This document shows positions 1 through 64,000 of a stretch of 64,000 bases of DNA, piece by piece. Source of the DNA: Lota lota (lineage: Eukaryota; Chordata; Actinopteri; Gadiformes; Lotidae). Below the pieces are notes generated by a model. That model searched no databases and was not told where the DNA came from. It was given only the letters and a program-made list of their open reading frames with translations. Within the stretch, counting starts at the first letter, position 1, and each line of letters starts with the position of its first letter. Position numbers and translations under genes: made by a program. The stretch lies in the NCBI GenBank assembly GCA_026745465.1, contig JACYXH010000216.1:7037501-7101500 (forward strand), in the 5' to 3' direction.

Positions 1-82
1 TTTGTGGAGAGTTGGACTGCAGAACAGGTACTGAGGGGGGGGGATCTGACCAGGGACCAGGGACTGCAATAGTACAAAATGT

Positions 83-83
83 T

Positions 84-114
<31 letters not shown>

Positions 115-126
115 GGGGGGGGGGGG
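83..126. repeat. TG tract running into poly-G
   Basis: A short TG repeat is followed by 29 G. Length of the poly-G may be unreliable in assembly. Confidence 0.85.
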
Positions 127-720
127 TATATGTGTGTGTATGTGGGTGTGTGTGTGAGTGTATGGAGACAGTAAGTGTTTGCCATATGATCACAACCTTG
201 CCACCTTGTCTGGTAGAGGCTGAGTGCTGGCGGTTACCGTGGTGATGGGTCTAGGGGCAAATAATTGGGAGGGGCGGAGAGTTATAAATGGGTAAATTGG
301 GGAGTGTCCACTTCATGTACAGTGTCTGTGTGTATGTGTATGTGCATGCACACTCATGAGTGAGTGTCTGCTCATGCGGGAGTGAGTGCATGTGTGTGTG
401 TGCGTGAGTCGTGTGTGTGTGTTTGTTGAAAAGCTTTGGCATTGATAAACCAAGGCTGTCCTGTCTATATTCCATCCGTCTTTTGTTCCCTGTCCCTCTG
501 TGATGCCATCATAGAGTGGAAGCACATTCCTCTCCAGGAAGAGAAGTTATTGCTTGGTTGTGATAGTGGAACACTACTGTTTTTGTGTTTCATGTACACA
601 TTCACACTAGTCCAAATGTACATGAAAAGTGTTATTTTCATGTATTGTGCAGGATAAAAGACTTGCTATAAAGACTTTAGCAATTGGGTTTTCGATGTGT
701 TGATATTTGATGCTCCAGTT

Positions 721-976
721 ACATTGTCAAGTCTTTTAAATGGTTTAGAAGGATTTTAAACACCATTATTTTACACCGTCAAGTCTTTTAAATGGTTTAG
801 AAGGATTTTAACACCTTTCTTTTACATTGTCAAGTCTTCTAAATGGCTTAGAATTATTTTAACTATTTTATTTTACATTATCAGGTCAGTAAACGGTTTA
901 GAAGGACTTTAAACACTTTATTTTACATTGTCAAGTATTTTAAGTGGTTTAGAATGATTTGAAACCACTTTCTTTT
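721..976. repeat. Minisatellite, about 5 units of 50-54 bases
   Basis: The phrase GTCAAGTCTTTTAAATGG then TTTAGAAGGATTTTAA recurs about every 50-54 bases with drift. The units end in TTATTTTACA-like sequence. No coding potential. Confidence 0.8.
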
Positions 977-1353
977 ATGGCATTATCTCTCTCTGTCTCT
1001 ATCTATATATATGTGTATATATATATATATTTTGCTCTTGCATCCAACCACACACACACACACACAAAAGCTACATAGAGAACAGCATAAGAGGAAGATT
1101 GTCTTGTGCTTCTGTCTTTCAAGAACAAGGACACATTGTCCATTTCCCAGTGGACGAATAGGAGCTATTAGAAAGCACATTTAGGCAAAAACAGATCTTT
1201 CTTTCCCTTTCTCTTTCTTTCTTTCCCTCTCTCTTTCCATCTCTCTCTCTCTGTCTTTCTGACTTTTCATTTTTTCTGTCCATCTCTCTTTTCCACCCAT
1301 TCTCACTCTGTATATCTTTGTATATCTCTATATTTCTTCTTTGGTTAAACTTA

Positions 1354-1355
<2 letters not shown>

Positions 1356-1397
<42 letters not shown>
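1356..1397. repeat. CA microsatellite
   Basis: About 20 CA units, next to a TTTC/CTTT-rich stretch at 1196-1310. Confidence 0.9.
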
Positions 1398-1398
<1 letters not shown>

Positions 1399-1843
1399 GA
1401 TGATAGCCTGAACAGTGACTTCCGTGGGACACGACGTGGGCCTGTGTTCCTTTCCTGTGATGTGTGGTTGGACGTCCTGCTTGCTCAGCATATTCACACA
1501 CGCAAACACAACAGACAGACAGACAGACAGGCGGACATTCGGATGCTTCCGCCCACCCATTCTTCCCATTGTGTGGCGATTGTTTGCTCAGCTATGGCCT
1601 TACACTTCTGTTTTATACGCTCTATAGATGTACTTCTTGGACACTTCGCCGCACTCCATTACAATTGGCCATGATGGGTGGGTCGCCGTGGTGATGGTAC
1701 TTCAGTGTACGTGTACTGGCATCACGCATATGACGGCCAAATTGTGCACTCCAGGGTGCTGGGTACCATGACTGTGAACTACACAGCAAAAGTGTTTTTT
1801 TCTGACCATATTGTTTAAGGGATGTTTAGCTAGCTCTTGTCTT

Positions 1844-1877
<34 letters not shown>

Positions 1878-2605
1878 GATTGTCCCATGTATAGGTTAAA
1901 GTGTTGTTGTGTTATAATAGTCCATTTTGGACAGTGCTGGTTTCAGCATGTATTTATGTATTATGTTATCCCTGTTCCCCCCAGTTGAGGGCATCTACTG
2001 GGCTTCCTCTTGGCCATCATTAGGCTAAGTGAAACGTCTGCGTGAGCTCAGTAAATCTGCATGGTTTGACCATTAAGTACAGCCTTGGCAACGGCTTCTT
2101 ATTCTTGCTCTACCCGCTCTCCGCTTGCAAACAAATATGCTCTGGCAGCAGACATTTCCGTTATGCACTTCATTGAGCTCTTGTTCATACATTGCAGATA
2201 TGCCGCATTGCGTGTGGTTTCATGGCCAGTCAGGCCTTATCGCACACAATCCATTGTGTTATTTACTTTATAGCAATATAGACATATTTTACTGTAACTG
2301 TCAAAGGTTAAGACACTGAAATAATGATGTGCATTTAAAAAGTTAGGCTGTCTCACTTCGTGAAGCACTTTCACTTAATAGTTACCTAACAAGCAAGCTT
2401 CCTTAATAGGCATCAAGGTTATGAGAAGCCTCCTCGCCATTGAGACAACAACGATTGGCAGTAAACAATAGCATAAGCTCCTAGGAGAATGGTGAGATAC
2501 AAAGTCAACTTGACTTAGACAGGAACTTGAGAAGAGTGTGTTCACTGCACTGAACCCATTGAGTTGAGTGACCTTTGTTGAGGTCACTCAACAAAACCCA
2601 GTTGT

Positions 2606-2607
2606 TT

Positions 2608-2640
<33 letters not shown>

Positions 2641-2757
2641 GTTTGTGCTTAGGTACACGTACATGTGCATGTGTGTGCGTGTGTGTTCTTAATTGCACGT
2701 ATGTGTGTGTGTGTGTGTGTGTGTTTACAAGTGTATGTGTGTGTGTGTGTGTGTAAG
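2606..2757. repeat. Interrupted GT microsatellite
   Basis: GT runs broken by GGTGGG and short unique bases. Confidence 0.85.
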
Positions 2758-3106
2758 TGTGGGTCTGGAGAGGGACACTGGATTGAGTCATCTCCAACAG
2801 ATTGAATGAGCTCAGCCCTCCTGACTACACCATTGCCAAAGAGAGACAGAGAGAGAGGAGCCAGAGCACACACAGAGTATCAGAATCCACCACAACTCAA
2901 CACAGAGCATGACAGGCAGCACAGTCGTAATAAGCGTCAATGGTGTCAGTGTGTGGACTCTGAGCCACACACACACACACGCGCCTGCATCCAGGCACAA
3001 TACATGTGTGCAACACATGCAGTGCAGAAACACACCCTCTTTGGCCTGCAGACACCTACTAACCAGCAAGCACTCATCAACTGATTAACTGCTTAAACAC
3101 ACAAAT

Positions 3107-3108
<2 letters not shown>

Positions 3109-3145
<37 letters not shown>

Positions 3146-3237
3146 TATACACACAAACATACAAGCAATGTTTTGCAGAAACACACCTACAAATCAGCAC
3201 ACACACACACACACACACGCACACACACACACACACA
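3109..3237. repeat. Interrupted CA microsatellite
   Basis: Two CA runs with about 55 bases of CA-rich sequence between. Confidence 0.85.
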
Positions 3238-5330
3238 GCCACACAAAACAACAAACAGGCACAGAGACTGACATATACATACACAGAGCCAAAACACAGG
3301 CATGCTCACATAAACGTACACTCATGACTTAACGTAAACCCAAAGTGATGTCACCACCTCACTTCTTTCAAAACACATATGTGTGTCAATGTCTTTGGAT
3401 CATTACAGTGTTACAGTGTTACGGCAGCACTGCAGTATTTGGCCTTGGTTTTGCTCCAGCAGCCCGTCAAGCCCTTTCTTGGAATGCAATTGTTGCTGTA
3501 GCGGCTCAAACATGAGCAAACACAAAACAAACGGTGGAAAGAATGCATCCACCCCTGGCTTAAGGACAGGAGTAGCTTTTAAACTAACAGAGTTAACTAA
3601 AATGGTGTACTGAGATTGTTAAAAAAAAATAGGTAACAATGTGAGCATCGGCAGAACGTTTGACAGCGGTTCAAGGTGAAGCAAGTGGTTGAAGAAAGTA
3701 TTGTGCCATAAGGCTTCTATTGACAAACTTCAAACATACACATTAGGTTAAACAATAACCTGCACACTAACCGTGCATGGTGGCCCTTTGAGAGCATACA
3801 CACACTATGGTAACATATACGTAACGCTGCTGCTGCTAAGCTTATACACCCAGAAGTTTGTAGATCTTAAGAATGTGGGTGCGTGGGTGCGTGCGTGCGT
3901 GCGTGTGCACAGGGTGGGGGATTGTTTATGCGTACTAAAATTGCACAAAATGATTTAAAATCCGTTTCTAATCATGTGTGCCAGGAATCCAAATCCTAAA
4001 CCATTTACCATTCGGCCAGGTTCCATTTTAAAACCCGACTTTGAGGAAGAAATCGTCTTCAGAAAAACATTTGTGTCTACTTCCTGTAATCATGGGCAAA
4101 TTATGCAAAGAGACGAGGTAACACAATTATGTTGCTTATTTTATGTCACGAAACCCACATTGCATGACTTGATCTGAGTCAAACAAGCACATCAATGAGC
4201 TTGAAGTTAGCTGTCTCGGGGCCGCACCCTCACTTATGGGAACACCGTGCGGTCACCGTAGTGGTATTAACTGTTTCCTTCCTGTTTGAAGAAGGCCTTT
4301 AGAACCTAAGACACACAAATCTACACACACACATGTTAAACACATGAACACACAACACTCTCATTTATGGGAAACCGTGGTATGACAACAGTAACAGCTA
4401 CATCTACCCTGCCCCTGTTGGACATTCACAACAGTTGTGCAAACTCCTATCACTCCTGTGATAGGGCAGTAGAGGGTCTCTTGTGATAGGAGATCACAAG
4501 ATGCGGGGGGTATAGTGTTCTGTCTCTCATGAAAGGAGGCAACAGAAATGGCAACATGTCCACAATACAACCTCAAGCTGTCATATATGGTGGTACAGGA
4601 ACAGTGGTACCATGGGATCTGCTCTGGTCATTCACGGCCCGTCTACACAGGTCCAGCACATAGACTGCATTAGCAGTAATAAGGGATTGTGTGGGCGGGG
4701 CCTGGTTAGAATATATATGAGTTAAAACCTCTTTTTCTGGCAGAATAAATGCTGCATTCCTGCTTTCATTCTTGCTAGTAATAACCTATTGTCAACACAT
4801 CATGGTTAGAACCCTGTGTCTAAGGGTTTACATGGATGTAAATCCAGTAAGGAGAAATTATGAGACCATGAAAGTTAAATTGAAGCATGAATATTGAACA
4901 TTGTATGAATTTAACATCCAAATGAACAACCATTTTTTGGTTTCGAAGGAATTTCACAGAAAACATTTAGAAAAAGCGTCTGTGGGCTGGTTGTAGCTTT
5001 ACAGTTGGAATTTGAAGCCTAACTTTCAGCTTGAGTCCCCTTATTTGACTATTTGAAACTTGGTTAACTCTAGCAGGAAGCTATAAACGGAAGCATAGAT
5101 TCTCTTTATTGTCTTCACATGCAAAAACCGTTTTGAAATGACAGTCAGGAAACTGTCTCTTCTGGTAATGATTAGGGGTTATTTCAACATACGTTTAGTA
5201 TCAGATAATTATTGTGATATTTTAGTCACAGTTAAGTGTTTTTCCCTCACTCTCATATATGGAGAGAGAGAGTAAGTAAGAGAGAAAGGGAAAGACCAAT
5301 TTACAAATCAATTAAACCACACTGACTCAA

Positions 5331-5339
5331 ACACACACA

Positions 5340-5409
<70 letters not shown>
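5331..5409. repeat. CA microsatellite
   Basis: About 39 CA units; a 30-base poly-C run (5493-5525, one A) follows 85 bases on. Confidence 0.9.
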
Positions 5410-5412
<3 letters not shown>

Positions 5413-5847
5413 CCAAGCACAGCATCTGTTTCCTGTACGCAGTGATGATGAGTGTGGTGGTCTCTGGAGAAAGGATCGTCCCTGTCTTCAGTGACCCCCC
5501 CCCCCCCCCCCCCCACCCCCCCCCCACTCATGACTCATCCAATTGTTCAGTCCAACACACTGACTCACCCTTGACACCCCACCCTAAATCATGAGAAACT
5601 ACACAGGAATGTCTTATTCCTTTGACCCGCCCTCGTCCTCTCCTGATTGGTCATCAAGAACAACTTCTGGCCTGGCTTTTGGTATCCGTGTCACTTCCTG
5701 TAATCCAGCTGTGTAAAAGTGTGTGCAGGAACACAGCTTGTCAAAGCCAGGGGGGGAGGGGGTTTGGGCCCATATCATGATCATGGTCATATTAACGAAC
5801 TGATTCCAATAATAATATCTCATGTTGAGAGGAAGTGGCTTATGCCC

Positions 5848-6415
5848 GGCATGGAATAAGTCTAGTATATCACTTCCAAAGACAGGATATATATACTATA
5901 GCTTATATATGGCATATAAGCTTAGTATATCACTACCAGAGACCAGGCATATAAGCCTAGTATATCACTACCAGAGACCAGGCATATAAGCCTAGTATAT
6001 CACTACTAGAGAACAGGCATATAAGCCTAGTATGTCACTACTAGAGACCAGGCATGGTGTATTAGCCTAGTATATCACTATTACAGACCAGGCATATAAG
6101 CCTATGTCACTACTAGAGACCAGGAATGATGTAAGCATGGTACATCACTACTAGAGAACAGTCATGGTTTATAAGTCTAGTATATTACTAGTATAGACCA
6201 GGAATATAAGCCTATATCACTACTAGAGACCAGGAATGATGTAAGCTATATCACTTCTAGAGACCAGGCATGGTGTAAGCCTGGTATATCACCATTGGAG
6301 ACCAGGCATATAAGCTTATCACTAGAGACCAGGCATTGTGTAAGCCTGGTATATCACTACTAGAGACCAGGTATGATGTAAGGCATGGTGTAAGCCTGGT
6401 ATATCACAACTAGAT
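5848..6415. repeat. Minisatellite, about 16 units near 35 bases
   Basis: The core CTAGTATATCACTACTAG followed by AGACCAGGCATATAAGC repeats in tandem. Central units are nearly identical and outer units carry indels (GGCATGGTGTAAGCC variants). The palindrome CTAGTATAT..CACTACTAG makes each unit weakly self-complementary. Confidence 0.9.
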
Positions 6416-6648
6416 AGGTATTTTTCCCCCAGAGCTTATTTAACATAAGGGGTTGGCAGATCAGTGTCCATTAGTAAGAAGATTAGATCTTTATCATTGT
6501 GGATGCTATGTGTTCAGTCCTCTATTACAAACAGCTGCACTGCACACACAAGCCCCGTTCTAAGATAAAATATTGGTCCGATACAAAGATGACACCCTTT
6601 TTAAACATGTTTAATATTGCTTTAGGAGTTTTTTTGTTGTGTTTACAG

Positions 6649-6796
<148 letters not shown>

Positions 6797-7059
6797 CGTG
6801 CGTGTCTATGCGCGTGTTAAAGAGAGAGCGAAAGAGAGAGAACGATGGAAACAGTAGACAGTCGGGCAAACTGACAAACAGATAGATATATTTATATAAC
6901 TAGTGTTCTTCGAAGGATGTAGGGTTGTATAAGCTTTATTGCATGGCTGGGATTGTTTACAGGAAAAACCTGCCCAGTCTAAGCGCTCTATGCTAACCCC
7001 ACCCCTAAGCGCGAGGGGTCTCCCCGTCTAGTTATGGAAGATATGAAGACGGGGAGGGG

Positions 7060-7293
7060 CCCATCCGGTGACATCACTTGAGCCCGCCCACTTAGCATTA
7101 ATTTACGTTTCTAGGGGTCCTGAGAGTGTGCTTTGGCTATTGAACTGTTTCCAAGAGCCAGAAAAGCAAAGTCGAAGACACACCTAAACCTAAAGAAGTG
7201 ATCGAGAGATGCGCTGATGTGTCCTAAGCCACTTTGTCATTTTAAACATTCAAGAACTTGAGTTGGGGAAGTCTCGTCAGGGTCGACTTTGAG
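7060..7293 (+). promoter_or_regulatory. Candidate promoter and noncoding first exon, perhaps of fam107b
   Basis: This block is the only non-repetitive, GC-richer stretch in the first 9 kb. It carries a CRE/ATF-like TGACATCA (7069-7076) next to GC boxes (GGGGAGGGGCC just upstream and GCCCGCCC just downstream). A stretch free of long simple repeats follows and ends at 7293 in a consensus donor, GAG then GTAGGT. No acceptor precedes it closely, as expected of a first exon. The nearest plus-strand gene downstream is fam107b. Assignment is inference. Confidence 0.35.
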
Positions 7294-8234
7294 GTAGGTG
7301 TGTGCGTCTGGACTGCTGTGTTTTCGCATGATTGTTTCAGGTTGCACTAACAAAGCAGCGCGCTTTACTGTAATAGCTTTTAGCTCATCCGGGCCGCGTG
7401 TAGCACATTATGTCAAAATCTGATAGGCATGGCAAGGTCTCGCGTTCAAAAAAGACAGAAAGCGGACAAAGAAAACCAATGAGATAGCAAAAAAGAAACT
7501 CTTGGTTCATTGTTTCCTTTTGTTCTCGAGTGCGATCCTCGCCAACGGGACAGTAGGCTGAGATTATTGTACTACAGATTGTAGTACACACTATGCCATG
7601 CGTTGTTGACCTAATATTAGCACATATCGTAACCGAAGACCTCACTGTTGGAGGATAATAAGATATTATGCATTAGTGTTTTTCTCTCAGATTAACACAT
7701 TTAAAAAAAATGTTGTTACATTTACGCCCCACATGAAGCACCAAAGATGTGTGTAACAGCACAGACATGTTATTTTGGCTACGTGACCGATAAAAGGCCT
7801 ATGCGTTAAAAAAAAAAAAAGATAACACCCCACCGTGTAACATATATATATATATATTACGTGTGTGTGTGTGTGTGACAACTTGACAAAGTGTACACAA
7901 GAAACCGTTCCAGCTCTGAACGTAACGTTAAATGTGTGATTTGTAGGTAAGTGTACAGGTTATTGTTGAGCCTAATGTGTTTCAGCTTGGTCAGTAGAAG
8001 CCTTATGGCGCAATATTCACAATAACTTGCTTCACTCAGAACAGACATCCGCTGTCAAACGTTCTGCAGAGCAAGTTTATTCAAATCTGGCCCGTTGATT
8101 CTGTATAATGCATATGTTTTTTTGTTAAGTAAAGTACATTTTTTTTAACTCGGCTGATGGTCAGATTTGCATTTAGGTTAGCATGTTCAGATAACAAGAA
8201 TGAGTTAACAGCTTATTCAGGTTAACATCAAACA

Positions 8235-8392
<158 letters not shown>

Positions 8393-11300
8393 TGTGTCGA
8401 GAGGGGATATGCCCTGCACATGTGTTATTCATTTGGAGCAGCGTTGGCTAAACGATTTACATCTGTTTTCTGATCTTTGAACTCCACCCCCCTCCTGTTA
8501 ATTCCATCTTTACTGTCGCCATTTCACAGAAGGGACACATTCTGTCACCGTAAGAGGACATTTGTGATTGTGCGGCCATGCAATCAGTGCAATCAGCTAT
8601 GTTTTAAAGTAAAAAAACACAACAGAAACTAAACGTGAAACATTCCACACTGTTCAGTGTTTATTTTGGTATAAAATTGGACCCTGTAATCTATTACAAA
8701 TACAGTTGTATTTCAGTTTGTAGACATGATATCTTTGTGAGTTTGTGTGTGTGTGTGTGTCGCTCTCTCGTTTAAACCCTGTTTCTTACTCAGCACAATA
8801 CCCCACACTAAGCCAGACCCACATGGTGTGTTTGAAGCCTGTACATGTTTATGTGCATGGCTATGTCCTCACTCAGAACCAATCTCTTTCTCTTTGGTGC
8901 AGGTTGAGTGGCAGTATAGATCTAAATAGGACAACCTAGTTTTGTATTAACATACACAATGCAAAGTGCATAACGGCAGTCTATCATGACAAACTGTAAA
9001 TGTTTTGATAAGAAAAACAGCTTGCTGGGTTTACATAAAAAATCCTCTCCGTCAAAAACATCACCAGAAAACGAAAGCTTTAACATTCACTCACGTCAGA
9101 GGATTATTTAGATACGATTGTGTTTATATTGCACTCGCGATTTAAATGTAGGCAAATGAAGAGCGATTAGGCCAAAAAGGATTTATCCTAAATGTATAAA
9201 GAAATAAAGAGTGAGATTGTCCCAACACCGCACTATACATCTCTCTGAACAGCTCCATCGATTTTCTTGCTATTATTCAAGAACTTCAATCACAATAAAG
9301 TACCATTACTGGGCTGGCAGCAGCATGGAGTAGTCAGGCACTGACACGTGCATGCGCACGTGTGCACACACACACACACACATCTCTCCCTCTTCACAGG
9401 GCTTGTTAGCTTGAAGTACAGCGAGATGGGGGGAGGGGGGTCTGATCCGTATGAATCGGATTATGCACTGTGAGTCTGAATCAAGACATATGATATAGTC
9501 TCTATATAGAGTGGCCCCACAGCAACGCACACACACATACACACGAGTGACGAGCCACATCCCTCCTCTCCCTTTTCTGAGGTCAGCTGGAGTTCCATAA
9601 TACATAGTTATAATGACTACCCAAAAACACATTCATACGGCTATGGAACCCTATCATTTTCCATCGTCCCCTTTTAGAGTATTCTTAGAAATGCCTGAGT
9701 ATGTGCATGAATGAGTCTGTGTGGGAGTTTTGGAATGATTTACAAAAACACTGAAGACTTTTAGCCAGTTTTATTTTGCCGTGCGTGTGTGTCTGAGCGA
9801 TCCCACTGTATGTAACAGTGGGATCGCTGGTTGCTAGCAGTTACAGTTGTTGGGGTTTGGAGCAGCAGCATATAAACAAAGAAGACCCACCCTAATCCAC
9901 CCCAATGTGCCTTCCGACCTATGAGAAGACCGCTTGCTGTCGAGTTCGGCCAGTGAGAGAGGGAGAGGGTCGTGTCTGTCCTCGTTGTGGGGCTTGAGGG
10001 GAAAGCAGCAGTGTTGTGAGGTAGCTCACAGAGCAGAGAATGTGGAAGCGGAGCAGACACTAAGAAGCAAAACAAAGACTACGTTTTACGACTCCACACA
10101 ATTGACCAAGACCAAAGCTTCTCGTGTCTTTGTTAGTTTTATGTAGACGATATTGTCAGCTGGAAAGAGCAGTGTAAGAAAGAGTAAGTTTCAGCTCGAG
10201 TCCCAACTGTAACATTCTGTACATATTCTCTCTGAAAAATGCTTTCTTCTGTCCCTCTGGTGCAGTTTTAAAGCCTTCAGTTCTGAACGCGTGTGTGTAT
10301 ACTTGGTATTTGAACACGTGTCTGTGTTGTTGCAAATGTGACCATGTGTCGCTGACAGTTGTAGAGAAGGTAAAGCAAAGCTAACAGACCAGCATGTTTG
10401 TGTGACTATGCACACACACACCACACACGCACACAGCTCACCAGCCCCTCTGCACGTATAACAGGTGGCAGATAAGTTGCTGAGGTTGAAGGATTTTAAT
10501 TTGAACTTTGAACTTAAAGACAGGTGTAGCGCAACACATACACACACACATGCTGTTGTCCCTCAAACCAGTCTATAGATTACGTATGAATACAACACGG
10601 CTCGGTCAGAACAGCCATTGTGCATGTCTGTTTATGCCATTCGGTTGCAGTCTGCCTTTAAGCCTCCAGTGTGATAAGCACAGCCTCATCGCATTCCCCT
10701 GGCGTGACTCAAGCGCTGTGTGAGACGGGCCCCAGCCCCTCCTATTCATCCTGTGATCTGTGTCCCCCGGGGGCCCTGCATCAACAAGCCTAAACAGGAA
10801 CAAGAGTTTTACAGTTACAGTGACTCTTGCGGTCTAACGCCCTGATCACCAACCGTCATGGCAGCAGTGTGTGTTTCGTCACATTCACATTACAATAAGT
10901 CCTTTTAGTAGATAGAGAGGATTCTTACACACACACAAAAATACAGACACATGACAACACAATTAGCAAGTTCTTGCAGATTAGAATCGAGAGCCATACA
11001 ATATACAGCAGAAACATAAACCTTGTTTGTGTTTCTACCAAGCCGTGTGAGCTCGTGAAACTGGAGGCTTTTGTAAAGTGCTGTTGTTAATTGGGTGTTT
11101 ACTCTGGCAAGCCAACAGGTTTGTATTTGACCCAGTAAAATTCCATTTTCTATTGACCATCTCACACTTGGCAAGGCAAATGTTCCCAATGCTGTTCTCT
11201 GTAGTTCATGTCAACATATCTTAGGGCCATTTGAGTCCGACTAGCACATTGATTAGACCAACTAATTGGTCTAATGGTCTAAACTTACTAGCGTAAGTTT

Positions 11301-11553
11301 GCAAGCTTTCTGTTCCAACGGTGCTGATACCGCAGTGAAGGTAGTGTAACCGCCTCATGAAGCAAGAGTTCAAAGTATTGCTTCTGAGCAGGAACTCTTT
11401 AATGTTATTGATAACGTTGGGATTCGGCCAGCGAGAAGTGATATGAGATTGGGGTCAAATTAAATCGAAGCAATCCTGGCAGTGGCCAAATATCTGATCT
11501 AGTATCTGCCCTGGATGCTGTTCATTTATGGCCCATGATATAGTGAGTGGGTG

Positions 11554-11756
<203 letters not shown>

Positions 11757-11879
11757 TTTGTGAGTTGTATTTTATTGCTGCCCATCAGCTTGTCTAAACA
11801 AGGATTTTTATTTATGTTATGAGGAACTGTGTGCTATGATACTGCCCTGTTTAGCTCGTTCACTTAAATTCTTTCTTTC

Positions 11880-11883
<4 letters not shown>

Positions 11884-11918
<35 letters not shown>
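11884..11918. repeat. CA microsatellite
   Basis: About 17 CA units directly before the candidate acceptor at 11960. Confidence 0.9.
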
Positions 11919-11921
<3 letters not shown>

Positions 11922-11960
11922 TGTTAACATTGGGCTGATCCCTTTTCTCCTTCTTTGCAG

Positions 11961-12262
11961 ACACTACATATCTAAAGCCTGAGTGTCTCTCTTGCGTATA
12001 GAACACAGTACGTCACGTACTATGTTTCTCCAATGCTCCATGTGTGTGTGTCTCATGAATATTCCCACTCTAGTCTATTGAAGCCTGGCTGCTCTGACTT
12101 CCCACACCCCCACCATGTCCTCTTATGTCAAGGGGATTCTCAGGGCGGAGGAGAAGGAGGCCCCAGACTCCACCAGGAAATGAAGAACAGAGGAGACTTC
12201 CACCACCCCATTGAACATCAAAACAACCTCATTCTCACATAACCTTTCCCTGACTTCTTCCT
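11961..12262 (+). other. Candidate unassigned exon after a strong acceptor
   Basis: A long pyrimidine tract ending TTCTTTGCAG at 11960 forms a good acceptor. The following sequence has an ATG in good context (CACCATGT, 12115) opening a 22-codon frame, MSSYVKGILRAEEKEAPDST then Arg-Lys and TGA. An overlapping frame ends in HPIEHQNNLIL. Neither matches a protein I know. The acceptor resembles the one before the last fam107b exon, so this may be an alternative exon or a relic of a duplication. Confidence 0.25.
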
Positions 12263-13247
12263 TGGTTCACTTTATCATAACACACTGTTGATGTGAATCC
12301 AAGACGTGGACGCCATGTCCGCTATATAGGTTTTGTAATGATGGTAAAGGCTTTGTACAAATCATGAATAAGTCTCTCTGGTTTATATACGACCTGTTCC
12401 TATAGCTGTGAGCTTTCTAAGGCATCTGCTAATGCACATTATATCCCTTACTGGGGCCAATGGGACACCATGCAAACCTTGTGGGTATAGTGGGCAAAGA
12501 GAGAGAGAGAGAGAGAGAGAGTGTGTGTGTGTGTGTGTCACCTCTGAATGATTGATTTGATTTTATCGAGGGGTATGTAAAAATGTAGTGATATACGGGG
12601 CCGAATGAGCTCATTGTTACCGGAAGGCCCGCCTTCTCTGCTCTACTCTCCTACCCCCCATCCCACAGCAGCTGTCACAACCCCACCTCAATCCGTGTGT
12701 TTTTAATTAGACCCTAGCTGTTTGTTATGACTGAATGACCGCTTCATTGAGAGAGATAGTATACATTATACAAAGGATACGTAGTATTTTTCTTTTGTTA
12801 CTTTGATTCCCATACTTGTGTTGTGCACGTTGTTTTATATTATTACCGCTGTTTTTCATTTCCTCTTTATTGCTGTTACATTTTTGCTTTGACATTACAA
12901 ATGGAGAACAGAGAGTCCTAGAGAGAGACAAAGACAGAAAGAGAGACAAGCAGGAAGCGGGAGAGAAAGTAGGGTGTGAGGGTTGCTTCAGGGATATTGA
13001 TGATGCCATTTCCCCTAGGGTGCGACCCTCCCATCTGTGAGTGTGAGGGAACCAACTTGGCGAAGGAGACCAAGCGTCACCAAAACAGGAAGGCCCCAGT
13101 GTGAGAGAGAGTGAGGGACTACCGTAATCACATTTAAAAGTATAGGGCTGTGCGATATGGAAGAATCTATTATATTGTCACGATAAGCATGGGGAATTTT
13201 ACACTATATTGATCACATTCACAATATGCTTGGTCTAACTGAGGGTC

Positions 13248-13253
<6 letters not shown>

Positions 13254-13345
<92 letters not shown>

Positions 13346-13390
13346 ACGCAAACTTTTGCTTTACACTCAAGTATTGTGTGGGTGGGTGGG
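13254..13390. repeat. GT microsatellite with shared right flank
   Basis: About 45 GT units followed by the same 45-base flank as at 8349. Confidence 0.9.
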
Positions 13391-16247
13391 TGTCACTAAA
13401 AGTAGTTTTCCTTTCTCTCCGACATTGCAAACCTCATATTTTCGTAAATTTAAGAATTGTACTCCCCGGATTCTCTGTACTCTCCAGATTCTCCTCCGTA
13501 GTGAAATAAAACTGGAGAAAAAGCAGATCACTGTGTGCTCCGTCCACAAGTTTGGTGAAATTAAGGATTTCATCATAATTTCTCTCCCCAGTGCTGGACA
13601 CTGTATATTGACTGACTCGATAAGCAGGCTGGGGTGTCAGTCTTGCACAAGAGCCAATGACAGGCCACCAATGACTGGCCTGGCCGCCCTCCCCGCCTCC
13701 CACAGGGACTTGGATGGGCGATGTCAGGCTTGTGTTTGTTTTTATGTTAGTTTTTTGTTTTGGGTCCCAGTGGGCCTGATATTTGAAGCCACCCACTAGC
13801 TCCCCTCCTTCACCACCTCTTAGTCCTCATCCTCTGTAACTATGACTACTACCATCTGATTATACAGGACTTCCTTATTCCCTCATAATCTTCCTTATCT
13901 TCGGGTACCGGGTAGCAGGAACCTCCGGTCCTTAGCACTACTCTCATCTACATTGAGTCTAGAGCCTCTTTCGCACATAGTTCTCAGTAAATTACTGGGA
14001 TAACCTTTCAGGCACCGTTAGTGATTTTCACTATTGACACATGCAGCTACGTTGTGGAACATTTCCATCCAGAAATGTTAATAGATCTTGAGCAGGTAAA
14101 TTCCCGGTGCAGATTTCCTGTAATATCAATCCCTGTTCCCAATCACACATGACCCATGCAATACATTTTCCGTAATATTTATGGAAGAGACTGCAAGGAC
14201 TCTTAGCCCCTTTCAGACATGCAGTATTATCTTTTATTATCACATTCAGATAAGTATTGGAGATCGTTTGCAAAAGGGGTTTGAAATAAAGCAACGAAAC
14301 CACTACGGTCTGAAATTTTATAAAAAAGGCATGGGGTAAAAATAAATGTATATAAATCAAATTAATGGAAATATATTGTGCAAAATATAGTCTCTTCAGG
14401 ATTGGAGCCAAGGGGACGCCCTTTTAACAGGTATAGTTGAGACTGATAGAGATTAATTAAAAATGTGTGGTATAGTTGAGCCATTTGTGGCTAAAGGATA
14501 ACATTCAAGATAACTTTGAAATGCTATGAGCAGTGCAGGATGATAGAAGACACACCAGTAGAATCGATTAAGCATTGGCATGAGTTCTCTTCTCTTCAGG
14601 CTCCTTGTGTCTTGAAATAAGCAGTGGGTTGAAGAGCAGCCATCCCATATGAATAAAAACTGCTTTTTTTTGTGTGAAAGGTTAACGTTTCCTCTCTGAT
14701 TAGAATGGATGTTGTTTCCTTTTTAAACACTTTCCTGTAGTTTGTTTTCTAAGGATGACTGATTAGACATCTCACCTTCCTAACAAGCCGCTTAGAAAGT
14801 TTGACATCAAACAGGATGTGAGACCAAAGTCACACACAGGTCATGAGAGAGAAAGAGAGGGCCACTGTTCTTTATTTCAAACACTCTCACACTCTCTCTC
14901 TTTTGCCCCACTTTTTTGTCCTCTTTTTCCACTCTTTCCAGGAATTCTCTTTATGAATTGTGAGTGAACATCTAGATATTAGGACATTCCTAAATGTTTA
15001 AGTCTGTTCCCATGGAGACGGAACATTCATGTAGCTCTGATTAGGAAAATGGGGGCACTGTATTTGATTCTTTTTCGTGCTCTGGGTTGGTAATGGTGGA
15101 CTCTTAATTGAAAAGACGTAGACTATCCAATGAAATGGACATATTTAGGGAAGGCTCCAATTTGAGGTTGAGCATCCCTTTGAACACTCAATGTTCCTTC
15201 CTGTTCCCTTGGGCTTTAAAGTAAATCCCCACAGATGTGTGAGGCTAATTGACAGTTTCACAACACTGCTCATCTTTAAAATTCCTCTACCCTCCCCTTA
15301 AAAATATAAACCTCCATTTGAAGTGCGGATAGCACACAGCAGGGCTGCTCATTCCATTGCCTCCTTCCTCATAGTTACAAGACTGTCCACCAATCAACAC
15401 TCAAATATCCAAAAGAGTGTCCTATCAAATATCTTGCATAATGCCATTTATTTATTTTCATATAGGCCTACATCCGTTTATTTAAATCAACATAATATTT
15501 TAGTGTTGTATTCGTTTGGATTTTTTATATTTTGCTCCTCGCAATAAACATTTTCTCGACACGTGTTGTTGACAATATTGCAATACTGTATCTGGGGGTC
15601 TGTATTATGTAACTATTCACTTCAGCTTCTTGAATACAATATCGTTGACCTCTAGTGGCGTCATGACTAAACTGCAACTGTTATTGTCCCCGTTTGTTTT
15701 GATATAGGAAGCACGTTGCGTAGCGATGTTTTTCTTCATTGCGGTGATTTTATAAAAAAAATCGTTATCGAAAAGAACACGACGATATATAAAGTTAAAA
15801 TAAAGTCTATATTTTTGTAAAAAGCGCGCATTAAATAGGAATAATCCCCGTTTTTACATATATTTGATAAATGACAGTGTTAATAAAATGATAGGCCCCC
15901 TCGATTAAAAAAGCAATGTTCATATTTTGTATCACTTTAATTAGTGGTAAAATGGTAGTAAAGTCCTGGTGTTTGGTCCAGGCAAAGAGAATTGTCGTCC
16001 ACAATCAGGAGAAGGAAGCTTAGCGAATAGAATCTTGGGGTCGGGGGGGGGGCGGGGAGATAGAGACTTTGGGGGCGTATAATATTCCGTAGGCTGTTAA
16101 ATGATAACGCACCCATTTATTGTTAAAACCGAACGCTCAACTTCAGTTGGTGACTTTTGTGTAGGTCAGGACACAGCTCTTATCGTATTATCTTCAGGAC
16201 TGTATACAAAATATATAAACAATACAATTTATAGAGTAACATAGGAG

Positions 16248-16290
16248 ATGGCGACTATGTTCAGATACCCTGTTTTCCCTCATCTGCAGG
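16248..16290 (+). CDS. fam107b: Candidate alternative first coding exon of fam107b
   Basis: A short open exon starts at ATG 16248 (second ATG at 16257) and ends in a good donor, G then GTGAGT. It encodes MATMFRYPVFPHLQ and leaves phase 1. The next acceptor, a TG-rich tract ending in TAG at 16897-16899, opens an exon at 16900. Joined there, the frame runs without a stop through 16900-16946 into the conserved MAEPDYLE start, giving a 31-residue N-terminal extension. Longer FAM107B isoforms are known in other vertebrates, but I cannot match this sequence to one. The open stretch is short, so chance is possible. Confidence 0.35.
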
Positions 16291-16611
16291 GTGAGTTAAC
16301 CAACAATGTCAATATACGCTTGTTTGTTTGAGTTTTGTGTTTTATGCTATGGTGTGTAAATGTATGTTTAATTACTATGACTGAATAACTAGAAGAGTGA
16401 AGTGCTCTAGAATATTATTTTAACTACAGTACACACGTTTAACTCTAAGGGGGTGGCTTATTTTGCATACTAGATTTTCATTTGTTGGCTATTTAATTAT
16501 TTTGTCTGGTAGCCAAAAGAAATCTGGCCTTTGTTTCAGGTTTAAGTTGTAAAGTGCAATTTAAAGCAAATAATCCAATCTAACATTTTATTCATTTGTG
16601 AAACCTAGGAC

Positions 16612-16745
<134 letters not shown>

Positions 16746-16866
16746 CGCAACACTTTTTAACAGATAAATCCTTACAAAGTCAAGTTCAGACAGCTCTGTC
16801 ATCAGACCAATCGCTATGTATTGCATTGTATCCTTCGTTCATCCGGCCAGAGGCTGTAGTGGCTGA

Positions 16867-16901
<35 letters not shown>

Positions 16902-16946
16902 CGGCGTGACCCTGGTCTATCTCTCTCCACGGGGAGGAGGAGTGCC

Positions 16947-19900
16947 ATGGCGGAGCCCGACTACCTGGAGGCCTGACTGTGATGAGCTCATCAGACCCAA
17001 GAAGCTCATCAACCCCGTGAAGACGTCCCGCAACCACCAGGACCTGCACCGCGAGCTGGCCATGAACCAGAAGAGGTCAGGGGGAACCACATGGGTCTCT
17101 GTCTGTCTGTCCGTCTGAGACTTTCACACACACATTCACTCAATCTTGTCTCTCCTTTTTTTAGACCTTAGCTCGCTCGCTCACTCACTCACTCACTCAC
17201 TTATATTAATTAATTTAGCTTTTATCCAAAGCGACTTACAAGTGAAGCTGAGGACACTTGTACAAGTTGCACAACCATGGTTCTAAAAAATAAATAGGAA
17301 TCAGGAAAACAAGGCTACTATGGCAGAGAAGTTCCTATATTATCCAAAGTGCTTTCTAAATTCCACAACAGTAGTGCAGCTCAACAAAGTGTGGTCTAGA
17401 CAGCTAGAGGTAGATAATCCCTAACACACTGAAAACACTCACACTCTTTTTGTAGCTCGCTTTTTCACACAAAAGCAACACCTCTCTCTCTCAGTCGGTC
17501 TGACGGTCTGTCTGTTGGTCAGTCTCTCTCTTTTGGGCTCCACACTACCACAAACACCCCCTCGGGAATTTTATTTAAAAAAAAATACCACTGATACCAC
17601 TTTTTATGACCCCTTTAATAGAAACTCGGCGGCAGATAATTATATAAGCATTTATGGCCCCTAAATATTAACTCAACATTCTTGCGTTTGGGTTTGGTCT
17701 ATTTTGCAGAGTCATTGTTTTGACTGGACGGGAAGTCCTGGATAAGAAGGAAATCTACATTCTTCCTGCTGAAGGCATCAGGATGTGTATTTATTGATCG
17801 TTCCCAATTAGATTTGCATGCACGGCAGTGCTTCGAGGAAGCCATAACTGAGTTGACAATATTATCTTTGGTCGGATGTTATACCTGCCCAGTCATAAAG
17901 AGACGGGACTGGTTTAGAGGAAGAAAAGCCAATCCGGTTGCATGATGTCTTTAAGGAAGTCAGAGTGTAGATGATGCTTTGTCTCTATGTTGAGTCCGAC
18001 AGCATTGCTATAAAATAAATGGCTTCAGTTGCCCTCCAACTCAGTGTTAGGACCTCAGTAGAACTGTTATGGCAAGCTTCCATATGCACAGTGTACATAC
18101 CGGAGCCCTTCTGACCTAGCCATAACATTTATACAGCAATATCACGTGTGTGTGCGCAATATATGCATGAGTCTATTCCCTGAACAGTGGTCTGCTGCAC
18201 CGTGTCAGAGCTATAAATAGACACACATGCACACACACGCGTGCATAACGTCTACTGTAAACAGCTGTTAGATCACATGCGTGAAGTTTTCCTTAAACCG
18301 GATCAAACCGAGGTGCATTAGTAAATCTGTCCGTCCGTCCCACTGTCTGTCAGACAGCTTAATCACTCATCGACATGATGTGAATGTTGTCTCCGTATGA
18401 CAACAATGTGTTGGGGAAAATAAAAACACAACATTGATGGACACAAGTGTATGCACACACTGCAGGACATAACATGTACGCTCAGTGTGGGTCTCTGCTG
18501 TTTGCCTGGGTTTGGACTGGGCTCTGTGTGGTGTAGCGCATTCCTCTCTTCCAGGCACATTAGTCACAGTGATGGAAGTGAGCTGGCCAACAAAGGACAG
18601 AGGGGGAGGGAGGGAGGGAGGGATGGAAGGAAGGGAAGGGAAAAAAGTGTTATGTAATCAAGATAACAGCAGAGTCGCAATGAGGGACTCTGCCTCCCTC
18701 ACACTCTCTCCATCTCCCTCCATCCCTCTCTCTCTCCCTCCCTCCCTCCTTCCCTCCCTCCCTCTCCAGCTCAATCTCTCTCCGCTACCCATGCTGTGTG
18801 ATCAGCCATCCTACACACACACATCCTACACAGCAAACATGCACACTAAAAACATGTCCAGGGTGCGGGCATAATAAGCATACAGAGGAGGATTGTTACG
18901 CAACCAGTAACCTATCAGGACCGAGACATTAGGCGTTGATTATGGATCAGCATGTATGCATATCATGTAGGCAGTGGTTATTAGATAACTATTCACTGAA
19001 GGTTGTGTGTGCGTGTCAGTGCTTGTGCTAGTGGAATGAGGTGTAGGGTGTGTGTGATTACGCAATCATGCCAGTGGAGAGAGTGAGAGAGGGGAACAGG
19101 GGAAAGTCCATCTCTAGTCGGGCTGTATCGTTCCTGTGGTCGACCCCCCCCCCCCCCCCCCCCCCCCCCTCCCCGGTGGATGCAGGACATTCTTAGCCGA
19201 CATTCTTAACGCTTTCATAACACCCTGAGTGTATGGCAGCCGTGGCTAGTTAACGGTCGCCCACCAGCCGGCGTCTCAAGAAAACAAAGTGGCGCAGCAG
19301 CAGCCCCCACTTGCACTGCGAAAGAACAAACACTGTGTGCTTGGTTTTGTAACCCTCTGTTCACTTGTGAAGCTTAATGGAGACCTTTTTAGTCTGTTAT
19401 GAGGCAGGACGTGGTAGGCAGCACATTGTAGGCCCGACCATTGAGTCTGTCCTTCTGTGACTGGCAGTGACATAACCAAGGAATGGCTGGTACTTCCATA
19501 GAGCATTTAAACATGGAGATGGTCACCATTTTCCAAATCCCAAATATCGAAATGGTATAAAATATCTCCTTCACATTGCCATACAAGCCTCTCAATGTTT
19601 TTATTTTTAAGTGTAGCCTGTCAATATGCTGTACAGATATATATATTTTTTTTTGTTCTGTATGTCAATCAAAGTAATTATCAAATGGAGTTTATTTCAC
19701 TAACATAAGGGTGGGAGGGAGCAGAGAGAGAGCACATTTGTTCTTGCTCTTCTCTTTCCCAATCTCTCTCTCTTTCCAACCCTCATATCGTACCTACAGC
19801 GTCTTTAAGGGGGATCTACATGTCTTACAAGCTTTTTGTTTACATTACATTACATTTATTTAGCAGACGCTTTTGTCCAAAGCGACATACAGTAAGTGCA

Positions 19901-20666
19901 TTCAACGATGAAGATATACCTCAAATAAGTGCAAGAATCGAGTACATACAAATTCACAAATAAGCAAAGCAACTTTTTAAGTGCTACAATATAGAAAGAG
20001 ATGGACAGATTTATAGAGATTTCTTTCCACTTTTTGTTCACCAAGATGCAGATCATGTGATGCAAAAGGAAAACAAGATGATCATGTGATGCAAAAGGGA
20101 AACATTCACAGTAAATATGGCTTGAAAATAGTTATTTAGGGATGTACTAAGGTTTATCTAATTACCATTGTGTATAACAATTATTTGCATTTAGTGTGGT
20201 ATAGTGTTATGTTATTAACACAAGGATGTACTATAATGGTGCCATTAATTTTGGATTGGGAAAAACATATTAACTGGAGTGTGTTTTCTTTAATGGCATC
20301 CCAACAGGGGTCTGGCGCCACAGAACAAACCGGAACTGCAGAAGGTTATGGAGAAAAGGAAGAGAGAGCAGGTCCTCAAGGCCCAGAAGGAGGAGCAGGA
20401 GGCGCACAAGAAGAAGAGCGACCTGGAGATAGAGCTGATGAAGAGACAGCAGAAGCTAGAACAGGTACACGCACGCACACGCGCACTCACACGCACGCCA
20501 AGTGCTGCTGTTACATTGGGCTGATCCCTTGTCTGCTTCCTTGTAGCTGGATCTTGATCAGCAGAAGAATGAGGAGGAGCAGGAGAACACCCCTGAGTTT
20601 GTGAAGATGAAAAGCAACCTGAGGAGAACCAAGCAGGAGACGGATGGAGAGGAACGAACCACCTAG
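16947..20666 (+). CDS. fam107b: FAM107B protein (DUF1151 family), with an apparent frameshift in its first coding exon
   Basis: Three coding exons are visible: 16947-17075, 20308-20464 and 20547-20666 (TAG stop), with GT-AG junctions and matching phases. The product has the family signature [13 protein letters not shown] followed by [11 protein letters not shown], then a Lys/Glu-rich coiled coil (MEKRKREQ to KRQQKLEQ) and the conserved end [15 protein letters not shown]107 proteins are small cytoplasmic/nuclear coiled-coil proteins linked to actin and stress responses. The start ATG at 16947 begins MAEPDYLE, as in other FAM107B proteins, but this frame meets TGA at 16974, while LIRPKK lies one frame over. 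One extra base within 16970-16973 would explain it: without it the protein is about 134 residues, close to the usual 131, and the spacing to ELIRP matches the human protein. It may be an assembly error, an indel allele or a real lesion. Family identity is near certain; integrity is not. Confidence 0.9.
17198..17290 (-). mobile_element. Fragment of the same teleost SINE tail
   Basis: TTTTATCCAAAGCGACTTAC at 17220-17239 is the shared tail core on minus. The rest has decayed. It lies in the fam107b intron, 120 bases after the first conserved exon. Confidence 0.55.
19145..19169. repeat. Poly-C run
   Basis: About 25 C in the long fam107b intron. Confidence 0.8.
19837..19990 (-). mobile_element. 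Partial SINE or related interspersed repeat
   Basis: The motif GCAGACGCTTTTGTCCAAAG (tail on minus) sits beside ACATTACATTACATTTATTT, followed by sequence typical of this teleost repeat (AGTAAGTGCATTCAA). No A or B box is seen, so it is 5'-truncated. It lies in the long fam107b intron. Confidence 0.6.
20047..20103. repeat. Short direct duplication
   Basis: GATCATGTGATGCAAAAGG then AAAAC appears twice, about 31 bases apart, with one base change, near the SINE at 19837. Confidence 0.75.
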
Positions 20667-21680
<1,014 letters not shown>

Positions 21681-21989
21681 ATTGGAGAATGAGCATAACC
21701 AGAAGTTGGTTATTCTTTGTGTGCGTTAAGGAACAAAGTATTTGATAGACTCCATAAAGGATAAATGAAATATCAACCAACAAGTCGTCTGAATTAAAAT
21801 TACATTTATTTAAATTGCAAAACATTCCTGGTATAGTATCTGACAGATGGTTCTATCGTTTATAAGAAAGAAGATAGACCCTTTGAGCTGGAGGGCAGTG
21901 GGTAAAAAAACCAGTGAGAAATTTATGTAAAATTTAAACCGCTTCTGAAGAGAGCGAAATTCATGTTCAGTTTGTTGTGAATTAACGTT

Positions 21990-22421
21990 ATATATATTGT
22001 GATCCAATGGATCGTAACATGCGCGCATAGACCTACCACGCGGTGGCGACATAAATAAACATAAATAAACTATAAAAAAAAAGATGTTTTTATTGAGGCA
22101 CGGTATAATTCGTCTTTACCATAAGTGTTTACAGAACAGAAACTGCCTGACGTTCTTACATAGCTTTTTGTAATAGTTCAATTATAAAATATTGTATTAT
22201 TTTTTTTTCAGAGTTTCAGACAGGATTCTAATCGTGTTTGGGTTTGATGACGATCAAGGGTTTATGGCGGGCATTCAGAAAGCTTGCAGCAAGCGTAAAA
22301 TCGAATTATAGCTACCCACAACATATCCTTGCAACAAAACAAGCGCCCCCAGCAAAGAACTATGACAGGTTGTAAGCGACACGTTGTTGTTGAATTCCTC
22401 ATCACACCGCGACTAAAAAAA
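21990..22421 (+). promoter_or_regulatory. gcsh: Probable gcsh promoter and 5' UTR
   Basis: This stretch lies between the fam107b polyadenylation signals and the gcsh start. It contains a CCAAT box inside a palindrome (GATCCAATGGATC, 22001-22013) and an ATGCGCGCAT palindrome (22019-22028) that resembles part of an NRF1 site, which suits a nuclear gene for a mitochondrial protein. The start of transcription cannot be read from sequence. Confidence 0.4.
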
Positions 22422-24129
22422 ATGGCAGCGTGTGGGCTCTTTCGCTGCCTGTCTTCCAACTTTTTATCCGTGTTACCTTCGATTGCACCTTCGGTTCAAC
22501 ACAATCCACGACTACTTACATCTATATCGTATTTTCAACGTGCTCTCGCCACATCTAGCCGGCTGTCTGCAGGTATTTGCTCGGGACATTATTGCGAAAA
22601 GGCTAGTCATGTAGCAGCACTAGCTAAGGGAAATGACACTGGAGTCACCGCTGCGGGACGAATAGTTGCTTACATATTTCGTGGGAGCAGTATCCCTAAA
22701 CTACATTGTACATTGTCTGAACAATATTCACTGAAATCATAACCGAGTTGTGTTTTTGTAAACTGACGTTATGTTATCCTTCAGCGCTGAAATTCACAGA
22801 CAAGCACGAATGGATCAGAGTAGAAGAGAATGGGTTAGGAACCGTCGGAATCAGTAACTTTGCACAGGTACTATTCTTCAATGCATCCCTGCAAACGCCC
22901 TGGTCAACACACACAGTGTGCACACAGGAGATGACTATGTTGTTACATTTGCAGGAGGCTCTCGGAGATGTAGTTTACTGTGGACTACCCGAGGTGGGCG
23001 CCAAGCTGGCTCAACAAGGTGGGAAGACGTCAATAGAGATCGTTTGATAATTGAATACAAGTTGTACTAGTATGACATGTTATCGATCTCCTAATAACAT
23101 GGGACATTTAACAATTTGTGCAAAAATGTTAATGTCATGAGCGGCGCCATTCTCAAATTCCTTCAACATATTTGTCTAATAGCCAGTAATGTAAAGAGGA
23201 CAAAGTGCTAATTTGTTATCTTCATGCTGTGCAACTGGATGCAATGTTTGAGTGTGATATTATTTTTACATTTTAACAGTTCCGACCAAGTAATATTGAT
23301 TTGACAAGAGGCATTCCATTCACTTTGGTACTCGGCCTGCAACCTCGTAACTACGACAGAATCACAGCCGTGCTGATGTTCAGTATAACAGCACTCCCTC
23401 GCGTGTGATATTGCTTAATTGTTATTTGTTGACGGATCTAGTATACAATAATGTAATGTACCCTAACGTCCAAACGAAGACCTGCAGTTTGTAACCACTT
23501 CTCTCTTATCTCAGATGAGTTTGGTGCCCTTGAAAGTGTGAAGGCAGCCAGTGAGCTGTACTCTCCTCTAACCGGAGAAGTTGTAGCGATAAACACACTG
23601 CTGGCTGATAAGCCCGGTCTGGTCAACAAGTCCTGCTACACAGATGGTAAGAGAATGCAATTTCACTTGCCTAAACACAGGGAAAAGTATAATTTGTGGT
23701 TTAAGTATTATAGTCTCTAATCTATTGGGACACCGAACCCATAAAACCTGTACTACAAAATGTAACATTTGATTCAAAGAAGACTTCAGCTTGACCCTGC
23801 TGTAAAAAGCAGGAACATTACAGTAGATGGCACAAGCACAATGAAAAAAGTATTTATTTTATAAAAAAATTACTAGTTCAGCTGCACATGCTTTGTGTGT
23901 CCCATCTTTCCCATGAAAGCTTTATATCCTGTACAGTTCATATTTGTTATCTTGTATTTCTGCCCCTTACACCACAGCAAATGTGAAAGCTTACCTGGCA
24001 ATTAAACTATCTTATTCTGATTTCTCTCCAGGTTGGCTTATGAAGATGTCCATTGACAACCCTGCTGAGCTGGATGCTCTCATGGACGAGAAGGCATACG
24101 AGAGGTACATCCGCTCCATCGAGGACTGA
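22422..24129 (+). CDS. gcsh: Glycine cleavage system H protein, mitochondrial
   Basis: Five exons are visible: 22422-22572, 22785-22867, 22955-23018, 23515-23646 and 24032-24129 (TGA). All junctions are GT-AG, phases agree, and the product is 175 residues against 173 in human. Residues 1 to about 48 form a transit peptide rich in Arg, Ser and Leu and lacking acidic residues. The mature part starts near [11 protein letters not shown] and holds the lipoyl motif [17 protein letters not shown], with the lipoylated Lys at position 109 (human 107), and the conserved end [18 protein letters not shown]. The H protein carries the aminomethyl group on its lipoyl arm between the P, T and L proteins in the mitochondrial matrix, and also serves in lipoic acid transfer. 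The ATG at 22422 is preferred because it opens the transit peptide in AAAAAATGG context. No defect is seen. Confidence 0.96.
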
Positions 24130-25180
24130 TCTCAATCTTCCTGACTGGTCCCACACAACCACACCTTTTCCTCTTTACCACCGTTGGGAGGGGGCATGCA
24201 TATATACCCATGGCAGAGCGTCTACCATTCTACAGTGGAACGGTTAAAGTAAAATACTCTCAGATACAGTGTTAATGACCGATTTTTACATCACTCTGTC
24301 AACCTTTTATTGGACTGGGCTCATTTCAATTGTGCAAACAGGGAAGATGTAGTGTTTGTCGGCCCTGTGGTCTCAAACCCCCCAACCTGAAGAGAGTTTT
24401 GTACTCCGTTTCGTTACTAAAGCATTTCAAGTAAGTTAAAGAATGAATTACCCTTGTAGGGGTTGAGCCTTGTTGAGCACTATCATGAAGAATAAGCACT
24501 GATGTAATGAAGACCTTGTTGGTAACGGACATGTTAGGTAGAAGGTTGAATTAAAAACAGAACATTTAAATATTTTGTTTTTATCTATGATCTCCATCAC
24601 TGTTATGAAGTTGTCTGCCTTTGCCACATAACCACGATCAAGAATTTACAGTTGTGTGCACATTATCTGTGTCCACTGCAGCGACTGAGGTTACGATCAA
24701 TGGCATGTAAAAAAATATCCACAATTTTCAGATGAATGAGTGAAAAGATGAATAAATACACAATTAATTTAATCTTTCTGTCCATGGAAAATTTGTACTG
24801 CACCAATTATCTTAAGTTTTTCAATAACGTCACCCTGGTTCAGATGACAAATAATTTAAAGCTAAGTCTATTTTGAAGTAAGATGAGGACATGAAGAAAA
24901 ATGTATGTATTGGGTTAAGGCCTAATGGCAAGAGAATGGCAAGAGAATGGCCAATCTGTTCAACTCCCTTACTTTGATCCCATCCATCAACTGTCTGGTG
25001 GATATCTTATTTAACTGTAGTCATTTGGCAGACGCTTTTCAAAGTGACTTGTGAAGTCATACATGTCATTAAGGAGAAGCTATCCAGCTCAAGGATGCCT
25101 GCAGGTAGGGGGTGGGGATCCGAACCCGGTACCTATTCAGCTGGGAGTCGAGCACCTTAGCCACTACAGTAGCCTGCCCC
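24130..25180. other. Convergent 3' ends of gcsh and the photolyase-like gene
   Basis: gcsh polyadenylation signals lie on plus at 24550-24555 (ATTAAA) and 24751-24756 (AATAAA). On minus, possible signals for the photolyase-like gene lie at 24768-24773 (ATTAAA) and 24306-24311 (AATAAA). The two 3' UTRs may therefore overlap. The right end, 25014-25180, is a SINE. No other gene is seen. Confidence 0.5.
25014..25180 (-). mobile_element. tRNA-derived SINE, nearly complete
   Basis: Read on minus, the element begins GGGGCAGGCTACTG, has an A-box-like segment (GTGGCTAAGGTGCTC) and a B box (GGGTTCGGATCCC), and ends in the tail AAAAGCGTCTGCCAAATGA, the teleost SINE/LINE-shared tail. Its 5' edge touches the stop codon of the photolyase-like gene, so it forms the start of that gene's 3' UTR. 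Flanking target duplications are not clear. Confidence 0.75.
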
Positions 25181-28100
25181 CTATCTCTCATGAGTCATCC
25201 CTGAGTTCCCCACGCCGCCTGGCACTACGGGGAACTTGTCCTTGGCCGCGGGAGTTCGCCTGGCTCTTCCACGGTGGGGGGAAGCTCTGGGGAGTCCCTC
25301 TAGTATACGCATATCGCTCTCCAGCCTCTCCCTTCTCTGTGCTCCCTCATTCATCACGCTGGCAGAGAAGTCCCGCTGGTTGAGGAAGGCGATGGTCTCG
25401 TCGTGTCTGCGGCTCACGTAGCCCTTCAGAACGGCGTTGTAGGGGTTAGAAGCAGCGTCCACGTCGGGATCTTCCCATTGGTGCTTGAATTCCATGCGGG
25501 TGATGACGGGCAAGAGGAACTGCTTCCCGCCGGTACATACCTGGTCCCCGCACGCTGAGCCCAAGGCCTCTGAGACCAGACGGGGAGGCAGAGGGACCAG
25601 GTCGCAGCCGGTACGCCTGTCCACATACTCGCAGAACGTTTTCCGAACCAGCGCCACGTCCTGCAGAGATTGGCTCCTCCGCGCTTCTAGATCTGTGACT
25701 ATTCGCTCGGGGTAGGTATGTCCAAAAGCCACACCTATGTTTGGAAAAACAAACAACACACAAAGCACGGATATTTAAGCGCCACACCGATCAAAGCAAT
25801 CCAATTGTCATTTTGGTCCGGTTGGTTTTAACCATTGGAGGGGTAGCCGACCTGCACGCCGCAGCATGGAGGCGGGGCATTGCCAGGGTTTGTGGATGAT
25901 GTCATCAGGCAGCGCTGCAAGTTCAGGACACCATTTCCTGACAAAACTGCCACAGGGGTCACAGGTCAAGGCTGCATCGACCGGGTGCATCACAAAGTTC
26001 CAATGGTCCAGTCCACACATCCCCCCGTTCTGCCACATCATGGCATCGATCGCCACGTCTGCATCCACCAAAGTGTCCTGCACATACAGCAAGTCACGTT
26101 ATTTGTCTTTTAGCCCTCTGTCACAGTTACAGTCTCAAAGGGTTTCACAGGCTCGCATTACTCTGTATTCTCTAATGCTAACCCCTCAACTGAGTAAACC
26201 TTGAGAAGGATCCCTTGTTCTAGGGGTGCAACAAAGACACCACGGCTGTGTTCATATTGGTCCACTTGTGCCATGTATAGTGCACTACTTAGGGTGTCAC
26301 CATTTTGCAGTGTTGTCTGATGTGTGTGACTGTACAAATCTGGTTCCCCACACAGTGCACTACTTAATACCCATTATGCACTGTAAAAAAAAAAAAAGGC
26401 ATACACCTAATGAACACTTATTTCCCAACTACGTATATCCCGTGATACATAGGGTTTTTCAGTGCTATTGGATCCATCCAATAGAGATGGCTCTGCACAC
26501 TGGTTATTTATGCAAATGAGCTGTCACAGTGACCTAATACAAGTCGGCTTGTTTATGCGACCAATACACGGCACGCCCATGGATTTACGGCGCATAATTA
26601 TTGTCCAACGTTTCCATATACCTATTCGCTAAATAGTGTACTATGTAGTGTTAACTATATAGGGCATAGTGAACGAGGGAACAAGTGCCCCAATTCGAAC
26701 ATAAACCAAACGGCTAGATAAACGTATCTGCGTTTGAGAGGGAGAGATAGAGAGAGAGAGAGAGAGTGCCCTACCTGGAACCAGCGGTAGCCCTCTTGCC
26801 AGGGCAGATGCAGGTAAGCTATGAGGAAGGACGCAACCACATGTCTCATGTAGTTGTTTGTCCAGCCGGTCAGCCACAGCTGCCTCATGGCCGCGTCCAC
26901 CAGGGGGTAGCCTGTTCTGCCACGCTGCCACGCCTTCAGGTGGTCACCATCAATGCTCCACCTGAGAGCCTGTGGGGGAGAGGCCAAGGAGCACACACTG
27001 GTGGTCAACCTGAGAACCACACTTCAATATGATATCACTTCTGTTGGCTTTATAGCAGCAAAAAAGGACAGTGCATCAAACAATAAAAGGATACAAATAA
27101 CTATAACAATACAAATGATTATAACTACAACAATATACAAACCTATGTATACAATAATTTTTATAAACTAAAACAATACAAAATCGATTTGGAAAATATG
27201 TATTTGGATGTTTTTACATGATCATCAGAAGATGAACAATTTTCTGATGTAAGAATTTTCATGTAGTGTCTTGGTAATGATTGATTTTATGTACAATACA
27301 TACAAGCGGGTTATAACATTGAGCACTATCTAGTGTGTCTTCTACCGGTCCCTACCTTGTACGCCGGTCGCAGGGACTCCCAGGGAAGGTCAGGGAACAG
27401 TGTTAGCTGCCAGTAAGCCAGATCCCTCCAGGCCAGTTTGCGCTGGAACTTTGGGGGTCTGCACCTTGCCCTTTTGGCATCCCATAATAACCAGCGTGGA
27501 CTGATCTGCCCCCAGTGGAGGTAGGGAGACAGATAACTGGTGTTGGGGGAATCTGCCCGTCCTGACTCTTTCTCATACCTGTACACACCTAGGGAAACAA
27601 CTATTTTTAGATGTGGGAAATGTATGTGACTAAAAACCATGTATTTGTATGTAATTGGATATCTCCCTTCCATTTTATTATGTTTTTTCCCCCTGTTTAC
27701 CATCACCTCATTAGAGCAACGGGGTACACAGCTGTCATCAATGAGGTCTGACTGCAGTGGTTCTCAGTTCTAAAGTTGGAGTCAACATCTTTTGTCGTCT
27801 CAGAAAATCCTCAGGTTTCTATACTGTTTTATTGTGGGCTTATTTAATTATTTATATTGTTTTTGCTAGACCTAGTGGGCGGTCATTGTGTTCCATGGTC
27901 CCCCTTTGGAACTGGTCAGGCCATAGGTCGTAGTGTGCCGTTTGTGTTTGTCAGTGGGTTTTGTTGTTAATTTCCTCTCACTCAATACGTTAACATGTAT
28001 AACACAGGAAACATGGTAGTACCCTGCTTACTACCATAACCAGGTTTCCTAATTGCCATGTAAACACTGAAGCCCAAGGAAGTAACCTGAACAGTGTTTA

Positions 28101-30680
28101 CACATTCAAGACCTACGATGGCACGCAGTTCAACGCACTTTTGCATGTAAACTTACTGATCGAGCATCCCCTTCTGAATTCTGTGTGGGAACGTAAGGGT
28201 AGTATTTAAGAAGAAAACATCTCACCATCTTGGAGAAAGGCCTCTAAACGTGCGTGAGCACCTCGCTCGCTGAAATCCCATGAAGTACGGATGTTGGCCG
28301 CCCAGTCAATCTGTATACACAATACATACACATGTATTAGTCTAATGCCAATACAAGTTGTTAGTTACTGTTGGTTACAACACCGCCATGGTTACTGACC
28401 ACAGTGCCATCCTTCCTGCGAGGCATGCACGCCAGACCAAGCGCATCAAGGGGGGCACCCGGGGGCCAGTGGGAAGGGGTCGGTATGGAAATGGGAGGGT
28501 CAAGGGGAACGCCTAACCCGGTGCCTGGGTTCTGCTTGCAGCAACTGATGAAGTGAGACACTGAACCAATGCCTGAACACACACAAAGAAATGCTTAGGC
28601 GAGTCTAACCTTGGCTGTGTGGTGCTAGCAGCAACATTGAGTACATGAACAGATAAAGAAATCCGCTGTAGCAACACTAGCATGACCATTGGGCTTATAG
28701 CATCACCATCCGAACCAAATTAACCAACCAAATTAACTTTTTACCTACCAGAGTGGAAACATCTGCTTGCCAAGCAATTGTTTTCATATGTAACCCTGAA
28801 TTTGTATTGCCTGCCAGATGGTCAAATCTATCCACGCTTGGCTGATGGCAGGTGTTCATTTTGGATCCTGATCACCATTGAGCTTAGCTTGTGACTGGGT
28901 TTAGAACTACATCAATGGGTTGCTCACAGTAGCTTCAGGGCTTACCTCTTAGCCCGACTCCTTCGGTGCTGACTGAGTGAGGGTCTCGGAGACAGTAAGA
29001 GTGGACCATCCGGCACGCCACGTTGGCTTGCTTCAGCCCGGCCACCGCCTGCTCGTCCCTCTCCTTCAGCCAGGGCTCGTAGAGGGCAGTGGCCAGCACC
29101 GTCCTGGCTCCCGTCACCTCCACCAGGCCCAACAGGGCCTGCAGAGAAGTCCCAGAGTCTGCCTTCAGGAAGACCAGGTGACTGCCTATACGCTCCAGGG
29201 CCACCTGGAGACATGCTAGGGCCTGATGGAGCCAATACTTACCTGTGAGATCAGAGTGGAATCATCCATTTACTTCATTTTCACTATTAACATTCAACTA
29301 CAGCGATCCCCGACAGACGCTCCAACAGTTCTACACATTTATTACTAAATACATACTTATTATTATACATATACATATGAAACGTACATGCCCCTCCAAT
29401 TGCCATGGTAACCCCTGGCCCCTCCTCCTCGGCTGGGTTCCATATGAAAACGGGGATGACCGGCGCGCCGACCTCCAACGAGCCAATCAGAGCCGGGTTG
29501 TCGTGGAGTCTCAGGTCCCGACGGAGCCACAGCAGGACAGGAGGCGTTGCTGAGGGTGAGCGAAACAACCCGACCACCACACGCTGGCCACACCCCTTTC
29601 GTCGCTGCCGCCGGTTTTTGGAGCGTTTGGGCTTCTGCGATTGCTCAGAGCAGGTTCCCTCCTTGTCCAATGGGTCGTCGACCTCGTCATTAACGTCATC
29701 CTCATGGTTGTTACTTTTGTGGAAGGTGGGAGACGCAAGGTGACTGGAGATGCACTGTTTGTGTCTATTTGTCTGCGACGTGGATGAGTGTGTCCGTGTG
29801 GTTGTGGGAAGCAGGGTAAGGTCTCTGGAGGTGTGTGTAAGTGGGGAGCTAGACGGTTCCCCAGACCCTGTCTTTAGTAGGTTTTTGCTGGGTCTGCTTA
29901 GTCTCCCACCTGCTGCTGATGAATGTGCATAGCGGAAACCAGGGACAGTGGTGGTTTTAGACTTGGTGGCACCACACGGAATTGAACCTCCAACCTTGCT
30001 TTGGTACCCTCCCTGCAGTACGGGAGGTCTGGACTCATGGCTGCAAGCGGGCTTCTCCTGGGTCTTTACATCAAGTAGAGAGAGTGCCAAAGCAACTTCT
30101 AGTTCATCTTCTTCCTCCTGTTGGTCAACAACACAGAAGACAGACAATTCTCATAGCAAACCGTGTCAATATTCAGGAAATACAGAACTAAGGATTAGCC
30201 AAATATGTAAAACATGCTTATGTACACACACTACTACATACATTACTCCAAAAATGTTCTATATTTTTTACTTTGGTGTGTAGATGGCTGACGCACACCC
30301 TTATTTGCATATTAAGGTCGAACGACGATAGTAAACATAACACGTCTCCACCCATCGGGATAGGAGCAATTTATAATACAACTTGTAACCTGTAGGGAAA
30401 AACTGTCGGGTCAGTGACATGCAAACACGCACACAGGCAGCCGAATACCGTAGACACTTACTTTTGAGAAGTATTCCACATAAATTGAGATGAGCGTGGA
30501 GTGTAGAGAGGGGTCCACAGTGGCCAGAGGTTGAATGAGGGATGGAAAGACCGAACGGGTTTCGCTGTGTCCCATGGCAGATACACAAATACCGAAGAAG
30601 CCTGCCGGATCCTCTCCACCTAACACCAGTTTTTCTAACGTGTTACTTAAAAAGGTTATGTTATCGGCAGCACCGGCCAT
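25181..30680 (-). CDS. Photolyase/cryptochrome-family protein with a UIM-bearing N-terminal extension
   Basis: Nine exons on minus: 30680-30462, 30117-29388, 29242-28946, 28572-28400, 28310-28226, 27588-27356, 26969-26775, 26077-25852 and 25734-25181 (TAG). All junctions are GT-AG and phases agree, giving 903 residues. Residues 1-73 (exon 1) are an unrecognised domain. Residues 74-89, EEEDELEVALALSLLD, fit a ubiquitin-interacting motif. A Ser/Thr-rich linker ends in a basic NLS-like run near 250. The photolyase alpha/beta domain starts near 273 (LLWLRRDLRLHDNPAL). The FAD-binding domain spans about 475-760, with SYLSPYLHWGQIS (519-531), TGYPLVDAAMRQLW (598-611) and WQNGG (659-663). The Trp triad appears kept as W583, W636 and W659. 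D655 sits where photolyases have Asn and plant cryptochromes have Asp. A tail of about 140 residues follows. It does not read like vertebrate CRY1/2, 6-4 photolyase or CRY-DASH. It probably binds FAD; whether it repairs DNA or signals is open. Confidence 0.9.
26215..26700. mobile_element. Degenerate teleost interspersed repeat in an intron of the photolyase-like gene
   Basis: Two blocks, about 26215-26395 and 26600-26700, contain recurring TAGTGCACTACTTA-like and TAGTGTACTATGTAG-like motifs. Such motifs are common in nonautonomous DNA elements of fish. Ends and target duplications could not be fixed; the family is not assigned. Confidence 0.35.
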
Positions 30681-31560
30681 TGTCCGTTTAACGTTGATGG
30701 TCCCGTCTAGGAAGACGTTTTCATCTTGTAATGAATTAACTGTTGATATAGAACAATGTCACGATCATTGAGTGAGCTCAAGTCAGAAATAGTTGCTGGT
30801 TACCAAACAGCTGATCAAGGGGGTTACACAAGCCACGAGTGAACGTTTTGTAACCGGTCAAGACTCGGGTGTTGTAATACCTCCTTGTCGCCAGTAAGTG
30901 GAGCACAAGTCCCATCAAGATGGGAAGAAAGGAATTGGAACCCATGCAGCTACAGTGATTTTTATTTGAATGTATTCCTAATGATGATAGGAATGATGTC
31001 GTTTTGCATGTGAAGCCCGTTTTCAGAAATGATATTAATAATTTTAACAGTGCTTTACTAATGACTCGTCATAGGATTTAAACGTAATTTACTTTTTGGA
31101 GGATTTGCATAAAACAGATAATGGAATGTGACAGCATCTTCGGTCCTAAGCACACTTCATAAACTCCGTGTCGAGTAGATAGTAATCATCCTAGCATCCT
31201 GCACAGGGAAAAATCTATTGTAATAATTTTACCTCAACATATAATTACAAAATACACATGACGGTAATCTTTATAATGCTGTCTGAAAAGTAAGTGTTGT
31301 ATATAAGTCATGATGTGACGATAGCTGTGGTACGCGGGTAGAATGGAGGGTGGAGAAAGAAAGGTAGAGTGAGAGAGAGCGAGAGAGAGAGGGAATCAAT
31401 AGTGTTTAGACAGAGAAGTGGAGTCTAAGTGTGTGATCAATAGAGAGCAGAGAGGAGAGATTAGCTGCTTTTCTCTCTCAAACTAACGCTGACAAATTGG
31501 TGAATTGGTGTATCGGCCCTTGGGCTAAATGGATTGACCTGCTGTTTCCATGTTCTACCG
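30681..31560. other. Upstream flank of the photolyase-like gene
   Basis: This stretch holds no reading frame I can support. It should contain the 5' UTR and promoter of the minus-strand photolyase-like gene. I see no TATA box and no clear D-box or E-box cluster of the kind found in light-induced fish repair genes. Confidence 0.3.
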
Positions 31561-32396
31561 TGTACTGTCAATAAAGATCGGTGTTCAACGTGGCTCTCAA
31601 TGAAGGGTGTGAGTGAGGCAAAGCCACGCGGGGAGGGAGAGAAAAATGAGGAAGAAAAATGGAGGAAGTATAGGAAGCTATGTTGCAGCGATGTTGCAGG
31701 CAGGCAGGCAGGCTGCTTCTCAGGTGGTCAGAGTTGTGTGTTTGTTTGTCCAAAACACCACCACAGCCAGCGATGTCTCATTAACACGCACGTGCGCTGT
31801 AACGGCAGCCTCGTGCACGGCGTTATGAAAAAAAAACATAATAACATCTCGAGCAAAATGAATGGAAAGACAGATTAAAAACTAAGTGGGAAGAAACGGG
31901 GCGCTGCTATAGCTATTTGCAACTCATAAATCATTCTGACACGCCCACGCACATATAGACACGGCATATGCTCACACACTTGCGTGGACACACACACGTA
32001 CACACGCTTGCATAAACACGCACACATATATGCACACACACGCACACGTACTGTAATTAACCACAGGCTATTTACTGGCTCCTGCTGTAAATTAGACATG
32101 CAGACAGAGTTATTACATTAGGGGGATCTGCCATGCAGAATACCAACAGAAGAGGTGGGGGGAGTGTGTGCACAACAACCACCTCCTTCTAACACAAACA
32201 AAATATAACACACATACACCCACAAACACACACGCACTGAAACACGGAAAAGACACACGGAAAAACAAGAAAGAAGAAAGAAGATATAGGAGGAATCATA
32301 GTGTTACGCCACCAATGAAAAGGAAGCTCCTTCCGAGAGAATAGGGGCCCCCAGCTCTTTGTTCCCTGCTGCATTTCATTATCTGTAACACCAGCC

Positions 32397-32397
<1 letters not shown>

Positions 32398-32465
<68 letters not shown>
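32398..32465. repeat. CA microsatellite
   Basis: About 33 CA units. Confidence 0.9.
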
Positions 32466-32472
<7 letters not shown>

Positions 32473-33033
32473 CACCCACACTTGCACCTCCCCCTTCCCT
32501 AAAGCTGTCTGCCTGTGCTCCTCCTGACTCGCAGCAGCAGAGGAGGAGAGGGGAGGAAATAAAGACATTGTCACTGCCACCGCTACTCCCTCATGGCCGC
32601 CATGTATGCACTGAAGCGGGATTTTAAGACGCTGTCAGACTTGCCACCTACCCCCTCGGGCTTGAGTTTCACGGGCTGGCCTGGGGAGCGGTAGGGACCG
32701 GTCACTCGGACTGGATGGGAAGCAGGGTAGCCTCCCCTCACATTCAGTGTCGAGCCGAATATTAGAGAATGAGTTGAGTTGAATGAGGCAAATATTGAGC
32801 TGTTGTCTTCAGTGGCTGGCCGTTTTTATACTGCATTGTTTGACCAGTGTGTGTGTGTGGGTGTGGTTGTGGGTGTGGGTGTGTGGTTCCGTCCTCTGGC
32901 TTCCGTCTGCCTCTCTCTCGTTCGGCCCTCTCCGTTCCTCTCTGTTTTCCCACGGTGATCGATAGCTCATTACAATCATTGACTGTGGCTCATCAGCACC
33001 TGTTTAGTCCAGAGACAGAGTGGGAGAGCGGGA

Positions 33034-33074
<41 letters not shown>

Positions 33075-34386
33075 AAAGAGAGTGAGATAGAGAGAGAGAG
33101 TGTGTTCTAGTGTCTATTTGTGCGATTAGATGGTATTGATAGATTAGCCTGAATCGGTCTGAAATCACAGATTCCGATTCAATGTCGCACGCTCCCCCCA
33201 CCCCACAGCCATTCGTTGTTTGTATTATGGGGCTACATCTTACTATGCACCTCACGTGGCGGTCGTGGTTTGTTGCTATGGTGATTGCCAGGGGAGCCAG
33301 AGTATTATAGGTGTTTATCCTAGACAGGAGGATGGCTGCTCACCGTCTACCACCACGCCACCCTCTAGATATACCCCCTCTGTAGGATCACCACCAACAG
33401 ATAGACAAAGGGAAATCACACACACACACACACGCACACACACACATACATACACACATATACATAAACATAAACACACACATACACATAGACACACGTA
33501 CACATAGACATACACACATACATACATACACACATACACACATACACACACACACCAAACACCAAACACACACCAAACACACACAAAGACACACACAGGG
33601 TGTGTAGCAATGTGTGTGGATGGTAGATTATATTTATGGAAGAAAGACCTTGTTCAAACACTCCGTTGTGGGTTTAGTACACCACCACTGCAAAAGCGTT
33701 TTAGGGTGAGCGACCACTAAAAATGGAAGAAATCAAAGAGAGAGAGGGACAGAGAGAGAGGGAGAGCATTGAGGGAGTCCATTGGAGAGAATGGTTAAAA
33801 GCACAGACAAGAACAGTAAAATGGGGCAGACATGAAATAAAAGGTCAAAATACGACCAAAGAAAACCCCCCTGTGGTTTCATTCAGTGGATGTGGGAGGT
33901 ATAGCGAAGAGGGGGTAAAACAGTGTAAGAGAGTGAGGGTTTAAGGAACAAGAGATATAAATAGAGTGAATTCAATGGAGGAGTGAAAAGAGAACAGGTC
34001 CCCCCTCTCCATGCATAAATTACACACGCCATTTACATATTCATTATATGTTGTGTACTAATGAGAGTGTTTGCTTAATAGCTCCATCACCACTGGCAGC
34101 TTTTGTTTGATTAAAAATATTTTTTTAGAAGAAGATGAAGGAAAAAAAACAGCACTTGGTAATCTCATTAAGTGGGGTGAGGGAGACGGTGTCCACTGCA
34201 TTTTATATTTATGGAGGAGCACATTAACCAAATGGTTGTACCTGAGCGTATAAACCTGCGTATGAGGCTGCTGCTGTAGATGTGGAGTCAAGGGCCCCCG
34301 TTGAGGGGGGAGGGGGGGGGGGGGGGGGGGGGGGGGGGTAATGGTTGATTAAAGCACAATGGAAGATTTCTACAAACTCCAGGTCT

Positions 34387-34500
<114 letters not shown>

Positions 34501-34879
34501 CCTGTCTCTGTGGAGTAACTGCAGAGCCTCATTAATTAACTATAGTTGAATCGCACACACAGCGCTCCTTCAGGTGCTAACCGTCTCACCAATGACAGCC
34601 CCCCCGCCCACCGCCAGTGGTGCTGGTCCGCACACACACCAAAAAAAAACAATGCGCGTATAAACATCGCCCCAAAGAAAAACGTCCCCCGCATTAGACC
34701 ACAACGTGTGTACACAACTGTAACATAAAGTGAATGACTGAGATGTGCTAATAAGCGAGAGAGAGAGAGAGAGAGAGAGAGGGCGAGCGGGGTAGATAGA
34801 TGAAGCGTTGGGGGGGGGGGGGGGGGGGGGGGGGGGAAGGGCAGGCGGGCGACGGAAGGCTGATCTGCGAATAAGAACG

Positions 34880-36153
34880 ATGGCTGTGGCAGGTTGGCAC
34901 GGTGCCATCCAGTCAGGACGTGAGCAGGGGCGGGCATGGGCACAGGGGGCGAGGGGGAGGATAAGACTGGAGGAGGCACACGCAGCCCCGCCAAACTGCC
35001 AGCCCGGTGCCACCCTGGTGCCACACACCGGCAGGCTCCAGCGGGCGGGCGCGAGCAGGCGACAGCGCCAGGGAAAAAGGCACCGGAGGGGGGGGGGGGG
35101 GGCAACGGCGGAGAACCCGAACAGGAGTCGGATGTGCCGGGCGAAAGGCGACGAGGAGGTGAAGACGGAGCGGAAGTTTGTAGCGTGGCGCGGCATGGCG
35201 TGGTGTGGCGCGGCGGGGCGTGTGGAGACCGTGGCGATACAGGATTTTTTTTAAACGATCACATTGTTGGCATCACAACAATGCCAACGGGACACGTCGG
35301 CGATGGCCATTTATCACAGGGAGGAGAGCTCCTGTTTGTTTGTTTGGACCACCCCCCACCTCCCACCACCTTCCATGTTACCCCACCATGGGTGCCAGCT
35401 GGTGGGCGCCGTGCCAGCCCCCGACGCCAGGGCGAGCCAGCAGCCAAACAAAGTGGCGCGTGGAGGCACACGCCGTACCAAGACAAGGGCACTCACCTCG
35501 GAGGATTTGTGGCTAATCGCTGTTCGTTGGCATGGACAAAGCCAAGAAGGGGTGCCAAGGGGTAACGGGTGCCAGCGATTCTGTGGTGGCATTTTGTTTG
35601 CAAGATATAATTGCCATCAAGGGCACGCAGAGAATGGTGGCGTTTTGCCAAAGATAAAAAAAACAACAAACATACGGTGAGCGGGAGATGCCTTGGATAT
35701 CTGTGTTGTTTCTCCCTGGTAATAGGATTCCCTCAAGAGGGGGGGGGGGGAAGGAGAAGTGATGGCACGGTGCCAAGGGCAGAGTCACAGGCGCTGCTAG
35801 CTACCAACAGATGCTGAGGAAATGCTTAGTCACCGCAGCCTCCGTAGCAGGAAGTGGGGACGAGAGCCGCCGAGGAAACTGTCATGGAGGTACTGGAGAA
35901 GAAACAACGACGATTTGTCGGTGACCACCTGCCGTGAGTGCCAACCTGCCGCGCGTCACAAGAGGAACATCTCAGCCGTGCCCCGGGGATCATACCACTT
36001 TGCAAAAGCGCGGAAACGGGAAACAAACAACATGGGAGAGAACGCGGGAGAGAAGAAAGGGGGCAAATGTGGCGTTTCCTATCTGAGAACATTGAAGGGT
36101 TATATGAAGATGATGCTGATGTATGGTAAATCAGGTTTTTCATCTACACACAT

Positions 36154-36195
<42 letters not shown>

Positions 36196-36290
36196 CTTCA
36201 CCTGGGATGTTCTTAAAGGGATATCCCGTCAGACTGCTGCCTGCTGTTAAAGGGGAGGAGCACGTGTTGGCATCACGGTCTCTGGAGTGG
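34880..36290. promoter_or_regulatory. GC-rich block dense in TGCCA/TGGCA (NFI-type) half-sites
   Basis: I count 19 TGCCA or TGGCA pentamers in about 1.4 kb. Roughly three would be expected by chance at even composition. Several form inverted pairs: TGGCACGGTGCCA at 34895-34907 and again at 35763-35775, and GTTGGCAT with ATGCCAAC at 35272-35294. TTGGCA/TGCCAA is the NFI half-site. The block lies between the photolyase-like gene and zfhx2. Open frames here are low-complexity and not supported as genes. Confidence 0.4.
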
Positions 36291-36370
36291 GCGCCTGTGT
36301 TTCCCTTCTGACAGTGGGGGGCTTGGGGTTGGGGTGGGTGGGGGCGGCAGTCGTCAGGGGCGGGCAACTG

Positions 36371-36888
36371 TCTGGGCATCTCATCTGCGACTAATTAACA
36401 GCTACACACTAATTCCAACAGCCGATCAAAATTAGCGATTTAATCGCTCGTCAACGCTTCTACCCCGCACACCCCCTCCCTCCCCTTAATTGTGCCTTCT
36501 ATTTGGACGCGTGCGGATAAGCTGAGGAGCGCTGGATACACCACCCCCACCCCTTCTTCCTCTGCCCCTGTCTGTCTTGCATCCGAGACAGCCAGACACC
36601 AGAGGGATCTTAATTAAGCCCGGGTTCATTCTGCAAATGAGTTTACAATATAAATGACAGCAAAAGGTGGAGCTGGATTCAGAACTGGAATGGAATGGAA
36701 TGGAGGGGTGAGGGACGGATTATGGAAAAGAAGAAAAACATCCATTGTTGTTTATTTGTTTTATGCTGATGCTAGCCAGAGTACAGTATCTCTCTCTGGG
36801 TGTATGGAGAGGGTCTGGCTGATGGGTGATGGGAGGGGTGCAGCATGGTTTGACTCTCACCCTGCTTTCCCCCTACAGGAAACCTATA

Positions 36889-36959
<71 letters not shown>

Positions 36960-38640
36960 GATACAGAACAAACAACACACACATGAAAAGGAATAGCAGT
37001 GTCTTATAATATTATGGGATGGTTGCCATGGTTACCACACCCAGAAGACAGACAGAAAGAAGGAACAGGAGACAGAAACACTGACAGTGGTGGCTGCATG
37101 GGACCTAATGTCATCCTAGTTTAATCATTGTATGGGATCACGGGGTTCATGCAACTTCATTTGCATATCATTAAAGGGAGAGAGGTTATTTTGTATGGGC
37201 GGCTGAAATGGGATTTGATAAAGGCAGAAAAAAAGGAAGGCAAATGGAAGGAGCACGTTATTAAACAGCAATGTTTTATAGTCTGCCAGCCGATTCATTT
37301 AATTTAAGCATAATTAAAATGTGTCAGACTCAATCAATCATGCCAACAGGGGACACTATCAATTTTTCTCTCAAAAGAAAAATACTAATCAGTGGATATG
37401 CGGCTGTGAACATGTTCAATAACATCCAGGGTACTCCCGTCCGACGTCAACCTGACCCTATCTGCTCCTGTTTCCCTTTCCTTTATGTATCTGAAGGAGA
37501 TGATCAAAGATGGCCATTGTGATTTCAATGCATGCTATCAGGGCCCGACCAACGTGCCAGACAGGTGGTGATATCACTCTATATTTGTCAATAAGAGTAC
37601 AGCTCACTCTTTTTGACCCCGGCCGTAAGCTGTGTGTCTGTGTGCGTGTGTCTGTGTGTGTGCGTGCATGTGTGCGCGGGCACACAGCTTTCTCCTTTGC
37701 ATAAGTGATGTAATTACGCCACCCTTTCACATGCAGATCAGTTTTGACAACATGACAATCACTCCAACACACGTATTACCTCACACAAACACACACACAC
37801 ACACACACACCAACACCCTCCCTAAACCACAACTCACCGCCACGCGTACCACCGTGACCAACACCCCCCCCCCCCCCCCCCCCCCCCCCCAGCTCAGAGG
37901 GAGTCTGTTGTCTGTGGGCAGAGGGTGTAAAGATTAACATAATCCAGCTAATAAGTATGAGTAATATTCACACAGCGACGCGTGGCGTATACACCGTCCT
38001 GCTGATGCGTATTTGTATCTCATTATAGATGTAAAGTACTGAATGGAGAGAGGGGGAGGGGGTGAGTCGCGTGGATGGGGGTTACTAAAGGAAAGGAAGG
38101 AGTTTTTTTAACCAAAAAAAAAAGACGAAGACAAATCATTAAATCTAAATCCAGACATGTCTAACGCAGGTGTCGGTTTAAAAATGTTTTGCCGTTATTG
38201 CTTTCGTCTAGGAGTTCGAGTGGGTGGATGTGTGAGATGGGGAAGACAGCACATACAGATGACTTGAGAAGGAGTATTTATAGGGCAGTGCACAACCGGT
38301 GTGCCAAGAGGCAGGGAGGAAGTGCTATGTCTACCATGAAACAAGGACATCTGTGCAGTGTTCAGGCATATTCCTGGCCATTCACAGAATGAGCCGGATG
38401 ATCCGAGAGTTTATTTTATTTTTAGTTTTTCCCCCTGCTGTAGAATGAGGGAAATCTAAATAGAGCGTATTTGGCGCTCGCAGGCGAGCTCTGCCACATG
38501 ATTGATTAGGATGGGGGACAACCATTAAAAAGTCATTTAAAAGATGGATAGGGACCACGTCTCCAAATAAAAACCACTTTATACCTGATGAAGTGCTGAA
38601 CAAACTCTCCTTCAAAGACATTTACTGATTACTCCGTGTG
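36371..38640. promoter_or_regulatory. Candidate conserved noncoding elements
   Basis: Between simple repeats lie AT-rich unique blocks with homeodomain-type cores (CTAATTAAC near 36391, TTAATTAAG near 36610), an octamer-like ATTTGCAT (near 37158) and a PBX-like TGATTGATTAG (near 38500). Developmental transcription factor genes such as ZFHX genes are often flanked by such elements. Conservation cannot be tested here. Confidence 0.3.
36893..36956. repeat. CT microsatellite
   Basis: About 31 CT units. Confidence 0.9.
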
Positions 38641-38766
38641 TGTGAGTGAGTGAGCGCGTGTGTCTGTGAGTGAGTGAGTGTAATGTGTGTAGTGATCGTC
38701 ATTTCAACATACGAGGCTGGACACTATACGAGGTGTTCACTGCACCTATAAGACCATATAAGGAAA

Positions 38767-38801
<35 letters not shown>

Positions 38802-38968
38802 GCAATGCATGTTTGAGCTTAGAAAACAGGAGAACAATTAGATGTGTGGATGAACAAAGGCATTGAGAAATGCATGTGGACAGCGGCGCAACTTGTGCGT
38901 GCGCTTATTTGGGCACCGAGAAGCTTACACACCCCTGACGCAAGCCTCATCAAATACACACACACACA

Positions 38969-39008
<40 letters not shown>

Positions 39009-39301
39009 GTGATTGAAATGCATCTGATAGCAAAGAGAGAGGCAGTGTGTGGCGTCAACGGAAGCTTTCTCCCCCCCCCCAGTTCAGCAGTGCTGCATCT
39101 CTGGGTGTATTTTTATATTTTGAGTCTCTGTCTCTTTAACTGGCGGCAGCGGCTCCTCCACACACACATGCACGCGGTACGCTTTGGGACTCATGCATAA
39201 ACATGAGCTGGCCTTTCAGCTCTCTCCTCACATAACCAATCTAAATCTAAATGAGCCCCCCAACTACACATACACCAGCAGGCAATGACATTACACCCTC
39301 A

Positions 39302-39332
<31 letters not shown>

Positions 39333-40246
39333 CCTCCACTACCACCCACCCTCCCCCCCAGCATCACATATACACCAGCAGGCAATAATTTCACGCCATC
39401 CCCCAAGCCGCTGCCTGCACCCCCAGCTCCCCCCCCCCCCCCATCCCTCGTACACCCTTTTGCCGCAACCCCACCAGCTGCAGAGTACTCATCTGATTAA
39501 GAGAGGCAGGGGGGAAAAGAAGAGAATTGGTAGAGTTGAGAGGGTGATGGTGGTGATGGTGGTGGTGGTGGTAGGGGGTGGGGCTGCTTTATCAGAATGA
39601 CTTTCTAAGATAGCTATCATCAGCCAAGAGTCTATCTCACACAGCTTTTCTTCTCTTGCATTTTTCTTGGCTTTTGTTCACAATACATATCTGCCCCATC
39701 ACCACCATCATCGTCAACCAGGCAAAAGAAAACCTCCCTGGCTATCGGTTGAGATGGCATGGAGCCGTGTACGCCACCACCGGTGCTGCTGTGATTGTTT
39801 TTTGATTATTATTTTCCTTCCAAATCATTTTACCAAGACCTCAAAGTGATGCTTAAAAAACGAAATAAAAATTTACAAAAATCACCTGCTCCGAGATATC
39901 AAGAGTGAATTTTGCACGTGAAAATGTGTCTCCTAAATGTCCTAGATGTGCTGTAGTGTGCAATTTTTTTCCTCCTTTCTCCCCGAGTCGTAAAACACAT
40001 TATCATCAGCAGCAGCAGAAGCAGCAGCAGCAGGAGAAGGAGCCGCGGTGCAATTCAACCGACGTCGTTAATATTCATCATATCATTTAGTCACAAAGGA
40101 AACTCATCTGGCTGAATGTCACAGATGTAATTAATGAAGTGACCCCAGAGGTCAGCGCTCCATTCACCAAGTGCCGAGAACCACACCGCCATGTTAAAAC
40201 ACACCGTTGCACATAGCAAGCGCTACACACACACATCAGCCCTGCC

Positions 40247-40280
<34 letters not shown>

Positions 40281-40992
40281 TTAGACGTGCACACACGTGT
40301 GTGTGTATATATGTATATTTGCATCATCTACAATTCACAAAATGGCTTCGCCCCGTGCAAAGCAAAATTAGATGAGACCAGAGCGTGCACCACATCTGAC
40401 TTTATTTTTACCTCAGTGGAGAAAGTGGGGGAGGGGAGACATACAACAGTAAGGGTTGGGGGGGGGGGGGGGGGTAGACATACTAATACCACTGGAGCAG
40501 GACATAAGGACAGGTGCACATCACAGGTATCTTTTTGGTCATCACTATGGCAACAACATCTCCAGGAAATAAAAAAGGAAAAACCAATAGAACAGAGTAG
40601 TTTTACCTACAGTAAGGACAACGGCATCCCTTCACCATGGAGGACCCAATATGTACATCTTACAGTCCCGAGGACCAGGGGAGGAGCGGCTAAATGAACA
40701 GTAATAGGAATGAGTATGTAGGAATCAAACAGACACTGCCATGGTTGTATTTGGAATGCACGTCTTTCTACGGAAGAAAAAGCTCATTGGTATTGTCGTA
40801 AACATTGGTTGGTTTAAAGAGCAAAACGTTAGACATTTTGAAACCGTGACGTCGGGTCTATGGTTTCAGTAGAACTGTCTGATCTGGACAAATGGACTGC
40901 GGACATTGTGAAAAAAAGAAAGGCAAATACTATATTGGTAGAAATGTTAGTTCCATCAGGTAGCTGTTCTGTATCAAAATAGGTTTCATCAG

Positions 40993-41144
<152 letters not shown>

Positions 41145-43239
41145 TGTCTGAGAAATAGAAGTATTAAAGCTGTAACGATTTCAGTCCCCAGTCAAAATGT
41201 TGAATAAGGTGATGTTCAGTACAACGCACTAAAATGAAAATGTTACTAAGCTGATTTTGGTGAATATCTCAAGGTAATTTGTAATACACACACGAGTTTA
41301 TCAGCACCTTAGAAAGAAATCCTAACCAAATCGATCTACCGGTGTATTTTACTGTCAAAGAAAAGTCGTATTAAACATTTGTATTACATTTTTAAATGTG
41401 TATCGTTACAACCTTAATAAGAAACGTTATTCAAAATAAAAACAAAAATAACAATTGCAAAGTGGTACAAATCTTTTTGTTCATCTCTTTGGGCGACGGA
41501 TAATTATTAGATACAGAACGCCAATGATGGAATCAAACTCAGAACATATGCATGTGACAGAATAACGTAGGCATGTTATCAACAGCTTCAAGGTATCTTT
41601 ACAGTTTGTAGTATTAAAGCCTAACAGGTAAAGCGATCGGAGCATGCATCTTTCTACAGTATTGTTAGAAACTACAGTACATTAGCAGCAAACTGGACAT
41701 CCTTAAGGGCTGAAGTTCAACACTGGTAAAAAAAAAATATGCAAACAAAACTCAAATTATTTTTTGAAGAGGAATAAAACTTTTCAACCGCTATATTACA
41801 GACTGCCATGGCTCTAGTTTGGTGTTTTGGTTACAGTCTCCAGTGTGCTTATTGAGAGGCAGAAAACAGTAGCTTAAATATAGGGACTCTTTCCTTCTTT
41901 AAAAATAGCAACACATCGTCAAGTAAACAGTAGCGCTTTTTTGTAGTTCATACGGTAAAGTATCATCACGTCTTTGGATTTTTGTCTTAAAGCATTCATT
42001 ATTGTTTAGCTATTATTGTTATATTTTCATTATTACAGTTAGAATAAAAGACTGGTTGCAAATGAACAAGAAAAAAGAAGGAAAGAGAGGAAGAGGAAAG
42101 AAGTGGAAAAAACGGTTAGAAGAAGAAAGACAAAGGAACTAAAGTGTACAAAAATAACATCGATAACATCCAAAGTTGGTTTTTTTTCTTCTCTCTCTCA
42201 GTTTTGCGCGGACGCTCCCCATTAGTAGAAACGGGAACTGTTTCACAAACATCCAATGAGTCAACCATACAAAAGCTAAATACTGTACATTTACCCCTCA
42301 CACTATTAAACACTTTAAGTCTTAATAAGGTTTGTGGAACAATCTACTACTCAAGAGGTGAAAAGCTCAGATCTTTGAAATACAGAGGTGTGTTCATTAG
42401 ATATCTTGTAATACTTCAGGGTTAAAGCATGCCACTTCTGTTGTGAAAACAGAAAACTGTTATAGTAGTATTATGGTCACCTTTGAAACAGAGCCAAGTT
42501 GAACTGTAGTCCTGAGCATAGAAAGCTTTACATTAAAACACATAACATTTGTAAGCCATTGGTATATTCAAATAGTAAGGAAAGGCAGTAAGTCACCTTA
42601 CCCTAACATATCAAAGCTGTCATCATTTTTCTCATAATCATGACACTATTATATCGAAGCAAGACAGTTTTATCTCAATCCATAAGATTTTTATATTAAG
42701 AAACTATTACTAAACACACACAATGTAAATTTGAGTTTGGTTAATGTTTTCATATACAGTATAATGGTTGAGTGCTATAAAAATAGTTTGTCCTTTTTAG
42801 GACAAACTGGCCTTTGCTTTCTGTGCTATTTGGGTCATTATCCACTAAAGGAACATACACGATGTACATAGATGTACACGACAGAAGACTCATCATTGGC
42901 TTGTGGAGCTGGCTCACTGCACCATGTCAGTCTTTTGGTGCGATGCGTAGCAACGCTAGCCGCAGGTTTCACCCACTTATTTGACAGACGTCAGCGCTGC
43001 AGTTTTGAAAATGAAAAACCAACATGTTGAAACTAAACCCACAGACATGTAAAATTTTGGTTACGAGCTTTGGAATCTGAGACAGTAAAAGCTCTTTGTG
43101 AATACCTCAGTCCATTTCAAGGATATTACTTTTTTTGTATTTTTTGTTGTTGTTTTTCTTCAGTTCATCTTCTGTTCACTGCTTGGTTTTTTTCCTTCAA
43201 GTTTCTCTTTTGGAGTTCTCCTATTTACACTAAAATCTC

Positions 43240-43801
43240 TTTGACAATTATTTTTATTCCAGTCGAGTCGCGACCGGCTACATGCTACACAGCTAGCAGA
43301 CGAGAACTGTCTGTTGAAGGGCCCGCGGAGAGTCCGTCATGGAGACTAGAGAGGTAGACAGCAGGTCTAGCTGGGCAGTGAGGTCACACACTTGGAGAAT
43401 GCTCTTTGGCCTCTGTGGCATCTGGTTGTTTAAATAAATACGGCGTTTGGTTTTGGTTCAGTGTCTGGCGGGACATGGGAGATGTAGTTCTCAAGCTGGA
43501 AGTGGGGCGGGGAGTTGGGGAACAGGCAGGGAAAAGGACATTCGATGAAAAGACGAGGAGGAAAAGCTGTGGGTTCGGGTTGGAACGCTCTCATACTTTG
43601 GGAGTTGAAAGAGCTTCTTTGGGCCGTTGTGGCTCCGCCTCTTTGGGGTGTTCAGGGTTCTGGTTTGGCAGCAAAGTGGGACAGGGTACGGGCTTACAGT
43701 AAGGTGTGAAGTTGGGAGAGGGGGTGTGCGGTGATGTAGGTAGGGGGAGGGTTTGGAAAGAACTTAGTTTGAGGAAGCAAAAATGATCCCTGTGTGCCTC
43801 T
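43240..43801 (-). other. zfhx2: Probable 3' UTR of zfhx2
   Basis: Non-repetitive sequence follows the stop. On minus, an AATAAA lies at 43258-43253. Non-repetitive AT-rich sequence continues to about 41150, and another AATAAA is near 40400, so a longer UTR is possible. No reading frame in 41-43.8 kb resembles the missing ZFHX C-terminus. Confidence 0.4.
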
Positions 43802-55733
<11,932 letters not shown>

Positions 55734-56717
55734 GCCACAGGCTACAGCAGCCACACATCACTACCACACCTAGTGGGGGGCGGAGGAAAGGGGGGCAGGG
55801 AGAGAGAAAAAAAGGAGAAAACAAAATGTATAAGGTAAATATTATTGCATAACAATGTGTGCCATTGATTCCGGTCCCTGGATAGCATCTGTTCAATACA
55901 GCCTTCACAGTGTATAACACAGCCCGGTTACTCAAGGGTTAGCTTTAGCCCTTAATGAGAAAATCAATAATACGAGCGCTAAACTCGGTAGAGGAATGCA
56001 GGGTAAAGCCTATGTAGGGGGTCCATAATATTCCTTAGGGGTTAGAATTATATAAAGAACTAAATTCTTCTAAACTAAAGGCCTTTGTCTAAATTGGCTC
56101 AGTTAGATAAAAGACGATTGAAGAACACTGAAGCCATGTTATAGGTCTGCTGGAATGGAATTGCACATCAGTGCAGTGCTGAGATACTGTTTAATGGAAA
56201 ATATATTGCAGCTCCATTATAACACATTATTTTACACTGTAAACAATACAAGTTGACTAAGCCTATTTTTGAAAGGAATCATTTAAATCTATGACTAGCT
56301 ATTATTATCAAAATAATAAACATCGAATGTAAAGGAAAACGCTGAGAAAAAATATTATTATTGGTTTTAATTAAATATGTCCGGTCTGTTGGAGTCATGG
56401 TCTAAATTATCAGCCAGTCTTAATATACTTCAGATTTGGGGAAATCAAATCACCACAAAACATACGGATGTTCTGGCTTTGCACATGATTTTTCTAGGTT
56501 CCATCCTAGAGGGCTTCGTCAACAATGGGTTCCCATATTAAATGGGCCTGTCACTGGCCCTGCCATGTCACTAGATTGATGTATGGCAGATTAGAAGAAG
56601 ACTGCTCCTTATCTCCCTCTCTCTGGCCTACACTCTCATTACTGACCCCTTTTTTTTTTAATCAAGGAAAGACCTTAATGTACCATTTCACCTTCTCCTC
56701 ACACCCCCCTCTTCTTC

Positions 56718-56844
<127 letters not shown>

Positions 56845-57511
56845 CCCCTCCTCCTTCTTCTCCTCCTCTGCAGCTCAAAGATATATGGCTCATATCGGTG
56901 CTCTGATGGTGCTTTAATGTACTGTGTTTATGTCACAGGCCACGGACCCTTGGCCAATACAATACTGTCCCTTTTTCCTGTGGCTTAGGCACTGAGTTGG
57001 CCTGCCTCTGTTTGTCTGTCTGTCTCTCTATCTGCAACGAGAACAAATCAATCTCTAATCTGATAAAGATTTTCATTTACCCTGCAATCAATAACTCGGG
57101 TCTATCGGCAATGTAACTATTTATACAAGCATTCTGGCTTTCCTATCGATCACAAGCGCGGGAAACCATCACTTAACATTGTGCATATACATCCCTCCAT
57201 GCACATGCAATGTGATTCTCATCTTGTTGATTTACCAACCACAGATAGGCCAAGGCCTGACTAAGACAAAATACTCAAAAATAAAAATTAATAAAAACAA
57301 AGACAGGCCTAGCTGAATCTTACTTAAAATAGTCAAATCAAACACAGCCATGTCTCAACCTCACTTAACATTGGTATAGGCTTAGTAAAATCGAATAAAA
57401 TGATTGTTCAACAAAACAAGCATTGTATTGGCCATGGCAGACTTTGAATATTTAGTAACATAGAATGTTCATATAACCTAGTTGTACATCCATGTTACAC
57501 TATCTTATGAT

Positions 57512-57515
<4 letters not shown>

Positions 57516-57604
<89 letters not shown>
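57516..57604. repeat. GT microsatellite
   Basis: About 44 GT units between the candidate zfhx2 first exon and first coding exon. Confidence 0.95.
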
Positions 57605-57606
<2 letters not shown>

Positions 57607-58369
57607 AATAGAATAGAAAGGAGGAGCGACAGAAAGAGTGAGATAAAGAAATACGCCTATAAAGAGACAAGTGTAACTATCTACTGTAAATGCGATTTTG
57701 TTTAATATACAAAAATGTAGCTTTATAAACTGAACTGGAATGAAAGCGAGAGGCCTGGCGGACGGTATGTATAAACGAAGAAATGGACATCTGTCACAAC
57801 AAGGTAATAGCATTAAGTTTAAAAAAAATAAGTAACTTGTGGTGCCGTCCCGTTTACTCACTACCTCAAACCTCGGAGGACCAGCATCTGCGAAAGCCTG
57901 CAAACTACTTTTGCCTTTGTTTACACCCCACCGCAGCCAAATGACCAATTCGTCCACAACAGAGGAACCAATCTTTAGTAACAGGTGAACTATTCGGCAT
58001 GCAGAACAACAGCCTGAATAACGTACGATCGGGGCTTCACTGACTCGTATCATTTCGTCGCGTTGTTGTCTTCGGTTGCTACATTTTGTAAACAAATTCC
58101 GACTTACATTTCTGTCGCGGTACTGGTTCAAAGGCTCCGTCAAACGAATGTGTAGTAATCCAGAAAACAATCGCAGAGAAAGCCCACTCATTCCTTTCGA
58201 ATGGTCCAAAACGTTTCCTGGACGGAAAGGGGAGAGCGGTGGCGGCCGACTTAACAACAGTGTAATTAAAGCTACATGTAGGCTACAGTAAACACAACGT
58301 GGGGACGGAGGGGTGCGCGAGCTCCAGAGGTAGAATGAGTTCTGATCATTGAGGAGAAAAAAACACTTG

Positions 58370-58470
58370 GCTCTTTATTCCTGCTAATTAGTTTCCTCCA
58401 AAAAATGGCTGAGATTACCCTACTGCGCATGTGCGTAATTGCGCAGACACTGCTAATTAGCCCGTTTCGA
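58370..58470 (-). promoter_or_regulatory. Candidate zfhx2 promoter with NRF1-like site between homeodomain sites
   Basis: TGCGCATGTGCG (58424-58435) matches the NRF1 palindrome with one change. Identical CTAATTAG palindromes, typical homeodomain sites, flank it at 58384-58391 and 58453-58460. Sequence toward lower coordinates is unique and ends near 57870 in a possible minus-strand donor (GAG then GTAGTG), which would make it a noncoding first exon about 2.1 kb above the zfhx2 start codon. Confidence 0.4.
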
Positions 58471-59573
58471 TCAATAGGATTCCGCGACAGAGAAAGAGGG
58501 AGGGGAATAAACGACGGACGAGACAGAATGGAGAGAAGACGATATTAAAATATTAGAAAGTATGCAAAATAAACAGAAACGATTATTATTGTTTGCAAAC
58601 ATATGTGTTTTAGGTTAGAACGAGAATGTAGCATTTAAATTCTGTTTTTATGTATTTTCTTTAGCACACTAAAGCCATTTCTGTGTTTTTATGCAAAAAT
58701 GTTGAGTGATTTATTTTAAAATCATACGTTTTTTTAACCGTGTTAAAATTAAGAAAGTATAAACGTATATGTATATTTAGCTTATAGATATATTCACTCA
58801 TAGATAATGTTAGAAGTGGCACACACTTAAACAGATACAATTTATATATTTATTTAATATTACACTTAACAGCCTCTCCTTGGCTTATTCTAGACAGAAA
58901 ACGTTTTTTTTAAAACAAAGTATAATACATTCACGTGCCCTTTACTCTTTTTATTATCACAGAAGACATGTCCGAGAATGGTCAGATTTTATTTTTTTCC
59001 ACCCGTCCCCTCCTTGCGCTCAGACTATTGTTATGATAATTCTATTGTGGGTTTTATGCTGGATGTGCAATCTGTCGATCTCTATGCCCATATTTTAGAT
59101 GCATAAAACTGCACCTATTTTTTTAAGATTAAATTCCTGTCCTTTATTTTAGGCTTTGATTGACCAAAGCCGCCATCGGCCTCAGTGACCTTCTTTTGTT
59201 TTGCTTCACCTTTGGTTTTGCATGACACTGGTTTAAATGGTTTTTCTTTCATTTTCCAGTTGGGGTTTTCTTTCACTCCATAAAACGTAACTGTTTACCC
59301 GTTGATCAATTATTTAGCCCTACCATTTATTGACAAAAGTAGTAACAATGAAATTTTTTAACCCCTCAACAGCCTATAGGCCTACATTAAAAATATTTTA
59401 CGACACAACAATCTGACGTAATTGACTGCATTATTATGCATGTATCTACATTACAGCATATTCAGAAGGTATATTTCAATTTATTGATTTTATCCATTGG
59501 TAGGCCTTACATATTTTATGTTTACGGAGCCCGAAAGGACATGATATCTTTATGTTAAACAGCGTACGTTGCA

Positions 59574-59581
59574 GTGTGTGC

Positions 59582-59623
<42 letters not shown>

Positions 59624-59664
59624 GTGCGTGTGTGTGTGTGTTTGTGTGTGCGTGTGTGTGTGTG
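59574..59664. repeat. Interrupted GT microsatellite
   Basis: GT units with GC and TT breaks. Confidence 0.9.
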
Positions 59665-60011
59665 AAAGGTGGGGGGGATTGAATTGAAAGCTTTCATTTA
59701 TATTTCATATAGGCTAGTAAAAGAAATGATTGTTTTTGCTATACAACATACAAATGTATTGTGCTACTTTTGAAATAAGTGACTAAAAGCATACACTACA
59801 TGAAAAGTGCATACCATGCCATTGATTTAATATTGCGGTAAAGGGTTGTGTAACTCAGAAATTCATAGATGTATAGTGTTTTTTTTCATATATATATATA
59901 TCATTTTTATATTTGATATATTTTTGTATTATATCTCTCCATTATTCAAATTGATTGTGGAAATACCCTAAATGAACACACACACACTTACTCACTCACT
60001 TGAAAACACAT

Positions 60012-60231
<220 letters not shown>

Positions 60232-62754
60232 CCTCTGTGGTAGTCTGTGTCTCTGCATAACTGTATACCTGGATTATAACAAGTCCTACCTTTCCTCCCA
60301 ATATTGCTTGGCGTAACCCATTTCTTCATGATTTAATATAAATCAAATAGAATAGATCATATAACACATGTACACATCACAACACAATGCATACAAAACA
60401 ATATATACAATACAAAGCAATGTGTGCAGATTGAAATGACTGAAGCTATGCTCTGATCTGGCACAGGACCATAGGATATACTTACCCCTAAGGCTTAGCC
60501 ATGAAAAATGACAAAATATGTTGTTTGTAATAATAGTCAAATTAAGGGAGATGTAAATGGGGCTATCTCTGTATTTCTTCTATCACACTCTTTCCTTCTT
60601 TTCTACATACACACATATTAACAAACACTATGTTTATCATGCCCTCGGGTCTATCCCATAAGTTATTTTCACAGTAAAATATACAATAGTTAGCCCTTCT
60701 ACCAATTTACCCTGTCACGTCTAATGGTGCAATTAACCACAGCACTGCGCCCCAGGCAGGAAATCCTACGCACCCCAACTCCAAACTTGTCTTTATGACA
60801 TTTATATGACAAAATGTGGGGGTATCGGCAGAGGCCTATGACACCTTTGAGGGTCCTTAATGTCAGTGTGTCACATACCCCCTCCCCTTTACTGCCCCAG
60901 GGTGCAACATGGAGCAGGTACCATATATCACACACAGGAAATGCAGGGGCCCTTTCTAACTGTTAAGGGAACAACTTCCTGCGCTCTGCTAGGCCGAAGG
61001 GGTAGTGTTTTGGCCTCTGAGAAATCATCACATCCATATGCATGTAAAATCTCTCACTTTTTATTTCCGTCTCTCTGTCTATCTAGCCCTCTCTCTCACT
61101 CACACACACACACATGCATGGACGCACACGCACATACACAAACACACACATATGCACACACGCCCACGCGGATGCATGGACGCACACATTGAAGACACCC
61201 AACCTCATCCAACTAGCGTTCACTTGACCTCTCTCTTCATCTTCCCGCTTTTTGTGTCTTCAAGTCCCTCTATCTGAGTCTTTGTTGACATTACTCCTGT
61301 CCTTCCCCTGTCCCCAAGGAGCCAGTAACCTCCCCTGCAAGTGCTTCCCCTTGAGCTGTTGTCATAGTAACTTGTGGGCTGGTCGACATGACAACTACAC
61401 CATGGTCCAGTGATACATGAGACGTGGGGGTGGGGGACTCGTAGCCCCTTTATATAATTCCTTAGTATGATATATGTTTATTGTAAATAATGCTATATAC
61501 ATGTTTTATGACAAATTATATATTTATTATTAAATATTAAAAAATATATTAAAAAGTATGCATTATATAAAATATATAGATAGAGTTTTTCCTTATAATT
61601 TATCATTATTAAATATCATTTTTGAATTGATTTAATATTTAGTAATTTACATTATAATTTGTATTACATAATTTTTCATTATTTACATTATGATTATTAT
61701 TTTTATATTATTTTGATGATTGTTATTATCTATGCATTTATCTATTTATCTATATACCTCTCTACCATTAATTCAACAAACATTTTATTCTTGGATTGCA
61801 TGTTTGGTCATGGTGTGAAGTGCTGATGATTGACTGTATAAATAATGTATATATGCATATACATACAATAACTTATTCTCATAATTCTATTTAAAATAAT
61901 ACTTTTAAGAATACACACTAATTCAATAAAATATTCAACATTACAGGTTATATAGTTCAACATAAATAAAACATGCAATGCATTCAGTCTGTTCACAACC
62001 AGACAACATATTTATATCAACATCCAGAATTGAACTTGCCGCACATACCATCCATGTATTGAGTTTTGCAGCGGCTTCACAGCATTCAGCCTAGCCATTC
62101 TGTTCTAACAATCACTGTAGATGTATTTGTATTGCATAGATACAAAAACAATATCTGGAATACATGCTAGTGCATGCTATACCTGTAGTGCTGTACTGCA
62201 GAAAAGGTATAGCAGTGAGTAAGTCAAGTCTCCATCCTACGGTCACTGCTGTGTTTTGTTGGGGGGGGGCAATGGTTAATGGCACGCAGGTCATTCAAGT
62301 GGGAATGACACAACTAAATGTGTGGTTGGACATGAGCAGTTGAAATGTGCTTTTGAAATGTGCAGAAACAAATTTGGAAATGTGCAGAAAAGAGAGCGTT
62401 TATTGTTCTAAAAAGGCATGTCATTTTATTAATGCTAAGACTCATGATATGTAACTGTAATGATGTATGAAAACTATTTGTTTGAAACGCTTTTTATGTG
62501 GTCTTCTTTACAGTATTCCTTTTGTATTACAACACTACTTTACCTTTTAGGGGAAAAGCATATTGATTTTATTTACATTCCAAGTTGACATCTATAAATA
62601 AGTATAAGTTGGTTATCTGCTACTAAATGTTTTGTTATCCATCATCATTCTTACATTGTCATTTTCTGGAAAATACATTACGCATTAATTTATCTTTTGA
62701 AATCATGTTTTCATTATTATTCTTGTTTATCAATATTGATTATGTTGTTTATTA

Positions 62755-62897
62755 TTATTTTTTATTAGTAATAGTAGTAATATAATTAGTATGGTTATTA
62801 TAATTACTAGTAGTAGTAGCAGTAGTATCATTAGTAGTAGTAGAATAATTAGTATTAGTAGTAGTAGTAGTAGTAGTCGTAGTAGTCGTAGTAGTAT
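62755..62897. repeat. TAG/TAA trinucleotide repeat region
   Basis: Interrupted TAG repeats, densest at 62805-62897, mixed with TAA and TAGTCG variants. Confidence 0.85.
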
Positions 62898-63059
62898 TAA
62901 AAATGTGTTGTCCCTATCCCAATACAACATTCTGCTGGTTGATTTTGTTTGAACCTACATATACAGATAGTTTGTGTGTGTGTATGACAAGAGTTTAACT
63001 TATTAGATTTTTATGATTCTATTTTCAATTTTGTTGGCAGATTGATTTGGATATGTTTT

Positions 63060-63345
63060 TGTTTTCCTTGGGAGAGGAGTGGTTTGACTGGCCTTTGTGC
63101 AACTAGGCCCCACATTGGTTATTATTTTGTTTGGGTTGCTTTGCTTTGCTTTGCTTTGGTCTGTGTGCAACTATAGGTCCTCACATGTTATAATTTTGTT
63201 TGGTTAGGTTTGGGTTGCTTTGATTTTGTTTGGTTTGGTTTAGTTTGGTCTGTGTGCAGCTCGGGCCCTTATTGGTTATTATTTGGTTTGGGTTGCTTCT
63301 GTTGGGTAAGTGTGTGACACTAAGCCTCTTGTTGGTTAGTTAGAT
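63060..63345. repeat. Degenerate tandem repeat, GTTTGGGTTGCTTTG-rich
   Basis: Three to four diverged units each run from GTGTGCAACTA or GTGTGCAGCTC through TTGGTTATTATTTTGTTTGG to GGGTTGCTTTG. Spacing is about 75-100 bases, varied by short TTTGG and TTTGC runs. Confidence 0.65.
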
Positions 63346-64000
63346 ATTTAGGGCAACACTGTTTACACCACATATTCGTCAAATGTCAAAAATGTAACAC
63401 ATGTTGTGTTGTTGTGTTGTGCTATTTTCTCTTCAGATGAGTCAAGGACATTTCACTGCGTTACTACTAATGCCCCTGCAATGTAAAAGGACTATTTATG
63501 TTTATGTACAATTATTATTCAATTCACAACAAACCATACCAATACGATCCATTCATTTTCGGTGTAACCTATAAAGAATAAACGGAGAAACAGAGGGGTG
63601 ATGGTGTACATGTTTTGGTGGTTGTATTTATTTAATTAAATATGGAGCGTGATACTAGCATATCTTTACAATCACGCCACTTGGAGGCCAATCCCTGTAA
63701 CTGAACGGAACGTGCAATATGTTATCCTTACCCAATGGTCCTTACCGTATACCGTACATTCGCGGAAGTCTTCCCGGGATGCAAATTCATTTGAACAACT
63801 AGCTTTTGACATACTCTGTGTATCTATATAGCCTACAGTGCGCGTATAAATACCCCCCCCCCCCCCCCCCCCCCTTATTTGTTACTAAGTTTTACACATG
63901 GAAGATGAATGGGAAGAAGAGGTAATACAAATGAATTATTACGGTAGCAGCATATTGCACTAGCTGGTGTTGCTAACTTTAGGAAACTGATTATTTCCCT

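Follow-up and report, generated by a model that had tools for sequence, protein, structure and literature searches.

A stretch of 64,000 nucleotides from the Lota lota genome (hereafter the window) raises the question of whether a photolyase/cryptochrome and a ubiquitin-interacting motif (UIM) can belong to one and the same protein and, if so, which protein this is. An initial annotation, made from the sequence alone, had joined a UIM to a photolyase homology region by in-phase splicing and implied that such a combination was new. Our analysis indicates that the gene is very probably the fish orthologue of cryptochrome 6 (CRY6, or PCRY-like), with its UIM. The combination is real but was already published for the CRY6 family in 2023 (PMC11520951); the implied novelty fails because CRY6 was missing from the proteins used for comparison, which were CRY1/2, 6-4, CPD and DASH proteins. 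The earlier observation can now be assigned to a known vertebrate protein, for which ubiquitin binding was measured with the frog version, and another fish contributes an intact CRY6 gene model.

Architecture of the predicted gene

An intact gene of nine exons is predicted on the minus strand of the window (30680-25181; Table 1). After splicing, the exons form a single open frame of 903 residues that ends with TAG at 25183-25181, and GT-AG borders are found at all eight predicted introns. The donors match 6 to 8 of the 9 consensus positions; the two lowest-scoring ones (6/9 each), those of exon 4 (28400, GTG/GTCAGT) and exon 8 (25852, CAG/GTCGGC), are backed by phase and domain alignment. The splice borders were picked by eye from the strand translation, for phase match and domain continuity, and because they were chosen to make the phases agree, the phase agreement of the exons is not independent evidence. 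Exon 3 has a single match in the species' own assembly (575 Mb, 867 contigs).

Table 1 Features of the predicted CRY6 gene within the window
Feature	Position	Strand	Description
Exon 1	30462..30680	-	Residues 1-73, phase 0; N-terminal helical domain; ATG context ACAATGG; donor AAA/GTAAGT
Exon 2	29388..30117	-	Residues 74-316, codon 317 split; UIM, linker, basic cluster, start of photolyase domain
UIM EEEDELEVALALSLLD	30070..30117	-	Residues 74-89, start of exon 2; inverted-UIM pattern fits 78-89
Basic cluster KPKRSKNRRQRRKG	29593..29634	-	Residues 235-248, by composition
Exon 3	28946..29242	-	Photolyase alpha/beta domain; VGLR (412-415)
Exon 4	28400..28572	-	Predicted splice borders
Exon 5	28226..28310	-	5-6 junction matched by Fugu Cry6 primer
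Exon 6	27356..27588	-	WRDLAY (555-560), K552, W555
Exon 7	26775..26969	-	FAD-binding domain; W583, N618, H622, W636
Exon 8	25852..26077	-	FAD-binding domain; D655, MWQNGG (658-663), W659, N661
Exon 9	25181..25734	-	End of photolyase domain and C-terminal extension; stop TAG

Identity as cryptochrome 6

The spliced protein matches Pfam DNA_photolyase over residues 267-410 (2.8e-28) and FAD_binding_7 over residues 549-744 (9.7e-65). All three motifs that characterise PCRY-like proteins in passages of a survey of this subfamily (PMC9498864) are present, namely VGLR at 412, WRDLAY at 555 and MWQNGG, a form of MWQNxG, at 658; the same passages place MWQNxG in 100/103 PCRY-like sequences and in 0/2144 others. 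They also describe PCRY-like proteins of fish and state that a fish possessing PCRY-like usually possesses CRY-DASH as well. The genome studied here resembles that description in having a DASH-like exon of 57 aa, which finds crypto_DASH as its best NCBIfam family (104 bits), remaining below the family cut-off because it is a fragment. The 17 FAD_binding_7 matches in the assembly fall into six places, one of which is the CRY6 gene. The protein described here carries a UIM, and the word 'UIM' has 0 occurrences in the main text of PMC9498864.

The best NCBIfam family for the whole protein is that of the plant cryptochromes (TIGR02766), with 274 bits against a cut-off of 603.85. By alignment, the protein shares the flavin Asp and the Trp triad with plant cryptochromes (AtCRY1, 1u3c), and it differs from them by the addition of the N-terminal extension. 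Among PDB sequences, 51 are matched at E <= 0.001; the best is the DNA photolyase 4u63 (276.5 bits), followed by six cryptochrome entries at 224-236 bits, which we take to be plant proteins, and then by entries scoring no more than 155 bits, among them presumably 6-4 photolyases and animal cryptochromes.

Primers designed for another fish gave a comparison at the nucleotide level. Passages of Okano et al. 2017 (PMC5394683) list two primer pairs for Takifugu Cry6, of which the one for qRT-PCR had been verified with cloned cDNA, and report that Fugu Cry6 mRNA is light-induced, with an LL/DD ratio of 4.17. The four primers match the predicted coding sequence at 17/22, 15/19, 18/20 and 19/23 positions, and the two forward and two reverse sites lie in an order consistent with the two amplicons. 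Since 300 shuffles of each primer reach at most 16, 15, 15 and 16 positions, three primers exceed every shuffle and the second only ties. The fourth spans a predicted exon junction (Table 1) and matches at best 15/23 positions on the unspliced minus strand, so that the primers appear to give indirect support for splicing, limited to the exon 5-6 junction.

The relatives named for this family are CRY6 of Xenopus tropicalis, Takifugu rubripes and zebrafish (PMC11520951; passages of PMC5394683). We also considered the 'Cry6' of a 2015 paper and rejected it as the family of this gene; in passages of that paper (PMC4350181) the name denotes a Drosophila-type CRY of invertebrates, said to be lost in chordates, and the name alone is shared.

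The N-terminal extension

The N-terminal extension of Xenopus CRY6 is described as a predicted four-helix domain followed by a double-sided and inverted UIM (DI-UIM) and an NLS/NoLS (Okano et al. 2023, PMC11520951). The protein of Lota lota carries the same kinds of elements in the same order: a helical domain, a UIM that also fits the inverted UIM and an NLS/NoLS-like basic cluster, with a plant-CRY-related photolyase region as in X. tropicalis, and its length is 903 aa as compared with at least 862 residues in XtCRY6. The photolyase match starts only at residue 267, in keeping with the long N-terminal extension (about 200 aa) of this class. The basic cluster sits between the UIM and the photolyase region, and its position and character are like those of the CRY6 NLS/NoLS, making it a candidate for the same element.

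When the product of exon 1 was modelled alone, from its single sequence, it was predicted with a mean pLDDT of 87.5 to form four long helices (residues 4-21, 25-36, 38-49 and 57-72) and a short one of 4 residues (52-55). The model thus predicts a tetrahelical N-terminal domain like that of Xenopus CRY6. The origin of this domain was searched for in several collections: no Pfam family was found at E <= 10, a fold search with the model gave no match at E <= 0.001 and did not reproduce the KaiA/RbsU-like topology of the CRY6 class, which the domain may nevertheless have, and PDB sequences yielded one weak match, VPS18, over residues 48-80 (E 1.4). In the species' own genome the domain matched itself and one other place without significance, and none of these searches found a donor of the domain. 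That other place (C77:300704-300868) is a 120-aa open frame with 36% identity to residues 18-70 (E 1.21); although not significant, it is the sole hint at where a relative of the domain might lie.

The ubiquitin-interacting motif

Across all six reading frames of the window, 64 kb in length, the strict UIM pattern has one match, namely residues 74-89 of the CRY6 protein, in which the acidic run, the hydrophobic residue, the Ala, the Ser and the final acidic stretch are all in register. Shuffling residues 1-240 produced the strict pattern in 13/200,000 cases, and shuffling all 903 residues in 44/200,000. When the inverted-UIM pattern, which was written after the sequence had been seen, was required in addition, the counts fell to 0/200,000 and 2/200,000, respectively. 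Both patterns follow the general consensus for UIMs. The fit that the initial annotation had noticed in these residues is thus borne out by a match that is unique in the window and rare in shuffles.

The profile search that had been suggested at that time gave a weak answer. Against the whole protein, UIM_2 is the only one of the Pfam UIM models that appears (10.4 bits), and a 28-aa peptide around the motif scores 13.3 bits with UIM (PF02809) and 16.9 bits with UIM_2 (PF23625), below the cut-off of 21 in each case; both models see the motif, but neither is passed. The corresponding 28 residues of Xenopus CRY6 pass PF02809 at 22.6 bits, so that of the two cores, EEEDELEVALALSLLD here and ETDLELAIALSLQE in Xenopus, the fish one is the weaker by Pfam. 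In an ungapped comparison of the two peptides, the Leu, Ala and Ser are in register and 8/28 residues are identical, a likeness that is modest, the score being equalled or exceeded by 571/20,000 composition-keeping shuffles. A search of PDB sequences with the fish peptide (E <= 10) returned a 55-residue chain of ZFAND2B as its sole match, a weak one (E 0.22). We assume that this chain is the UIM region of ZFAND2B.

In Xenopus, the CRY6 UIM peptide pulls down K48-linked polyubiquitin, and the UIMs are stated to be conserved in Takifugu and zebrafish CRY6 (PMC11520951). Orthologues lacking the motif would have spoken against the original proposal; the main text of that paper reports it in three species, and conservation as given here rests on this text, the Xenopus peptide being the one orthologue sequence that we compared. 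For the fish motif, ubiquitin binding is putative.

These scores bear directly on the best-surviving alternative, in which the gene is CRY6 with a degenerate UIM: the acidic and hydrophobic helix would have lost any appreciable ubiquitin binding and would serve only to lengthen the helical domain. That the fish peptide stays below both Pfam cut-offs, while its Xenopus counterpart passes one, speaks for this alternative. However, the Leu, the Ala, the Ser and both acidic ends have kept their register, the pattern is very rare in shuffles, and the one PDB sequence that the peptide finds, weakly, is the ZFAND2B chain. We therefore regard a degenerate motif as unlikely and retain CRY6 with its UIM as the preferred reading.

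Flavin site and probable function

In an alignment with 4u63 and AtCRY1, W583, W636 and W659 coincide with Trp residues of AtCRY1 and D655 with an Asp; we take these to be the Trp triad and Asp396 beside the flavin. W555 and N618 are common to CRY6 and 4u63. On the other hand, the Glu, Met and Trp of 4u63, which presumably correspond to residues 274, 345 and 384 of the CPD repair site of E. coli photolyase, are replaced here by K552, H622 and N661, and an Asn of 4u63 by D655. The roles assigned to these residues follow those described for AtCRY1 and for the photolyase of E. coli. The kept Trp triad and plant-type Asp, together with the changes at K552, H622 and N661, favour a photosensor over a CPD repair enzyme.

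Another reading is that of a CPD photolyase recruited by ubiquitin, which would repair DNA where chromatin at sites of damage is ubiquitylated. The nearest solved structure by sequence is indeed a photolyase (4u63), and passages of PMC5394683 group Fugu Cry6 by its light response with Xpc, Neil1 and photolyase genes. The three altered repair-site residues and the Asp in place of Asn at 655 argue against this reading, which we consider very unlikely and have set aside. CRY6 probably does not repair CPD lesions.

As judged from its residues, CRY6 is most likely a flavin photosensor that engages ubiquitylated partners, which the N-terminal extension would bring to the photosensor. The initial annotation had offered a light-sensing or repair flavoprotein that binds ubiquitylated partners; its light-sensing half comes close to what has been suggested for CRY6 (PMC11520951), and its repair half is made less likely by K552, H622 and N661. 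In such a photosensor the flavin would be photoreduced through the Trp triad, and the plant-type Asp would let it form a signalling state. This state might then alter how the N-terminal extension presents the UIM, and CRY6 would bind ubiquitylated partners differently in the light and in the dark. A light-gated ubiquitin receptor of this kind, in which the action of blue light on the flavin would uncover or conceal the UIM and switch the handling of ubiquitylated partners within one polypeptide, perhaps linking light with signalling in the nucleolus or upon DNA damage, is put forward as a tentative idea with a rather small chance of being right. Light control of the UIM, if real, would make CRY6 a vertebrate switch that leads directly from flavin to ubiquitin. 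The authors of PMC11520951 name the binding of a chromophore by CRY6 and its sensitivity to light as future work, and full-length GFP-XtCRY6 in HEK293 cells was cytoplasmic, not nucleolar, so that a nucleolar role is no more than a possibility.

Continuity of the motif and the photolyase region

The UIM-like helix is real and, according to the gene model, shares a single predicted protein with an entire photolyase homology region, as had been proposed: the 903-aa frame contains both DNA_photolyase and FAD_binding_7. Exons 1 and 2 lie where the initial annotation had placed them, with a predicted in-frame junction. Up to residue 420, Met is found at positions 1, 36, 311 and 395. With no Met between 36 and 311 and the photolyase match starting at 267, a start within exon 2 past the UIM would lose the beginning of the domain, and a start in exon 2 after the motif that keeps the whole photolyase region could not, on the predicted sequence, do without an alternative first exon. 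Transcripts starting in exon 2 after the motif, which were named as a possible refutation, have thus found no support so far. It is scarcely conceivable that exon 1 and the motif are absent from the mature protein, through the false joining by chance of two adjacent genes or of an open frame within an intron: borders chosen by eye for matching phase, in a gene model predicted from sequence alone, would allow such an error, but the Met-free interval, the lack of an ATG upstream of the acceptor in the frame of exon 2 and the same layout described for Xenopus CRY6 speak against it.

Promoter region and neighbouring sequences

Although light induction might suggest a D-box, the strict form TTAYGTAA is absent from 30400-32700 (5 matches in the window), a point against the preferred reading, and so is TTAYRTAA; the looser TTAYGTWW has 3 of its 38 window matches there. 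The same region contains one CACGTG site (reported on both strands) and two CACGTT sites. Rfam and ARAGORN searches over the whole window found nothing. For the neighbouring genes, 236 of 383 open frames of at least 60 aa outside CRY6 passed a complexity filter, and 10 frames were run against Pfam.

A dispersed repeat starts just past the CRY6 stop codon (24980-25175, minus strand); of 115 candidate places in the own assembly, 40 were scored and 40/40 match, this one included. It is, we presume from its appearance, a tRNA-derived SINE. On the plus strand, a gene for glycine cleavage H-protein, represented by two fragments (22721-23044 and 23917-24126), converges on the 3' end of CRY6, with GCV_H Pfam matches of 2.5e-11 and of 7.8e-4, the latter below the Pfam cut-off. 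Upstream of CRY6, a zinc-finger homeobox gene is represented by large open frames at 44073-49535 and 53334-55757 on the minus strand, with three homeodomain stretches in one frame, another in 44073-44771 and, by Pfam, a ZFHX3-type zinc finger in 53334-55757.
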